Origin: Laspinema sp. D2d
GTDB lineage: Bacteria > Cyanobacteriota > Cyanobacteriia > Cyanobacteriales > Laspinemataceae
Assembly: GCF_025370755.1 (NCBI RefSeq)
Contig: NZ_JAMXFC010000007.1
Span: 1 to 57,461 of the forward strand
Direction: 5' to 3'
Length of the DNA stretch: 57,461 nucleotides
Part shown: piece after piece, positions 1 through 57,461 of the stretch
Position numbering within the stretch: the first letter of the stretch is position 1
How the letters are laid out: every line of letters starts with the position of its first letter
Translations under genes and position numbers: made by a program
The notes under the pieces: model-generated
Told to the model about the DNA's origin: nothing
The model's input: only the letters and a program-made list of their open reading frames with translations
The model's database searches: none

Positions 1-454
1 TGTAGAGAACGTTAATCGTTAAAACCGTGAATTTATCTTTGATATTAGTAGCATCTAAGGCCAAAGGGAGATAAGTTGTCCCCGAGGAAAATAAGCTGTA
101 GACCCATTTTAACAAAGGGCCAAAACAAGAAGTCACGTCTACTTCGCTTCGCTTCCTTCCATTTTTATCACTTTTCTCGGTGTACCATTGTTTGAGGCGA
201 CACTTGACTGTATTAGGCTTTTCATCATTGATAGAAGCGATGAATGTAGAGACTTTAGTTAGGCTAGAATTGCGCGTCATAACCATCCCAAAACTCCAAG
301 CCGCTAATCCTCGCAGTTGAGGAATGGTTAGGGTGGGCATATGATAGCTGAGTATTCTCATCCACTCCAAGAGTGCTTTATTTTTTATCAAGGCTGGTTT
401 TTCCTCCTCTAACCGTTTCATTGAGGTATTGATAGAGTTAACCTCTTTCATCAT
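1..454 (-). CDS. Transposase, IS4-type (5' part, runs off window)
   Basis: The minus strand is open from an ATG pair at 454 to the window edge, giving about 151 residues of the N-terminal part of a transposase. It contains WSFGMVMTRNSSLTKVSTF, then CRLKQWY, and near the edge LALDATNIKDKFTVL. LALDAT is the region of the first catalytic aspartate in cyanobacterial IS4/IS701-like DDE transposases, followed by the usual (D/K)(R/K)FTVL context. The catalytic core and the other end of the element lie outside the window, so integrity cannot be judged. No terminal inverted repeat is obvious between 455 and 614. The family call rests on motif recognition; IS4 versus IS701 is not resolved. Confidence 0.75.
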   Translation of the reverse strand, partial: MMKEVNSINTSMKRLEEEKPALIKNKALLEWMRILSYHMPTLTIPQLRGLAAWSFGMVMTRNSSLTKVSTFIASINDEKPNTVKCRLKQWYTEKSDKNGRKRSEVDVTSCFGPLLKWVYSLFSSGTTYLPLALDATNIKDKFTVLTINVLY

Positions 455-519
455 CCGGGGATACCTGGGGTCCCTCCCTTCCCTATTATACCCTAGGTGA
501 TAAAAACATATACCTGTAA

Positions 520-556
520 GTCCTCCCCATCCCCCCCATCCCCAATCTCCCCTGAA
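520..556. repeat. Short CCCCATC-type low-complexity tract
   Basis: A short run of CTCCCCATCCCCC-type units lies just upstream of the TPR gene. It has the same composition as the much longer tandem tracts at 13415-13503, 48967-49206 and 57330-57461, and looks like a minimal copy of that family. Confidence 0.5.
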
Positions 557-614
557 TTGAAAAACCGGACAGGCTTTTGGATACAATCGAACAACTGCAT
601 GAAAAGAACCGCTT

Positions 615-1034
615 ATGACTGAAACCGTTGAATCTCAATTTACCAGTGGCGTAGAACGCTACAAAGCTGGTGAAGGCCCAGACACCCTGATTCCGGTGTT
701 CCGGGATATCTGCGATCGCGCCCCAAAAAATAGTCCCGCTTGGACTTGTTTGGCGTGGCTGTATTTATTAGCCGATAAACCGACTCCCGCCTATAAGGCA
801 GCTCAAAAAGCGGTCAAACTCAATCCCCAGGATGCTCAAGCTCAGGTTAACCTGGCAGTAGCGATGCTCGATAGTGGTCAAAAAGGCGTCCGCACTCATA
901 TCGAAATCGTCCAACAACTGATGATGGTTGCCGCAGAATTGCGCGATGAAGTGAAGGACAATATCGAAGAGGGATTGAACCGAAAACCCGATTGGAAGAG
1001 TTTACAACGGGTCAAAAACTGGCTGTTTGAATAA
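615..1034 (+). CDS. TPR-repeat protein, small cytosolic
   Basis: This 139-residue soluble protein has no signal peptide or membrane segment. Residues about 40-75 (AWTCLAWLYLLADKPTPAYK, then AAQKAVKLNPQDAQAQVNLA) form a tetratricopeptide repeat with the usual alternating helix pattern and the P-x-x-A-x-x-N link; weaker helices flank it. TPR proteins act as protein-binding adaptors and the sequence gives no specific partner. It stands alone between the transposase fragment and a hydrolase gene and is followed by a clear stem-loop terminator. The ATG at 615 is the only sensible start. Conserved cyanobacterial protein of unknown role. Confidence 0.8.
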   Translation: MTETVESQFTSGVERYKAGEGPDTLIPVFRDICDRAPKNSPAWTCLAWLYLLADKPTPAYKAAQKAVKLNPQDAQAQVNLAVAMLDSGQKGVRTHIEIVQQLMMVAAELRDEVKDNIEEGLNRKPDWKSLQRVKNWLFE

Positions 1035-1107
1035 GCTTCCCCTTTGGTCTCTATGCTAGAGGCGATCGCATTTTCCTAGACCTTCCATTTAATTTTTAAC
1101 CTTCAAT

Positions 1108-1158
1108 GCCTGCATGAGAGCCCTCTCCAAATCTTCATGCAGGCTTATTTATTTTTAC
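1108..1158 (+). terminator. Rho-independent-type terminator after TPR gene
   Basis: A perfect 10-bp stem (GCCTGCATGA at 1108-1117 with TCATGCAGGC at 1135-1144) is followed by a T-rich tail (TTATTTATTTTTA). It lies 74 bases after the TPR stop codon. Confidence 0.75.
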
Positions 1159-1540
1159 CCTTCTGATTCCCCAGCAGTTCAGAATAGACCTTGGACAACG
1201 GGATTCCGTATAACAACTTGAGTCGTTGCTTAACCGTTTTTTATAAAACTGACTCAAGCTTGATGATGCCTCACTCCGTTGCAAAATCAATCCTTCCCGA
1301 GATCCTCCTCAAGGGACTTAGCCTATTTTTCCTTTTTGCCACCTCAAAAACTGTCCACTCCACCGGATTTTAACCGGATATATTTCTCTGCCTAGAGTAC
1401 ATCGTTGTTAACCCTAAACAACCTCTAAATTTCAGGTCAAAGAATCACGGGAACTGAGTCTTGAAATCTTCCGCTTTAACCGGGCTTAGTTTTTGAAAGA
1501 CTATTTCTTAAGTTTTAGGTTAATTTAAGAAAAGTCTACG
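1159..1540. other. Gene-free stretch
   Basis: About 380 bases with no convincing gene. A 60-codon open frame at 1191-1373 has low-complexity hydrophobic content, no ribosome site and no recognisable family. No RNA gene or repeat was recognised. Confidence 0.5.
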
Positions 1541-3655
1541 GTGCATAATTGCCTTCAAAATGACCTAAATCAATCCAATCGATACCACTTCATCAGCATT
1601 TACCCCCTTTATCTTATGATTCTTTCTCGCCAATATACTGATTTGCCCTTGACTTGGGATACCAAGTCACCTGAAACTTTACAAAATGACTGCCAGTGGC
1701 TTGAATCTATTGTTAAAAATTCCGCTCCTTTTTCCGACGGATGGGTGAAAGCCAGAATTGTGCAACTGGCCTATAATTGCCCGAACTCTCTGGATTTTCC
1801 CCTACCGAACCCGGGGAGAAAATCAGGTAAAGGAACGACTATGACAACGGCTCAACTTTTGGCCTACGGCGGTAAGCTTTCGGAAAAAGAAATTGTTGAA
1901 GCGTTACAGTGGGAATGTCTTCAATACTGCCAAACTCACCCCATTGCTGACTTTCCTTGTTTTCGGGCAACGGTAGATGAAAACTATGTGATGGCGACGC
2001 TCAATAGCTGGTGCGATCGCCATTTTTCGGAAAAGTCGGCTCGTAATTTTGAAATCTACCAAGACCTCCATTATCCGAATGTATTTTTAGTCATTAGCAC
2101 CGCTCCTATTTCCCTCTATGTAGACCGGCAATTACCTCCCCCGGAGCGATTCCGTGCCTTATTTAATGTGGATGAATTCGCGGAAATTGTGGGGGAAGGA
2201 TTTTGCGATCGCATGACCCTCCGGACCCACGGCTATGCGACCTCCGCCGCGAGCTTTTATGATTTATTCATGAAGGAAGCTAATGCCTTAAATCGCCAAG
2301 ATTCGGCCCAGAATAGCCGGTTAAAAGACCATCATTTCTATATCGGATATCATTGGCCGAGTGAACAACCTTTTACCAGTCCCGGTTTATGGAGTGATTT
2401 CTCCAAAAATTGGGGCGTTGTTTTGAAATTCTCCTTTGTCCTTTCCGGATTTGCTGGCATTATTGGTACCGGATTGTATGGAATGGTCAAACTCCTCGGC
2501 CTTCCCCTGTTCAAAGGGTTAGAACTACTCCCCCTGATTGGTCCAATTTGGAAGGGGATTCAGTTGAGTGCGGTGGGCCTGCAATGGTATTGGGTGGTCC
2601 CCCCCCTGTTTATTCTCTGGGTGGTCTTGATGCAGTGTTTGCGGGTGTTGGTGTATCAGCGCGATCGCTACCGGGCGATTCACTATGGTGCACCGGATTT
2701 AGCCGAATTCTTTTGGCGCTTAGACCGCGCTCTGAATCAAAAGGCTGAAAAAACAAAGCAAGCTCCCCAAACAGAAGCCTTCAAGCCGGTTATCGGCTCG
2801 ATTGAAGCCGAAAATCAGGCTTCTTCATTCAAGGCTAATCAGCCAGTGTCGGGGTCTAACCCTGAGATTGCGGTGAACTTGGTGGGTCACAGTATGGGAG
2901 GACTCCTGCTGGTCAATACGTTGCGAATTTTGTCCGATCGCTTCGGCAAGGATGACGGGGACATTGACGATCCCGATGGGTTAGAGTCCAGCAAGATTGG
3001 CGATCGCCTCCGCTTGGATAAATTAATTTTGGCATCCCCAGATATCCCCTTAGAATTTCTGCGGGAGGGTCGCAACAACTACGTGCGGTCTGCTATGCGT
3101 CGTTGCCGTCAAATTTACCTGATGTCGAGCGATCGCGATATTATCCTCCGTTATATGCCGACCCTGGGCAACTGGTTTAGTGAACCCAGTATCGAAATGT
3201 CCGCCTATCGTCTAGGGAATGTCTACCTCAAACCCTTAGACGATCGCTACCCCAACAGCAATTACCGCCCTTATATTCGTAATGTCTTGGTCTCCCAAGC
3301 AGCGGCCAGTCCCACTTCCGCTTATGACCTCTTTGAGCGCTTCAACTATATCGACTGTTCCGAGACCATTGGTGTCAATGGCATCTTTTGGGCCCTGAAA
3401 TCCCATCGAGGATTGGCGATCGACTTAATCAATACCCTGATGTTTCTCTTGAGTCTGAGTTATAGTCGTCTCTTCGGCCAACTTGATTTACATGGGGGCT
3501 ACTTTTTAACCCATACTGCCACTTTTAAGATTTTGAAACTGCTGATCAGTCTCAATGGCGAGTCTGAAGCAGAAATCGCAGCAGGGATTGAGGAGTTGAT
3601 TCAAGGCACAAGGATCCGGTTTTTACCCCGTCAACCCTTTTTGACCAAGGATTAA
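1541..3655 (+). CDS. Membrane-embedded alpha/beta-hydrolase (lipase-like), unknown substrate
   Basis: A 704-residue protein whose best motif is the nucleophile elbow VGHSMGG, with Ser451 as predicted catalytic serine, preceded by a beta strand (IAVNLVG) as in alpha/beta-hydrolase lipases and esterases. Two long hydrophobic stretches (about residues 292-320 and 345-378) lie upstream of the elbow, so the hydrolase part is probably tethered to a membrane in mid-chain. The N-terminal ~290 residues match no family I know. The start used here is a GTG without a clear ribosome site; an in-frame ATG at 1616-1618 (MILSRQYTD) would give a protein 25 residues shorter. Asp and His partners of the triad could not be assigned by eye. 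Substrate unknown; lipid or peptide ester hydrolysis is inference. Confidence 0.7.
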   Translation: MHNCLQNDLNQSNRYHFISIYPLYLMILSRQYTDLPLTWDTKSPETLQNDCQWLESIVKNSAPFSDGWVKARIVQLAYNCPNSLDFPLPNPGRKSGKGTTMTTAQLLAYGGKLSEKEIVEALQWECLQYCQTHPIADFPCFRATVDENYVMATLNSWCDRHFSEKSARNFEIYQDLHYPNVFLVISTAPISLYVDRQLPPPERFRALFNVDEFAEIVGEGFCDRMTLRTHGYATSAASFYDLFMKEANALNRQDSAQNSRLKDHHFYIGYHWPSEQPFTSPGLWSDFSKNWGVVLKFSFVLSGFAGIIGTGLYGMVKLLGLPLFKGLELLPLIGPIWKGIQLSAVGLQWYWVVPPLFILWVVLMQCLRVLVYQRDRYRAIHYGAPDLAEFFWRLDRALNQKAEKTKQAPQTEAFKPVIGSIEAENQASSFKANQPVSGSNPEIAVNLVGHSMGGLLLVNTLRILSDRFGKDDGDIDDPDGLESSKIGDRLRLDKLILASPDIPLEFLREGRNNYVRSAMRRCRQIYLMSSDRDIILRYMPTLGNWFSEPSIEMSAYRLGNVYLKPLDDRYPNSNYRPYIRNVLVSQAAASPTSAYDLFERFNYIDCSETIGVNGIFWALKSHRGLAIDLINTLMFLLSLSYSRLFGQLDLHGGYFLTHTATFKILKLLISLNGESEAEIAAGIEELIQGTRIRFLPRQPFLTKD

Positions 3656-3683
3656 TCCCGTATCCAGTTTTTAAAGGTCTACA

Positions 3684-3713
3684 AAAACCCGCACCCGTCA
3701 AGGGTGTGGGTTT
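3684..3713. terminator. Stem-loop between convergent genes
   Basis: AAACCCGCACCC and GGGTGTGGGTTT can pair with one mismatch around a short loop. The hairpin lies between the convergent hydrolase and ispD stop codons, so it probably terminates transcription from both sides. A related but decayed sequence occurs at 13313-13345. Confidence 0.65.
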
Positions 3714-3718
3714 CTGTG

Positions 3719-4414
3719 TTATTGGACTTCAGGGCGTTGCTGACGCAGGATAAACTCAGCGATCGCCAAATCCATTGGGGTGGTCACTTTCAAATTGGTC
3801 TCTTCCCCGGGGACAATTTGCACCGGCAAGTCACATTTTTCAAATAATGCCGCATCATCAGTGACTTCCCATCCCTGGGATTTTCCGCGATCGTGGCACT
3901 GTTTCAATAAAGCGACTTCAAATCCTTGGGGGGTTTGGGCGGCCCAGAGTTGCTCGCGATCGGGGGTTTGTTCAATGGTTGGGGAGTCCCGGGCGACAAT
4001 TTTAATGGTGTCTTTGACGGGAATCGCGGCAATTAACCCGGGACAATGGCGGAGGGACTCGGCGCAGCGATCGAACAGGTCCGGGGTTGCCAAACACCTG
4101 GCCCCATCATGAATGAGCACATGAGTCGCTTCTGGCGGGAGTCCCTGTAACCCGTTGTAAACCGATTCCTGGCGGGTACTGCCGCCTTGGATGAATTGGA
4201 CAGGTTTGCGGGGAGGATTGGCGGCTAAAATCGTTTCAAAGTCCGGCCAGTCTTCCGGTTGACCGATTAATCCAATCCAACAAATTTCCTGGGAGGCATC
4301 CGCCGCATCTAGGGTCCAGGCAATCAAGGGGCGATCGAGCAAGGACAGGAGGAGTTTATTGCGGTTGCTGCCCATTCGTCGCCCCATGCCAGCGGCGGGT
4401 ATCAATAAATGCAC
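3719..4414 (-). CDS. ispD: 2-C-methyl-D-erythritol 4-phosphate cytidylyltransferase
   Basis: IspD transfers CMP from CTP to MEP in the non-mevalonate (MEP) pathway, which makes isoprenoid precursors for carotenoids, phytol and quinones. The N-terminus [19 protein letters not shown] is the nucleotide-binding loop. Further family marks are [16 protein letters not shown] in the middle and [17 protein letters not shown] near the C-terminus. I chose the GTG at 4414 because it places HLLIPAAG at the start and gives 231 residues, the family's usual length. An upstream in-frame start at 4474 would add 20 residues ([20 protein letters not shown]) unlike any IspD. It is convergent with the hydrolase gene and separated by a bidirectional hairpin. 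Confidence 0.93.
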
Positions 4415-4489
4415 GGTGGTTCCTCTAAAGCGTTTAGTTACAAAAATGACGCGTGAATAATAGACCTGTTGCAAAAATCGGGCTTGATC

Positions 4490-4525
4490 CCCCCAACCCC
4501 CCTTGGAAAGGGGGGCTTTTTAGAA
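4490..4525. repeat. REP-like CCCCCC-TTGGAAAG-GGGGGG hairpin
   Basis: AACCCCCCTTGGAAAGGGGGG followed by CTTTTT forms a short GC-only stem. Sequences of this type are scattered through many cyanobacterial genomes. It lies in the divergent region between ispD and the GT9 gene. Confidence 0.55.
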
Positions 4526-4696
4526 TTTGGCAATAAATCTACTTATAAACTAATAACTAGAGTAGAGGCGCAGGGGCGATCGCTGCATTTTTTAGGCGAT
4601 TTCTGACCGGAGATTAGCTTGAGTCCAAAGATTCCGGATCGGATTAGGTCTCTCATCGCTTAGAATGAGTCTGTTTAGTAAGCTCAATCAATTGAG

Positions 4697-5671
4697 ATGC
4701 GAATATTGGCCCTTGTCCCCGGCGGAATCGGCGACCAAATTTTATTTTTTCCGACGTTGGATAGCCTAAAACGGTTATATCCCAACGCTTACATAGATGT
4801 TGTTGTGGAACCTCGGTCGAAAGGTGCCTACCGGGTATCCAAGTTTTCTCATGACAAGTCCCTCCAGGTGCTGCCGTTTGATTTTAAGGATCGCAACGGG
4901 TTGGCGGATTGGGGGAATTTGCTGGGGATCATGCGCGATCGCGAATATGATGCGGTGATTTCCCTTGGACAGCGCTGGGTAGTGGGGTTATTACTCTGGT
5001 TAACAGGCATCCCCATCCGGATTAGCTACTCAGATTTGGGCAACTCCTGGTTACTCACCAACCCAGTCCCGCTGAAAACTGAGCAATATGCCGCTGGTAT
5101 GTACCACGACTTGTTGCAGGGTTTTGGGGCATCCATGCCTTGTCCGGAACTCTCGGTCACCCTGCTTAAAGAGGATTTACGCTGGTCCGATGACGAACAG
5201 CAAAGATTGGGTGTCAAAGATAGCGGTTACATTCTGATTCATGGGGGGGCCAGCCAACTCTCCCAAATCAAAGGATTGGATAAAATCTATCCCGTTGAAA
5301 AATGGCAGCAGATTATCCAGGACCTGCAAACCCGTCAACCTCAATTGCCGGTGGTCTTGATCCAAGGGCCAGAGGATAAACCCTTATGTGACCAGTTGGT
5401 GAGGTCCTGTCCCGGCGTGAAGGTGACCTCACCCCCGGATGTGGGTAAGTTGGCGGCGACGATCGCGGCTGCAAATTTGATGCTTTGTACGGACAGTGCG
5501 CCCATGCATCTGGCCGTGGCAGTACAGACCTATACCATTGCCCTGTTTGGCCCGACAGACCCCGCTAAATTGCTCCCTGCGGGCGATCGCTATATCGGCA
5601 TTCGATCTTCTACGGGCAAAATTGCTGATATTTCACCGGAAAAGGTCCTAGAAAAAGTGTGGGGAGGCTAA
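4697..5671 (+). CDS. Glycosyltransferase family 9 (heptosyltransferase-like)
   Basis: A 324-residue GT-B-fold enzyme. The N-terminus MRILALVPGGIGDQILFFPT has the glycine-rich loop of ADP-heptose:LPS heptosyltransferases. The C-terminal half has the donor-site motif CTDSAPMHLAVAVQTYTIAL followed by FGPTDPAK, diagnostic for GT9. In cyanobacteria GT9 enzymes are tied to outer-membrane or capsular glycans; the real donor and acceptor are unknown. A HAD sugar phosphatase of the heptose-bisphosphate type follows on the same strand after 195 bases, and a sugar-phosphate transferase lies beyond, so this looks like a small surface-glycan group. Confidence 0.9.
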   Translation: MRILALVPGGIGDQILFFPTLDSLKRLYPNAYIDVVVEPRSKGAYRVSKFSHDKSLQVLPFDFKDRNGLADWGNLLGIMRDREYDAVISLGQRWVVGLLLWLTGIPIRISYSDLGNSWLLTNPVPLKTEQYAAGMYHDLLQGFGASMPCPELSVTLLKEDLRWSDDEQQRLGVKDSGYILIHGGASQLSQIKGLDKIYPVEKWQQIIQDLQTRQPQLPVVLIQGPEDKPLCDQLVRSCPGVKVTSPPDVGKLAATIAAANLMLCTDSAPMHLAVAVQTYTIALFGPTDPAKLLPAGDRYIGIRSSTGKIADISPEKVLEKVWGG

Positions 5672-5731
5672 ACAGAAGATTCGGAATTGGCAATTAAGAA
5701 TTAATAATCTTTCATCACCAGGTCTGACCCA

Positions 5732-5783
5732 TAACCGCAGAGGGTAGGGGTAGTACATGAACTGCCTCTACCCTCTGCGGTTA
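5732..5783. repeat. Long near-perfect inverted repeat
   Basis: TAACCGCAGAGGGTAGGGG (5732-5750) and CCTCTACCCTCTGCGGTTA (5765-5783) pair over 19 bp with one mismatch around a 14-base loop. There is no T-run after it, so it is a poor intrinsic terminator. It may be a REP or MITE-like element. Confidence 0.7.
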
Positions 5784-5866
5784 CATCCCCCTTCTCAAGC
5801 CTCAGCCCTGATAAAATTTGGAGTGATTAATTTTTAATTCTTGTTGAGTCTCCTCAATCATCACCG

Positions 5867-6463
5867 ATGAAACCCGCAGTATTCCTGGACCGAGATGGCG
5901 TTTTAAACCAAGAAGTTGGATATATTCACCGCGTTGAAGACCTGAATTTGATTCCCGGTGTGGCCGCTGCGGTGCGCCGCTTAAATGACCGAAATCTCTT
6001 CTGTTGTCTGGTTTCCAACCAATCGGGTCCGGCGCGAGGATATTACCCCGCTTCTCATGTGGATGCCTTACACCAGCGCCTGTGTCACTTATTGGACCAG
6101 GAAGCAGGGGCCCGGTTGGATGCGCTTTATTATTGTCCCTATCTGAGTCCTCCGGAAGGGGGGACGGACCCGGAGTTTACCCGGTGGACCACTTGGCGTA
6201 AACCCAATACGGGAATGCTAGTAGCAGCGGCTTGGAAACATGATTTAGACCTGAGTCAGAGTTTTATGGTGGGAGATAAGGCAACCGATGTGGATATGGC
6301 CCATAATGCCGGTTGTACGGGGATTTTGGTGAAAACGGGCTATGGCGATCGCGTTTTAGGGGGGAAATACCAACATCACACCCATCCAGATTTTATCGCC
6401 TCGGATTTAGCGGAGGCGGTGGATTGGATCACGCAGCAGGGGTCCAAATCAGGAAGGGGATAG
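5867..6463 (+). CDS. HAD-IIIA sugar-phosphate phosphatase (GmhB-like)
   Basis: A 198-residue HAD-superfamily phosphatase. FLDRDGVLNQE (Asp8 nucleophile, Asp10 acid/base) is HAD motif I, VSNQSGPARG is motif II, WRKPNTGML (Lys112) is motif III and MVGDKATDVDMA is motif IV. This is the pattern of D-glycero-beta-D-manno-heptose-1,7-bisphosphate 7-phosphatase. Canonical GmhB proteins have a zinc site of the form CxH...CxC just before the RKP motif. Here only the first cysteine (Cys90) is present and the C-x-C pair is replaced in RWTTWRKP, so the metal site seems lost. A GT9 gene upstream supports a role in nucleotide-sugar or surface-glycan synthesis; substrate unproven. Confidence 0.85.
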   Translation: MKPAVFLDRDGVLNQEVGYIHRVEDLNLIPGVAAAVRRLNDRNLFCCLVSNQSGPARGYYPASHVDALHQRLCHLLDQEAGARLDALYYCPYLSPPEGGTDPEFTRWTTWRKPNTGMLVAAAWKHDLDLSQSFMVGDKATDVDMAHNAGCTGILVKTGYGDRVLGGKYQHHTHPDFIASDLAEAVDWITQQGSKSGRG

Positions 6464-6497
6464 AGGCGATCGCCTTGGGTTAATCCCATTCCGTTTC

Positions 6498-7943
6498 CTA
6501 ATAGGCCCCCTCTTTCGCAAACACCACCTTCACCGTCTGGAATAAAATCTGGAAATCCAGAGAAACGGACCAATTTTGAATGTAGGTCATATCCAGGCGG
6601 AAAACTTCCTCAAAATCGACAATATCCGATCGCCCAGAAACTTGCCATAATCCCGTGATTCCCGGTAGGACTTCATGGCGCATAAAGTGATGTTCTGAAA
6701 AGCGTTCCACATCTCGCAGGGGGAACGGACGAGGACCCACTAAACTCATCTCCCCATTTAAAACATTAATAATTTGTGGTAGTTCATCCAAACTGTACCG
6801 GCGGATAAACTTACCTACTCGCGTGATCCGGGGGTCGTCTTTCATTTTGAACATAATACCCCCAGCCATTTCATTCTTGGCTTCTAACTCTTTTTGTAGC
6901 TGTTCGGCATTCGTCACCATTGTCCGAAACTTCCAGACTTTAAAATGACGGCCTTTTAATCCCACCCGAACTTGTTTGTAAAAAATTGGACCGGGGGAAT
7001 CAACCTTGATCAGCAGTGATAACAACAGTAATCCCGGACTAATTAACAAGATGATGATCCCAGCGGCGACTAAATCAAATCCCCGTTTGATCCAGTAATC
7101 TCCCCCAACAATCGGCGGGGATCTAAATCTCATACTCGGGATGCCGTTGACCATCTTAATCTCAGACCACTGAATCGGCAGTTCGAGTCCCAAGGGGAGA
7201 ATTCTCAAGTGAATCCCAGCGCGTTTCAACTCCCAGTAGAGATAAATTTGGTCTCGGACAGAAAGTTCAGAACAGACAAAGACTTCGCTGACGCTTTTTT
7301 CCCGCAGTCGTTGAATCATCTCCGACCAATCGTGGCTTTTTTCTCGGGTTGAGAGGTCTTCTACATCACAAATTTTGTATTGTTTACTTTTAACAATAAA
7401 TCGTTTAGCAGTTTCAATATCTTTGGGTTTACAAATTAAGCCAATGCGCTGACGGATTGCCCCTTTCTGCCGCAAATACACAATCGTTAAATGCAGGATT
7501 AATCGCTCAGTCAGAACAAAAGTAATGGCAAATATCCAAGATAACAAGAAGGTCGAACGAGAAACGACTGCTTCAGGTTCGTAGAGATAGCCAATAAATA
7601 ATAAAACACATTGAGCAAAGCTGAGGGATTTGACGAGATTAAAAAAATCTCGCCGCCGATCATCGGTCCCATACAGTCCCGCTGAAGCGACAATCCCCAC
7701 GGTAATCACCAGAATGGGAATTAAAAATCCTGGGTTTTCATTCTGAGTCGCTATCAAGCTAAAGGAGCCAACAGGGGTCCCTAACTTGTCCGCGAGTAGC
7801 CACGCATAGCTCAACATCAAACTATCGAGGACAATTAGCAGGATAACCCGGAGTGAGCCAATGCCCGTCCCGCGACTGAGTTTGGCAATGAGTGGAGCTC
7901 GTATATCAAGTTTTCTTTTATCCATTTGTCTTGTCGGATGCAC
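6498..7943 (-). CDS. Polyprenyl-phosphate sugar-1-phosphate transferase (exopolysaccharide initiating enzyme)
   Basis: A 481-residue protein with the classical two-part layout of WbaP/CpsE-type enzymes. There are four to five N-terminal hydrophobic segments (about residues 30-150), a soluble middle domain, another membrane hairpin (about 278-310), and the C-terminal catalytic bacterial sugar transferase domain with SPGPIFYKQVRVGLKGRHFK, VWKFRTMV, RRYSLDELPQIINVLNGEMS, LVGPRP and PGITGLWQVSGRS. The enzyme moves a sugar-1-phosphate from a UDP-sugar to undecaprenyl phosphate in the cytoplasmic membrane, the first step of exopolysaccharide or capsule assembly. It is convergent with the HAD phosphatase gene. 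A strong candidate promoter lies far upstream (8572-8600), implying a leader of about 620 bases. Confidence 0.92.
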   Translation of the reverse strand: MHPTRQMDKRKLDIRAPLIAKLSRGTGIGSLRVILLIVLDSLMLSYAWLLADKLGTPVGSFSLIATQNENPGFLIPILVITVGIVASAGLYGTDDRRRDFFNLVKSLSFAQCVLLFIGYLYEPEAVVSRSTFLLSWIFAITFVLTERLILHLTIVYLRQKGAIRQRIGLICKPKDIETAKRFIVKSKQYKICDVEDLSTREKSHDWSEMIQRLREKSVSEVFVCSELSVRDQIYLYWELKRAGIHLRILPLGLELPIQWSEIKMVNGIPSMRFRSPPIVGGDYWIKRGFDLVAAGIIILLISPGLLLLSLLIKVDSPGPIFYKQVRVGLKGRHFKVWKFRTMVTNAEQLQKELEAKNEMAGGIMFKMKDDPRITRVGKFIRRYSLDELPQIINVLNGEMSLVGPRPFPLRDVERFSEHHFMRHEVLPGITGLWQVSGRSDIVDFEEVFRLDMTYIQNWSVSLDFQILFQTVKVVFAKEGAY

Positions 7944-8571
7944 CGAACCGAGGTTAATACTCTGTGCTTTAGGATGTCTATTCTTGACCAGATATTCTTT
8001 AGAGTAGATGCCCCCCTCGACGACGCAAGTTTTGAGTTTGCCATCGCTAAGACTAAAATAAATAGATTGGTTAGTCTGTCGTATGCACCAACTTGATTCC
8101 TGGCTTAATTAACATAAATTGACACCCTTTATTTGTAAAGGACAGGAGCAAAAGCCGGTGGAATATTTTGAGTAATTCATGAACTCTATTATAATCATCC
8201 CTGAAGTTGTCCCTACTAAACGTGATAACAGAGTTCAGCTTGTCATCCTGTTGCTAGGTTAAACGATAGATAGTCTAATGGGCAATTTAGCCAGAGGGTG
8301 AACTGAACCTTGGAGGTGGGAAGAGGGGGTTAGATGCTCCCATCCTTAGTTTTAGGAACGGTGTCTGGTGATTTGGGTATTGTTGGTCATTAGGAATGTG
8401 ATTGAGAACGATCGCAACAGAGGGGTACCGAGGGGTTGATTTAGAGATGGACCTATCCCCTTGATTATCTCAGAGCTTATTCAAACCGAACATGGGCAAT
8501 TCAACTCAATTTATAAAAAGTATTTATAGTTAAGGTCGCCAATGTTAAAAAAAAGGTGCAAACCCAGAGCA
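7944..8571 (-). other. Long leader / gene-free stretch upstream of the sugar transferase
   Basis: No convincing gene is present on either strand. If the promoter at 8572-8600 is real, most of this stretch is the 5' leader of the sugar transferase mRNA. I did not recognise a named riboswitch or RNA family in it. Confidence 0.45.
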
Positions 8572-8600
8572 TACATATCATAACACGCTCCTATTGTCAA
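8572..8600 (-). promoter_or_regulatory. Sigma70-type promoter, minus strand
   Basis: On the minus strand a perfect -35 TTGACA (plus-strand 8595-8600) is followed after 17 bases by TATGTA (8572-8577). It points toward the sugar transferase gene that begins at 7943. Confidence 0.6.
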
Positions 8601-8639
8601 CCCTCAAATGGTTTGGATGAATGTTCCCCTCAGTTTTGT

Positions 8640-8762
8640 CTTGGCGGTTTTGTGCCGGTTCACCCGGGGAGGGGCCGATATAGGTGGCCCCAGGGCTAGG
8701 CCGAACAAAACCACCCGATGGGGTCGTTACTCCCGGGGTCCTGACAGTGCCCGGTGGTAGGA
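8640..8762 (-). other. GC-rich structured intergenic stretch
   Basis: Directly downstream of the thioredoxin-fold gene on the minus strand, ACCACC can pair with GGTGGT that is followed by TTTGTT (terminator-like). A second stem GGGGCC...GGCCCC follows. The base composition is clearly more GC-rich than the flanks. It may be a terminator plus a repeat; no known RNA family was recognised. Confidence 0.4.
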
Positions 8763-9308
8763 TTAGCGAGAGAGTTCGACACTCACCTCATTGGGAGCAC
8801 GGCGTTTGAGATCAATGGATTCCGATCGCGGCAGCAAGTCATAAACTTGACGCAACACATCATCAATGGACTCGTAAGAAACTTGTCCTTTGCCGTCATA
8901 AACGACTTTACCCTCTAAATCGAGGACAACGGTTTGAGGAACCACTCCAGAATAATAGTACCCCGGTTCTGTGGGTGCATAGTCATCCTTGACGGGAATG
9001 GCATCCACGTTCAGGGGTAAAATATCGGCGGCCCTTCCGTAGAATGCCTGAATTTGCGAAACAACGGCGGTGTATTCCTTGCAATCGCTGCTGTCATCGA
9101 GAAAAAACACTAACACCGTGGCGCGATCGTCCCGGGAAAGGGACTGTTCTAGGGAGACTCGCGGGGGTACTAAGGAACCATTGCCACCATAGAGGGCGTA
9201 AATGTTGCCATCAAAGTTATCATCGTTGAGACCGGCGATCGCCCCTGGGGTGAGCATCAACCACAGACAACTCACCATCGCGATCGCCACAACCCATCGT
9301 TTTGCCAT
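8763..9308 (-). CDS. Thioredoxin-fold protein with N-terminal export/membrane signal (photosystem I accumulation factor-like)
   Basis: With the ATG at 9308 the protein is 181 residues and starts MAKRWVVAIAMVSCLWLMLT, a signal peptide or anchor ending near PGAIAG. The rest has a thioredoxin fold: a strand with ATVLVFFLDDSSDCKEY at the active-site position, a helix, LPLNVDAIPV, then the cis-proline loop GVVPQTVVLDLEGKVVYDGKG. The CxxC pair is reduced to one cysteine (SSDC). A longer form starting at 9422 would add 38 residues without typical signal character. It resembles the cyanobacterial thioredoxin-like proteins linked to photosystem I accumulation; that link is family memory, not proof. 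It probably acts on the lumenal side of the thylakoid. Confidence 0.75.
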   Translation of the reverse strand: MAKRWVVAIAMVSCLWLMLTPGAIAGLNDDNFDGNIYALYGGNGSLVPPRVSLEQSLSRDDRATVLVFFLDDSSDCKEYTAVVSQIQAFYGRAADILPLNVDAIPVKDDYAPTEPGYYYSGVVPQTVVLDLEGKVVYDGKGQVSYESIDDVLRQVYDLLPRSESIDLKRRAPNEVSVELSR

Positions 9309-9553
9309 CACTCGACATAAGTCAACTGCTAAATTTAGACATTTCTTGACACGGATGCTACCAGTACGCAACCCAGAATAAAACATAAAATACAACATCA
9401 ACTCTCGGGGAGACTCCTGCAATTGACTTTATCAAGTTTTGCCGGTTCTTGACGCACTTGCTTCAATCTAATCTTGGCAATTGGCAACTCCTAACTCGCG
9501 AACTCTCCCGCAACTCATCCCTGGCATCCGAAAAGAAGGGTCAAAACTCTTCC

Positions 9554-10648
9554 TCAACCGGGTGAAACTCCATTAAGGGATGCTTGAGTTTCTCCCATCT
9601 GCCGGGGACTGTAAACCGCAATAATACGGCGATCGCCACCCATCTCGATCACCAAGTCCACCTCGGAACCCGGATGCAACAGGGGCCTAACAAACAACTC
9701 CGGATGCAACGCCTTCCAAAAATATTCCACAAATTCCCCAATTTCCCCATCACTCATTCCCGCCTTACCCTGGGCCTTCATGTCCCATTCCGCCTGCATC
9801 CGCCACTGTAAACTAAGGTGATAATCCTGGGGATATAACACCATCAATCCATCTAATCGGTCCCACAATGGCAGATAATCCCGCAATCGCTGATTCATGT
9901 CTCGGGCAAAACTATGGTCTGCTGCGGTCATAATGGGCCAAGGGGGATTGTCAAATACTGCGGGGTCTAGGGGACGCACCCCCACAAACCATCCTTCCCA
10001 TAACAGGATATCTACATTCTGAACGAGGGAGGGTTCGGTGCGATCGCCTTGTCCCTCCCACAATGATTTATCAAATCGGGGGACAGCAATGGTTTGTCCA
10101 TCGGGATTGCGCAAGCGATCCAGGAGGTTAATCCCTAATTCGACATCATGAGTCCCTGGGGGTCCTCGCCAAATCAGACGCGGGTCCTCTGTTCGCAACT
10201 GCTGCCGTTCTAAATAGGTTTTATAAAGGTCATCGAGAGAAAGGGCCAAGGTAGAATAGCCTAAATGGGTCAAAATCCAGGTTAAAATTCTCCCCAGGGT
10301 GGTTTTCCCCGTTCCCTGTCCTCCTAAAATCCCTTGAATCCAGGGTCGTCCTAATTTCTGGTGACTGGCGATCAGTTTCATCGCCAAGGGTAACCACAAT
10401 TGCCATAGGGATGGGAGGATTTTGTCTCCCGGGAAGGGAAATTGCTCTAGGTGGGGTAGAATCACGGCTAATGCCTGCGATCGCGCCTTGAGTTGAGACT
10501 CTACCGTTTCCCGGGAAATCCCATACCCCTGAGCACGAAGCGGATCGGCGAGTTCTTCCTGGATTAAGGTTTCCCAAGTGGATCCGGTGGGTGGCTCACC
10601 CTGGTGCCACTCCGCCAGAATTGCGGCGATCGCCCCCTCTTGCTTCAT
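9554..10648 (-). CDS. glyK: D-glycerate 3-kinase (photorespiratory)
   Basis: A 364-residue soluble kinase of the plant/cyanobacterial GLYK type, which phosphorylates D-glycerate to 3-phosphoglycerate, the last step of the photorespiratory cycle. The P-loop GGQGTGKTT is at residues 109-117. Other family marks are LALSLDDLYKTYLER, the segment PRLIWRGPPGTHDVELG, VPRFDKSLWEGQGDR and ILLWEGWFVGVRPLDP. Length agrees with cyanobacterial homologues. The Ycf20-like gene lies 55 bases upstream on the same strand, so the two may be co-transcribed. Confidence 0.92.
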   Translation of the reverse strand: MKQEGAIAAILAEWHQGEPPTGSTWETLIQEELADPLRAQGYGISRETVESQLKARSQALAVILPHLEQFPFPGDKILPSLWQLWLPLAMKLIASHQKLGRPWIQGILGGQGTGKTTLGRILTWILTHLGYSTLALSLDDLYKTYLERQQLRTEDPRLIWRGPPGTHDVELGINLLDRLRNPDGQTIAVPRFDKSLWEGQGDRTEPSLVQNVDILLWEGWFVGVRPLDPAVFDNPPWPIMTAADHSFARDMNQRLRDYLPLWDRLDGLMVLYPQDYHLSLQWRMQAEWDMKAQGKAGMSDGEIGEFVEYFWKALHPELFVRPLLHPGSEVDLVIEMGGDRRIIAVYSPRQMGETQASLNGVSPG

Positions 10649-10703
10649 GAATCAATCTCCCTTGAATTCAGTGAAAATGGCCGATGATGGGATGAATCAT
10701 CTC

Positions 10704-11036
10704 TTAAGAACCGAGGGTAAAGGCGAGGACGAATAAACTGTAAATCATCCCAATTTTAAAAGAATTGATTCCCTGGGCCAACAGCGATCGCTTCATTTGA
10801 TTGTGAATCCGATAGAAAAAATAACTATAAAGTTCGGTTAAGAGAATTAAAACAGCGGCTACCATTACATCTAAATTGGCATTTTGTCCGGCGATCGTAC
10901 TAATTGCCGTTCCCAGAAAATTACCCATTAAAAAGCTAATTAGCAGTACGGATATCCGTCGCCACGGATTGCGTAAGGATTGCCTCAGTTCAGAAGCGGC
11001 ACCATCAAACAGACTGTTCAGACGGGTATTCTGCAT
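10704..11036 (-). CDS. ycf20: Ycf20-like DUF565 membrane protein
   Basis: A 110-residue protein with the DUF565/Ycf20 pattern: RISVLLISFLMGNFLGTAIS as the first membrane segment, then a second around VMVAAVLILLTELYSYFFYR and a third at the C-terminus (IGMIYSLFVLAFTLG). Ycf20 proteins are conserved in cyanobacteria and plastids; the plant relative is connected with non-photochemical quenching, while the cyanobacterial role is unclear. Probably a thylakoid or plasma-membrane protein. It is the first gene of a likely two-gene unit with glyK. Confidence 0.85.
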   Translation of the reverse strand: MQNTRLNSLFDGAASELRQSLRNPWRRISVLLISFLMGNFLGTAISTIAGQNANLDVMVAAVLILLTELYSYFFYRIHNQMKRSLLAQGINSFKIGMIYSLFVLAFTLGS

Positions 11037-11379
11037 AGCTTATATCAGTTTCAATCAAACTATTGATCTCGAACCCTGACCCGTTCAGTCAGAGACCCGA
11101 TTCTGACCTCGGCGATCGCGCAACATGATGGCGACCCTCAAGATGTCATCTCTCTCCCGCATTTCCATCCAGGAAGAAGCATCTGCCGGTTTGTTAGATA
11201 CAATAGCATATTCAAACCCTCTCCCTATTCTCTCCCCTCTCCCTATTCTCCCTGACATTCCAACGTAAATTGACCGTTAAATGAGGTTGCCCGAGTTTAA
11301 CCCCTTGTCAATTGCGCTCAAACCGGATCGAGTCACCAATCCATCAAACCATCACAGACCCTAGATACACAAACAACGG
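11037..11379. other. Divergent intergenic region between ycf20 and GT39 genes
   Basis: No gene or RNA was recognised. It holds one HIP1 site and a short direct repeat of CTCTCCCTATTCTC (about 11219-11252). Promoters for both flanking genes should lie here but no strong consensus was seen. Confidence 0.45.
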
Positions 11380-13278
11380 ATGAAACTTCAAATGAATCGC
11401 TTTTGGGATACTGAAAGTCAAATAAGCGTACCGCCTAAGTTCGCTCTAATCTTATCAATTTTGGGGCTATTGGGGATTGGTTGGATTGCATTTTTATGGA
11501 AATTAGGTAGCGTGGGGTTAGTGGATGAAACAGAACCTTTGTTTGCAGAAGCAGCCCGCCAAATGGTGGTTACGGGGGATTGGATTACGCCCTATTTTAA
11601 TCAAGAAACGCGATTTGATAAGCCGCCGTTGATTTATTGGTTGATGGCGATCGCCTACCAAATTTTCGGCGTGAATGAGTGGGCCGTGCGTCTGCCTTCC
11701 GCATTATCTGCCATTGCATTGATGGGTTTTGTCTTCTTTACTCTGCTCTATTTTACCATTCCCACCTCGGCCATTTCCTCAGAAATTCAAGAACCGGAAC
11801 CCACCAGAAATATCCCTCGAAAAGCCTGGTTTTGTGCCGGACTGGGAGGGGCGATCGCAGCCTTGAATTTCCAAACCATCGCTTGGGGAAGAATCGGCGT
11901 TTCTGATATGTTATTGAGTGCTTGTATGGGAAGCGCCCTGCTGGCTTTTTTCTGGGGATATGCCAGTTCCAAACCCTTCCTAAACAGCGACAATCAATTT
12001 AAAAATTCTCTGCCCTCACCCCTATTAAATGCCGAGGTTTGGTATATTATTTTTTATGGTTTTATCGCCTTAGCCATTCTGGCTAAAGGACCTGTAGGGA
12101 TTGTTTTACCGGGATTAATTATTGGAACTTTTGCCCTTTACCTGGGAAAAGTCAAAGAATTATGGCGAGAAATGAAACCCTGGCGCGGGATTTTAATCAT
12201 CCTAACTATCGCCCTGCCTTGGTATATTTTAGTGATTTTAGCCAATGGTCAAACCTATATCGATACATTTTTTGGATATCATAATTTTGAACGGTTTACC
12301 CAAGTTGTCAACAATCACAGTGAAGCCTGGTATTTTTACTTTTTAGTCCTGTTAACGGGATTTTCCCCTTGGTCGATTTATTTACCCATTGCTATCACCC
12401 GGTTACGCTTTTGGAAACGTAGTCGCTGGCAGAATCAACCCCGGGCTAATCATCTGGGTTTATTTGCTTTATTTTGGTTAATTGGAATCTTTATTTTCTT
12501 TACCGTTGCCGTCACCAAACTTCCCAGTTATATTCTTCCCGCCCTTCCTGCTGCTGCCCTATTAGTCGCCTTGTTTTGGAGTGATGAAAGCTTTAAAAGT
12601 AACCGAGAGGGTAAACCCGAGGGTTTCAGTTTATTTGCCGCAGTTTCCATCAGTGGAAACTTAATCTTATTCTTACTCATGGCAACGGCCCTTCTCTATG
12701 TTCCCCGAATCTTAGATCTAGATCCAGCCATGCCGGAATTCCCCAAAATTTTAACAAATTCGGGTTTAATTGAACGAGGGGCTTTAATTTTAATCGTGAA
12801 TGCCTTAATTGGGGTGATTTTGGTCTTAAAACGCCAGTGGCGATGGATGATGTCCGTGAATATTGTGGGATTTGTCGCTTTTTTCATGTTGGCAGTTATG
12901 CCAGTTTATTTTATCTTTGATAGTGAACGACAATTGCCGGTACGCCAACTGGCTGAAATTATTTCCCAGGTGAAACAACCGGAACAACAAGTGGTGATGG
13001 TTGCCTTTGAAAAACCCAGTTTAGTGTTTTACAGTCATCAATCCATTAAATTTTTTAGGCGGTCAAATAATGCCCGAGAATATTTGCAAGAATTAGCAGT
13101 AAAAAATCCTAATGTTCTGCCATTCTTGGTTCTAGGATATCCTGACAAAATTAAGGGACTAGAAATTCCTAATCCGGACGCTTATCAAGTGATTGCCAAA
13201 CGGGGGAATTATTGGCTAGTGGAAATGCCAAAACAGTTGTTTTTGCCCGATGGAATAGGGATAAAGGATGAGAATTGA
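11380..13278 (+). CDS. Glycosyltransferase family 39 (ArnT/PMT-like) integral membrane protein
   Basis: A 632-residue polytopic membrane protein with about 11-12 hydrophobic helices. The first large loop after helix 1 carries GLVDETEPLFAEAARQMVVT, then GDWITPYF and RFDKPPLIYWLMA. This acidic DE loop and the KPPL motif are the hallmark of GT39 enzymes, which use polyprenyl-phosphate sugars to glycosylate lipids or proteins on the periplasmic face. The soluble C-terminal part after about residue 530 fits a small periplasmic domain. It may start at the second methionine (MNRFWDTES, five codons in). Acceptor unknown. Confidence 0.9.
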   Translation: MKLQMNRFWDTESQISVPPKFALILSILGLLGIGWIAFLWKLGSVGLVDETEPLFAEAARQMVVTGDWITPYFNQETRFDKPPLIYWLMAIAYQIFGVNEWAVRLPSALSAIALMGFVFFTLLYFTIPTSAISSEIQEPEPTRNIPRKAWFCAGLGGAIAALNFQTIAWGRIGVSDMLLSACMGSALLAFFWGYASSKPFLNSDNQFKNSLPSPLLNAEVWYIIFYGFIALAILAKGPVGIVLPGLIIGTFALYLGKVKELWREMKPWRGILIILTIALPWYILVILANGQTYIDTFFGYHNFERFTQVVNNHSEAWYFYFLVLLTGFSPWSIYLPIAITRLRFWKRSRWQNQPRANHLGLFALFWLIGIFIFFTVAVTKLPSYILPALPAAALLVALFWSDESFKSNREGKPEGFSLFAAVSISGNLILFLLMATALLYVPRILDLDPAMPEFPKILTNSGLIERGALILIVNALIGVILVLKRQWRWMMSVNIVGFVAFFMLAVMPVYFIFDSERQLPVRQLAEIISQVKQPEQQVVMVAFEKPSLVFYSHQSIKFFRRSNNAREYLQELAVKNPNVLPFLVLGYPDKIKGLEIPNPDAYQVIAKRGNYWLVEMPKQLFLPDGIGIKDEN

Positions 13279-13312
13279 GGGGTGATCCGAAATCCGGTTA
13301 TAATAGGTTGAT

Positions 13313-13345
13313 AAAAACCCACACCCTCAAGCGTGAAGCTAGAGG
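13313..13345. repeat. Decayed hairpin repeat related to 3684-3713
   Basis: AAAACCCACACCCTCAAG resembles the arm of the hairpin at 3684, and CCCTC...GAGGG can still pair around GAAGCT. It is followed by GAAGCCCGCCTACAGGGGCT. The pattern recalls ends of IS200/IS605-type elements, but no transposase is present, so this is only a possibility. Confidence 0.35.
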
Positions 13346-13414
13346 GACGAAGCCCGCCTACAGGGGCTGAAGCGTAAAGAAGATCTTTAACAACCGCATT
13401 GGGTATGATTAATA

Positions 13415-13503
13415 TCTCCCCCATCCTCCCCATCTCCCCCATCCTCCCCATCTCCCCCATCCTCCATCCTCCCCATCTCCCCCATCTCCCCCATCTCCTC
13501 TCT
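13415..13503. repeat. Imperfect tandem repeat tract (CTCCCCCATC / CTCCCCATC)
   Basis: About 90 bases of alternating TCTCCCCCATC and CTCCCCATC units between the convergent GT39 and histidine kinase genes. The same units occur at 48967-49206 and 57330-57461. Confidence 0.9.
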
Positions 13504-13508
13504 CAAGT

Positions 13509-16500
13509 TCAAATTTTCAACGCTTGGTTAATGGAATCGAGTAACTCTTCCATTGATAGAGAAGGGGGTAAAAGTTGAGTGGCGATCGCCTTTAAACTGG
13601 ACCGAAATTCACTAATTGCCTTGAATTCTCCGGTAGTGGCTGCTTCGGGGGTTTCCAAGAAGCGATCGACGATTAAAATGGCGGGGCGTTCCGGAAGTTG
13701 TTCTAATACTTTCAGCGCCTCCATTGGGAACGGAGGGGGAACCGAATCGGAAACATAAATTAACAGCAAATCCACACTTTTATGTTGCAATTGTTGCCAA
13801 ACTTCTGACCAAGAACGACCCATCCAACATCTAAACCCAGCGGTTTGGATATATTGAATCGAAGCTTGTAACCACTCGTGTTTAGTCGCGGTAGAATCCA
13901 CAGGAAAACGGCCCGATTCCCCACTTCCTGAGCGTTTGGAAACCCCCGGGGTGACGGGTTCATATCGGTCCGAAAACTGGCATAAAATCGAGATATCAAT
14001 GGCTAAAATTGCCGGTTTAGAACTCATGCCTACGGCGACTTCTACCGCCTGAAATAGCTCCTTAGCATTGGGCCAAATTGCCTCATTTGCCTGGTCGCGG
14101 CTATGAATGGGTTTGAGATAGGGAAACACGGTTAATCCAGGCACTTGGGAGGCAGAGAGGGCAATTTGGCGATCGAGGGTCACTACGGGGACTGCCGCAA
14201 GGGCGGGATATTGGCTGAACTGTTGGATAAATAGACTGGGGTTGTGGAGGTGAGGGGCGGGATCCAGCAAGATGGCGTCCAGATGCCAGACTCGGGCTAA
14301 TAATTCCGCTTGTTCGAGATCATCGGCCTCTAAAACCCGATAATGATAGGATGCTGAGGGATTGAACCCCGAGGTGAGCAGTCCGTTCAGTTGCTCGCTC
14401 AATCCGCTGCTGTCATCCTCCGGCGATCGCCCCTCAATGTCCCGATATTCTGGGTCAAAGGGACTCAATCGCAACACCGTTAGGGTGGTTTGCGGTGTTG
14501 CCAAACTCTCCTCTTCCGGGTCCTGCATTAACCCCTCTAAAGTTTTTTCCAGGGAATTTCCCTTCACCGGCAGGGTTAAAAACCCATTACACTGCGCCCG
14601 AATTGCCCGTTCTTTGTCCACCTCTGTTGCCATGACGATCGCCGGGATATGTCGGGTTTGCGGGTCCGATTTGAGCAGGGTCAGCACGTCCCAACCGGAG
14701 AGCATGGGTAGGAATAAATTCAAAAAAATAGCCCGAGGTTGTAAGCGTCGAGCCTTTTCCACCGCCTCAGTTCCTGCACGGGCGATCGCCACCCGATAAC
14801 CCAACTCATTGAACCGTTCCGTCAAATCATCAATATATCGCGGGACCGCTTCCACAATTAAAATTAAGCGGTTCTTTGTGGGGGTGGCGCGTTCTGTTAG
14901 AGTCGTCGTCTGTTGGGGGGGACAAGGGGGTAACAGCAGGGTAAACTCACTCCCCACCCCTTCTTTAGAAATAAATGTGACATCCCCCCCATGAGCCCGC
15001 GCAAGGCGCTGGGTTAATGCCAATCCCAAACCCGTTCCCTCAAATTGTCGGGTCATCGGGTTTTCTAACTGTTGGAATTTTTGAAAAATTAAGTGCTGTT
15101 TTTGGGCGGGAATGCCAATCCCCGTATCCCAGACGGTGAAAGCCAGCCAGCCTTCCCAGCGATTCACTCGCAGGCCAATTTCTCCGCCGGTGGCGGTAAA
15201 TTTAATGGCGTTAGAGAGGAGATTGTACAGCATTTGCCGCAGGCGCAATTCATCCGCAACCGGGTTCGGTAACCCGGGTTCGACTTCCAGGGTAAAAGGG
15301 ATTTCCAGTTCGGTAATGGCGGCATTGCTGCTGCTGCCATGAACCGGGGAATCCGAGGGGTGATGGGACTGTTTGGCTTGATCAAAGGCGCGATCGCAGA
15401 CGTCGGGAATGCTCACAGGTTCGAGAATCAGTTCCATTTGTCCACTCTCGATCCGGGTGAGGTCCAAGATGTCGTTGACCACATTCATCAAATGTCGCCC
15501 ACTGGTGTAGATCATTTGAGCATAACGCGCTTGGCGATCGGTCAGGGGACCCAGGGTCCGTTCCTTGAGCAGACTGGATAACCCTAAAACAGCGGTGAGG
15601 GGGGTTTTGAGTTCGTGACTGATACAGGCCAAAAATTCATCTTTGAGCCGGTTCATTTGCATTAAATCAGCATTTTTGGCCGCCAGTTCTTTGGCGACTT
15701 GCTGCTGAACTGTGACATCTTGAGCGAGAACTAACCAGAGGGATTCCGCCTGGGACCCCTCCGATTGGATGGAAGCTGAAACCGGGGGGTGATTTTCCCT
15801 AGACTCGGGTTCGGCTAATTCGGGCCCTTGTGAAGGGTCAAAGGGGGAACCCTGCCAGGACAGATGGGGCGATCGCTCTGACAAAGCAAGACCGATCGGG
15901 ATTTTTACAAACTGCCAAACCCGGTCCGACCCTTTCGGCATGGGACATAACCCTAAGCTGAGAGAGTGGGAGTCGGGGTGTTCTAAGTGGTCCGGTTCCC
16001 GATTCGCGGTGGGTTGTGAGGGGGTGCGGATTTCACCAGAGGGGTCAGTCTCTGGTTCACAGAAGGAGTCAAAGTAGGTCCGCCATGCTTGGTTATAAAT
16101 CGCCACTTTCCCTGCTGATGTTTGCAATTTCATCGGCAAGGGGATTTCTTCGAGGAGTTCCCCCAGGGGACGAACCACCCCAAACGGCCAAGCTTTGACC
16201 CCACTGAGGGCCTCAGCAGCCCCAGAGGGTTGCTCGGGAACTGCGGGGGTCCGGGGAACGAGGCTGGTATTTTGGGCCAAAGCTGCGATCGCCCGAGGAA
16301 AATCCAACAACCCTAAGCATTTATCTTCAGCATCCATCACCACCCATTCTAGTGGCCTAGGTCGGTCCGGATCTTGGGTTTGCAGTCTCTCCCAGAACTG
16401 AGTTAAGCTCAGATTCGCCGGAACCCTCTCCACCGAGACAACGGCTCCCGGACTCAATCTCGCCACAGCTTGTTGCCAGATTTCTAAATCATGGGGTGTT

Positions 16501-16871
16501 GGTGCATCGGGAACCCCTTCCTCATTCTCGCTGCCATTCCCCACCACCGCACAGAAGTGGGCCATCAAAGTTGCTAAATCCGTGTGAGGCAGGCTATTTC
16601 TCTCCTCGGTCAAGCCCCACTCTGGATTCATGGTTTCCCCTTGTAATAAATTCAGGAGCAAACAGCCCACATCAAGGACGCCTACCGGCGCTTCTGCGTC
16701 ATTGATCAGGATGAGGTGCTCAAAAGCTGACATCCGCCCTGCGCTGATGCTTAAGCGATGCCATAACTCTGCTATACTTACCGTTTGCGGGCATAGAGGG
16801 GTCGGGAGTGTAAATTCTTCTAACAGTAGGGGGGTCTTTAACATAGGGAACTGGGGATGAAGATCTTGCAA
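13509..16871 (-). CDS. Hybrid histidine kinase with three receiver-like domains, divergent from kaiA
   Basis: An 1120-residue cytosolic kinase with no membrane segments. In order: two CBS-like modules (about 18-80 and 140-202), a PAS-like segment (about 236-390), HisKA with FLACISHELKTPL (His419), HATPase with N554, DTGIGIP (582-588) and GTGLGLAL (612-619), then three receiver-like domains. The first (about 667-776) has lost the acidic pocket (LILIVEAVP), has Asn718 where the phospho-acceptor Asp should be, and Leu767 for the conserved Lys. The second (about 797-948) keeps an Asp (870) and a Lys-Pro (920-921) but not the acidic pair. The third (about 953-1119) has Tyr1039 at the acceptor site. 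A kinase ending in pseudo-receivers recalls CikA, whose pseudo-receiver binds the clock. Its place next to kaiABC suggests a clock input/output role (inference). Confidence 0.88.
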   Translation of the reverse strand: MQDLHPQFPMLKTPLLLEEFTLPTPLCPQTVSIAELWHRLSISAGRMSAFEHLILINDAEAPVGVLDVGCLLLNLLQGETMNPEWGLTEERNSLPHTDLATLMAHFCAVVGNGSENEEGVPDAPTPHDLEIWQQAVARLSPGAVVSVERVPANLSLTQFWERLQTQDPDRPRPLEWVVMDAEDKCLGLLDFPRAIAALAQNTSLVPRTPAVPEQPSGAAEALSGVKAWPFGVVRPLGELLEEIPLPMKLQTSAGKVAIYNQAWRTYFDSFCEPETDPSGEIRTPSQPTANREPDHLEHPDSHSLSLGLCPMPKGSDRVWQFVKIPIGLALSERSPHLSWQGSPFDPSQGPELAEPESRENHPPVSASIQSEGSQAESLWLVLAQDVTVQQQVAKELAAKNADLMQMNRLKDEFLACISHELKTPLTAVLGLSSLLKERTLGPLTDRQARYAQMIYTSGRHLMNVVNDILDLTRIESGQMELILEPVSIPDVCDRAFDQAKQSHHPSDSPVHGSSSNAAITELEIPFTLEVEPGLPNPVADELRLRQMLYNLLSNAIKFTATGGEIGLRVNRWEGWLAFTVWDTGIGIPAQKQHLIFQKFQQLENPMTRQFEGTGLGLALTQRLARAHGGDVTFISKEGVGSEFTLLLPPCPPQQTTTLTERATPTKNRLILIVEAVPRYIDDLTERFNELGYRVAIARAGTEAVEKARRLQPRAIFLNLFLPMLSGWDVLTLLKSDPQTRHIPAIVMATEVDKERAIRAQCNGFLTLPVKGNSLEKTLEGLMQDPEEESLATPQTTLTVLRLSPFDPEYRDIEGRSPEDDSSGLSEQLNGLLTSGFNPSASYHYRVLEADDLEQAELLARVWHLDAILLDPAPHLHNPSLFIQQFSQYPALAAVPVVTLDRQIALSASQVPGLTVFPYLKPIHSRDQANEAIWPNAKELFQAVEVAVGMSSKPAILAIDISILCQFSDRYEPVTPGVSKRSGSGESGRFPVDSTATKHEWLQASIQYIQTAGFRCWMGRSWSEVWQQLQHKSVDLLLIYVSDSVPPPFPMEALKVLEQLPERPAILIVDRFLETPEAATTGEFKAISEFRSSLKAIATQLLPPSLSMEELLDSINQALKI

Positions 16872-17341
16872 AAATCAGAATGGAGTGTTGAGCTAACGGT
16901 AACACCGAGCCGTAGGGGGTTCCCTCACCAGATACCATTCCATCGGGCTTTTACTCTAACGCCTACGGCATCCGGGTAGGGATGAGATAAATTGGACAAG
17001 AAATCGGGTTTCGTACCTACCTGGGTCCTAGTCAATAGAGATTGGGTGAAAATATCCTGTTTCTCTTCCCTCTACTGTACCGACGTCCTAGGGCGTCCTC
17101 TCTTCGTGGTCTAAGTCATTCGGGATAACCGATACAGAATCACCCGGGAATCAGAGGGTTGGCGTTTGGAGACAACTGCTGATCACGCCAGGGACATAGA
17201 TCAATTATGGATCTCAATGGGGTGTGACCCCGGGCAACCCATTACAATTTAGATACAGTGTTTGTTGAATGTTTAACACAACCTTGAGCCACCAGTCATG
17301 GAGGCGGGGGAATTGAACGTTACGGCTGCACGAGTAGTCAA
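16872..17341. other. Divergent control region between hybrid kinase and kaiA
   Basis: A 470-base region expected to hold promoters for the kinase (leftward) and kaiA (rightward). A possible kaiA -10 is TACAAT near 17244, without a good -35. No open frame with coding character and no known RNA was seen. Confidence 0.4.
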
Positions 17342-18307
17342 TTGGAACATCGATTTTCTAATAACGTTTTGCAAAACAAACTGTCTATTTGTACTTTCGG
17401 GCCATCGGATATCCTGGCGCAATCGCTCACCCAGTTTTTGGAGAGCGATCGGTATGCGCTCACTTATTTTCAGGGAACTGAGGAGTTTCTCGCCTTTGTC
17501 CAACGAGAACAACAACAGCTTGACTGTTTAATTTTACAAGCTCATCCCAAGTTAAAGGGCCTCGCCTATCAACTCCATCAACAATCCACCCTATTGCCTG
17601 CGGTAATTGTCCACCTGGGTTCCCATCAAGCCAGTGAATCACCGGAAGCTCCCGATTCTGACCTCAACGACATCCTGCTAACTTCCGTAAAATCCACAGA
17701 AAATGGGGATTTTGTCTCATCCAAAGTGGTCTACCATACCGCTGAAAGCCACATTTCAGTGTCTCAACTCCCCGACATCAGTCGATCGGTTGAAAAAGCT
17801 ATCACCCAGTTTATTAACTTCTCCCCAGTCTCCTGGGAAACCGATCGCACTCAACCTACCCCCAATTCATCTCCAGACACCTCCGCTCAAAACTTTCTTG
17901 GCCCTCAGCAACGAATGCTCGCCGAGAAATTGAGGGAGCGATTAGGATACCTTGGTGTGTACTACAAACGCAATCCCAAACGGTTTCTGCGGAATTTGCC
18001 TCCAGCAGAACGGCAACATTTTTTAGATGAACTCCAAGCCGAATATCGTGATATTGTTTTGAATTATTTCTCAACCGATGGCTCCCTCAATCAAAGAATT
18101 GATGAGATGGTCAGTACCGCTTTTTTGGCTGATATTTCCGTCACCCAGATTGTGGAAATACACATGGATTTAATGGACGATTTTTCAAAGCAACTTAAAC
18201 TCGAAGGACGCAGTGAAGAAATCCTCTTAGACTACCGATTAACGCTCATTGATATTATCGCCCATTTATGTGAAATGTATCGTCGCTCAATTCCCAGAGA
18301 TGCTTAA
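17342..18307 (+). CDS. kaiA: Circadian clock protein KaiA
   Basis: KaiA stimulates KaiC autophosphorylation by binding the KaiC C-terminal tail. The 321-residue frame has the two-part structure of full-length KaiA. The N-terminal pseudo-receiver (about 14-150) begins [20 protein letters not shown] and lacks a phospho-acceptor. A linker follows, then the C-terminal KaiC-binding four-helix domain (about 205-320) with [40 protein letters not shown] and [20 protein letters not shown]. No ATG is available near the N-terminus: TTG at 17342, TTG at 17369 ([10 protein letters not shown]) or CTG at 17381 are the options; the second puts the first strand closest to the start, as in most KaiA. kaiB follows after 59 bases. 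Confidence 0.95.
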
Positions 18308-18366
18308 TCAATCTTCAGTCCTCCCACTCCTTTTTCTTCTCGGCTCAATTTTCACGAAGTGAATCC

Positions 18367-18681
18367 ATGATTAACCCCAAGAAAACCTACGTTCTCAAGC
18401 TTTACGTCGCGGGGAACACCCCCAACTCGGTTCGAGCTTTAAAAACCCTCAAAGATATTTTAGAGCAAGAATTTGAAGGAGTTTATGCCCTGAAAGTGAT
18501 TGATGTCTTAAAAAATCCTCAACTCGCAGAAGAGGATAAAATTTTAGCAACCCCCACCCTTTCCAAAATCCTGCCCCCTCCCGTCCGCAAAATCATCGGA
18601 GACCTCTCGGACCGCGAAAAAGTCCTGATCGGTTTAGACCTCCTCTATGAAGAATTACGAGAAGAGCGAGAATTTGAGTAA
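18367..18681 (+). CDS. kaiB: Circadian clock protein KaiB
   Basis: KaiB is 104 residues, the standard length. It switches to a thioredoxin-like fold to bind the CI ring of phosphorylated KaiC, sequesters KaiA and recruits CikA. The sequence [20 protein letters not shown], then [39 protein letters not shown] and [14 protein letters not shown] is typical, including the cis-prolines of LPPP. The acidic tail ([10 protein letters not shown]) is also usual. ATG at 18367. It sits between kaiA and kaiC with 59- and 101-base gaps. Confidence 0.98.
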
Positions 18682-18723
18682 AATCACTCGGTTCAAACCT
18701 GTCCAAACTTCTCTTAATTAATT

Positions 18724-18729
18724 TATAAT
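18724..18729 (+). promoter_or_regulatory. Possible -10 element upstream of kaiC
   Basis: TATAAT occurs in the kaiB-kaiC gap, 54 bases before the kaiC start. The -35 position is poor (GTCCAA), so a separate kaiC promoter is only a possibility; the usual arrangement is kaiBC co-transcription. Confidence 0.3.
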
Positions 18730-18782
18730 CCTAGGTCCATCGTCCCTCACCCCTAGCCTTCTTGTCATTTTAAACGCGCCCT

Positions 18783-20345
18783 ATGAATCTTACTAAGCCC
18801 TCTGGAGAAAGCGAAGAACGTATGCCCCTAGGCGTCCATAAAATCAGAACCATGATTGAGGGGTTTGATGACATCAGTCATGGTGGAATGCCTGTCGGTA
18901 GAACAACCTTAGTCAGCGGTACCTCCGGTACAGGTAAAACCCTGTTTGCGGTTCAGTTCCTCTATAACGGCATTACCTTTTTTGAGGAACCTGGGGTCTT
19001 CGTCACCTTTGAAGAATCTCCCAGTGATATTATCAAAAATGCCTATAGTTTTGGCTGGGACCTGCAAGGCTTAATTGACCAAGGTAAACTCTTTATTCTC
19101 GATGCTTCGCCGGATCCAGAAGGACAAGATGTGGTCGGAAATTTTGACCTTTCTGCCTTGATTGAGCGGATTCAGTATGCTATTCGCAAATACAAAGCCA
19201 AACGCGTCTCGATTGACTCGGTAACTGCCGTTTTTCAACAGTATGATGCCGCCTCGGTGGTCCGGCGGGAAATCTTCCGCTTAGTCGCCCGTCTCAAACA
19301 GGTGGGGGCAACCACTATTATGACCACGGAACGCGTCGAAGAATATGGACCCGTGGCGCGGTTTGGCGTGGAAGAATTTGTCTCGGATAATGTGGTGATT
19401 GTTCGCAACGTTTTAGAAGGGGAACGCCGTCGCCGGACCCTAGAAATTTTGAAATTGCGCGGCACTACCCACATGAAAGGGGAGTATCCTTTTACGATTA
19501 CCAATGAAGGGATTAATATCTTCCCCCTCGGGGCTATGCGCCTCACTCAACGGTCCTCAAATGTCCGGGTTTCTTCCGGGGTCAAAACCCTCGATACGAT
19601 GTGTGGCGGTGGATTTTTCAAGGATTCAATTATTCTGGCAACGGGCGCAACGGGTACCGGAAAAACCCTCCTGGTCAGCAAATTCTTGGAGGATGCCTGT
19701 AAGAGTGGGCAACGGGCGATGATGTTTGCCTATGAAGAATCCCGCGCTCAACTGCTCAGAAATGCTTACTCCTGGGGCATTGATTTTGAAGAACTGGAAG
19801 AGAAAGGATTGCTGAGAATTCTCTGTGCTTATCCCGAGTCTGCGGGGTTGGAAGACCACTTACAAATCATTAAAACGGATATCTCGGAATTTAAACCGGC
19901 TCGAATTGCGATCGACTCCCTTTCTGCCTTAGCGCGTGGGGTCAGTAATAATGCGTTTCGTCAGTTCGTGATTGGGGTCACGGGCTATGCTAAACAAGAG
20001 GAAATTACGGGATTTTTCACGAATACTACGGATCAATTTATGGGCGCTCATTCGATTACCGAATCCCATATTTCTACCATTACTGATACCATTTTGATGT
20101 TGCAATATGTAGAAATTCGCGGGGAAATGTCCCGGGCGATTAACGTGTTCAAAATGCGGGGATCTTGGCATGACAAAGGCATTCGGGAATACTCGATCAG
20201 TCAGAAGGGACCTGATATTAAAGATTCGTTCCGCAATTATGAACGGATTATCAGTGGTTCTCCGTCTCGGATTTCAGTAGACGAAAAAACTGAACTTTCC
20301 CGCATTGTCAAAGGTGTGCAGGGAAAAACCGGAGACGAACTATAA
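18783..20345 (+). CDS. kaiC: Circadian clock protein KaiC
   Basis: KaiC is a double-domain RecA-like ATPase, autokinase and autophosphatase that forms the hexameric core of the clock. The 520-residue protein aligns without gaps to the usual numbering. CI Walker A is GTSGTGKT with Lys52 and catalytic Glu77-Glu78 (TFEES). CII Walker A is GATGTGKT with Lys294 and Glu318-Glu319 (AYEES). Arg385 is present. The phosphorylation sites Ser431 and Thr432 (SHISTITDT), and Thr426, are all conserved. The C-terminal tail with DKGIREYSISQKGPDIKDSF and the A-loop/KaiA-binding segment is complete. A strong terminator follows 10 bases after the stop. Confidence 0.99.
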   Translation: MNLTKPSGESEERMPLGVHKIRTMIEGFDDISHGGMPVGRTTLVSGTSGTGKTLFAVQFLYNGITFFEEPGVFVTFEESPSDIIKNAYSFGWDLQGLIDQGKLFILDASPDPEGQDVVGNFDLSALIERIQYAIRKYKAKRVSIDSVTAVFQQYDAASVVRREIFRLVARLKQVGATTIMTTERVEEYGPVARFGVEEFVSDNVVIVRNVLEGERRRRTLEILKLRGTTHMKGEYPFTITNEGINIFPLGAMRLTQRSSNVRVSSGVKTLDTMCGGGFFKDSIILATGATGTGKTLLVSKFLEDACKSGQRAMMFAYEESRAQLLRNAYSWGIDFEELEEKGLLRILCAYPESAGLEDHLQIIKTDISEFKPARIAIDSLSALARGVSNNAFRQFVIGVTGYAKQEEITGFFTNTTDQFMGAHSITESHISTITDTILMLQYVEIRGEMSRAINVFKMRGSWHDKGIREYSISQKGPDIKDSFRNYERIISGSPSRISVDEKTELSRIVKGVQGKTGDEL

Positions 20346-20355
20346 CGGGAAGCCT

Positions 20356-20393
20356 TAAAAAAAGGGGGCCAGTTTTAAACTGGCCCCCTTTTT
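20356..20393 (+). terminator. Strong intrinsic terminator after kaiC
   Basis: AAAAAGGGGGCCAGTTT pairs perfectly with AAACTGGCCCCCTTTTT, ending in a T-run. It closes the kaiABC transcript; the A-run on the other side would also allow termination from the tRNA side. Confidence 0.92.
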
Positions 20394-20414
20394 GATGAAG
20401 TGTTAATCACCCAA

Positions 20415-20487
20415 CGAGCACGGAGGGATTTGAACCCCCGACACCCAGAACCGGAATCTGGTGCTCTATCCCCTGAGCTACGTGCCC
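20415..20487 (-). tRNA. tRNA-Arg (anticodon CCG)
   Basis: On the minus strand the sequence folds into a 73-base cloverleaf. The acceptor stem is GGGCACG with CGTGCTC (one G-U pair), the D arm is GCTCAGGGGATAGAGC, the anticodon arm CCAGA-TTCCGGT-TCTGG carries CCG, and the T arm is GGGGG-TTCGAAT-CCCTC. The discriminator base is G. The CCA end is not encoded. Confidence 0.95.
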
Positions 20488-20875
20488 TAACGATCTCTAA
20501 CTATATCACCTGTTTGCTAGAATAGCTATAAGTAAAAATACTCCTTTTCTGGAGATTGGCTTGATCCACTGAGGGGCAGGGGTCAGCAGGACTAACAAAT
20601 TCAAGGCTGGGGCTATAAAGCAGACAGAGGGAGCATAACCGGACTGGATATGAGCTAATTCCGGTCCCTTCTGGTGGATACCTTCTGGGTGAGATACCTG
20701 AATATGGGGCGGTTTTGAGGGAGGGTAGAGAGAAATCTTAAAAAAAGTTAAAATTTAAAGGAAATGTTTAAGAGTTGACCTCTACTCTCTGGGATCTAAC
20801 CGGGGGATAGACTTACCCTATATTAATTTACCTCCTTATACTAACCCCCGCTCAATTTCCAAGGCAGTGACACTA
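20488..20875. other. Gene-free stretch upstream of the hypothetical gene
   Basis: About 390 bases between the tRNA and the next gene, AT-rich near 20730-20770. No gene or known RNA was recognised. Promoters for both the tRNA and the downstream gene are expected here. Confidence 0.45.
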
Positions 20876-22006
20876 ATGAATAAACCGATCGCTGGACGTT
20901 ATGCTCGTTATATTCGATGGCCTTCTGAGACCGAAGTTGGTCCGGTAACGTCGTTCGCACAAGAATGGGCGAAGCGGTATGTGCAGAAGCTACATTTAAA
21001 GTCCCAAGGAGAAGATAACGGGAGCGATCGCACTGGAGTGGATGAGTCTGAGTTAATGATGCGGGAACGGGTGGGGGATGCCCTCCGACAGTCGTTGCGC
21101 TTATGTATCGCTCAAGGGTGGTCAAAAACTGAAATCCTCTTAGCACCCAGTTTAAAACAGCATCCCATTGACTCCCAATATCTGAATTCCTGGGAGATTG
21201 CGGCGAAAACCCATCAAATTTATGACCAAGCGCTGGGATGGTATGCTCAGGGGAAATCTCCTCAACAACTGGCCGGGGCCTTGTCTCCAATTTTAGGCAG
21301 ATTGCGACAAATGCAAGCCACCTCGGAACCGCTGACTCTGGCCTTTGTCAATCTGCAATTTTACTATACTGGGCAGTTGCTGTTGCAGCAGGTTTCCCAA
21401 ACGGAGCGATCGCAACTGGAAGGGTATTTTAGCGTGATTCAGGAATACTTAAATTTACCCCTACAACGGGTCTATGAAGCAGCCGCAAAATTAGAATGGG
21501 ATGACACTCCCTTGCAGGCGGTGAGAAAGCTGCTGCCGGTGAGCTCGGAAATGGCTACGGAAATATGCGATCGCATTCGCCAACTCTATCCCCGCTACCG
21601 CAGTAACAGCGGTTCCCTGACTGATGAACGCATCTACAAATCTAGCTTACGCGATGTGGAGATGTTCCAAGTCTATCTCTGGGCTTGTGTGCTAGAACAA
21701 AGTATTGCCTCGGTACAACAGGAGTTATTTCCCCTCTGTGTGATGCTTTATCCGTCCTTGGGGGTTGAGTGGGAATTAGTTAGGCAAATGCTCAATCTGT
21801 TAGGACAACAGTTGCGCGATCGGCTCACATCAGAAGAGTACGATTTATTTGTTCCCTACTTGCGCACTATGTGGGAGATGTTTTCTCCGGCAGTTTTCTC
21901 CCCCACAGATAAATCAGGTAAATCCGACAAATCGCAGGCGATCGCCCTTGAATCCGAGGACTTTTTTGATTCCAGTGAATCCTTGGGGAATTGGGTTGTG
22001 GGGTAG
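20876..22006 (+). CDS. Conserved cyanobacterial protein of unknown function, kai-adjacent
   Basis: A 376-residue protein from the ATG at 20876 (MNKPIAGRYARYIRWPSETE); a GTG nine bases upstream is an alternative. It looks helical and soluble, with no membrane segment or signal peptide. Helical stretches carry WAKRYVQKLHLKSQ, EIAAKTHQIYDQALGWYAQG and VYLWACVLEQSIASVQQELF. The C-terminal ~35 residues are acidic and serine-rich and probably disordered. I do not recognise a domain. It follows the kai cluster and tRNA on the same strand, but the strong terminator after kaiC makes co-transcription unlikely. Confidence 0.75.
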   Translation: MNKPIAGRYARYIRWPSETEVGPVTSFAQEWAKRYVQKLHLKSQGEDNGSDRTGVDESELMMRERVGDALRQSLRLCIAQGWSKTEILLAPSLKQHPIDSQYLNSWEIAAKTHQIYDQALGWYAQGKSPQQLAGALSPILGRLRQMQATSEPLTLAFVNLQFYYTGQLLLQQVSQTERSQLEGYFSVIQEYLNLPLQRVYEAAAKLEWDDTPLQAVRKLLPVSSEMATEICDRIRQLYPRYRSNSGSLTDERIYKSSLRDVEMFQVYLWACVLEQSIASVQQELFPLCVMLYPSLGVEWELVRQMLNLLGQQLRDRLTSEEYDLFVPYLRTMWEMFSPAVFSPTDKSGKSDKSQAIALESEDFFDSSESLGNWVVG

Positions 22007-22193
22007 TGGGTTGCGCCTCGGGACTTCGGGAAACCACTGAAGTCGTTACTACAAACGGGGAGAAATTTCCTTTTTATCCCTTATTCTTTCCCTAACTCCG
22101 AATTGGAAGATAATCGCTAAAATAGTAAAAGAGGGGGGAGATTTTTGGGAAATCCCCTGTCATTTTGAATCAACATGAGAGGTTAATAAACAA

Positions 22194-22706
22194 ATGGGAT
22201 TACAACAAGGGGATACAGGTCCGCAAGTGGAACAATTACAGAGGCAATTAGAAAAGTTAGGATATAATGTTGGGCGGTTTAACCTAAACTTTGACCCTCT
22301 TCTTGAGGCGATCGTGAAAGCATTTCAAGCGGAATTGGGACTGATTGTCGATGGAGTTGTGGGAGACCAAACCCAGAACGAGATTGATCGCGCCGTCGCC
22401 GGAATAAGCCTCCCCACAAGAGTTTCCCCGCCTCCCGTCAGTCCTTCCGGGGATTTTAGTACGGGCAATTGGCCGGAATGGAGGATTGTTACCCAAGGCG
22501 GATTAAATACCCGTAGCGGCCCGGGATTTGAATTTCCCATCGAAAGTACCCTCCCAGGCGGCAGTATCGTCACCCGTCACCCTGATTATACTAATCCGGT
22601 ACAAGGCGATCGCACCGGGAAACCCTGGTTAGTGATTACCAATCAAGGCACCGCCCAATTTATCCGGGCTAACAATAAATTTATCGAACCCGATATTCAG
22701 TCTTAA
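22194..22706 (+). CDS. Peptidoglycan-binding domain plus bacterial SH3-like domain
   Basis: A 170-residue protein. Residues 1-68 form a peptidoglycan-binding domain of the PF01471 type: LQQGDTGPQVEQLQRQLEKL, GYNVG, then FQAELGLIVDGVVGDQTQNE. A Pro/Ser-rich linker (about 72-92) leads to an SH3b-like domain with GGLNTRSGPGFEFPIESTLP and a strand-rich end. No signal peptide is seen, which is odd for a wall-binding protein, although many cyanobacterial members start directly with the domain. A 9-bp perfect stem (22719-22741) follows the stop. Confidence 0.82.
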   Translation: MGLQQGDTGPQVEQLQRQLEKLGYNVGRFNLNFDPLLEAIVKAFQAELGLIVDGVVGDQTQNEIDRAVAGISLPTRVSPPPVSPSGDFSTGNWPEWRIVTQGGLNTRSGPGFEFPIESTLPGGSIVTRHPDYTNPVQGDRTGKPWLVITNQGTAQFIRANNKFIEPDIQS

Positions 22707-22718
22707 TTCAAATAAAAT

Positions 22719-22741
22719 AGGACAAGGCACTCCCTTGTCCT
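22719..22741. terminator. Stem-loop between convergent genes
   Basis: AGGACAAGG (22719-22727) pairs perfectly with CCTTGTCCT (22733-22741) around a five-base loop. It lies between the convergent SH3 and DUF938 genes. The T-run is weak. Confidence 0.55.
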
Positions 22742-22787
22742 GACCCTTAATTATCGGTTAAAGATTAAGATTGGGTCTAATTTAACC

Positions 22788-23432
22788 CTAACCTTTTCTG
22801 CTCAAAATAACGGATAAGTTATTAGTAGGCATTTCTACAATTTCCAGTAAACTTAAGCCATTTTCCCCGGCAACTCTCTCTACATCCTCTAAATTCCTAA
22901 CCCCCCATTCCGGGTTTTGCTGTTGCAGCGTCTCATCAAAATTTTCATTTGACGGGGCCGTATGTTTTCCTCCTCGTTTAAAAGGACCATACAGGTACAA
23001 AATCCCCCCCCTAGGTAAAATTCGACCTGCCCCCGCCATCAATCCTAAAGTAGCGGTAAACGGAGAAATATGAATTAAATTAATGGCAATGATTGCCGTA
23101 ATTTTCGATCCATTCACCGGCGAATAATCAGAGGATTCAATTGACCAAACCGAATCGGCAACATTGAGGGGAATGGGAGGGAAAAGATTGTCTGATGGCA
23201 CTTCTTTCATCCAGGCGAGAATACTCTCCCGTAATAGCGCTTCGGGTTCACTGGGTTGCCAGAATCGTGGTTTGAGGCGAGGCGCAAAAAAGATGGCGTG
23301 TTCACCGCTGCCGCTGGCAACTTCTAACACCGTTCCCGTTGGTGGGAGAACCCGACGCAACACCTTTAAAATCGGTTCACGGTTGCGTTGAGTTGCCGGG
23401 GCGAATCGTCTTGCATCATTGGGATAGTTCAT
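22788..23432 (-). CDS. DUF938 SAM-dependent methyltransferase-like protein
   Basis: A 214-residue class I methyltransferase fold. The N-terminus has the DUF938 signature DARRFAPATQRNREPILKVL. The SAM loop is VLEVASGSGEHAIFFAPRL, followed by FWQPSEPE as the acidic ribose-binding position. Later segments are IIAINLIHISPFTATLGLMA and GILYLYGPFKRGGKHTAPSN. The substrate of DUF938 proteins is unknown. It is divergent from the Rieske oxygenase gene, with 95 bases between the starts. Confidence 0.88.
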   Translation of the reverse strand: MNYPNDARRFAPATQRNREPILKVLRRVLPPTGTVLEVASGSGEHAIFFAPRLKPRFWQPSEPEALLRESILAWMKEVPSDNLFPPIPLNVADSVWSIESSDYSPVNGSKITAIIAINLIHISPFTATLGLMAGAGRILPRGGILYLYGPFKRGGKHTAPSNENFDETLQQQNPEWGVRNLEDVERVAGENGLSLLEIVEMPTNNLSVILSRKG

Positions 23433-23527
23433 TTCTTTTCTAAAATTTGTCCATTCAGGTGATTAACATTCTAAAATTAGAATAGCAAACCATCGGACAA
23501 TCATCGAGCCAACTTAGCTGAAATAGT

Positions 23528-24943
23528 ATGATAGCAAACGAGGCGATCGCCTTAGAAACCGCACCCTCTTTCCACACTGAACCCGGAGGCAACGACCCCC
23601 ACCGCTTTGATGTTCGGGAAGCTTGGTATCCCGTCTATTATCTTCAAGATTTGGACAAGTCCAAAATCATGAGGTTTACCCTATTGGGAGTAGATTTAGC
23701 CATTTGGTGGGACAAAACCGGGCAGTCTTGGCGGGCATTTGAAGATAAATGTCCCCACCGTCTTGCACCGCTATCCGAGGGGAGAATTAATGAACAAGGT
23801 TGGATAGAATGTCCTTATCATGGATGGGCTTTTTCCGCAAGCGGCAAGTGCGAAAATATACCCCAACAGAATGAGGGCGGCAAGGCGGAACAGTCAGAAC
23901 GTGCCTGCGTGAGAAGCTTTCCCACTACAGAATATCAGGGATTGTTATTTGTGTATGCCGGAAATCCGGAAAATGCAACAAACACCAGAGTTCCTATAGT
24001 TAATCCCTTGGAAGAATCCCCAGAAAAATGGATTTGTTTGAACACCTTTCGCGACTTACCTTATGATGCCCTGACCCTGTTAGAAAATGTTCTGGATACC
24101 AGTCATATCCCCTATACCCATCATCGCACCGTCGGCAACCGTTCCAACGCTGGAAAGGTTGAATTGGAGGTAATAGCATCAGGAAAACAAGGATTTGAAG
24201 GATTTTGGGAAGAAGGACCGCGCAAAGGTACTTTAGGCAGTCAGCAGACCCACTTTATTGCACCGGGACTAATGTGGAATGACCTGACTTCTAAGCAATT
24301 TGGCAGAACGATGACAGTCGTTTATGCCACGCCAATGCGCAAAGGAGAATGTCGGTTATTTGCTCGATTTCCGTTTCAATTTGCTTCAAAAGTCCCAGAA
24401 ACTTTTATTAAATTAACGCCGCAATGGTATTCCCATATTGGACAGAATGCTATCTTAGAAGATGACCAAATTTTTCTATACCATCAAGAGCGATACTTAG
24501 AAGCAGCCGGAGGGAGTGAGAAAATTGCTAAAGCGTTTTATTTGCCAACAAAAGCGGATTTGTTTGTGTTGGCATTTCGGAAGTGGGTGAATCAGTATGA
24601 CGCCGATCCCTTTCCTGGAGAATCTTTTCCACCGTTGCGATCGCGAGAAGAATTACTTGATCGCTATCATTCTCACACCATCCATTGCCGCAGTTGTTCC
24701 ACCGCCTTGAGAAGAATCCAGAAACTGCGGGAAAGTGCGGGGATTTTAGCTGCGATCGCCTGGATAACTGCGCCATTATTAGCCGTCATCGCCACCGAAA
24801 ACCCCATTCCAACGGTTGCCCTTTCCACCGGAATTACCCTGCTTTTAAGTGCGCTATGGTGGGGATTAGGTAAGTTAGAACGCCGGTTCTACGAGGGCCG
24901 AGATATTCCCCCCAGAAACTTACCCGAGAAAAAGAAGAGGTAG
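23528..24943 (+). CDS. Rieske [2Fe-2S] oxygenase of the pheophorbide a oxygenase / Tic55 type
   Basis: A 471-residue non-haem oxygenase. The Rieske cluster ligands are Cys75 and His77 (CPHRLAPL) with Cys95 and His98 (CPYHGW). The mononuclear iron site is ENVLDTSHIPYTHH in the middle domain. A C-terminal segment carries the redox motif CRSC (Cys387, Cys390), as in the PaO/PTC52/Tic55 family, and two membrane helices (about 397-440) that anchor it. Plant relatives act in chlorophyll breakdown or oxidise protochlorophyllide; the cyanobacterial substrate is uncertain. An electron-donating ferredoxin is expected. Confidence 0.9.
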   Translation: MIANEAIALETAPSFHTEPGGNDPHRFDVREAWYPVYYLQDLDKSKIMRFTLLGVDLAIWWDKTGQSWRAFEDKCPHRLAPLSEGRINEQGWIECPYHGWAFSASGKCENIPQQNEGGKAEQSERACVRSFPTTEYQGLLFVYAGNPENATNTRVPIVNPLEESPEKWICLNTFRDLPYDALTLLENVLDTSHIPYTHHRTVGNRSNAGKVELEVIASGKQGFEGFWEEGPRKGTLGSQQTHFIAPGLMWNDLTSKQFGRTMTVVYATPMRKGECRLFARFPFQFASKVPETFIKLTPQWYSHIGQNAILEDDQIFLYHQERYLEAAGGSEKIAKAFYLPTKADLFVLAFRKWVNQYDADPFPGESFPPLRSREELLDRYHSHTIHCRSCSTALRRIQKLRESAGILAAIAWITAPLLAVIATENPIPTVALSTGITLLLSALWWGLGKLERRFYEGRDIPPRNLPEKKKR

Positions 24944-24961
24944 TATTAGTTAGTAGTAGAT

Positions 24962-24991
24962 CTCGTGACTCAGCTTCAGCCAAGTCACGAG
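24962..24991. repeat. Perfect 9-bp inverted repeat
   Basis: CTCGTGACT (24962-24970) pairs with AGTCACGAG (24983-24991). It lies between the convergent Rieske gene and the methyltransferase relic and may act as a weak terminator. Confidence 0.5.
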
Positions 24992-25064
24992 GTAAAAAGT
25001 TAGGACATTCAAACTCAGTTTCAGATTTGTCAAAGAGGGTAGAAGGGGTTCTTTTCCCTCAACT

Positions 25065-25916
25065 TTAGAATAAACTCAGTTGAACAATCGCTTCATCTAG
25101 TCTTTTTTGCGCCATTTCCTGATAATTTTTCACCAATTCGCAGCCGATAAAATTTCTTTCATGCTTGAGTGCTACCACCCCGGTTGTCCCGGATCCGGTA
25201 AATGGATCGAGGACAATATCGCCTTTTTGAGTCGAGGCGAATAGGCAGATTTCCACTAAGGGTTCTGGATAAACGTCAAAATGGGTATCCCTGAATTTCC
25301 CCAGGGGAATTTCCTAAACCGTTCTCTTGTTTCTGCCTTTGGGGTGAAATGCTTGATCCCATCGACTATCATGGAGGTTCTGATTTCCGGAGTTTTTGCC
25401 ATTTTCTGGGGTGCTATTTCGTTTACCAAAGTGATTTCTGCCGCCTTTCATTTTGGACTGTTCCGAAACGGTGACATGAGGTTCCCGAATGGCATCGGCG
25501 TCGTAATAGTAGTCACTGGTTTTAGAAAACAGAAAGATGTATTCATGTTCCGTGGTGGGTCGATTTTTAACCGATGAAGGCATGGCATTGGGCTTTTTCC
25601 AAATGATATCGCTACGGAGAATCCATCCGCTATCTTTCAAGGCAAATGCCACCCGCCAAGGAACGCCGATGAGTTCTTTGTTTCGGTAGGTGTCGCCTAA
25701 ATTGACCCAGAGTAATCCATTGTCTTTCAGTTTGGGCTTTAATCGGTTAAAGCAAGTCACGAGGTTTTTAATATAATCGGTGAAGTTTTGTTTTCTACCA
25801 ATTTCATCGGAACAGTTGCCCTTTGCCCACAGAGCAAGCTGATATTTGATAAACCCAATTTTGTCGTAAAATATAGGCGATGAAACGACAATTATCGCAG
25901 AAACCCGGTCCCTCAA
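25065..25916 (-). pseudogene. Decayed DNA methyltransferase (N4-cytosine/N6-adenine type)
   Basis: The frame shows a restriction-modification-type methylase: NFTDYIKNLVTCFNRLKPKL, GLLWVNLGDTYRNKELIGVP and WRVAFALKDSGWILRSDIIW, then KKPNAMPSS, HEYIFLFSKTSDYYYD and, near the end, the SAM motif DPFTGSGTTG. A TAG at 25314-25316 interrupts the same frame; across it the protein reads on as EIPLGKFRDTHFDVYPEPLV, so a TGG-to-TAG change is the simplest explanation. The N-terminus is also missing. The catalytic (S/D)PPY motif should precede AKGNCSDEIGR, but the DNA there reads SSPIFYDKIGF and joins sequence resembling a dispersed repeat (CAGAAACCCGGT at 25898-25909). It is therefore almost surely inactive. 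It overlaps the stop of the DUF2283 gene. Confidence 0.85.
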
Positions 25917-26131
25917 TCCTGGACTTTTCCGACTAACTCAGCAATCAGTGGTTTTTCGGTGGAGAGATGACTCACGTGCATTACAGAAAATCCTAGAATA
26001 TTCCCCTGTTCGTCTATCCGTTCCATAATGCAATCGTTGTCGGTTTCTCGCATATAACCCGCTTTATCGGAAAAAATTACTTCTAAAAAATCAGCTTCTT
26101 TATCATACCAAATTTTTAAGTTTAGGGCCAT
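25913..26131 (-). CDS. DUF2283 protein (possible antitoxin-like partner)
   Basis: A 72-residue protein with the DUF2283 pattern: KIWYDKEADFLEVIFSDKAG at the N-terminus, then ERIDEQGNILGFSVMHVS. Such small proteins often sit next to short toxin-like genes in cyanobacteria. Its start overlaps the end of the upstream gene (26122-26430) by 10 bases, and its stop overlaps the methylase relic, so translation is probably coupled. Function unknown; the antitoxin idea is inference from the overlapping layout. Confidence 0.82.
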   Translation of the reverse strand: MALNLKIWYDKEADFLEVIFSDKAGYMRETDNDCIMERIDEQGNILGFSVMHVSHLSTEKPLIAELVGKVQD

Positions 26132-26430
26132 ATTTGTTCTCCTTTCTTCTGTTTATCAGTTAAATAAGCTGTAACAACGAAAGCGTCTGCTTCTATATAT
26201 TTTACCACTACACACAGCCACTTGTCCCCCACTTGGGTTCCTACATAGTAACGGTAGTTTAAACAAGCATTTTCATCGGTCCGTGATTTCCGAATGGCTT
26301 CGGGGTTTCGCAAGGTTATGGCAAGCTCTCTTTCCATGTTCGCCATTTCCGGATGGAGTAAAATATGGGCCAATCGTTCATCGGTTAGTCGGACCTCACG
26401 CCCCTGATAGTCGGTTAATATCTTGAACAC
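26122..26430 (-). CDS. Small protein, PBECR/DUF4258-like putative toxin
   Basis: A 102-residue protein: MFKILTDYQGREVRLTDERL, AHILLHPEMANMERELAITL, then NPEAIRKSRTDENACLNYRY and WLCVVVKYIEADAFVVTAYL. The order helix with HILLHPE, a strand with R-x-S, then two strands ending in VVTAYLTD resembles the small nuclease-fold proteins annotated as PBECR or RelE-like in cyanobacterial accessory regions. Candidate active residues are His22, Glu33 and Arg47. It overlaps the DUF2283 gene. The family call is tentative. Confidence 0.65.
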   Translation of the reverse strand: MFKILTDYQGREVRLTDERLAHILLHPEMANMERELAITLRNPEAIRKSRTDENACLNYRYYVGTQVGDKWLCVVVKYIEADAFVVTAYLTDKQKKGEQIWP

Positions 26431-26519
26431 AATTCCAACTTTTCCTGATTGTTGATTTTTTTTATTATTCTAATACAGGGTGTAGCAACTTGAGTGGGTG
26501 AATAATTGCCAGGGATATC

Positions 26520-26585
26520 AACAGTTAGATTTATCAGACTAAAAATATCCAAGTATAAGAATTTCAGTTGGATTTATCTGACTTT
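26520..26585. repeat. Short direct repeat
   Basis: CAGTTAGATTTATCAGACT and CAGTTGGATTTATCTGACT occur 46 bases apart in the gap between the small-gene island and the PAS kinase gene. It may be an insertion scar or a binding-site pair. Confidence 0.4.
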
Positions 26586-26649
26586 AGCTGTTAGGCCGCC
26601 AATGGTTTGAACCCCCGCCTGCTGCTATTATAGACGCGATGAAATGCGG

Positions 26650-29600
26650 TTAATTTTTCCTTTGAGCAATAGGGATTTGAATGATGAATTCGGTCCCTTT
26701 GCCGGGGGCGGTGATGCAGTCTAAAATACCGTTGTGTTTTTCTACGACGATTTGATAGCTGATGGCTAATCCGAGTCCTGTTCCTTTGCCGACGGGTTTG
26801 GTGGTGAAGAAGGGGTCGAAGAGGCGGGATTTAGTTTGTTCGGTCATGCCGGGTCCGTTGTCGGCGATGTGGATGATGGCCCGATCGCCTCGAACTTCGG
26901 TGCTAATCCGAATAGTTGGCAAGGTTTCGTTGGCTTCTGAACAGTGGCTTTCTAAGGCATCGATCGCATTGTTAATGATGTTCATCAGGACTTGATTCAT
27001 CTGAGACGCATAGCACTCAATTAAGGGCAATTCCCCATAGTGTTTGATGAGTTCTATGCTCTGGCGATCGCCTTTTGATTTAAACCTATTTTGCAAAATT
27101 AACAGGGTATTCTCTATCCCTTCATGAAGGTCTACTTCTTTCATATCCGCTTCGTCTAGGCGGGAGAAGTTGCGTAAGCTTAAGACAATTTTGCGAATCC
27201 GTTCGGTTCCCATTCTCATGGAGGCAAGAATTTTCGGCAGATCGTCGGTAATATAATCCAATTCTAGGTCTGCAATTGCCTCTTCCAGTTTGGCCTCGGG
27301 TTGGGGATAGGTTTCCTGATACAGACTAATGATAGTCAGCAAATCTTCTGTATAATCGTTTAAATGGGTGAGGTTGCCGTGGATGAAGTTAACCGGATTA
27401 TTGATTTCGTGGGCGACTCCGGCGACTAATTGCCCTAAACTAGACATTTTTTCAGTTTGGATCAGTTGAGATTGGGTTTGTTGTAACTCCTCTAAGGTCG
27501 TCTGTAATTGTTCGGTTTGTTCTTGGGCTTGGCGGGCGCTCTCTTGGGCTTGGCGATATAAGTCGGCTTGGTACAGGGCGATCGCCAATCGTTCGGCTAC
27601 TGCTTGCAACAGTTCTACTTCCCACTCCTTCCACTTTCTGGGTTGATAGTGGCTTCCGCAAACCAGGCAACCGATATCTCCCGAGGCGGTTTGAATGCTA
27701 ATAATAACCACGGCGCGATACCCCCATACTGTATAAAGTGATATAATATCTTGATCGGAATCGTCGCTCAACTCATCGCACCGAATCAGTTCAGCGTTAG
27801 CAATTTTCACTTCGACGGGCGTCCCTTCAACGGGATAGCGCCCGATTCGACTGTCGAGTTCAGGGTTTTTCACTTCCGTGACGATTTCCCAGTAAGGGGG
27901 GGTACTACAACAGCGATACCATATAAAACTACAGCGATCCAGTTCCAATAACTGGTATAGCTGGTGAACTACGGTTTCTAGGATGGTATTTACCTCTAGG
28001 GAGTTGCGAATATCGCTAGAAATGCGGTTAATCAGGGATTCTCGATTCGCGAGTTGTCGGGATTCGGCTTCGGATTGACGCAGGGCTTTTTCAGCTTGTT
28101 TGCGATCGCTCACATCAACGCCAATTCCCCATCCGGCCCACCCTGGAATCGGGAATTGTTTAGAAATATTCGACCAAACAATCGTTTTAATGGTGCCATC
28201 TTTGGCCGTGAGGTCCAGTTCCAAGTTCCGATAATGATTATCGAATTTCGCCATTTGAGTGAAGATGGCTTCCCGTTCGGCAGAGTTAGGATACAACATC
28301 TCGAAGGCTTGGGGATTGCCGACCATTTCCTCGGCACTATATCCGGTGACTCGCTCACATTCGCGGTTCCAGGCGATAATCAGTCCCTGATTACTGGAGG
28401 CATTCATCATCACGGGCATATGATCGAGAATCCCGAGTAGGTATTCTTCTCGCTGTTTGAGGGCACTTTCTGCTTCTTTGAGGGCGGTGATATTTTGAGC
28501 GACTAACATTCCCGCAAAGATTTCTCCCGTGGCATGAGTGACTGGGAGAACATGGAGAAGATATATTCTTCCTGCATAAGGAAATTCAAAGACTACAGTC
28601 TCACCCTGGATGGCGGAACGATACATGGGTTCTAAGATCTCGACGATTTCCCCGGGCCAGAATTCCGAGAGAGTTTTGCCTTCCATGTCGGCTTTAGAAA
28701 TTCCGAGTTCGGCGAGGTCTCGTCCATCAACTAAAGTATAACGTAACTCTAGGTCAAATAAGGCAATTATCCCTTTGGGAAAATTACGGGCGATCGCCCG
28801 ATACAGTTCTTCACTCCGGCGCAAGGCTTCTTCAGCTTTCTGACTTGATGTGATATCATGGGCTGTGCCAATGAGTTTTACGAGTTCGCCTTCGGCGTTG
28901 AAAATGGGTTGGCCTTTGGAGGAGATAAATTTGATAGAACCATCGGGAAACAGCATTCGGTGTTTCCGTTCATAAGGTTGCTTTTGTGCGATCGCCTCCT
29001 CAATCAGGGTTTCGAGAGAGTCACGATCTTCAGGATGTACCAGTTGCAAAAACTCCTGATAGGTTAGTCCTAATTCCGGCTGTTCAACCTGATAAATCCG
29101 TAAGAGTTCCTCGGACCAATCCACATGATAGGTACTCAAATCGAATTCCCAGGACCCAATATGAGCCACTTGTTGGGCTTGGGCGAGTTGCAAGGCGTTA
29201 CGCCGCAGGGTTTCTTCCACATTTTTGCGTTCGGTGATGTCCCGGATAATGGTGGAAAAATATTCCACTGCGCCACTTTCGGACCGATGGCTCATCAGGA
29301 CCTGTAAGGCGGGTATTTCCGAACCGTCTTGGTGTAGCAATGCCGTTTCTCCACTCCAAACGCCGGTTGTAGCTGCCGTGTGGAAGGCTTGAGTTGAGAT
29401 GAACTCTTGCTGAGATTCAGGAAGAAAATCGGAAATGTGCCGCCCGGTGATATTCTCATCTTGAGTAATTCCGACAATGCGGCGGGCAGCAGGGTTCATG
29501 TAAAGCACTTTCCCGTGGATATCGCAGAACCCGACAAAATCAGGGGTCGCGTCAATGACGGCGGTAAGGCGTTCTCGTTCTTTTTGGGCTTCTTTGCGAT

Positions 29601-31290
29601 CGGTGATGTCAGTGACAATGCCATCGATTCGGAGGATTTGACCTTTGGGGTCATAAATCAGCCGACTCCGCGCTTGGACGGTACGAATGCTGCCATCTTT
29701 GCGGATGAGGCGATATTCAACTTCACCGCTGCCGGTTGTCATGAGTTCTGCACTGTAGCGATCAACTTGATCGCTATCTTCTGGATGAACCATCTCCCGC
29801 CAAATTAAGGGATTTTCATAGAACTCTTGGGGAGGAATTCCATAGATTGTTTCCGTAGCGGGGTTGAAAAAGAGTGCCTTGAAGGTGTTGGGATTAATGG
29901 ACCAGACCATATCATCGAGGGAGTTGAGGATGCTGTTGAGGCGGGATTGGCTTTCCTGTAGCGCCGCTTCGGCATCTTTGCGATCGGTAATGTCTCGCAT
30001 GGCAACAACGGCACCTAGCTTGTTCCCGGAAGCATCTATGATCGGTTGACCACTGGCGAGGAGGGTGCAGGGTTTCTGATGTTTCGGCGCGATTACCATT
30101 TCAACATTTTGAACAGTTTCGCCGCTAAAGGCGCGAAATAAGGGAACTTCTGTCATGGGCATCGCGGTCCCATCCGGGCGGTATAAATTATAATACTCCC
30201 CCCACTGTTCGGGGGGGATAGGTCGTTCGGGGAGTCCACAATATTCTCGGGTGGCCCGATTGAATAGGGTTAAAATACCGTTGGCGTCACAAGCGACTAT
30301 CCCATCGGTTAAGTTATTGAGCAGGGCATTGAGGAATTCCCGTTCTTTCTGTAAGGCGGCTTCTGCTTGGGTGCGAGAGGTGATTTCTGTCTGTAACTGG
30401 TCGATCGCCCCTTGGAGTTCAGCGGTGCGATCGGCCACTCGGCTTTCGAGGTCATGATTAACCTGTTTGAGGGCTTCTTCGATTTGTTTGCGATCGCTAA
30501 TATCGACTAGGGCCCCGACAAACCCCGTGACTTCTCCCCGATCGCCGGTTTGGGTTACGGCTTGAACGAGTACCCAGATCATTGTTCCATCGTCACGCAC
30601 CAGCCTACATTCGATGCGAAATTTCACGGGGTTTTGGACGAATTGGGACCATTGGGCAAAGACGAATGAGCTATCTTCGGGATGGATGATCCGGGTCCAT
30701 CCGAACCCCATTGCTTCTTGAGGGGACATTCCAGCTAGTTCACACCATTTTTTGTTGACGTAGCGGCATTTTCCATCGAGGTCAGACTGGTAAATTCCCA
30801 CGGGACAGAGGTTGGAGATTTCTTGATACCGGCGCAAGCGGTCTTGGAGGGATTTGATGCTGGGGCGGTTGTGCGGCGGTTCTAAGCTGGGGCGAGCGCT
30901 AGGTTCGGGGATTTTTCGACCCACTCCATACATTACCCCTTCTTCCCTAGACAGGCTGATTTCCCACTCAACCCACTGATATGTACCCTCTTTTCTTTGA
31001 GAGCGATTTTGAAAGCTAACCTGTTTAATTTCTTCAGATAGAGTGGCAATTTTCTCAACCGTTTGCGCTTGGTCTTCTGGATGTACCCTACTCATAAAGG
31101 GGCGATTTACGAGGTCTTCTGGAGTCACGCCGAGGACTCGTTCCCATGCGGGATTAACCTGTTGAAAATTCCCCTCTAACCCGAGTAGACAGAGTAAATC
31201 CTGCGATCGGTTAAAAAATCCCACATAAGGGGCTGAATTGGCTAAATTTGATCGCTTTTTTGATGACTTTTTTTGAGATTGGGTTGCCAT
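26650..31290 (-). CDS. Giant multi-PAS/GAF sensor histidine kinase
   Basis: A 1546-residue soluble kinase. Eight PAS domains can be read, starting near residues 25, 155, 320, 450, 576, 705, 828 and 950; most end in the PAC-type D(I/V)(T/S)DRK. A coiled coil (about 270-315) follows the second. A GAF domain spans about 1085-1245, then a Gln/Glu-rich coiled coil. The kinase core has KMSSLGQLVAGVAHEINNPV with His1294, an N-box (MNIINNAIDALE), ADNGPGM and GKGTGLGLAIS. There is no receiver domain and no membrane segment. The EINNPVNF H-box belongs to the HPK4-type kinases. Signal unknown; no cofactor-binding cysteine or histidine stands out. Confidence 0.93.
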   Translation of the reverse strand: MATQSQKKSSKKRSNLANSAPYVGFFNRSQDLLCLLGLEGNFQQVNPAWERVLGVTPEDLVNRPFMSRVHPEDQAQTVEKIATLSEEIKQVSFQNRSQRKEGTYQWVEWEISLSREEGVMYGVGRKIPEPSARPSLEPPHNRPSIKSLQDRLRRYQEISNLCPVGIYQSDLDGKCRYVNKKWCELAGMSPQEAMGFGWTRIIHPEDSSFVFAQWSQFVQNPVKFRIECRLVRDDGTMIWVLVQAVTQTGDRGEVTGFVGALVDISDRKQIEEALKQVNHDLESRVADRTAELQGAIDQLQTEITSRTQAEAALQKEREFLNALLNNLTDGIVACDANGILTLFNRATREYCGLPERPIPPEQWGEYYNLYRPDGTAMPMTEVPLFRAFSGETVQNVEMVIAPKHQKPCTLLASGQPIIDASGNKLGAVVAMRDITDRKDAEAALQESQSRLNSILNSLDDMVWSINPNTFKALFFNPATETIYGIPPQEFYENPLIWREMVHPEDSDQVDRYSAELMTTGSGEVEYRLIRKDGSIRTVQARSRLIYDPKGQILRIDGIVTDITDRKEAQKERERLTAVIDATPDFVGFCDIHGKVLYMNPAARRIVGITQDENITGRHISDFLPESQQEFISTQAFHTAATTGVWSGETALLHQDGSEIPALQVLMSHRSESGAVEYFSTIIRDITERKNVEETLRRNALQLAQAQQVAHIGSWEFDLSTYHVDWSEELLRIYQVEQPELGLTYQEFLQLVHPEDRDSLETLIEEAIAQKQPYERKHRMLFPDGSIKFISSKGQPIFNAEGELVKLIGTAHDITSSQKAEEALRRSEELYRAIARNFPKGIIALFDLELRYTLVDGRDLAELGISKADMEGKTLSEFWPGEIVEILEPMYRSAIQGETVVFEFPYAGRIYLLHVLPVTHATGEIFAGMLVAQNITALKEAESALKQREEYLLGILDHMPVMMNASSNQGLIIAWNRECERVTGYSAEEMVGNPQAFEMLYPNSAEREAIFTQMAKFDNHYRNLELDLTAKDGTIKTIVWSNISKQFPIPGWAGWGIGVDVSDRKQAEKALRQSEAESRQLANRESLINRISSDIRNSLEVNTILETVVHQLYQLLELDRCSFIWYRCCSTPPYWEIVTEVKNPELDSRIGRYPVEGTPVEVKIANAELIRCDELSDDSDQDIISLYTVWGYRAVVIISIQTASGDIGCLVCGSHYQPRKWKEWEVELLQAVAERLAIALYQADLYRQAQESARQAQEQTEQLQTTLEELQQTQSQLIQTEKMSSLGQLVAGVAHEINNPVNFIHGNLTHLNDYTEDLLTIISLYQETYPQPEAKLEEAIADLELDYITDDLPKILASMRMGTERIRKIVLSLRNFSRLDEADMKEVDLHEGIENTLLILQNRFKSKGDRQSIELIKHYGELPLIECYASQMNQVLMNIINNAIDALESHCSEANETLPTIRISTEVRGDRAIIHIADNGPGMTEQTKSRLFDPFFTTKPVGKGTGLGLAISYQIVVEKHNGILDCITAPGKGTEFIIQIPIAQRKN

Positions 31291-31821
31291 AGATTACGGT
31301 CTTTCACTAGGGTTTGAATGGAGGGGTTTTTCTAGGGATTAGAGGGGGACCTTCTCCCTGGGTTTTGAGTTTTTGTTGTCAAAAATTAGTCTATCCTTTT
31401 TTTCCAGTCTCTGCTGGAATCAGGATTTATAGCGCTTCCTACTGTGATGAAAGGTCCATTTTGGGCCGGTTCTACGCTACCCTCTCTCCTCTGACTTCAC
31501 CTGGGGCGGTGGGCGTGCGAGTATCTTACTCCCTCTGTAATTGTAGGGAAGAAGATGCTCCCATTCCTCTAAACCTCATAAGCCGAGGAACTGCGATCGC
31601 CAGGGTTTTGGGAACACTGTGCTGTTAATCTGAGGGTTATAATCGAGTCTAGGCTTAAGCCGTACTTCTTTTTAGGAGGGGCAGAACATCAAAGGCATTG
31701 ATGATCTGGGCGTCCTGTCGGGATTGGGAAAGGAAATGTCTCGATTTGAGCCAATTCCACCCGTTCCCCTTTAAAATAGGCACAGACTTGTCCCTCGTTG
31801 CTCATTTATTTTTTAATTCAA
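31291..31821. other. Divergent intergenic stretch
   Basis: About 530 bases between the PAS kinase start and the lipoprotein start. An open frame of 104 codons (31314-31628) has no coding character. A 38-codon minus-strand frame (31689-31805, MSNEGQVCAYFKGERVELAQ) has a plausible amino-acid composition but no other support. No RNA gene was recognised. Confidence 0.4.
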
Positions 31822-33744
31822 ATGCGTTATTGGGTCGTTAATCTATGTCTGGCGATCGCCCTGAATGCTTGCACGAGCCTTCCCGTGAAAAACCCCACCC
31901 TTGAATCCCGGGAAAATCTCACCCAATGGACAAGCGCACAAAAACAAGAACTGCGCGAAAGAAGCACCCAGATCCAACGCCTTTCTCCCTATTCCAGTTT
32001 AGATCCAACTGAGGTGGAATTTCGACGGCGGAGTTTATTAATTCGACAAAGAATAGCCCGTCCAAATCTCGAAGAACGCGATCGCTGGTGGCGGAGAAAT
32101 AAGATTGATGACCCTCATAAATACTTGCTGCCGATTATTTTAGCCCGCCTCAGTTTGCCGGAGGATTACGAACCTCAACCTAATTGGGATATGTGGTTAA
32201 TATTGGACCGCGATCGCCCAGATTTGTATCATTTCCGCAGTATGCTCGATGTTCGTCTTTTCTTCCTCCATCGCAATAGTCTCCCGGATGCGGTTAAGGC
32301 GTCTTACCAAAGTATGTTGGTTAGTCCTCGGGTAGAGGAGTGGAATGAAGGGGGTACGGAAAATCATGGATTTATGCAGCGGGGTTCTGGCTTGGCCCTG
32401 ATAGATAACAGTGGGTTTCCGGTGGAACTTCCCCATGTAGCAGAAACCAATGAGGCTTGGTTGCGATCGCAACTGGATAAGTTTCTCACTATTGGTCAGG
32501 GAGAATTTCATTCTTCGACCTATTACGGCTACAGTATCACAGGATTACTGAATTTGTATGATTTTGCTAAAACTCCCGAACTGCGGGAACTAGCAACGGC
32601 TTTATTAGACTGGTATGCGACCAATATAGCCTTGCGCCTGAGTTGGGGCACTTCGGGCGGGGCGGAAAGTCGCGGGTTTGATCGCAATACTTGGAATAGT
32701 GGATTGAGTGCAGTGGCTTGGATGTGGTGGGGAACTCCCAATCCCTTGAATGATCAGGCGATCGCTGATGGAATGCAGCTTAACCATGCCAGATTAGCCC
32801 TAGCCCCGAGTCTGAGTTCCTATCGTCCTCCAGAACATTTACGGGCGATCGCTCACAAGCAAGTTCCCCTACCGTTCTCAGTTCAAGCCAGTCATCCAGC
32901 CTATTACAGCTACCATGCGGACAATCACCTCTGGGAAACTTTTTATGTCACCCCCGATTATTCTGTCGGTACATTGTTAGAAGGTTCTCGGGACTATCAA
33001 ATAGAAGACACCATTAGGGCGCAGTATGCCACCTATAAACTGGTGATTCGTGACCCCAACGGGGTGAATAATCCTGTGATCAGTCTGGGGGGAACGTATC
33101 ATTCGCCAATGGCAACGGGAAAAACCCCGGGCGACCAATATGTACAGGAACGAAGTGCGGTGATTTATCAACAGATCCTCACCGAGGCTGACTTGAAGGC
33201 AGGGGTCCCGGCCCAGTCGCACCTTGTCTTACCAATGGGGTATGGAGAACCCCGCAGGCATGAAAAATGGTATATCTGGCGCATTCAAGAAACGTGGGTG
33301 GTGGCCCAGGTGTGGGGAGATGACATTTCCTTGAAAATCCCGGTTTCTGAGAAAGACGCCGCCTATCAAGCGTTAGGGGCGATCGGCAGTAAAACCGCCT
33401 GGATTGTTGATGTGGCAAGGGTTGCCGAGTATCCCACTTTTGATAGTTTAATTCGCAGGTTGGACCGGACTGAAGTGAGGGATGCCGCCTGGAAAACCGA
33501 CGGTAGGTTAGAGTATAAAAGTCTGGTCGGAGATGAGATCACCATGACCTATAAACCCCAGGGTGCGATCGCGATCGCCACCATTAACGGTAAACCCCGA
33601 CAACTGGAAAATTGGCCGGTATTAGAGAGTCCTTATGTTCGGCAACCCCTCAAGGGTGGTTTTTTAGAAGTGAAGGAACCCCAACTGGGCATCTGGCGGT
33701 TACAGAGTACCCCAACAGGACCTCAATGGGAGGCTAAACCCTGA
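31822..33744 (+). CDS. Predicted lipoprotein, alpha/alpha-toroid (polysaccharide lyase-like) fold
   Basis: From the ATG at 31822 the 640-residue protein starts MRYWVVNLCLAIALNACTSL, a lipoprotein signal with lipobox LNAC, so it is exported and lipid-anchored. A TTG 24 bases upstream would add eight residues before the signal. The middle is helix-rich with aromatic motifs seen in chondroitin/alginate lyase-like proteins: NEGGTENHGFMQRGSGLALI, STYYGYSITGLLNLYDFA, then FDRNTWNSGLSAVAWMWWG. The C-terminal part (about 400-640) is strand-rich, like the beta-sandwich of these enzymes. Asn-His in ENHGF are candidate active-site residues. The enzymatic call is structural analogy by eye. Confidence 0.7.
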   Translation: MRYWVVNLCLAIALNACTSLPVKNPTLESRENLTQWTSAQKQELRERSTQIQRLSPYSSLDPTEVEFRRRSLLIRQRIARPNLEERDRWWRRNKIDDPHKYLLPIILARLSLPEDYEPQPNWDMWLILDRDRPDLYHFRSMLDVRLFFLHRNSLPDAVKASYQSMLVSPRVEEWNEGGTENHGFMQRGSGLALIDNSGFPVELPHVAETNEAWLRSQLDKFLTIGQGEFHSSTYYGYSITGLLNLYDFAKTPELRELATALLDWYATNIALRLSWGTSGGAESRGFDRNTWNSGLSAVAWMWWGTPNPLNDQAIADGMQLNHARLALAPSLSSYRPPEHLRAIAHKQVPLPFSVQASHPAYYSYHADNHLWETFYVTPDYSVGTLLEGSRDYQIEDTIRAQYATYKLVIRDPNGVNNPVISLGGTYHSPMATGKTPGDQYVQERSAVIYQQILTEADLKAGVPAQSHLVLPMGYGEPRRHEKWYIWRIQETWVVAQVWGDDISLKIPVSEKDAAYQALGAIGSKTAWIVDVARVAEYPTFDSLIRRLDRTEVRDAAWKTDGRLEYKSLVGDEITMTYKPQGAIAIATINGKPRQLENWPVLESPYVRQPLKGGFLEVKEPQLGIWRLQSTPTGPQWEAKP

Positions 33745-33756
33745 CTCCCATCCAGA

Positions 33757-33795
33757 CTCAACGCGATCGCCGTTGAGGGGAATAGGTGATTCCCC
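33757..33795. terminator. Two adjacent stem-loops between convergent genes
   Basis: CTCAACG/CGTTGAG (33757-33777, loop is a HIP1 core) and GGGGAAT/ATTCCCC (33777-33795) are both perfect 7-bp stems. They separate the lipoprotein and zinc-ribbon genes, which converge here. Confidence 0.5.
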
Positions 33796-33818
33796 TCTCT
33801 CAACCCCCATCGCCTCCT

Positions 33819-34205
33819 TCACTTCGATTCCTCGATCACCTTAGCTGATACCTCGATCGCATCAATGTCAATGGTCCCCGGGGGGGTCAACCGCACGAAA
33901 TGATCCTTATCCCCCATCAGCGGTTCCCCACAACTGGGACATTGAAGTTGGGTCTGATTCAGTCCCGTCAATTCATAACTGCACACGGGACACTGATCCA
34001 CAATCAGGTTCCGACTCAACCACCACCGCAAGCCAAAAAAGCCAATCACCGGCAGCAGGGTGACTGCTACGATTAAGATTAAAATCGACTTCACGACCCA
34101 TCCCAACCCGATGGAAATTAACACCCACACGATAAACACTGGCATCAACCATCGACTCAGGTCCGATAGGTTCAGCAGCAAGGATTTGTAACTGTTTTGA
34201 TTCAC
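33819..34205 (-). CDS. Two-TM protein with zinc-ribbon
   Basis: A 128-residue protein. Residues 18-65 form two hydrophobic helices (WLMPVFIVWVLISIGLGWVV and ILILIVAVTLLPVIGFFGL). A zinc ribbon follows, with two cysteine pairs, CPVC and CPSC, 17 residues apart. The C-terminal 30 residues are acidic and probably beta-stranded. No enzyme motif is present. It lies 37 bases downstream of the GT4 gene on the same strand and could be part of its transcript. Function unknown. Confidence 0.75.
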   Translation of the reverse strand: MNQNSYKSLLLNLSDLSRWLMPVFIVWVLISIGLGWVVKSILILIVAVTLLPVIGFFGLRWWLSRNLIVDQCPVCSYELTGLNQTQLQCPSCGEPLMGDKDHFVRLTPPGTIDIDAIEVSAKVIEESK

Positions 34206-34241
34206 AATTGACTCCCACAGAAAATCGCCAATACCTCTATC

Positions 34242-35378
34242 CTACTCAGTAAACTCTATCAGTTGTTTGACGCGCGCGGTAAAGGCATCCGTACCAAACC
34301 CCCCTATTGTTTCCTGGCGCAACCAGTCCCCATCGCAGCGGCGGTCCTCTCCTCGCAACATTTCAATACAAGCCGCCGCCACCGCTTGGGGGTCCCGATG
34401 TGGCACTTGCCAGCCCAATTTGCCATCCTGCAAGGGGTCTGCTGACCCATCGGCATTCCCCGAGAGCACAGGTTTTCCACAAGCCATCGCCTCTAGGTAC
34501 ACGATGCCAAATCCCTCCTGCGAGGGCATAATATAGGCGTCGGCGACGCGATAATGAAGGGCTAACTCTTCCGTTGGCACAAACCCGGCAAACACCACGC
34601 GATCGCTCACCCCTAACTCCTGCGCCAATCCCTGCAATCTCGGCTGATCATCCCCCCGACCAATCACTAAATACTTGACATTGGGCTGGGCTTGTGCTAT
34701 CTCTGGTAATGCCCGAATCGTTACATCCACCCCTTTATAGATATCCCCTGACCACAGTCGCGCCACGGTCATCAAAACCTTACAGCCCTCTAACCCATAG
34801 CGTTCTGTCAACTCCGGCGGTTTAGGACCCGGGGTAAACTGTGTCTCATCTACCGCACAAGGGAGCAAATCAAAGCGACTGGGTGGTAATCCATTCGCCT
34901 CACAAGCGCGATCGCGACTGTATCGGCTAATCGTCCATAACCGACTCGCCTTTTGTAATCCCTGTTGTGCGATCTTCGGCAGCGGTTCCCACACCTCTTT
35001 CCCATAAGTCCACACCGTATAAGGAATCCCCAAGGGTTGACAAAGCCCTTGCACCAACGGGACCAAATTAATATGACCACAAAACACCCGCCTCGGACGG
35101 TGCAAAACAAGCTGATTCCCCAATGCCGCCGCCAATTTCACCCGTCCCCCCATCGGCGATCGCGACTTAAAATACTGAAATTGCAACCCCGGATTCCCCT
35201 CGAACGGATTCTCACAATCCGGCCCATCCCGCAGCAACAACACCTGGGCCACCCGCCCCTCACGAGATGCCCAATCCCCATACCCCGTCAAAATATCCCT
35301 CACATAGGATTGAATCCCGCCCTCCCGGGAAAAAATTTCCAAAAAGACAAAAACATCCGGTTGCTGCCGCATCCCCAA
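34242..35378 (-). CDS. Glycosyltransferase family 4
   Basis: A 378-residue GT-B glycosyltransferase. The N-terminal part has the acceptor-side loop EIFSREGGIQSYVRDIL. The C-terminal half is typical GT4: KVLMTVARLWSGDIYKGVDV, YLVIGRGDDQPRLQGLAQEL, VVFAGFVPTEELALHYRVAD and the donor-binding EX7E element MPSQEGFGIVYLEAMACGKP. It transfers a sugar from an activated nucleotide sugar with retention; donor and acceptor are unknown. It lies 31 bases downstream of the flavoprotein gene on the same strand. Confidence 0.92.
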   Translation of the reverse strand: MGMRQQPDVFVFLEIFSREGGIQSYVRDILTGYGDWASREGRVAQVLLLRDGPDCENPFEGNPGLQFQYFKSRSPMGGRVKLAAALGNQLVLHRPRRVFCGHINLVPLVQGLCQPLGIPYTVWTYGKEVWEPLPKIAQQGLQKASRLWTISRYSRDRACEANGLPPSRFDLLPCAVDETQFTPGPKPPELTERYGLEGCKVLMTVARLWSGDIYKGVDVTIRALPEIAQAQPNVKYLVIGRGDDQPRLQGLAQELGVSDRVVFAGFVPTEELALHYRVADAYIMPSQEGFGIVYLEAMACGKPVLSGNADGSADPLQDGKLGWQVPHRDPQAVAAACIEMLRGEDRRCDGDWLRQETIGGFGTDAFTARVKQLIEFTE

Positions 35379-35409
35379 AACCTCCGTGAAAATCAGTGCA
35401 ATCTGTAGT

Positions 35410-36678
35410 TCAACTCCCCAATGACTGTGCCGCTAACCAGCTAGTCGTCCAAGCACTTTGAAAATTAAACCCTCCCGTCACCCCATCAATATCCAGCACT
35501 TCCCCGGCAAAATATAACCCGGGACAACACCGACTCTCCATCGTCTTAAAATTCACCTCTTTCAGAGAAACCCCGCCACAAGTGACAAATTCCTCTTTAA
35601 ACACCCCTTTCCCCGTGATTTGATACTTGCCTCGGGTCAATTCTTCCACCACCTGATTGATTGCTTTTTTAGAAATTTCCGCCCATCGAGTTTCGCTATC
35701 CAGTCCCGTTGCTTCTAACAACCGTTCCCACAACCTGCGGGGAATCGGAAACGGACAACTTGTCGCCACTGCCTTTCGCGGTAACTGGGATTTCACCGCC
35801 TGTAACTGTTCTCGCAACAGTTCCGGATTATACTGCGGTAACCAATCAATCGTTAACGTCGCCCGATACTTGTGGTTATATAAATATCGCGCCCCCCAGG
35901 CGGAAAGTTTCAGAATCGCTGGACCACTCAGACCCCAATGGGTAATCAAAATCGGTCCAGTTTGGGTCAATTTCGCATCCCGTAATTGAACTCGCGCCAT
36001 TTTCACCGCCACTCCTGCTAAATCCTGAAAGCGAGGGTCAGTGACATTAAAGGTAAACAGAGAGGGAACAGGCGATTCTATGTGATGTCCAAGAGATTGG
36101 GCAACTTTATACCCCAGGGGATTGCTACCTGTTGCCAACAGCAGGCGATCGCAACTCAAGATTTCACCAGACTTCAATACAATCTCAAATCCCTCACCGT
36201 TCTCACCTGGCGAGGCAGATAGGCGACGTACATCCCCCACTGAAACCCCAGTCCGCAATCTCACTCCCGATTCTCCCACCTGTTGCATCAAACAGTGAAT
36301 AATGGTCTCGGAATCATCCGTCATCGGGAACATTCGCCCATCTTCCTCGGTTTTCAGCTTCACCCCGCGACTTTCAAACCAGTTCACCGTATCCTGCACC
36401 TGAAACCGGGAAAATGCCCCCCGCAACGCCTTACCCCCTCGGGGATAATGGGTGACTAACATCCCCGGATCAAAGCAAGCGTGAGTTACATTGCATCGTC
36501 CTCCCCCGGAAATTTTTACCTTCGCCAGGGGTTGCCGTCCCGCTTCTAAAATGGTCACCTCACTCTGAGGATAGTTTTGAGCGCAATTAATCGCCCCAAA
36601 AAAACCGGCTGCACCCCCACCAATCACCACCACCTTCACCGGGCGATCGTTCACCACCTTAGATCCTTGCATTTCCAT
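35410..36678 (-). CDS. BaiN/HI0933-type NAD(P)/FAD-dependent oxidoreductase
   Basis: A flavoprotein of 422 residues from the ATG at 36678 (MEMQGSKVVNDRPVKVVVIG). A GTG at 36726 would add 16 residues with no clear ribosome site spacing. Marks of the family are the dinucleotide loop VVVIGGGAAGFFGAI, KVKISGGGRCNVTHAC, HYPRGGKALRGAFSRF, the FAD-binding LLLATGSNPLG, and the C-terminal FAEEVLDIDG-like element YFAGEVLDIDGVTGGFNFQS. Members reduce unsaturated bonds; no physiological role is settled in cyanobacteria. The GT4 gene follows closely. Confidence 0.9.
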   Translation of the reverse strand: MEMQGSKVVNDRPVKVVVIGGGAAGFFGAINCAQNYPQSEVTILEAGRQPLAKVKISGGGRCNVTHACFDPGMLVTHYPRGGKALRGAFSRFQVQDTVNWFESRGVKLKTEEDGRMFPMTDDSETIIHCLMQQVGESGVRLRTGVSVGDVRRLSASPGENGEGFEIVLKSGEILSCDRLLLATGSNPLGYKVAQSLGHHIESPVPSLFTFNVTDPRFQDLAGVAVKMARVQLRDAKLTQTGPILITHWGLSGPAILKLSAWGARYLYNHKYRATLTIDWLPQYNPELLREQLQAVKSQLPRKAVATSCPFPIPRRLWERLLEATGLDSETRWAEISKKAINQVVEELTRGKYQITGKGVFKEEFVTCGGVSLKEVNFKTMESRCCPGLYFAGEVLDIDGVTGGFNFQSAWTTSWLAAQSLGS

Positions 36679-36754
36679 TAAAAATTCTATTATCCCACAG
36701 TCTGTCCTCTTTTTCCAGAGGTTCACTCCAGCAGACCTAACCGTGAGAAGAACC

Positions 36755-36870
36755 CCCGTTCACAAACCGGGGTTCTAATCCCCGGAAAAAAAAGCCCCGT
36801 TCAGAAACCCGGTTTCTGCACCACTGTTTGATAATTCGTAAACAATTCCGCCAGAAACCCAGTTTTTAGT
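36755..36870. repeat. Cluster of CAGAAACC-GGTTTCTG-type palindromes
   Basis: CCCCCGTTCACAAACCGGGG (36755-36774) and CAGAAACCCGGTTTCTG (36802-36818) are near-palindromes. A degenerate copy (CAGAAACCCAGTTTTT) follows near 36853. The 36802 copy is the exact reverse complement of the one at 41281-41297. Confidence 0.75.
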
Positions 36871-36898
36871 CCTATCCGAGAACCCGCAGAAAACCCCT

Positions 36899-37774
36899 TC
36901 AAACCCGTCCCAATAAGGCCAACAACTGGGAGCGCAACGGGAAGGGATTATATCCCAAACTAAAGGCTTTAGAACTATCCAAAGATACATCTGGAGGTCT
37001 TGGGGCCGACATCTTTACATCTTGTTGCCGACCAGGTTTAATCCGCCCCTCCCTAACCTCCAAAACCTCAATCACTTGCTCAAAAAAACTATATCGTGAA
37101 ACCCGCTCTTTTCCTCCTAAATGCAGCAACTTCTCATTTTGTTTCAAGGCCAATAATAACCCTTCAGCGGCAGTTTTTCCACTCACGGGCGTCCGGAATT
37201 CATCGGTGAATAAAGCTAATTCTTGTCCCGATCGCAGGGTTTGTAACATCGGCTGAAGGAAACTCTGGGCAGCGGGTCCGCCCTCGCCAAACATCAGCGG
37301 CATTCGACAAACAATCGTTTGGGGATTGCGATCGCGCATTTCTATCTCTGCCTGCACCTTTTGTTCACCATACCGACTCACCGGACAAACCTCATCGGTT
37401 TCAGCATAAGGGGGATTTAACCCATCAAAAACTAAATCCGTCGAGGTAAAAACACAGGGAATCTGCGCCTCTCCACATAATCCCGCCAAATGACTGGAAA
37501 CCGTGACATTAATCCGGTACGATTCCTGGGGATAAGTTTGACAAACATTCGGCTGAGATTGAGCTGCTGCATGAATCACAGCATCGGGACAAATTTCATT
37601 AAAAAGGGATTTTAAGGCATGAAAGTCGGTCAAATCTACCGGCATCAATTGACAACCTGGAATGCTGATTTCATGAGAGCAATAGGTTCCAAAAACCTGC
37701 CACTCTGATTGAGCAACTTGACAGAGATTCCAGCCCAAAAATCCACTAGATCCGGTGATTAAAAGTTTTTTCAT
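36899..37774 (-). CDS. NAD-dependent epimerase/reductase (extended SDR, RmlD-like)
   Basis: A 291-residue short-chain dehydrogenase. The Rossmann motif ITGSSGFLGWNLCQVA is at the N-terminus, followed by VDLTDFHALKSLF and VIHAAAQSQPNVCQ. The catalytic Tyr-x-x-x-Lys is YGEQK, after TSTDLVFDGLNPPYAE. The pattern is that of dTDP-4-dehydrorhamnose reductase (RmlD) relatives, which make deoxysugars for surface glycans, but no other rhamnose genes are nearby. It ends where the palindrome cluster begins. Rubredoxin lies just upstream on the same strand (24 bases). Confidence 0.87.
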   Translation of the reverse strand: MKKLLITGSSGFLGWNLCQVAQSEWQVFGTYCSHEISIPGCQLMPVDLTDFHALKSLFNEICPDAVIHAAAQSQPNVCQTYPQESYRINVTVSSHLAGLCGEAQIPCVFTSTDLVFDGLNPPYAETDEVCPVSRYGEQKVQAEIEMRDRNPQTIVCRMPLMFGEGGPAAQSFLQPMLQTLRSGQELALFTDEFRTPVSGKTAAEGLLLALKQNEKLLHLGGKERVSRYSFFEQVIEVLEVREGRIKPGRQQDVKMSAPRPPDVSLDSSKAFSLGYNPFPLRSQLLALLGRV

Positions 37775-37798
37775 GAACCCACAATCAATTCTAGGTCT

Positions 37799-37963
37799 TT
37801 ACGGTGAAAAGGGTTCAAACTCCTCTTTAGATACCCCGCAAACCGGACAAACCCAATCCTCGGGGATATCTTGAAACGCCGTTCCCGGTGCAATTCCTGA
37901 GTCAGGGTCTCCTTCCTCGGGATCATAAACATAGCCGCAGGTAGTACAGAGATATTTTTGCAT
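37799..37963 (-). CDS. Rubredoxin
   Basis: The minus strand encodes a 54-residue rubredoxin starting [20 protein letters not shown]. The four iron ligands are Cys6, Cys9, Cys39 and Cys42 (CTTC and CPVC), with the usual [13 protein letters not shown] spacing. It is a small one-iron electron carrier in the cytosol. It lacks the C-terminal membrane helix of the thylakoid RubA form, so it is the soluble type. It is short enough to be missed by routine gene calling. It is probably co-transcribed with the SDR gene 24 bases downstream. The next gene upstream ends in its own terminator. Confidence 0.95.
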
Positions 37964-38060
37964 GGGTCTTGCCTCTTTATAAAACTTGTTTAAGCTGATT
38001 GAATCATATAAACCGAAACTTCTTTGAATTCATTACAAAAATTTAACAATGAGTATAACA

Positions 38061-38084
38061 AAGGGCGCACCAGCGTGCGCCCTT
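38061..38084 (-). terminator. Terminator after the ChaB-fusion gene
   Basis: AAGGGCGCAC pairs perfectly with GTGCGCCCTT around CAGC. On the minus strand it is followed by TGTTATA, so it fits termination of the gene ending at 38253. Confidence 0.7.
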
Positions 38085-38099
38085 CTAGGTTGATCCCGT

Positions 38100-38205
38100 G
38101 AGAGAAATCAGGAACAAGAAACCGGAGTTCGGCCCAAGATTTATTGCTCATTGCCCAAGATTTTTTCAAGAAATCCGGTTTGTAACCTTTTGGAGGGGAA
38201 ACATT
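38100..38205. repeat. Degenerate copies of the AAGAAACCGG / AAATCCGGTTT repeat
   Basis: AACAAGAAACCGGAGTT and CAAGAAATCCGGTTTGTAACC flank a stretch with GCCCAAGATTT twice. They look like decayed members of the palindrome family seen at 36755-36870 and 41160-41370. Confidence 0.5.
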
Positions 38206-38252
38206 TGGCTCCCTAAAACAAAATTATCTTACTCCTGATTGAGGGCGATATC

Positions 38253-39020
38253 CTAAACCATGACCTTGGATTTAGACCACACCCCATTTTCATCTTCTTC
38301 ATACTCTCGATGAATGGTTTCCCATGCAGCTTGTTCAGCTTTCATCGCGTCGGCAGTTTCAGCCAGAACCGCATTATATCGTTGAATAAACGTAGTTTGA
38401 GCATCCGGAGATAGATGGGTTCGGACTTCCGGCGATAAGTCTTCTGCACTGTTGCAAGACCCGGAACAAGGACGAGGTAAAGTCATAGAATTAATGGCAA
38501 TTTCTTGTCCTCCAGCACTTTCCAGCAGGAGTTGAATTTCCCCGGATTTTCCTTCAGGAACTTCCGCCATGACCAGAAATTCCCCCGCTTCTAAACGAGT
38601 TTGATAAACTGCTGCTTTTTCTTCTGGCATTCCCAAGGCAACAAACACGGAAACTAATCCGGCCCCCGCACTTCCAGCGATCGCCCCCGATGCTGCCCCT
38701 AATAATACAGCACTCAGGGGTCCCGCCGCCACCACGGGACCGAGAAAGGGAATAAATAACACCCCTACTCCGGTTAGTAAGCTCAAAAATGAACCAAATA
38801 GCGACCCGAAGATCGCCCCGCTTCTTAATCCGCCTAAAATTACATCTTTTTTAGTAATAAATCCGGTGATGCGAGTATTAGATTGAAAATTTTTCCCCAT
38901 CACAGAAATATGGTCTTGGGGAATCCCGCGATCGATGAGACGGCGGATGGCACTATCAATTTGGGCTTGGTCTTGAAAAATAGCAGAAACTGTGCGTTGT
39001 GGTTTATAGTCTTCCGGCAT
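38253..39020 (-). CDS. Glycine-rich membrane-hairpin protein fused to a ChaB domain
   Basis: A 255-residue protein in three parts. Residues 1-60 resemble the general-stress-protein-like fold that begins [20 protein letters not shown]. Residues about 65-135 are a glycine/alanine-rich hydrophobic hairpin ([40 protein letters not shown]), glycine-zipper-like. The C-terminal ~60 residues are a ChaB domain ([20 protein letters not shown] ... [16 protein letters not shown]). ChaB is linked by name to cation transport in E. coli but its role is unclear. The protein could bind or insert into membranes under stress (inference). Confidence 0.8.
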
Positions 39021-39317
39021 TTTTAATGTCCTAATTTAAGGTTTATATCGGCTGATTCACCTTTTCGACGATAGCAAAATACCCCCTGCTCCTGTAATCT
39101 ACCGGGAGGGTGATTCTCTGAAATTTGGCGATCGCCTCCCCTGTTCTCCTCTAGCTCATTTCCTGGTAAAACCGCTGTATTTCTATACAAAATAAGCAGC
39201 GTCACCGTAACCGGATTTGGTAGTAATTTCTTCCTAGGCGGCGATCGCGCAACTCAGTTGCCCCTTTCTTCCGTCATAATTGGAAATCAGTTACTGACCC
39301 CCTATTGACCCTCGCCC
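39021..39317. other. Divergent intergenic region
   Basis: About 300 bases between the divergent ChaB-fusion and DUF4112 genes with two HIP1-type sites. No gene, RNA or strong promoter consensus was seen. Confidence 0.4.
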
Positions 39318-39797
39318 ATGATGACTCCAACGGACCCAAAACTCAAGACCCTCAAACGCCTGCGCACCCTCAGTAAACTCCTGGATAGCGCAATTCGCAT
39401 CCCCGGAACTCGCTTTCGCTTTGGACTCGACCCCCTCCTCGGACTCCTCCCCGCAGGGGGCGATATTGTGGGTGCCTTACTCTCCGCTTACATTGTATTC
39501 AGCGCGGCTCAAATCGGTGTTCCCCGTGAAAGTTTAGTGCAAATGGTGTACAACATTCTCCTAGAAGCCTTGGTTGGAACAGTCCCAGTCGTTGGCGATT
39601 TATTTGATGCTGCCTGGAAAGCCAACGTCCGCAATATGGAACTGTTAGAAACTCACTTAGATGCCCCCACCTCGGATAAAAAAGCCGACACCCTCTTTAT
39701 TGTGCTGCTCTTGGGTGGGTTAATCCTCGCCATCTTTGCGATCGTCGGGGTAGGCATCTGGATCCTGAGTTCAATCCTCAGCGCCATCCTCCAGTAG
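39318..39797 (+). CDS. DUF4112 membrane protein
   Basis: A 159-residue protein. The diagnostic segment is IPGTRFRFGLDPLLGLLPAG, then GDIVGALLSAYIVFSAAQIG and the second half LLEALVGTVPVVGDLFDAAW with KANVRNMELLETHL. This repeated G-x-x-P-x-x-G-D pattern defines DUF4112. A C-terminal hydrophobic helix (about 129-157) anchors it. Function unknown. It begins MMTPTDPK; the second ATG is equally possible. Confidence 0.9.
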   Translation: MMTPTDPKLKTLKRLRTLSKLLDSAIRIPGTRFRFGLDPLLGLLPAGGDIVGALLSAYIVFSAAQIGVPRESLVQMVYNILLEALVGTVPVVGDLFDAAWKANVRNMELLETHLDAPTSDKKADTLFIVLLLGGLILAIFAIVGVGIWILSSILSAILQ

Positions 39798-39927
39798 GTG
39801 GATTTTTTGAGTGGAGATGACGGGAAAAGCGACTGCCTAACCCTACAAATCTCCAAGGTTTATTTCTCTTAAATCCGGCATTGATTGTGCTAACTAACTT
39901 CTACCCAACTCAGAAATTTACCCAGTA

Positions 39928-39956
39928 TTGACAAAAAAATCAACATTGGATATAAT
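39928..39956 (+). promoter_or_regulatory. Full-consensus sigma70 promoter of the VWA gene
   Basis: TTGACA (39928-39933), exactly 17 bases, then TATAAT (39951-39956). Both hexamers match the consensus perfectly. It gives a leader of about 120 bases before the VWA gene at 40087. Confidence 0.85.
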
Positions 39957-39977
39957 GAGACTATAAGGGCGTAAAAA

Positions 39978-40014
39978 CCGGGTAAAGACACAGCCTTATC
40001 TTGTCCTTACCCGG
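39978..40014 (+). promoter_or_regulatory. Leader hairpin immediately downstream of the VWA promoter
   Basis: CCGGGTAAAGACA (39978-39990) and TGTCCTTACCCGG (40002-40014) pair over 13 bp with one mismatch around an 11-base loop. It starts about 15 bases after the expected transcription start and has no T-run, so it may stabilise the mRNA or be a regulatory structure. Confidence 0.65.
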
Positions 40015-40086
40015 CATCGAATTTACAGGGAAACCCGCTATTAACTCGCCTATAACTCCAACTCAACGACTATAGGAGAAACCGGA

Positions 40087-41151
40087 ATGAGCCTTAAAAC
40101 TATTGATGTCGTTTTCAGTTTTGACACCACCGGGAGTATGTACCCTTGCCTCACCCAAGTTCGCCGCAACCTCAAACAAAGCATCACCCGATTATTAGAT
40201 GAAATCCCCGGAATTCGCATCGGAATCATTGCCCACGGTGACTACTGCGATGCCGGTAAAACCTACGTTACCAAACACTTAGATTTATCAGGAGATGCGG
40301 ATAAAATTTGCGAGTTTGTGCAAACTGTCGAAGCAACCGGCGGGGGAGATGCACCGGAATGTTATGAATTAGTCTTACATGAAGCTCAATCTTTATCCTG
40401 GAGTTCTGCCAGTACCAAATCCCTCGTTTTAATTGGCGATGATATTCCCCATGCACCGGCTCAAAATCCTCAAAAACTCAACTGGCGCAAGGAAGTCGAT
40501 AAATTAGCTGAAATGGGAATTCCCGTTTATGGCGTACAAGCCCTTAATCGCTCCCATGCCACCCTTTTTTATAAAGAATTGGCGGAAAAATCTGGCGGAT
40601 TTCATATTAATTTAGACCAGTTTGCCTATATTACGGACCTATTTTTAGCAGTTTGTTATCAGCAATCCTCCGATGACCAACTGCAAGCGTATGAAGTAGA
40701 AGTCACCGAACAGGGTCGGATGAGTCGCGGGTTAAACAAAATGTTTAATACCATGCTCAATCGCGAGGAAACATTATACCGAGAATCAGCGGATTTGCGG
40801 GCGGTGACGCCGGGTCGATTTCAAGTTTTGGATATTGATAAAAGTTGTGCGATTAAAGATTTTGTAATTGAAAATGGGCTAACGTTTCAAACCGGGCGGG
40901 GGTTCTATGAGTTTACCAAAACTGAAACGATTCAAGGGAAAAAAGAGATTATCTTGATGGATCGGGCAACTGGGGATTTGTTTGAGGGAGAATCGGCGCG
41001 TGAGATGTTAGGATTACCTCCGGGAGAAACGGTACGAATTAAACCCGCTAATTTAGAGAAGTATCTCGTTTTTGTGCAAAGTACCTCTTATAATCGCAAG
41101 TTGCTTGGGGGGACAAAGTTTCTTTATGAGGTTGCAGATTGGGATCGATAA
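40087..41151 (+). CDS. von Willebrand factor A (VWA) domain protein
   Basis: A 354-residue cytosolic protein without signal peptide. The VWA domain (about 5-200) starts VVFSFDTTGSMYPC; Asp13, Thr15 and Ser17 form the first part of the metal (MIDAS) site. TGGGDAPECYELVLHEAQSL provides the conserved threonine and SLVLIGDDIPHAP the last aspartate. The C-terminal ~150 residues are of unknown fold. It resembles the VWA part of alpha-kinase-type (vWKA) and tellurium/stress-linked VWA proteins. A good ribosome site (AGGAG, 8 bases upstream) and a perfect promoter indicate strong expression. Partner unknown. Confidence 0.87.
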   Translation: MSLKTIDVVFSFDTTGSMYPCLTQVRRNLKQSITRLLDEIPGIRIGIIAHGDYCDAGKTYVTKHLDLSGDADKICEFVQTVEATGGGDAPECYELVLHEAQSLSWSSASTKSLVLIGDDIPHAPAQNPQKLNWRKEVDKLAEMGIPVYGVQALNRSHATLFYKELAEKSGGFHINLDQFAYITDLFLAVCYQQSSDDQLQAYEVEVTEQGRMSRGLNKMFNTMLNREETLYRESADLRAVTPGRFQVLDIDKSCAIKDFVIENGLTFQTGRGFYEFTKTETIQGKKEIILMDRATGDLFEGESAREMLGLPPGETVRIKPANLEKYLVFVQSTSYNRKLLGGTKFLYEVADWDR

Positions 41152-41159
41152 CTCTTTCT

Positions 41160-41370
41160 GTTTTGCTAAGGGACCAGAAACCCTATTTTTGAATTAGATT
41201 TTGCTACTTATCCCAGATTGGGACAAGAAACCCGGTGTCTAACCTTTGCCAAGGGACAATCTGAACCCTTGCGGAGGGACCAGAAACCGGGTTTCTGCAA
41301 TATCTGGGGGAATTTAGCTCAAAATTTTGATAGAAACGTGGTTTCTGAGACTTTGCCGGGGTCTTCCTAA
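41160..41370. repeat. Cluster of ACCAGAAACC-type palindromic repeats
   Basis: The 334-base gap before the copper ATPase contains at least four related units: CCAGAAACCCTATTTTTG, CAAGAAACCCGGTGTCTA, CAGAAACCGGGTTTCTG (41281-41297, a near-perfect palindrome) and TAGAAACGTGGTTTCTGAG. Nothing else was recognised in this stretch. Confidence 0.75.
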
Positions 41371-41485
41371 ATAGGGAAACCGGGAAAATGTAAAGTTTTG
41401 TTAAACCTACTAGACTCTCCAGTGTGGGGGAAGGTTTATGCTGAAGTCAAGAAGCTTAAACAACCCTTGTAATGAGAGCGTTTGA

Positions 41486-43747
41486 ATGATGGAAACAGTC
41501 AATTTGAGATTAAAAGGGATGGGTTGCGCCTCTTGTGCAACCCGCATTGAAGAGGTGATCCAAGGCGTTCCCGGTGTGGAAGAATGCAGCGTCAACTTTA
41601 GCGCGGAACAAGCGCGGGTGAAGTATAATCCCCGAAAGGCGGACCTCGATCGCATTCAAAGTGCTGTCTCCGATGCGGGATATACTGCTGAACCCCTGGA
41701 AGAATTGGGGATGAGGGATATCGATGCAGAACAACAATCTCGGCAAGCGGAACAACAAGAATTACAACATAAGGTAATTTTTGGGGGAATCATGAGCACC
41801 ATTTTGGTGGTGGGTTCCCTGCCGATGATGACGGGAATTTCTTGGCCCTTTATTCCAGATTGGTTGCATCATCCTTGGGTGCAATTTGCCCTAACAACTC
41901 CGGTTTTTTTCTGGTGTGGCAAGTCCTTTTTTGTGGGGGCCTGGAAATCGTTTAAACATCATCATGCAGACATGAATACCCTAGTAGCCCTGGGAACGGG
42001 TTCTGCTTATTTCTATTCCTTGGTTCTCTCAATTTTCCCCGGATTTTTTACCATTCAAGGGGTAATGCCGGAAGTTTATTATGAAATTACCGCAGTGGTT
42101 ATCACGCTAATTTTGCTGGGGTTATTGTTTGAAAATAGAGCCAAAGGGCAAACGTCTGAAGCGATTAGAAAGTTAATGGGATTACAGGCAAAAACAGCAC
42201 GGGTAATTCGCCAGGGTCAAGAAATTGATATTCCCATTCAAGAGGTGGGGGTCGGGGATGTGATTTTAGTCCGTCCCGGGGAAAAAATTCCGGTGGATGG
42301 GACAGTTTTGGAGGGTTCTTCTTTAATTGATGAGTCAATGGTGACGGGAGAATCGGTTCCAGTGAAGAAAGAAACCGGGGATGAAGTAATTGGGGCAACG
42401 ATGAATAAAACCGGAAGTTTTAAGTTTAAAGCGTTGCGCGTTGGTAAGGATACGGTGTTGGCGCAAATTGTCAAATTGGTGCAAGATGCGCAGGGGAGTA
42501 AAGCGCCGATTCAACGGTTAGCCGATCGCGTGACGGGATTTTTTGTCCCAGTGGTAATTGCCATTGCGATCGCTACCTTTGTAATCTGGTTTGCCATCAT
42601 GGGAAATCTTACACTCGCCATTATTACCACCGTTGGCGTGTTAATTATTGCCTGTCCTTGTGCTCTAGGTTTAGCAACCCCAACCTCCATCATGGTAGGA
42701 ACGGGAAAAGGGGCAGAAAATGGCATTTTAATTAAAAGTGCTGATAGTTTAGAACTGGCTCATAAAATCCAAACCATTGTCTTAGATAAAACGGGAACTT
42801 TGACCCAAGGAAAACCCACGGTAACCGATTATGTCACCGTGGGAGGAACGGCTCATAGTAATGAAATTAACTTGTTACGATTAGCTGCCGCTGTCGAAAG
42901 TAATTCTGAGCATCCCTTAGCCGAGGCAGTGGTAGAGTATGCGAAAGCACAAGGGGTAGAAATGCCGCTTCCAAGGGTTACGAATTTTGAAGCCGTAGCC
43001 GGGATGGGAGTTCAGGCAATGGTCAGCGATCGCCTCGTCCAAATCGGTACAGCAAGATGGATGCAGGAATTAGGGATTGATACTAAAGCATTACAAACTT
43101 ATCAAGAAAATTGGGAATCGGAAGCCAAAACTAGCCCTTGGATTGCCGTTGATGGACAAATTGAAGGAGTCTTCGGAATAGCCGATGCTTTAAAACCTTC
43201 TTCTGCTACGGCTATTCGAGGATTACGCCGCCTGGGATTAGAGGTGGTGATGTTAACTGGAGATAATCAAAAAACCGCCTATGCGATCGCTCAAGAAGTC
43301 GGAATTCATCGCGTGTTTGCTGAAGTTCGTCCCGGGCAAAAAGCGGATAAAATCAAAGAATTGCAAGCTGAGGGTAAAATTGTGGCAATGGTAGGTGATG
43401 GGATTAATGATGCCCCTGCTTTGGCTCAAGCGGATGTCGGAATTGCGATTGGAACCGGAACTGATGTAGCGATCGCCGCGAGTGATATTACTCTCATTTC
43501 GGGTGATTTACAAAGTATCGTCACGGCAATTCAACTCAGCCAAGCCACGATTCAAAATATCCGCCAAAATCTGTTTTTTGCCTTTATTTACAATACGGCT
43601 AGTATTCCCATTGCTGCTGGCATTCTTTACCCGTTTACCGGATGGTTGCTCAATCCCATCCTCGCCGGGGCGGCAATGGCAATGAGTTCAGTTTCCGTCG
43701 TCACCAATGCCTTGCGCTTGCGCAAATTTAACGCCCATCATTTCTAG
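41486..43747 (+). CDS. Heavy-metal (copper-type) P1B-ATPase
   Basis: A 753-residue membrane pump. The N-terminal metal-binding domain has GMGCASC (Cys14, Cys17). The membrane ion site is CPC (Cys390-Pro-Cys392), typical of Cu(I) transporters. The phosphorylation site is [11 protein letters not shown] (Asp434). The hinge is [20 protein letters not shown], and the TGES actuator motif (MVTGESVPV) and the HP motif (SEHPLAEAV) are present. It is CopA/PacS/CtaA-like; in cyanobacteria such pumps export copper or supply it to thylakoid plastocyanin, and sequence alone does not separate these. Start is an ATG-ATG pair. Two small membrane proteins follow on the same strand. Confidence 0.95.
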
Positions 43748-43800
43748 GTAAAATCCTCGGTAATTAAAACCGTAAACTCTCTTGACACAAGGCTAATTTT

Positions 43801-44070
43801 ATGTTGAAAATGACCAAAATTTGGATACCTTTATTGGCAGTTACCACCGTCTCGGTAACCGGGGTAACAGCAACAGCCCAAGCGATGTCAGAAATGCCCG
43901 GACACCAAACGAACTCCTCCCCCGGATTGCAAAAAATCGAACAACCCTTACCAATAAAATCTGGAGTGATTGTAGGGGGCATCACCTTAATTGGATTAGA
44001 ACTCTGGTGGTTTTTATTCAGTAAAAAGAAAACCAAACCGGCAAGCGACGAGCAACCAGACAATTCCTAA
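43801..44070 (+). CDS. Small exported membrane protein downstream of the copper ATPase
   Basis: An 89-residue protein that starts MLKMTKIWIPLLAVTTVSVT and has a signal peptide likely cut after AQA. A short Met/His-containing segment follows (MSEMPGHQ), then a single membrane helix (VIVGGITLIGLELWWFLF) and a KKKTKP cytosolic tail. It is 53 bases after the ATPase. I do not recognise a family. The place suggests a role in metal handling on the outer face (inference). Confidence 0.7.
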   Translation: MLKMTKIWIPLLAVTTVSVTGVTATAQAMSEMPGHQTNSSPGLQKIEQPLPIKSGVIVGGITLIGLELWWFLFSKKKTKPASDEQPDNS

Positions 44071-44203
44071 TATCTAATCCATCCCGCGATCGCATTTTTC
44101 CTCTGGACACGGCCCCCCGTGTCCTTTCCTATCTCAAACGAAAACCCAACCTCAATCCTTTACAATAATATCTTCTGAGTCGTTCTCTGATGTTCGTAGC
44201 AAG

Positions 44204-44216
44204 GACTTCAGTCGTT
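44204..44216. repeat. Dispersed GACTTCAGTCGTT repeat
   Basis: GACTTCAGTC is a perfect palindrome core. The same core recurs at 49746-49761 and in part at 22037-22046 (CTGAAGTCGT). Confidence 0.5.
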
Positions 44217-44254
44217 CCCCAACCCATACCTCTATTATCAATCCATGAACCATC

Positions 44255-44542
44255 ATGCCTATCAATAAAGTCCGATTACGGAAACTGCACCGCATCCTGG
44301 CCCCGATCGCCATTTTACCCCTGCTCTTGACTGCCATCACCGGAATCTTGTATCAAATTGCTGTAGTTAGCGGCAACCAACCCCAATTTAGGGGGTTACT
44401 AGACCTCCATCAGGGTATATTTGGACCCGTAAACTTAGCCCCCGTTTATCCCCTGTTAAACGGATTGGGATTAATCACCCTTGCTGTTACCGGAATTATC
44501 ATGTGGTTTCAAACTCGTCCCCAACGACCAAACCGAGGCTAA
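44255..44542 (+). CDS. Small PepSY-TM-like membrane protein
   Basis: A 95-residue protein with two membrane helices (ILAPIAILPLLLTAITGILY and PLLNGLGLITLAVTGIIMWF) separated by a periplasmic loop with LDLHQGIFGP. The order RKLHRILAP - helix - LLDLHQG - helix - TGIIMWF matches the first and last parts of PepSY-associated transmembrane proteins, here reduced to a mini-version. PepSY-TM proteins are often linked with iron or copper reduction and uptake. It follows the copper ATPase region on the same strand. The precise role is unknown. Confidence 0.72.
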   Translation: MPINKVRLRKLHRILAPIAILPLLLTAITGILYQIAVVSGNQPQFRGLLDLHQGIFGPVNLAPVYPLLNGLGLITLAVTGIIMWFQTRPQRPNRG

Positions 44543-44967
44543 AATATTCAGTTGGCCTCCTTATAAGGGAGCGAAAAAATTATAAAAAATAGGAAAATAA
44601 ATTGAGATAAGTCCAACTTAATCCCTGCGAAAATTCGATTTTAAAAGGAGAAACCCCTAAAAATTAAAACAACTCTAGCCGAATCCTTGAAAAAATTCCG
44701 CTAAAATTAAACCTGCAACTCAGGAGCCGGATTGTGCGTCAATCACTGGAATATGAGTCGCGCAGGGGAAAGCAAAGCCACTTATCTTTACCAGGGCAGC
44801 CTTGATCCCAAGGTCGCGATCGCGGTAGCGAATTCTAATCCGGTGCATCTTCAGCCGTTTACTCATGTCGATGAAATTTCATCGCAAAGATCGCGATCTG
44901 CTATACCTTAAAAAGTGTTGGCCTAAACCTGGAAGTCTTATTAAATTGCACGCCGAATCAAAAACTT
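44543..44967. other. Gene-free stretch upstream of the TolC-like gene
   Basis: 425 AT-rich bases with an imperfect palindrome (CTCCTTATAAGGGAG near 44556-44570) and one HIP1-type site at 44818. A 62-codon frame at 44865-45053 runs into the TolC gene and is not convincing. No RNA was recognised. Confidence 0.45.
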
Positions 44968-46527
44968 ATGGGAACTTTTCGATATCTGATCACTGTGGGT
45001 ATGGGAACGCTAATCGCCTTAAGCGATATCGGCGCAAGTTTTGGACAGACTGAGCCATCCGGCGATCGCCGCCCCAGTCCAGCCCCCGCAGCCGCCTCTC
45101 CCGCCGGGGAAACCCAGGGCACAACAGCGCCCAGGGAGGGTGTACAAGCCCAGGGGGTGACCCCCACTGTAGAAAACGTACCGGAGTACCTGACCCCTAA
45201 CCCTAACCCCCTCCAGTTTCCGACGGAATCCGATGAAGTGGAGATTGTCGGCACCCAACCCTTGACCTTAGAACAGGCCCTGCAAATTGCTGAACAAAAC
45301 AGCCAGCAACTGCAAGAAGCCCTACTCACGGTGGATCGAAATCGCGCCGCCTTACGAGAAGCGCGTGCCGCCTTGTATCCGAACTTGGGGGTGCAATCGA
45401 GCCTATCGCGCTCAAATTCCACGGGAGCAGATTTAGCCAATCAGCGCCAAAGACAACAGTTAGGAGATAATGCCCCACCCCCTGAAGGCGGGAGCACGAG
45501 CTTAGATGGCGGCGTAGAATTAACTTACGACTTGTACAATTCTGGGCGGCGATCGGGTCAGATTGGCTTGGCTGAAACCCAATTGCTGGTGAGTGAATTA
45601 GACCTGGAACGGGTGCTGGCTGACTTGCGCTTAGAGGTTCGAGAGGCTTATTACAACCTGCAAGAAGCGGATGACCAAATTGAAATCAGCCTCTCTGCGG
45701 TGCAAAGTTCTGAACAAAGCTTACGAGATGCTGAAGCTTTGGAACGAGCAGGATTGGGGACCAGGTTTGATGTGCTGCGGGCTAGGGTCCAGTTAGCTGA
45801 TGCTGCGCAATCCCTCACCCAGGCGCAGGCACAGCAGCGCATCCGTCGCCGGGAAATTGCGCGGATTTTAAATGTTTCGCAAGTGGTGGATATTTCCGCT
45901 GCGGAACCTGTGGAAATTTCGGGGCTGTGGAATTTGTCGTTGGAAGATAGCATCGTCTTGGCGTTGAGAAATCGCGCTGAGTTAGAGCAGTTGTTGTTAC
46001 AGCGGGACCTAACGGATTATCAGCGTCAGATTGCCTTGTCTGCTATGGGTCCTCAAGTCAGTTTGTTTGCCAACTATAACGTGGTGGAAGTCTTTGGGGA
46101 TGACTTGGATTTGGCTGATGGCTACAACTTAGGGGGTAGGGTGCAGTGGAATTTATATGATGGGGGGGCCGCTAGAGCCCGCGCCGTTCAGGAAGAACGA
46201 AATATTGAGATTGCGGAAACGCGATTCGGTCAGTTTCGCAACCAGGTCCGTTTGCAGGTAGAGCAAGCGTATTTTAATTTGCGCTCGAACTTCGAGAATA
46301 TCCAAACCTCGAATATTGCGGTGGATCAGGCGCGGGAAAGTTTGCGTCTGGCGCGGTTGCGGTTTCAAGCGGGTGTAGGGACTCAAACGGATGTGCTGAC
46401 GGCGGAAACGGAACTGACGCGGGCGCAAAATAACCGCTTGCGGGCGATCGTGACTTACAATCGGGCCTTAGCGTCTATGGAACGGGCGATCGGGAATGTG
46501 AATGAGGGGCTGATTTCTACGCCTTAA
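44968..46527 (+). CDS. TolC-family outer membrane efflux protein
   Basis: A 519-residue protein with a signal peptide (MGTFRYLITVGMGTLIALSD, likely cut after ASFG) and a Pro/Gly-rich N-terminal linker (about 30-85). Two outer membrane efflux repeats follow: LTLEQALQIAEQNSQQLQEA ... EVREAYYNLQEADDQIEIS, and LSLEDSIVLALRNRAELEQL ... QVEQAYFNLRSNFENIQTSN. The motif AGVGTQTDVLTAETELTRAQ is typical near the C-terminus. The trimer forms an outer membrane and periplasmic channel. It is the natural partner of the RND pump and adaptor encoded at 50848-56160, though on the other strand. Confidence 0.93.
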   Translation: MGTFRYLITVGMGTLIALSDIGASFGQTEPSGDRRPSPAPAAASPAGETQGTTAPREGVQAQGVTPTVENVPEYLTPNPNPLQFPTESDEVEIVGTQPLTLEQALQIAEQNSQQLQEALLTVDRNRAALREARAALYPNLGVQSSLSRSNSTGADLANQRQRQQLGDNAPPPEGGSTSLDGGVELTYDLYNSGRRSGQIGLAETQLLVSELDLERVLADLRLEVREAYYNLQEADDQIEISLSAVQSSEQSLRDAEALERAGLGTRFDVLRARVQLADAAQSLTQAQAQQRIRRREIARILNVSQVVDISAAEPVEISGLWNLSLEDSIVLALRNRAELEQLLLQRDLTDYQRQIALSAMGPQVSLFANYNVVEVFGDDLDLADGYNLGGRVQWNLYDGGAARARAVQEERNIEIAETRFGQFRNQVRLQVEQAYFNLRSNFENIQTSNIAVDQARESLRLARLRFQAGVGTQTDVLTAETELTRAQNNRLRAIVTYNRALASMERAIGNVNEGLISTP

Positions 46528-46559
46528 GTTTGCCGAAGGGGCAATCTGGAGAGCAATTT

Positions 46560-46583
46560 AGGGGCAATTGGTGAATTGCCCCT
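46560..46583. repeat. REP-like perfect hairpin
   Basis: AGGGGCAATT and AATTGCCCCT pair perfectly over 10 bp around GGTG. It lies 33 bases after the TolC stop and may also terminate that transcript, although it lacks a T-run. Confidence 0.65.
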
Positions 46584-46738
46584 ACAGGATGTAGGCAGTC
46601 TTTACAGAAGTTAACATGACGGTCTAAAATTTGAGAGGACCTAACATCGGCCCTGAGTCCGTGCCAAGGCTTGGCCTAATTCTGGACAACTCATGGGCCC
46701 CAATCGGTATCGCTCGATCGCAACTATGGAGAAGAGAA

Positions 46739-47035
46739 GTGCCTAATATCAAATTTGTGGATGAAAACAAGGAAGTAGTCGCGGCAGATGGAGCCAACTT
46801 GCGGCTGAAAGCCTTAGAAAATGGAATCGAACTCTACAAGTTTGTCGGGAAATTGATGAACTGTGGCGGTTACGGTCAATGTGGTACCTGCATCGTCGAA
46901 GTCGTCGAAGGCATGGAAAATCTCTCCGATCGCACTCCCGTCGAAAATCAAAAACTTAAGAAAAAGCCCCCCAGCTATCGTCTGGCTTGTCAAGCCCTGG
47001 TGAATGGGCCGGTGAGCGTCAAAACCAAGCCCTAA
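46739..47035 (+). CDS. [2Fe-2S] ferredoxin-like electron carrier
   Basis: A 98-residue ferredoxin-fold protein from the GTG at 46739 ([20 protein letters not shown], read as Met). The upstream in-frame region to 46631 has no ferredoxin character and was excluded. The cluster ligands are in [10 protein letters not shown] (Cys-x5-Cys-x2-Cys) and a fourth Cys in [10 protein letters not shown]. The x5-x2 spacing is the adrenodoxin-like one rather than the x4-x2 of photosynthetic plant-type ferredoxins. The likely partner is unknown. It lies upstream of psbM on the same strand, 136 bases away. Confidence 0.85.
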
Positions 47036-47171
47036 CCCCCGCCCTAAATATAGGGTCGCCTCACCCCAGATCTGGGTTCAAAGAATTTAGGTCGATCAGC
47101 CTCACCGTAGTCCAGCAATAATGATATTCTGATCGTATTGAATTTTAAGATTGAAAAAATAGTGGGGTTCT

Positions 47172-47282
47172 ATGCAAGTTAACGACCTAGGATTTGTGGC
47201 AAGCCTTCTTTTTGTGCTCGTCCCAGCCGTGTTCCTGTTGATCCTCTACATTCAAACCGCCAGCAAAAGCAAAGAGAGCTAA
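47172..47282 (+). CDS. psbM: Photosystem II protein M
   Basis: A 36-residue one-helix protein, [20 protein letters not shown] then [16 protein letters not shown], practically identical in pattern to PsbM of other cyanobacteria. PsbM sits at the dimer interface of photosystem II in the thylakoid membrane. It is too short for normal ORF cut-offs. It is followed within 22 bases by a strong stem-loop (47304-47326), so it is probably a monocistronic transcript. Confidence 0.97.
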
Positions 47283-47303
47283 ATTAACCGGCGGCTTGTT
47301 CTG

Positions 47304-47326
47304 GCACTCGGAACGGTTCCGAGTGC
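47304..47326 (+). terminator. psbM terminator
   Basis: GCACTCGGAAC pairs perfectly with GTTCCGAGTGC around a single base (tight loop in practice), followed by TTTCTTC. Confidence 0.75.
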
Positions 47327-47404
47327 TTTCTTCAAGTTCTAACTCCTACAGTCGCTGGGAAACGACGCGATCGCGTCCGGTTACCAGGGAGAGTCTCCTT
47401 AATC

Positions 47405-47438
47405 AAAGGTGCCAAAACCCAATGTTTGGCACCTTTTT
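47405..47438. terminator. Bidirectional terminator before the usp gene
   Basis: AAAGGTGCCAAA and TTTGGCACCTTT pair perfectly and end in TTTTT on the plus strand. It lies between psbM and the 3' end of the universal stress protein gene. Confidence 0.75.
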
Positions 47439-47460
47439 CATGGGAATTTTAGGGGGTGAA

Positions 47461-48288
47461 TTAGGTAGAAGTCCGACCTAATAACACCGGACAGTTAGCA
47501 TAAACCCTTACATAGTCGGAGAGAGACCCCCCTAAGAGGCGATCGAGGTCCACAAAGTTTTTAGCAATGTTCGGGCGGCGATCGGGGGAACCCAGCATCA
47601 CGAGATCCGCATTCAAATCATCCGCTAACCGGCAAATTTCTTCTCCCGCTTTTCCTTTCGGGGTGTGGCAGCGATAGGAAACGCCATACTTCCTCGCCTC
47701 CGCCACTGCCGCGACTAATACAGGGTCTTGTTCTGGGTTGTCCACGGGTTTTGAGGAAACATGGACGAACTCCAACTGCCCTCCATCAATATCTTTGACC
47801 ATCGCCAGGGCCAAATCCAGACATTGTTTCGCCGAGTCGGATTTGTCCACTGCCACGACAATTCGCTTGATTTTCTTAACGTAGACATCATCTTTAACCA
47901 GCAACATCGGACGCGAAGCAAGCTGGAAGACATACTGACTTACGGATCCTTCTAAAATCGCTTGCAACCGCCCCAAGGCCCGGGACCCCATCACAATCAG
48001 GTCAGCCTTTTCTTCCTCCGCCACTTCACAGACGACGGTTTTTGGGTCTCCCTGCTTCAGTCGGGGATTAACTTTGCTGGGGTCGATATTCAAAAATTTG
48101 ACCGCATCGGCGAGGATTTTGCCCCCCTCTGCCAATTTATCCGCCATCCCATCAGCGGTGACTTCGGGGGCCACGACGTGCAGGACCGTCACTGAGGCAG
48201 TTTGAAACGAGGGGATGTCCATCAACATCTTGACCATCTCTTCACAGAGTCCTCGTCCTGCCACTGCCACTAATATTTTTTGGATCAT
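47461..48288 (-). CDS. Tandem universal stress protein (two UspA domains)
   Basis: A 275-residue protein with two UspA domains. The first (about 1-138) ends with LIVMGSRALGRLQAILEGSV, SQYVFQLASRPMLLVK. The second (about 140-275) begins IKRIVVAVDKSDSAKQCLDL and ends LVMLGSPDRRPNIAKNFVDL and GGSLSDYVRVYANCPVLLGR. G-rich ATP-binding loops are present in both but the first glycine triad is irregular. Tandem UspA proteins are common stress-response proteins of unknown biochemical action in cyanobacteria. Transcribed leftward toward a shared terminator. Confidence 0.92.
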   Translation of the reverse strand: MIQKILVAVAGRGLCEEMVKMLMDIPSFQTASVTVLHVVAPEVTADGMADKLAEGGKILADAVKFLNIDPSKVNPRLKQGDPKTVVCEVAEEEKADLIVMGSRALGRLQAILEGSVSQYVFQLASRPMLLVKDDVYVKKIKRIVVAVDKSDSAKQCLDLALAMVKDIDGGQLEFVHVSSKPVDNPEQDPVLVAAVAEARKYGVSYRCHTPKGKAGEEICRLADDLNADLVMLGSPDRRPNIAKNFVDLDRLLGGSLSDYVRVYANCPVLLGRTST

Positions 48289-48479
48289 AAGTTTAGCTCC
48301 TGGCTACAACAGCATACTATGTAGGGATGAATCCCTGAATTGATTCCGTTTCGGGAAAGCTCTAGGGGGCGAGGTAAACGACCCCAGAGATTGCTCGATT
48401 TAGGTATTTCATCTTTAATGTAAGACTTATTACTTACTGAAAATTTGTAGAAATGTAGAGTTTTGGATCGATTTGTAAC

Positions 48480-48968
48480 ATGACTGAGGAAAAAGAGACA
48501 CAACCCCAACTCCCCCCAACCGGCGCGATCGCCCGCGTTGGCGAAAAATCCTCCGAAGGATGGTTCGAGTACCCCATCCGGGCTTATCCCCATCATACTG
48601 ACTATGCGGGCATCGTTTGGCATGGTGCCTATATCACCTGGATGGAAGAAGCACGAGTCGAATCCTTGCGGGCGATCGGGGTCAATTTCGCCGATTTAGT
48701 CGCCCTCGGGTGTGATTTACCCGTGGTTGAGTTAGCCTTGCGCTACCACAAACCCATGAAACTGGGCACCGAGGCGATCGTCAGAACCCGGATGCTAGAA
48801 ATGGATGGGGTCCGCCTCAATTGGGAATATCAGATTCAGTCCCTCGATGCACAAGAGTTGTACCTCACCGGAGTGGTTACCCTGGTGACGGTGGATATGG
48901 AAAAGGGCAAAATTATGCGTCAATTGCCTGAATCCGTCAAAAATGCCTTCTTGAAATTGTCCCGGTAG
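48480..48968 (+). CDS. YbgC/4HBT-type acyl-CoA thioesterase
   Basis: A 162-residue hot-dog-fold protein. The family signature is YPHHTDYAGIVWHGAYITWM followed by EEARVESLRAIG; the Asp in HTDYAG is the catalytic position in 4-hydroxybenzoyl-CoA thioesterase relatives. A substrate could be 1,4-dihydroxy-2-naphthoyl-CoA (phylloquinone pathway) but nothing nearby supports that. The N-terminal ~25 residues (MTEEKETQPQLPPTG) are extra and probably disordered. Divergent from the usp gene. Confidence 0.88.
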   Translation: MTEEKETQPQLPPTGAIARVGEKSSEGWFEYPIRAYPHHTDYAGIVWHGAYITWMEEARVESLRAIGVNFADLVALGCDLPVVELALRYHKPMKLGTEAIVRTRMLEMDGVRLNWEYQIQSLDAQELYLTGVVTLVTVDMEKGKIMRQLPESVKNAFLKLSR

Positions 48969-49206
48969 GGGAGTGGGGGGGATGGGGAGGATGGGGGGGA
49001 TAGGGGAGATAGGGGGGATGGGGAGGATGGGGGGGATAGGGGAGATAGGGGAGAGTAAGTTCTGGTGACTCAGCAGAGTCAAGCCAGGAGGATCCAATCC
49101 ATCTTCATGGCAGTCCTCCCAATCTCCCCCATCTCCCCAATCTCCCCCATCTCCCCAATCCTCCCCATCCTCCCCATCCCCCCCATCCTCCCCATCCTCC
49201 CCATCC
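48967..49206. repeat. Two inverted blocks of imperfect tandem repeats
   Basis: The first block (48967-49056) consists of GGGGAGGATGG, GGGGGATAGGGGAGATA-type units. The second (49114-49206) carries the reverse complement type (CTCCCCATC, TCTCCCCCATC). They are separated by about 57 bases. Together the blocks could fold into one very large hairpin. The tract starts right after the thioesterase stop. Confidence 0.9.
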
Positions 49207-49253
49207 GCAAGGTGATAAAATTTGGGTTAACCTAACCGACTGACCCCACCATC

Positions 49254-49706
49254 ATGACTCGTTTACTTTACGAATATTCGATCGCCGATTGCGGTCACTT
49301 GATTATCCCTTATGTGTTTGGCACTGTGGATAGGGACCCAATTTATTCCTATCATTTACTCTCGGAACTAGGGCATCGCGGTAATTTACATAAAGCCCAT
49401 AATCCCGCCGGAATTCATTCTAGTAGCCTGGAAGGGATTATTGCGATCGCCAAAGAACACTTATCTATTCATTCTGATGTGGAAGAAAGTCTGGATAGCT
49501 TTAAACATCGTTATACTTATCGAGAAAATTTAATCATTATTTATCAAATGGCCGATAAGTTCTTTTACGACCATTATAAGCCGGATAATTTACAAAATGT
49601 TGCTGCACCTAAAATATTTAAATCAGAGCAAGCCTGTATTCACTGGGTGAAATCTGGACTGGATCGCCCCAATTCTAGTTCTAATGTTTTAGATTTCAGA
49701 CGGTAA
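49254..49706 (+). CDS. Hypothetical protein
   Basis: A 150-residue soluble protein, MTRLLYEYSIADCGHLIIPY then VFGTVDRDPIYSYHLLSELG. It has an aromatic- and His-rich composition, no membrane segment and no signal peptide, and no motif I can name. A HIP1 site inside and normal base use argue that it is a genuine gene. It stands alone between the repeat tract and a hairpin-rich spacer. Confidence 0.65.
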   Translation: MTRLLYEYSIADCGHLIIPYVFGTVDRDPIYSYHLLSELGHRGNLHKAHNPAGIHSSSLEGIIAIAKEHLSIHSDVEESLDSFKHRYTYRENLIIIYQMADKFFYDHYKPDNLQNVAAPKIFKSEQACIHWVKSGLDRPNSSSNVLDFRR

Positions 49707-49745
49707 AAACTATTAGTATAATTATTATTAGTATTATAGGGGGAG

Positions 49746-49796
49746 AACGACTTCAGTCGTTTTAGGCATTCCTAAGCCCAAAGCGTAGGAATGCCT
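49746..49796. terminator. Two perfect stem-loops between convergent genes
   Basis: AACGACT-TC-AGTCGTT (49746-49761) contains the dispersed GACTTCAGTC palindrome. AGGCATTCCTA (49764-49774) pairs perfectly with TAGGAATGCCT (49786-49796). They separate the hypothetical gene and truB. Confidence 0.6.
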
Positions 49797-49855
49797 GTTC
49801 AGGAGACTAGGCGTCTGGTGTGAGACCTAACTCTATTCCCAAATAATCCGGAAAG

Positions 49856-50782
49856 TCATTCCGAAAAATTTATTTTTTCATCTTTCCCGAAATCCGGTTC
49901 AAATACCATTTTCGGCACTAAAACCCAGTCGCCATCGGGTGATTCAATTTCGCTAATCCCCAAAAATGTGCCATCTTCTGCATAAATCCGCAGGGGGGAT
50001 ACAATTTCCCCTAACTCCGCGAGGGGAATCCGCTGACCTTGGCACCAGCGACGACCATCAGTAGAATTTAAAGCAATCTGACTTAAATGGGCTAACACTG
50101 TATCTGGTGGAATGAGTTGAAATGTCCCCTGACTGGTTTGAGTTTCAATGTCTTCAAAAGTTAAACTATCTTTCAAAGGTAACCCACAGCTTTCGGTCCG
50201 GGTGAGATGTGCGAGGGTTCCGCCGGTTTGCAAGAGGGCTCCGAGGTCCCGGGCGATCGCCCGGATATAGGTCCCGGGTCCACAGGCGATCGCGAGGTCA
50301 ATTTCTGGAAAATCCCCCTCCCGCCACGCCAATACCTGGATATTATGGACCTCTACCATACGACTCGGGACTTCGATGGTTTCCCCCGCCCTTGCTAAAT
50401 CATACAACCGCTTCCCTTGCACCTGAATTGCACTGTAGGCAGGGGGAATTTGAGTAATTTTCCCGAGAAATTGCGGTAATTGTGCTTCAACCTGTTCCCG
50501 CGTGAGTTGGGGAACTGCTACCGAGGTGATGGTTTCTCCTTCTAAATCATCGGTGGTGGTGGTGACCCCCAGACGGACGGTTGCCTGATAAGCTTTATCT
50601 TGGCGCAGGTATTGCAGCAGGCGCGTTGCCTTACCGACGGCGATCGGTAAGACTCCTGTTGCTGCTGGATCTAAGGTTCCACCATGTCCGACGCGCTTAG
50701 TTCGCAACAGTCTTCGGATCCGGGATACGCAGTCATGAGAGGTCATGCCAGGGGGTTTGTTGAGATTCAGAAATCCTTCCAC
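49856..50782 (-). CDS. truB: tRNA pseudouridine(55) synthase
   Basis: A 308-residue TruB. It converts U55 in the T-loop of tRNAs to pseudouridine. The N-terminus [20 protein letters not shown] and the catalytic loop [20 protein letters not shown] (Asp38) are diagnostic. Other marks are [39 protein letters not shown] and [15 protein letters not shown]. Length agrees with cyanobacterial TruB. It lies 65 bases downstream of the RND permease gene on the same strand. Confidence 0.97.
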
Positions 50783-50847
50783 AGTACCTTTAAAACATTC
50801 GGGGGTTCTGTTGCATTTTATCGAGATCAGGACTCATTTTTGGACTT

Positions 50848-53800
50848 TTATTCCAAATGTTCTACGGATACCGAGGGTTTCGGGGTTAGCAGTAAATATA
50901 AGGCAGGAACTACCAGCAAGGCGATCACGGTAGAAGCGGTCAATCCAAACCCGATCGCGGCACAAAGGGGAAACCACACGGGGTCACTAAATGCCAAGGG
51001 AACAACTCCGCCAATGGTGGTTAAACTGGTGGATAAGACGGGACGAAGGCGATCGGCGGCACCTTGAACCGCTGCCATTTGAATGGTCATCCCGCGATCG
51101 CGATAGGTATTCATGGTTTCCACCATCACGATCGCATTATTCACCACAATTCCCACTAAGGAAATAATCCCAATCACTGCCGGAAACGAAATCGGAATCC
51201 AAGCTAAGAAAAACCCCCCAAAGGTGCCAATTAACCCAAAGGGAATCGTTAGCATAATAATAAAGGGTTGGGTAAATGATCCAAACTGAATCACTAACAC
51301 TGCAAACACGAGGAAAATTGCGACTCCTGCCATTTGTTGCGCTGAACCAAAGGTCTCACTTTGGGTTTGTGCTTCTCCGGCGAACTTATAGTCATATCCT
51401 TGGGGCCATTGACGGCGCATTTCATCGAGTTTCGGCTGAAAATCTCCCAAAATTTCTCCTAAAGTCCGGTTGTCTGTTTTCGCTAAAACCGTGACCGTCC
51501 GCTGTGTATCTTTGTGTACAATGGATAACGGCGCTTCTGATAATTCTGATTCTAGCACTTGAGCGGCAGACAAGGTGCGATCGCCTGCAAACACGCGAAT
51601 GGTCTGGAGTTCGTCCTGGCGCGTCGGACCCCCGACGGCACCGCCTCGGGACGGCCAAGCCATACTCAGCCTGATTTCCAGGTCTTCCTCACCGCCGCCA
51701 ATTGGAAAACTACCGATTTCGTTATCTGTCATCATATAACGACCTTGCATCGCTAAATCATCGGGATTTAGTCCATAGAAATTCATCGCTTCGCGTCGGG
51801 GTCGAAACTTGATATCCGGACGCAAGGCCCCGAGGTCGTCTCGCACATCAGTAGTGCCAGGAATTTGGCGCAGTGCCATTTGGACTTCCCCAGAAATCCG
51901 GCGCAATTCGGTCATATCCCGTCCCTGAATTTGAATGGCGATCGGGTCTCCCCCTTCCCCGGTACTTTCGGTATTGACCACGAGAGAGGCACCAGGATAT
52001 TGGCGGATGAGTTGGTCTAATTCCTGTCGGAGTTGGCGATCGTATTCAAAGGAATAAAGTTCGCGTTCAGTCTTCGGGGTAAACATGGCGGAAAAGCCGA
52101 CTAAATAGTTACCTTGATTCGGTTTCATGCCACTTTCCGTCACCAGATTACTCCGCTGTCCCACAAATTTAATCATGTTAGTCAGGTAATCTTTTTGCCG
52201 CAATACTTCTCCGATTTCATCTGCCACCTGTTGGGAGGTATCTAGGGTCGTGGTGGGAGGAAGTTCCACATTGATACTCATTTTCAGCTTATCAGAGTCT
52301 GGAAATAGAGTACCGGGAACCGTTCCCACTAAAATTAGAGTACAAACAAATAAACTGACTGTGCCTAATACCCATAAACTGGCCGTTCTTTTGTTGGAAA
52401 CGGTAGTTTTTAGACTCCATTTAGCATAGCGATGGGCAGCGGATTCGTTGAGGTGATCAACCCAGGTTTTTTTGCCATGATTTTTGACCTTTCCGAGTAA
52501 GAAGCGCGATAGGGGAACATCAATGAATAAGGCGATAATATAGCTGAGAACTAGGCAGGTAATAGCACTAATCGGAATAAATCTAATAAATTTACCCATT
52601 GTACCGCTAATTGCCATTAACGGGGCCATTGCTAAAATGGTGGTTAACTGGCCGGAAAAGGCGGCTAAACCGTAGGTTTTGACGGTGGAGAGGGCAGCTT
52701 GATTAAAGGTAAGTCCGCGTACGAAAATTCCTTCATGCAATCCTTCCATCATTAGAATGTAAACATCAACAAGCAATCCCAAGGCGAGAATCATGCCGAT
52801 GGTAACCATTGAATTTAGGGTTTGTCCGCCGATCCACAGAATGGCGATCGCACCCATAAAAGTTAAGGGAATCGACAATCCCGCAATTAATGCTTCCCGC
52901 CAACTGAGGGCGAAAAATAGGATAACAAACACCACGAGAATCCCTTGCCAACAGTTATCAAAAAGCCGCCGGAGGTCTTCTTGAATCGTTTGGGCGTCAG
53001 AATTAATAACGCGGTATTCTAGGCCATGAGGCCAGATATTGGGGTTTTGTTGCGCTAAATCTAAGGCAGCAATGGAGTCTTTCACAACCTTAATTGTATC
53101 AGACCCAGGAACTTTGACCACATCAACGTTGATGACGGGTTCAAATTCTCCCCCATTCCAACTGAGAAAGGCGCGATTTTTTTCCCGTTCTAAATCCCGT
53201 CGTACTTCAGCAATTTCTTTGAGACGAACGACCCGACCATTGGAACCGCCTAACCGCGCTACAGGCAAATCTTGGAGCTCTTCCACCGAGCGAAATCGGC
53301 CATACAATCGCACTTGAGTCCCAATACGATCGCTTTCCACCTGTTCCCAAGGCATATCAATGTTACCTTGTTGAATCGCACTGCTGACTTGGGTGGGAGA
53401 AATCCCCAAAGTTGTCAGACGTGACGGAATCAATTGTACCTGAATGACTTCTTTGCGTTCTCCTCCTAGTTCGACCTTTCGCACGTTGGGAACTTTTTCT
53501 AAAATATCTTTAATATCTTCCCCAGTGTGACTCAGAACCGCCATATCGATATTTCCAAATAAGCCAATTGTCAGAACGGGAGTATCTTGGACGGAGATTT
53601 GTTCGACTTTCGGCTGTTCCGCATCTCGCGGGAGTTCTGGTTTTGCTTCATCGACTTGAGCCCGCAGTAAGGCGATCGACTCATTGACGGGGGCTTCAGC
53701 GCGAAATTCTACAACAATTCGCGATCGCCCGTCATAAGAAGCACTACTAATTTCTTTTAACCCTTTGAGGGATTTAAGCTCATTTTCTATTTTGTCCGTA

Positions 53801-54069
53801 ATCTGATTTTCAATGGTTTCAGGGTCTGCACCGGGCCAAATTGTTTCAATACTGGCGATCGCTACATTAATATCTGGATCCCCTTCTTTCACCATCGAAA
53901 CCGCACCAATCACCCCCCCAATCACCAGCAAAAAACACAGTAAAATCCCAAAAACTGGCTTTAAAAAGAAGAATTTACTCAGGGAAGATGCCTTCTGAAC
54001 ATCAGGAATATCCTGCTCTTGTGAGTCGTCATTTTGAGGCGGTTGCGGTGGTAAAATGGTAGTTGTCAT
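50848..54069 (-). CDS. RND efflux transporter permease (AcrB/HAE1-like)
   Basis: A 1073-residue RND pump in the inner membrane, with twelve helices and two large periplasmic loops. Typical elements are WPGADPETIENQITDKIENE in the first porter domain, the first helix at about 33-60, and SLVGIVVNNAIVMVETMN in helix 10. In helix 4 AcrB has two adjacent aspartates. Here the segment is LALGLLVDVYILMM: Asp435 is kept but the second is Val436. Helix 10 has Asn in place of the usual AcrB lysine. The proton path may therefore differ. It lies 132 bases after the adaptor gene with a REP hairpin between. Confidence 0.93.
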   Translation of the reverse strand: MTTTILPPQPPQNDDSQEQDIPDVQKASSLSKFFFLKPVFGILLCFLLVIGGVIGAVSMVKEGDPDINVAIASIETIWPGADPETIENQITDKIENELKSLKGLKEISSASYDGRSRIVVEFRAEAPVNESIALLRAQVDEAKPELPRDAEQPKVEQISVQDTPVLTIGLFGNIDMAVLSHTGEDIKDILEKVPNVRKVELGGERKEVIQVQLIPSRLTTLGISPTQVSSAIQQGNIDMPWEQVESDRIGTQVRLYGRFRSVEELQDLPVARLGGSNGRVVRLKEIAEVRRDLEREKNRAFLSWNGGEFEPVINVDVVKVPGSDTIKVVKDSIAALDLAQQNPNIWPHGLEYRVINSDAQTIQEDLRRLFDNCWQGILVVFVILFFALSWREALIAGLSIPLTFMGAIAILWIGGQTLNSMVTIGMILALGLLVDVYILMMEGLHEGIFVRGLTFNQAALSTVKTYGLAAFSGQLTTILAMAPLMAISGTMGKFIRFIPISAITCLVLSYIIALFIDVPLSRFLLGKVKNHGKKTWVDHLNESAAHRYAKWSLKTTVSNKRTASLWVLGTVSLFVCTLILVGTVPGTLFPDSDKLKMSINVELPPTTTLDTSQQVADEIGEVLRQKDYLTNMIKFVGQRSNLVTESGMKPNQGNYLVGFSAMFTPKTERELYSFEYDRQLRQELDQLIRQYPGASLVVNTESTGEGGDPIAIQIQGRDMTELRRISGEVQMALRQIPGTTDVRDDLGALRPDIKFRPRREAMNFYGLNPDDLAMQGRYMMTDNEIGSFPIGGGEEDLEIRLSMAWPSRGGAVGGPTRQDELQTIRVFAGDRTLSAAQVLESELSEAPLSIVHKDTQRTVTVLAKTDNRTLGEILGDFQPKLDEMRRQWPQGYDYKFAGEAQTQSETFGSAQQMAGVAIFLVFAVLVIQFGSFTQPFIIMLTIPFGLIGTFGGFFLAWIPISFPAVIGIISLVGIVVNNAIVMVETMNTYRDRGMTIQMAAVQGAADRLRPVLSTSLTTIGGVVPLAFSDPVWFPLCAAIGFGLTASTVIALLVVPALYLLLTPKPSVSVEHLE

Positions 54070-54120
54070 GATATTTTTTATACTTAAATCGGTTAACAGC
54101 TCATTTCAATCCTTCCAGTC

Positions 54121-54143
54121 CCCTCCCCTTGCGAAGGGGAGGG
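54121..54143. repeat. REP-like hairpin between adaptor and RND genes
   Basis: CCCTCCCCTT and AAGGGGAGGG pair perfectly around GCG. It is in the intergenic part of the operon and may protect or attenuate the adaptor-pump transcript. Confidence 0.65.
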
Positions 54144-54201
54144 TTAGGGTGAGGTTCCGGGACCAGGGTGATGTTCCGGAACCCCAGTGTGAGAACCTTC
54201 T

Positions 54202-56160
54202 TCAATCCAAAACCTCCACAATCTCCACCAGCGCACCATCTACCAACCGATTACTCCCCTCAGTTACCAATAACTCTCCGGGATTCACTCCTTCGACGAT
54301 TTCCCGGTGAGAAATTCCTTCAATGCCTAGCGTAATTTTCCGTTGTTCCACTCGTCCTGTTTCCGGGTTGACCACAAAAACATGAGGTTGGCGATCGCGA
54401 AAAACAAATGCCTCAAACGGTGCTGTAGTGGCATTGGGATTTTCCTCCACCGCAATCCAGGCCGACACTCGGGACCCATGCCGGAGATTCTCACTTCCTT
54501 GCTTAATTCGCATTGTGACAGACATCGCACGCCCTCCCGGTGTCACTGAAGGACTGACAGAAAACACCTGTCCCGATGCCCTCGCCAGTTTCGTCAGTTC
54601 ATCACTGGTCATTTCTCCCGCAGATGCCGCGCTCATCTCTTCATCTAACACAATATACACCCGTTGTCCCGGTCTCACTCGGTCCCCTTCAAACGCCGGA
54701 AGTTCTACATTGACCTCAAATTCCCCCGGGTCAATGACAATCATCGGCACCCGTTCCACAATATTCTCATATTCCCCACTCGGTTGCACTCGCTGGGGTG
54801 ACCAATAATCTCCCTCAGTGATATTTAAATAAGCCAAAACCCCATCAAATGGGGCATAAATCGCACTATCTTCCAAGTTCACATCGGCCCGGGTGACCTG
54901 AGTTTGAGCCGAGGCAATCCCCGCATCTGCTGCATAAATTTGGGCTTGTGCGGACTGGACTTGTCCTGCCACTGCCTGAACTTGGCTTTCGGCGGCGCTA
55001 ATTTGACTATGGGCAACCGTCACTTGACTTTGTGCGACGGCTATTTCTTGTTCCCCGGCAGTGACTTGGCTTTTCGCCACTGCTACATCTTGGAGTGCAG
55101 CACTCACTTGGCTTTTGGCCGCTTCCACTTCTTTTTGTGCGGCGATAATTTGACTGTTCGCAGCTTGAACTTCTTGTTCGGCAGCTTTCACTTCATTTTG
55201 GGCAGCATTCAAGCCGGATTCGGCGTTTTGGCGACGATTAGTATAAACATCCAAATCACTTTGAGAAATTACCCCTTCTTGATATAATGTTAGACGTCGC
55301 TCCTGTTCTTTGATGGCGAGGTCGAGATCAGCTTGGGCTTTTTGGAGATTGGCTTGGGAACGGGCTAAATTGGCGAGGGTTTGTCCCTGTCGCGCTTGAG
55401 TTTGGGCGACGTTGGCTTGGGCTTGTTCTACTTTGGCTTCGGCTTGTTGTACCCCCACTTGGGCTTGTTGTACTCTCGATTGAATTTGTGCTAGATTCGC
55501 TCGCGCTTGTTCTACTTTAGAGCGGGATTGTTCTAACAAGGCTTGGTTTTGCTCAACTCCCGCTTTTGCCTGTTGTAAATTAGCGCGGGCTTGGTCGAGG
55601 TTGGCAAGGGCGACACTGCGCTGGGTTTGGGCTTCGGCGGTTCCCGCTTGAGCTTGGGTGATGTCGGCTGCGAGTTTGCGATCGTCTACTTTGGCGAGTA
55701 ATTCCCCTTCCCGCACGCGATCGCCCTCTCGTAAATCTCGCCCTTCGATTTTTTTAATATAAGTAATCGTTCCCGGCACTTCAAAAGTGAGATGCTTACT
55801 GCGCACGGCGGAGGCAAACCCATCACTAAAGACCCAGGCTTGAATGGGGGCCGACTGCGCCGGAACCACCCGTACTGGCAATCCCGCTGGTTGTACCTCA
55901 GTTGGCGTGGCTTCTTCTGCTTCCGTTTGGCTATTTAACCGCATGGCTCCCACGCTCCCAATTGCTGCGATCGCCGCGAACAATGTCATGAATCCTAAAC
56001 TTTTTTTAAGCCAAGATAACGATGATTTTCGTCTGGATGGGTCCGATTTTTGTCGAGTTTTCCCCCCAGTAGTGGGTCCGTTCGGTTGGGCAATTGCTCC
56101 AGACTGGACAACGGGGAGCGATAAGTTTAGCCCATCCATATTTTCTAAACGATCAATCAT
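54202..56160 (-). CDS. RND periplasmic adaptor (HlyD family) with an extra-long coiled-coil hairpin
   Basis: A 652-residue membrane fusion protein. A cytosolic N-terminus (1-50) precedes one membrane helix (about 55-75). The lipoyl/barrel halves (about 94-160 and 430-600) flank a coiled-coil hairpin at about 162-432, almost entirely Ala/Gln/Glu/Ser heptads. The tip, RRLTLYQEGVISQSDLD (about 288-304), fits the R-L-S TolC-docking motif of AcrA-like adaptors. Each arm is about 130 residues, much longer than in AcrA (roughly 50). It is the first gene of a leftward operon with the RND permease. The arms contain many near-repeated units. Confidence 0.93.
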   Translation of the reverse strand: MIDRLENMDGLNLSLPVVQSGAIAQPNGPTTGGKTRQKSDPSRRKSSLSWLKKSLGFMTLFAAIAAIGSVGAMRLNSQTEAEEATPTEVQPAGLPVRVVPAQSAPIQAWVFSDGFASAVRSKHLTFEVPGTITYIKKIEGRDLREGDRVREGELLAKVDDRKLAADITQAQAGTAEAQTQRSVALANLDQARANLQQAKAGVEQNQALLEQSRSKVEQARANLAQIQSRVQQAQVGVQQAEAKVEQAQANVAQTQARQGQTLANLARSQANLQKAQADLDLAIKEQERRLTLYQEGVISQSDLDVYTNRRQNAESGLNAAQNEVKAAEQEVQAANSQIIAAQKEVEAAKSQVSAALQDVAVAKSQVTAGEQEIAVAQSQVTVAHSQISAAESQVQAVAGQVQSAQAQIYAADAGIASAQTQVTRADVNLEDSAIYAPFDGVLAYLNITEGDYWSPQRVQPSGEYENIVERVPMIVIDPGEFEVNVELPAFEGDRVRPGQRVYIVLDEEMSAASAGEMTSDELTKLARASGQVFSVSPSVTPGGRAMSVTMRIKQGSENLRHGSRVSAWIAVEENPNATTAPFEAFVFRDRQPHVFVVNPETGRVEQRKITLGIEGISHREIVEGVNPGELLVTEGSNRLVDGALVEIVEVLD

Positions 56161-56626
56161 CCTTGGCTCTCCATTAATGAGGGTTTAATTTTTTCTTAAA
56201 TCTGTCCCTGAACAAAAGGGAATTTGATGCGTTTGAGTCGCTATTTTCTACCGATAAAGTTTCAAAATGCCGGGTTGATAATTTCCCGATTATGGAGCTG
56301 ATTCTTGGAGAAATTTTGGGCAAATCTTACCGATTCAGTGGGCGGCAGATGAGTCCCCGTTATGGGAAATTTAATAAAAATGGGTAAAGTTGAACCCGAG
56401 TTATCGAGATTTGGGGTAAACTCAATCCGGTTAATTTTTATATTTGTGAGCAATTCAGGCGTTTGTTCTTTAAATGGCAACCGCAAAATTACTCAGGCTT
56501 GGGAAAGCCAGTATCTCAACTGATGCTGACTCTAACTCTTGGGACACTTGCTGGGCGATCGCCTGGGGTGAAATCCCTCTCGGGAGTCGGGGTTCCTGCC
56601 ACGGGTTGGCGATGCCGCTGAACACG
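56161..56626. other. Divergent regulatory region between adaptor and TetR genes
   Basis: About 470 bases. No gene was called; a frame starting at 56474 that runs into the regulator has no TetR character before residue 74. The adaptor promoter should lie here but I could not pick a strong one. A degenerate TetR-like half-site was not found. Confidence 0.4.
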
Positions 56627-56672
56627 CGAGTTCATGCTCATGTTTATAATATACGAGTAACTGCTCATGTTT
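56627..56672 (+). promoter_or_regulatory. Duplicated operator overlapping the TetR promoter
   Basis: Two copies of CGAGT-5N-CTCATGTTT (56627-56645 and 56654-56672), 27 bases apart. GAG and CTC form an inverted repeat around a 6-base centre in each, the shape of TetR-family operators. TATAAT (56645-56650) lies between them, so binding would block the regulator's own promoter. Confidence 0.7.
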
Positions 56673-56692
56673 GTCAACGCTCTGGGGGAAAA

Positions 56693-57325
56693 ATGGAAGA
56701 AGAATTTTCAAAAGTAGAAGGGATGAGGCGTCAACCGCAGCAGATGCGGGCGATTAAGCGAGTGAATCAGATCCTTGATGCAGCAGATGGATTGTTTGCA
56801 GAAGTCGGATATGAAGGGGCCACCACCAATGCGATCGCCGCCCGCGCTGGGACCTCAATTGGATCCCTGTATCGTTTTTTTCCCGATAAAGAATCCATTC
56901 TCAAAGCACTCGCCACCCGCTATCTGGAGCAAATGCATGAAATGTTTTTTCAGTTACATTCGCCCGAAATGGCAACCTTACCCCTAGAGGTTTATATTGA
57001 TCGAGTCATGGATGCATTTGATGAATTAATCACGGCACATCCTGGGTATCGAGCGGTGTTTTTCAAATCCCGCGCCGCTTGCCAAGAAGTGCAAGACATG
57101 GATTCCGATTTATGTGTTCAATTTGCCGGTAAATTAGCAGAGTTTTATCAATTAAAAGCACCCAACCTCGATCCATCAACCGGCGAACTGATCGCCTTAG
57201 TTGTCGTAGAAGCAGTCCGCAATTTGCGCAGACTCTCCCTAAGCCGAGATGACCAATTTCAGCAGCGAGTCAGACAGGAAATTAAAAAACTATTATTGGC
57301 CTATTTGCAGCCTTATTTAAGTTAA
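56693..57325 (+). CDS. TetR/AcrR-family repressor of the adjacent RND operon
   Basis: A 210-residue regulator from the ATG at 56693 (MEEEFSKVEGMRRQPQQMRA). The upstream 73 codons to 56474 are unlike any TetR, and the operators lie within them, so this start is preferred. The helix-turn-helix is GYEGATTNAIAARAGTSIGS LYRFFPDKESI (split to show the recognition helix SIGSLYRFF). The C-terminal part is helical and would bind a ligand such as a drug. The divergent layout with adaptor and pump, and the paired operators, fit control of the pump operon and of itself. Confidence 0.9.
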   Translation: MEEEFSKVEGMRRQPQQMRAIKRVNQILDAADGLFAEVGYEGATTNAIAARAGTSIGSLYRFFPDKESILKALATRYLEQMHEMFFQLHSPEMATLPLEVYIDRVMDAFDELITAHPGYRAVFFKSRAACQEVQDMDSDLCVQFAGKLAEFYQLKAPNLDPSTGELIALVVVEAVRNLRRLSLSRDDQFQQRVRQEIKKLLLAYLQPYLS

Positions 57326-57329
57326 AAGA

Positions 57330-57461
57330 AGAGGATGGGGGAGATGGGGGAGATGGGGAGGGTGGGGGAGATGGGGGAGATGGGGAGGGTGGGGGAGATG
57401 GGGGAGATGGGGAGGGTAGGGGAGATAGGGGAGATGGGGAGGATGGGGGAGATGGGGAGGA
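57330..57461. repeat. Imperfect tandem repeat tract, open to the right edge
   Basis: GGGGGAGATGG GGGAGATGGGGAGGGTG-type units repeated at least six times right after the TetR stop. It belongs to the same family as 13415-13503 and 48967-49206. The end lies outside the window. Confidence 0.9.

Follow-up and report, generated by a model that had tools for sequence, protein, structure and literature searches.

A gene transcribed away from kaiA in Laspinema sp. D2d encodes a soluble, kinase-like protein with three pseudo-receivers (PsR), which may be a so far unnoticed component of the bacterial clock. The gene lies in a window of 57,461 nucleotides (the whole stretch of DNA that was analysed, contig NZ_JAMXFC010000007.1). 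There is about an even chance that its product is a clock-associated, CikA-like sensor or scaffold of cyanobacteria that signals via its pseudo-receivers.

The mechanism of the cyanobacterial clock has been worked out largely in S. elongatus. The one close relative of S. elongatus examined (G036), whose KaiA closely matches 1r8j (which we take to be S. elongatus KaiA), has no match to the alignment that marks the gene family (A5). If the proposed role is correct, current accounts of the clock lack an input or output component, whose gene adjoins kaiA in 21 of 29 taxonomic families. This protein would also give the oscillator a way to sense energy, and might account for how Nostoc-type clocks run without the KaiA and CikA pseudo-receivers.

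The orthologs are presumably All2883 in Nostoc and tll0480 in Thermosynechococcus. These strains, already in use for genetics and clock biochemistry, respectively, allow direct tests. Keyword searches of the literature, which covered subscription papers only in part, met no prior description of the gene and no mention of tll0480; in the partial text available, all2883 is named only within a table of predicted CRP targets.

The gene and its kai neighbourhood

The preliminary description of this DNA treated positions 13509-18307 as a single span, which comprises the kinase gene and kaiA, two separate genes on opposite strands. Features are as follows.

13509..16871, minus strand: whole gene, with the order CBS pair, PAS-like segment, HisKA, HATPase, PsR1, PsR2, PsR3 (open reading frame and family alignment)
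16227..16844, minus strand: CBS pair, residues about 10-215 (CBS in 14/38 members; fold matches; left-out profile 16/16)
15696..16196, minus strand: PAS-like segment, residues about 226-392 (family profile, left-out 12/16)
14928..15644, minus strand: HisKA (His419, HELKT box) and HATPase_c core, residues 410-648 (Pfam; motifs intact)
14514..14882, minus strand: PsR1, residues 664-786, where Asn718 replaces the acceptor Asp, Leu767 replaces Lys and the second acidic residue is lost (alignment, model, Pfam Response_reg)
14016..14489, minus strand: PsR2, residues 795-952, the hallmark domain of the family (alignment A5; left-out profile 16/16)
13512..14018, minus strand: PsR3, residues 952-1120 (profile and structure model)
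16845..17341, no strand: intergenic region from the kinase ATG to the kaiA reading frame start (conserved blocks in the window and six congeners)
17342..18307, plus strand: kaiA, full length, N-terminal pseudo-receiver included (PF07688 and PF21714)
18367..18681, plus strand: kaiB (Pfam/NCBIfam)
18783..20345, plus strand: kaiC (Pfam/NCBIfam)

The reading frame gives 1120 residues from a TTG start, or 1111 from an ATG at codon 10 (start 16844). The divergent position beside the kai genes is as first described, with kaiA, kaiB and kaiC confirmed by Pfam and NCBIfam, and His419, Asn718, Leu767, Asp870, Lys920 and Tyr1039 are all present in the translated frame. The soluble kinase with three receiver-like domains is borne out as well: Pfam recognises HisKA, HATPase_c and the first receiver only, and in a structure model of the C-terminal part (mean pLDDT 68) three alternating beta-alpha units follow one another.

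Pfam finds no CBS domain in the window protein itself; it recognises the CBS family in 14 of 38 family members, and the N-terminal structure model of the window protein (mean pLDDT 65) matches CBS-pair structures. These two results point to two paired CBS motifs, and a CBS profile recovered all 16 divergent members in a left-out test. The 'two CBS-like modules' of the preliminary description are better taken as a single CBS pair. The PAS-like segment retains the sequence pattern read by eye, but not membership of Pfam PAS, which has no match in the window protein, nor among the 38 members at E 0.01; much of the structure model there is of low confidence.

Three pseudo-receivers

The C-terminal model and profile matches both indicate the receiver fold expected of a pseudo-receiver. 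Against a set of other, generic receivers, itself collected with the PsR1 profile, PsR1 matches at 6e-33, PsR2 at 4e-9 and PsR3 at 2e-9. The PsR2 family consensus is RVLEADDLEQAELLARVW ... VFPCL, and its solved relatives comprise 24 weak matches to response regulators, receivers and receiver-containing fusions, with no CikA or KaiA chain among them at E up to 10. Left-out profiles detected PsR2 in 16 of 16 divergent members and the first receiver in 13 of 16. PsR3 was found in 61 of 87 family members, by a profile derived from those same members.

None of the three receivers has the full phospho-chemistry set of acceptor Asp, acidic pair and Lys. At the PsR1 acceptor position Asn occurs in 77 of 89 aligned rows and Asp in five (the alignment includes L160, an unrelated kinase of 1349 residues whose gene has a short kaiA 3.4 kb away; L160 was left out of the family counts). 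PsR3 has Tyr1039. The degeneracy of the first and third receivers thus stands, but the second had been considered the sole functional one, and this is rejected: Lys920 is a local quirk, with Lys in only four of 89 aligned rows, and strand 1 has no acidic pair, so PsR2 is also a pseudo-receiver. Judging from the alignments, all three receivers, not two, are without the phospho-chemistry residues across the family. All three also fit a published definition, in which a pseudo-receiver is without any one of five active-site residues (DD, D, T, K), as at least one of these is missing in each (PMC12632262, partial text).

A conserved face shared with the CikA pseudo-receiver

In PsR1 the alpha1-beta2-alpha2 face is more conserved than alpha4-beta5-alpha5, with a ratio of 1.45 (34 of 41 non-redundant loci; L160 was left out, as were L071, L072, L073, L086, L113 and L120, where PsR1 is absent or very degenerate). 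The CikA pseudo-receiver gives 1.41 (15 of 19 sequences, four near-duplicates being dropped), and PsR1 shares this conservation pattern of CikA. KaiB binding has been placed on this very face of CikA (PMC12632262, partial text). Two receiver sets served as controls, hybrid-kinase receivers (0.78; 26 of 30 loci, with matches reaching the receiver) and 34 random members of the generic set gathered by the PsR1 profile (0.77). PsR2 has a ratio of 0.96, or 1.21 for beta2-alpha2 alone, and is without the full bias.

The likeness to CikA raised in the preliminary description holds for this face, but not as specific sequence kinship, which is unsupported: PsR1 and the CikA pseudo-receiver each match generic receivers better than they match each other. 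The CikA profile finds the generic set at 9e-36, vs 7e-19 for PsR1, 3e-6 for PsR2 and 9e-5 for PsR3.

Kinase core and its erosion

The window protein has the histidine kinase features, i.e. the HisKA histidine with intact N, G1, F and G2 boxes. Across the family, all of 88 aligned rows have His419, 85 have Glu420 and 84 have the N-box Asn, and this favours a conventional sensor kinase or phosphatase that acts on a separate regulator, e.g. RpaA, the clock output regulator. The pseudo-receivers would then be autoinhibitory lids whose conserved face is packed on the protein's own catalytic core. The conserved face might also dock within the protein itself. Such a kinase is rather unlikely, but has further points in its favour: PsR1 went undetected in the left-out test in L071, L113 and L120, where the ATPase motifs are also eroded, and the CikA pseudo-receiver is reported to inhibit autophosphorylation (PMC12632262, partial text).

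It should be pointed out, however, that five loci from four taxonomic families (L071, L073, L086, L113 and L120) have badly eroded ATP-binding motifs, as do two further genomes of the genus of L073. In these lineages the gene is still retained next to kaiA, its CBS pair and PsR2 included, which would not be expected of a pure kinase. Because of this erosion, kinase chemistry looks dispensable in these lineages.

Distribution and linkage to kaiA

The sample consisted of 292 genomes of the phylum, 121 with kaiA and 171 without. The family, marked by PsR2, is present in 81 genomes, as a single copy in each, and 80 of these have kaiA (Fisher p about 1e-39, a value uncorrected for phylogeny and calculated with no tree). 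The gene is divergently beside kaiA in 73 of the 81. Exceptions are six unlinked genes, one undetermined at contig ends, and G255, which has kept the gene and kaiBC and in which no kaiA was found. Orthologs fetched by kinase sequence rather than by kai give the same picture: a scan of genome contigs yielded 80 loci, nine of which were named orthologs, and all nine are beside kaiABC.

The clock role had been argued from position in one genome, and was to be given up if related genomes did not conserve the gene next to kaiABC. They do, and since 73 of 81 genes are linked and all nine kinase-fetched orthologs adjoin kaiABC, the clock link appears much stronger than one genome could make it.

Linkage might nonetheless be maintained without a clock function, the gene being co-inherited through a divergent promoter region shared with kaiA while the protein serves some other energy or redox response. 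The conserved blocks in the shared intergenic region are consistent with this, as are the survival of the gene unlinked in six genomes and without kaiA in G255. In addition, 41 of 121 kaiA genomes are without the gene, and therefore the oscillator can do without it. This explanation is unlikely, however, as other neighbours are not retained: kaiA loci were fetched for 29 taxonomic families, and the kinase-like gene adjoins kaiA in 21 of them, against at most eight for any other neighbour. The gene is also present in just one of 171 kaiA-less genomes. Where clock genes are lost or damaged (G039, G147 and G159), the kinase-like gene is missing too or in pieces, although G091 is contrary, with stops in its KaiA match and an intact kinase-like gene.

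Loss of pseudo-receivers in KaiA and CikA

CikA is without its pseudo-receiver in 11 of 30 loci. KaiA has also lost its own in ten of these 11 genomes, vs none of the 18 genomes whose CikA keeps the domain. All 11 carry the kinase-like protein with PsR1-3; thus in ten sampled genomes where KaiA and CikA are both without pseudo-receivers, the kinase-like protein keeps all three. In two genomes (G241 and G085) KaiA is short and the family is absent, so the gene is not always a stand-in for the lost KaiA domain.

Proposed role

If the protein is a CikA-like sensor or scaffold, the CBS pair, with the PAS-like segment in most members, would sense an internal state. The putative ligand is most likely an adenine nucleotide, or else another measure of energy status is read, and the HisKA dimer would relay the sensed state. 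Output would come from pseudo-receivers acting as binding domains, not phosphate acceptors. A partner would most likely bind to alpha1-beta2-alpha2 of PsR1 together with beta2-alpha2 of PsR2, the face with which CikA captures KaiB. The protein would in this way tune or read the KaiABC oscillator, parallel to CikA and SasA. Forms with an intact ATPase, such as that of the window, probably also phosphorylate or dephosphorylate a separate response regulator, because none of their own receivers keeps the phosphate-taking residues.

It is quite improbable that the partner is KaiA or KaiC rather than KaiB, or that transcription or stability of kaiA is under the protein's control, as the gene's position beside kaiA would suggest: G255 argues against KaiA as sole partner, the conserved face corresponds to the surface between CikA and KaiB, and against transcriptional control, a Pfam scan of the window protein found no DNA-binding domain (HTH_51 has a marginal match, 0.0089, in one of 38 family members).

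The sensor/scaffold reading can tentatively be taken further, to a version that is possible but not to be expected. The protein would then be an ancient member of the cyanobacterial clock, and the third kinase-like protein that binds Kai proteins. PsR1 would attach to fold-switched KaiB by its CikA-type face, the CBS pair would link the oscillator to energy charge, and signalling would be independent of phosphotransfer. Kinase chemistry would have been lost in some lineages, and Nostoc-types, whose KaiA and CikA have both lost theirs, would have here the sole pseudo-receivers of the three proteins. The gene is absent from the sampled S. elongatus lineage, and the standard clock would then be the description of a reduced version.

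Comparison with known systems

CikA is the closest parallel. It is likewise a clock-linked kinase-like protein in which a HisKA-HATPase core is followed by a pseudo-receiver most conserved on alpha1-beta2-alpha2. In the protein described here, a CBS pair and a PAS-like segment take the place of GAF, there are two or three pseudo-receivers, and the gene is beside kaiA. GAF has no match in the window protein (E up to 1) and is present in both CikA-family proteins scanned. The two are not orthologs: CikA forms a separate single-copy GAF-kinase family, one member of which has a C-terminus that matches PDB 5jyu/5jyv (presumably the CikA pseudo-receiver), and a member occurs in the window's own genome (G000:C17), where both proteins coexist.

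SasA is another histidine kinase linked with the Kai oscillator. Its N-domain is KaiB-like and it has no receiver, whereas the Pfam scan found no KaiB-like domain in the window protein. The N-terminal pseudo-receiver of KaiA, encoded at the same locus, is similarly a receiver fold without a phospho-acceptor. Its profile similarity to PsR1-3 (E 0.0045-0.093) is no greater than that to other receivers (generic set, 4e-4); a special relation is not seen in this comparison, and derivation of the KaiA domain from a receiver of the kinase is rejected.

Hybrid histidine kinases of the HrmK, TorS and ArcB types have the same HisKA-HATPase-receiver order. HrmK is the best NCBIfam match (280.7 bits vs a cut-off of 725), and all 25 NCBIfam matches listed are far below their cut-offs. 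Unlike a phosphorelay hybrid kinase, the protein has no receiver that keeps acceptor Asp, acidic pair and Lys together. It differs also from bacterial pseudo-receivers generally, in that two or three are here linked in a chain, within one kinase-like protein and at one locus.

The clock-locus kinase and its fold

The kinase gene is divergent from kaiA, and the features at the locus are as follows:

11380-13278, plus strand, PMT_2-like membrane glycosyltransferase gene beyond the kinase gene
13509-16871, minus strand, clock-locus kinase ORF, 1120 aa from TTG or 1111 aa from ATG at codon 10
After the kinase gene, plus strand, kaiA, kaiB and kaiC
20867-22006, plus strand, downstream of kaiC, a Pfam Phycobilisome-domain match barely over the cut-off (25.9 bits versus 22.2)

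Translation of the ORF shows that every residue given for the kinase in the preliminary description is correct. Pfam recognizes HisKA, HATPase_c and the first receiver in the window protein; of 38 representative relatives, all match HisKA and HATPase_c, 33 a receiver and 14 CBS. Residues 662-1120, modelled from the window sequence together with nine named relatives (mean pLDDT 68), form three successive alternating beta-alpha units in the prediction, for which the top PDB matches are receivers, PleD and DivK among them. The N-terminal model (mean pLDDT 65) matches CBS pairs, e.g. MJ0922, MgtE and CBSX2. The segment that follows is termed PAS-like from its sequence pattern and family profile. 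The three C-terminal units are referred to as pseudo-receivers PsR1, PsR2 and PsR3.

Linkage to kaiA

The kaiA gene is present in 121 of 292 genomes sampled across the phylum. From 99 of these 121 genomes 100 kaiA loci were fetched, together with 20 loci found by the kinase. Of the 100 kaiA-selected loci, 68 have a divergently transcribed family member no more than 4 kb upstream of kaiA, and in 63 of the 68 the gap is less than 1 kb. Among kinase-selected loci, 19 of 20 have the kinase divergent beside kaiA, and the twentieth (L177) begins at a contig end.

A profile of the hallmark domain, PsR2, finds at 1e-8 exactly one copy per genome in 81 of the 292 genomes and none in the remainder; 80 of the 81 have kaiA. 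The kinase is linked to kaiA in 73 of the 81, which comprise the window genome, the 68 direct cases, G179 and G247 by coordinates, G097, where an N-terminal piece of the gene lies beside kaiA at a contig end, and G147, where a kinase pseudogene is in place beside kaiA. It is unlinked in six genomes (G105, G111, G123, G157, G203 and G262; 3-7 kb upstream of kaiA available), and G207, interrupted by contig ends, counts neither way. G255 has kaiB and kaiC (L283, L284) and retains the kinase elsewhere in the genome; kaiA was not found in it.

The conserved kai-locus neighbourhood, which the preliminary description had raised as a matter for survey, is borne out by these 73 genomes and by nine named orthologs retrieved with the kinase sequence, from Lyngbya, Anabaena, Kamptonema, Nodularia, Okeania, Nostoc, Chlorogloeopsis, Chrysosporum and Rivularia, all nine of which lie beside kaiABC. 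Counted by taxonomic family over the fetched kaiA loci, the kinase adjoins kaiA in 21 of 29. The runner-up neighbour is a glycosyltransferase gene of PMT_2 type, a relative of that at 11380-13278 (45% identity); it is found in 8 families, in 30 of the 100 kaiA-selected loci.

Two loci differ in detail. In a congener (L162) the kinase-kaiA intergenic region carries an insertion of ~1.3 kb that by eye resembles a TnpB-type transposon gene. L158 (G070:C58) has a 1455-aa kinase whose start reads by eye as CBS-like, and next to it a second KaiA-like C-terminal domain, a short one.

Conserved and eroded parts

Profiles were built on the 72 closest sequences and applied to 16 divergent members kept out of training; they detect CBS and PsR2 in all 16, PsR1 in 13 and the PAS-like segment in 12. 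In an alignment of 89 rows (it takes in the unrelated L160, left out of later counts), the PsR1 acceptor is Asn in 77 and Asp in five, the PsR1 Lys position is Leu in 71, and the PsR2 Lys920 position is Lys in just four. The HisKA histidine is invariant (88 of 88 rows).

Severe erosion of the ATP-binding motifs affects L071, L073, L086, L113 and L120, which represent four taxonomic families, and six further rows have one or two changes. At E 1, HATPase_c is not matched in L113 and L120 and is matched in part in L071; in L073 and L086 the domain is still recognizable with altered motifs. The same erosion is seen in two more genomes of the genus of L073. The KaiA of L073 is almost letter for letter that of PDB 5jwr, and from the organism of that entry we take L073 to be Thermosynechococcus-like. 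The CBS pair, PsR2 and the histidine dimer domain are thus retained in lineages that have probably lost ATP hydrolysis.

A conserved face

Conservation within PsR1 is focused in beta2 and alpha2 (2.74 and 2.75 bits), which score 1.22 and 1.21 across 127 generic receivers, a set that the PsR1 profile itself had gathered. In PsR2 the best-conserved stretch, residues 844-865, is likewise beta2-alpha2. The face ratio, i.e. conservation of alpha1-beta2-alpha2 over that of alpha4-beta5-alpha5, is 1.45 for PsR1 (bootstrap 1.31-1.45), 0.96 for PsR2 and 1.41 for the CikA pseudo-receiver (1.24-1.40). Two control sets, which are few, give 0.78 for receivers of another hybrid-kinase family (0.76-0.87) and 0.77 for 34 random generic receivers (0.75-0.87; 0.70 for all 127). 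The intervals are a rough guide, the observed PsR1 and CikA ratios being at the top of their own ranges. The CikA set is a single-copy GAF-kinase family that includes G000:C17:67279-69735 of the window's genome; the C-terminus of one member matches PDB 5jyu/5jyv, entries for the CikA pseudo-receiver.

PMC12632262 describes KaiB binding by the CikA pseudo-receiver via alpha1-beta2-alpha2. The CikA likeness proposed in the preliminary description holds for this conserved face, which PsR1 shares; profiles do not support a specific kinship, and the match is one of surface use, not descent. The kinase as source of the KaiA N-domain is rejected on profile comparison.

Loss of the kinase and of pseudo-receivers

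A search of 117 genomes gave CikA matches in 40, and 30 of these loci were read (L327-L356). The CikA pseudo-receiver is kept in 19 and absent in 11. KaiA is too short for its own pseudo-receiver (open frames <=202 aa) in 10 of these 11 genomes, G062 being the single exception, versus none of the 18 that keep the CikA domain and have kaiA. The 11 genomes fall in three taxonomic families, and thus represent two or three loss events, not eleven. All 11 have a clock-locus kinase with PsR1-3. G241 and G085, which have short KaiA and no kinase-family member, speak against compensation as a general rule.

The kinase gene is absent from 41 of the 121 kaiA genomes, among them G036, whose KaiA (L106) closely matches PDB 1r8j. 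In G039 no kaiA, free-standing kaiB, circadian kaiC over the cut-off or kinase-family member was found, absences that a single assembly gap could explain. G147 (L286) has the kinase in pieces, kaiB in two frames and open KaiA and KaiC; its clock is possibly decaying. The kaiA match of G159 has internal stops, and its short contig shows no trace of the kinase; G091 is the opposite case, with internal stops in the KaiA match and an intact kinase.

Proposed mechanism and relation to known systems

The proposed clock link is based on linkage, co-occurrence and the loss pattern. Most likely, a CBS/PAS-type sensor would govern the HisKA dimer; its ligand is guessed at by analogy with other CBS domains. 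Output would be protein binding by the pseudo-receivers, plausibly to KaiB, as the face comparison suggests, and such binding would tune or read the oscillator beside CikA and SasA. Leftover kinase or phosphatase activity on a separate regulator is likely where ATP motifs are intact.

The kinase is not mentioned in the consulted portions of a clock-factor survey (PMC5520375), a study of two Kai systems (PMC11372060) and a clock review (PMC7766417), and none of six terms sought occurs in a kaiA-evolution paper (PMC8113500). In its working it would be most like CikA, but it has a different N-terminus, and CikA is a separate family present in the window's genome. Unlike SasA, it has no KaiB-like domain, and it differs from a phosphorelay hybrid kinase in having no competent receiver.
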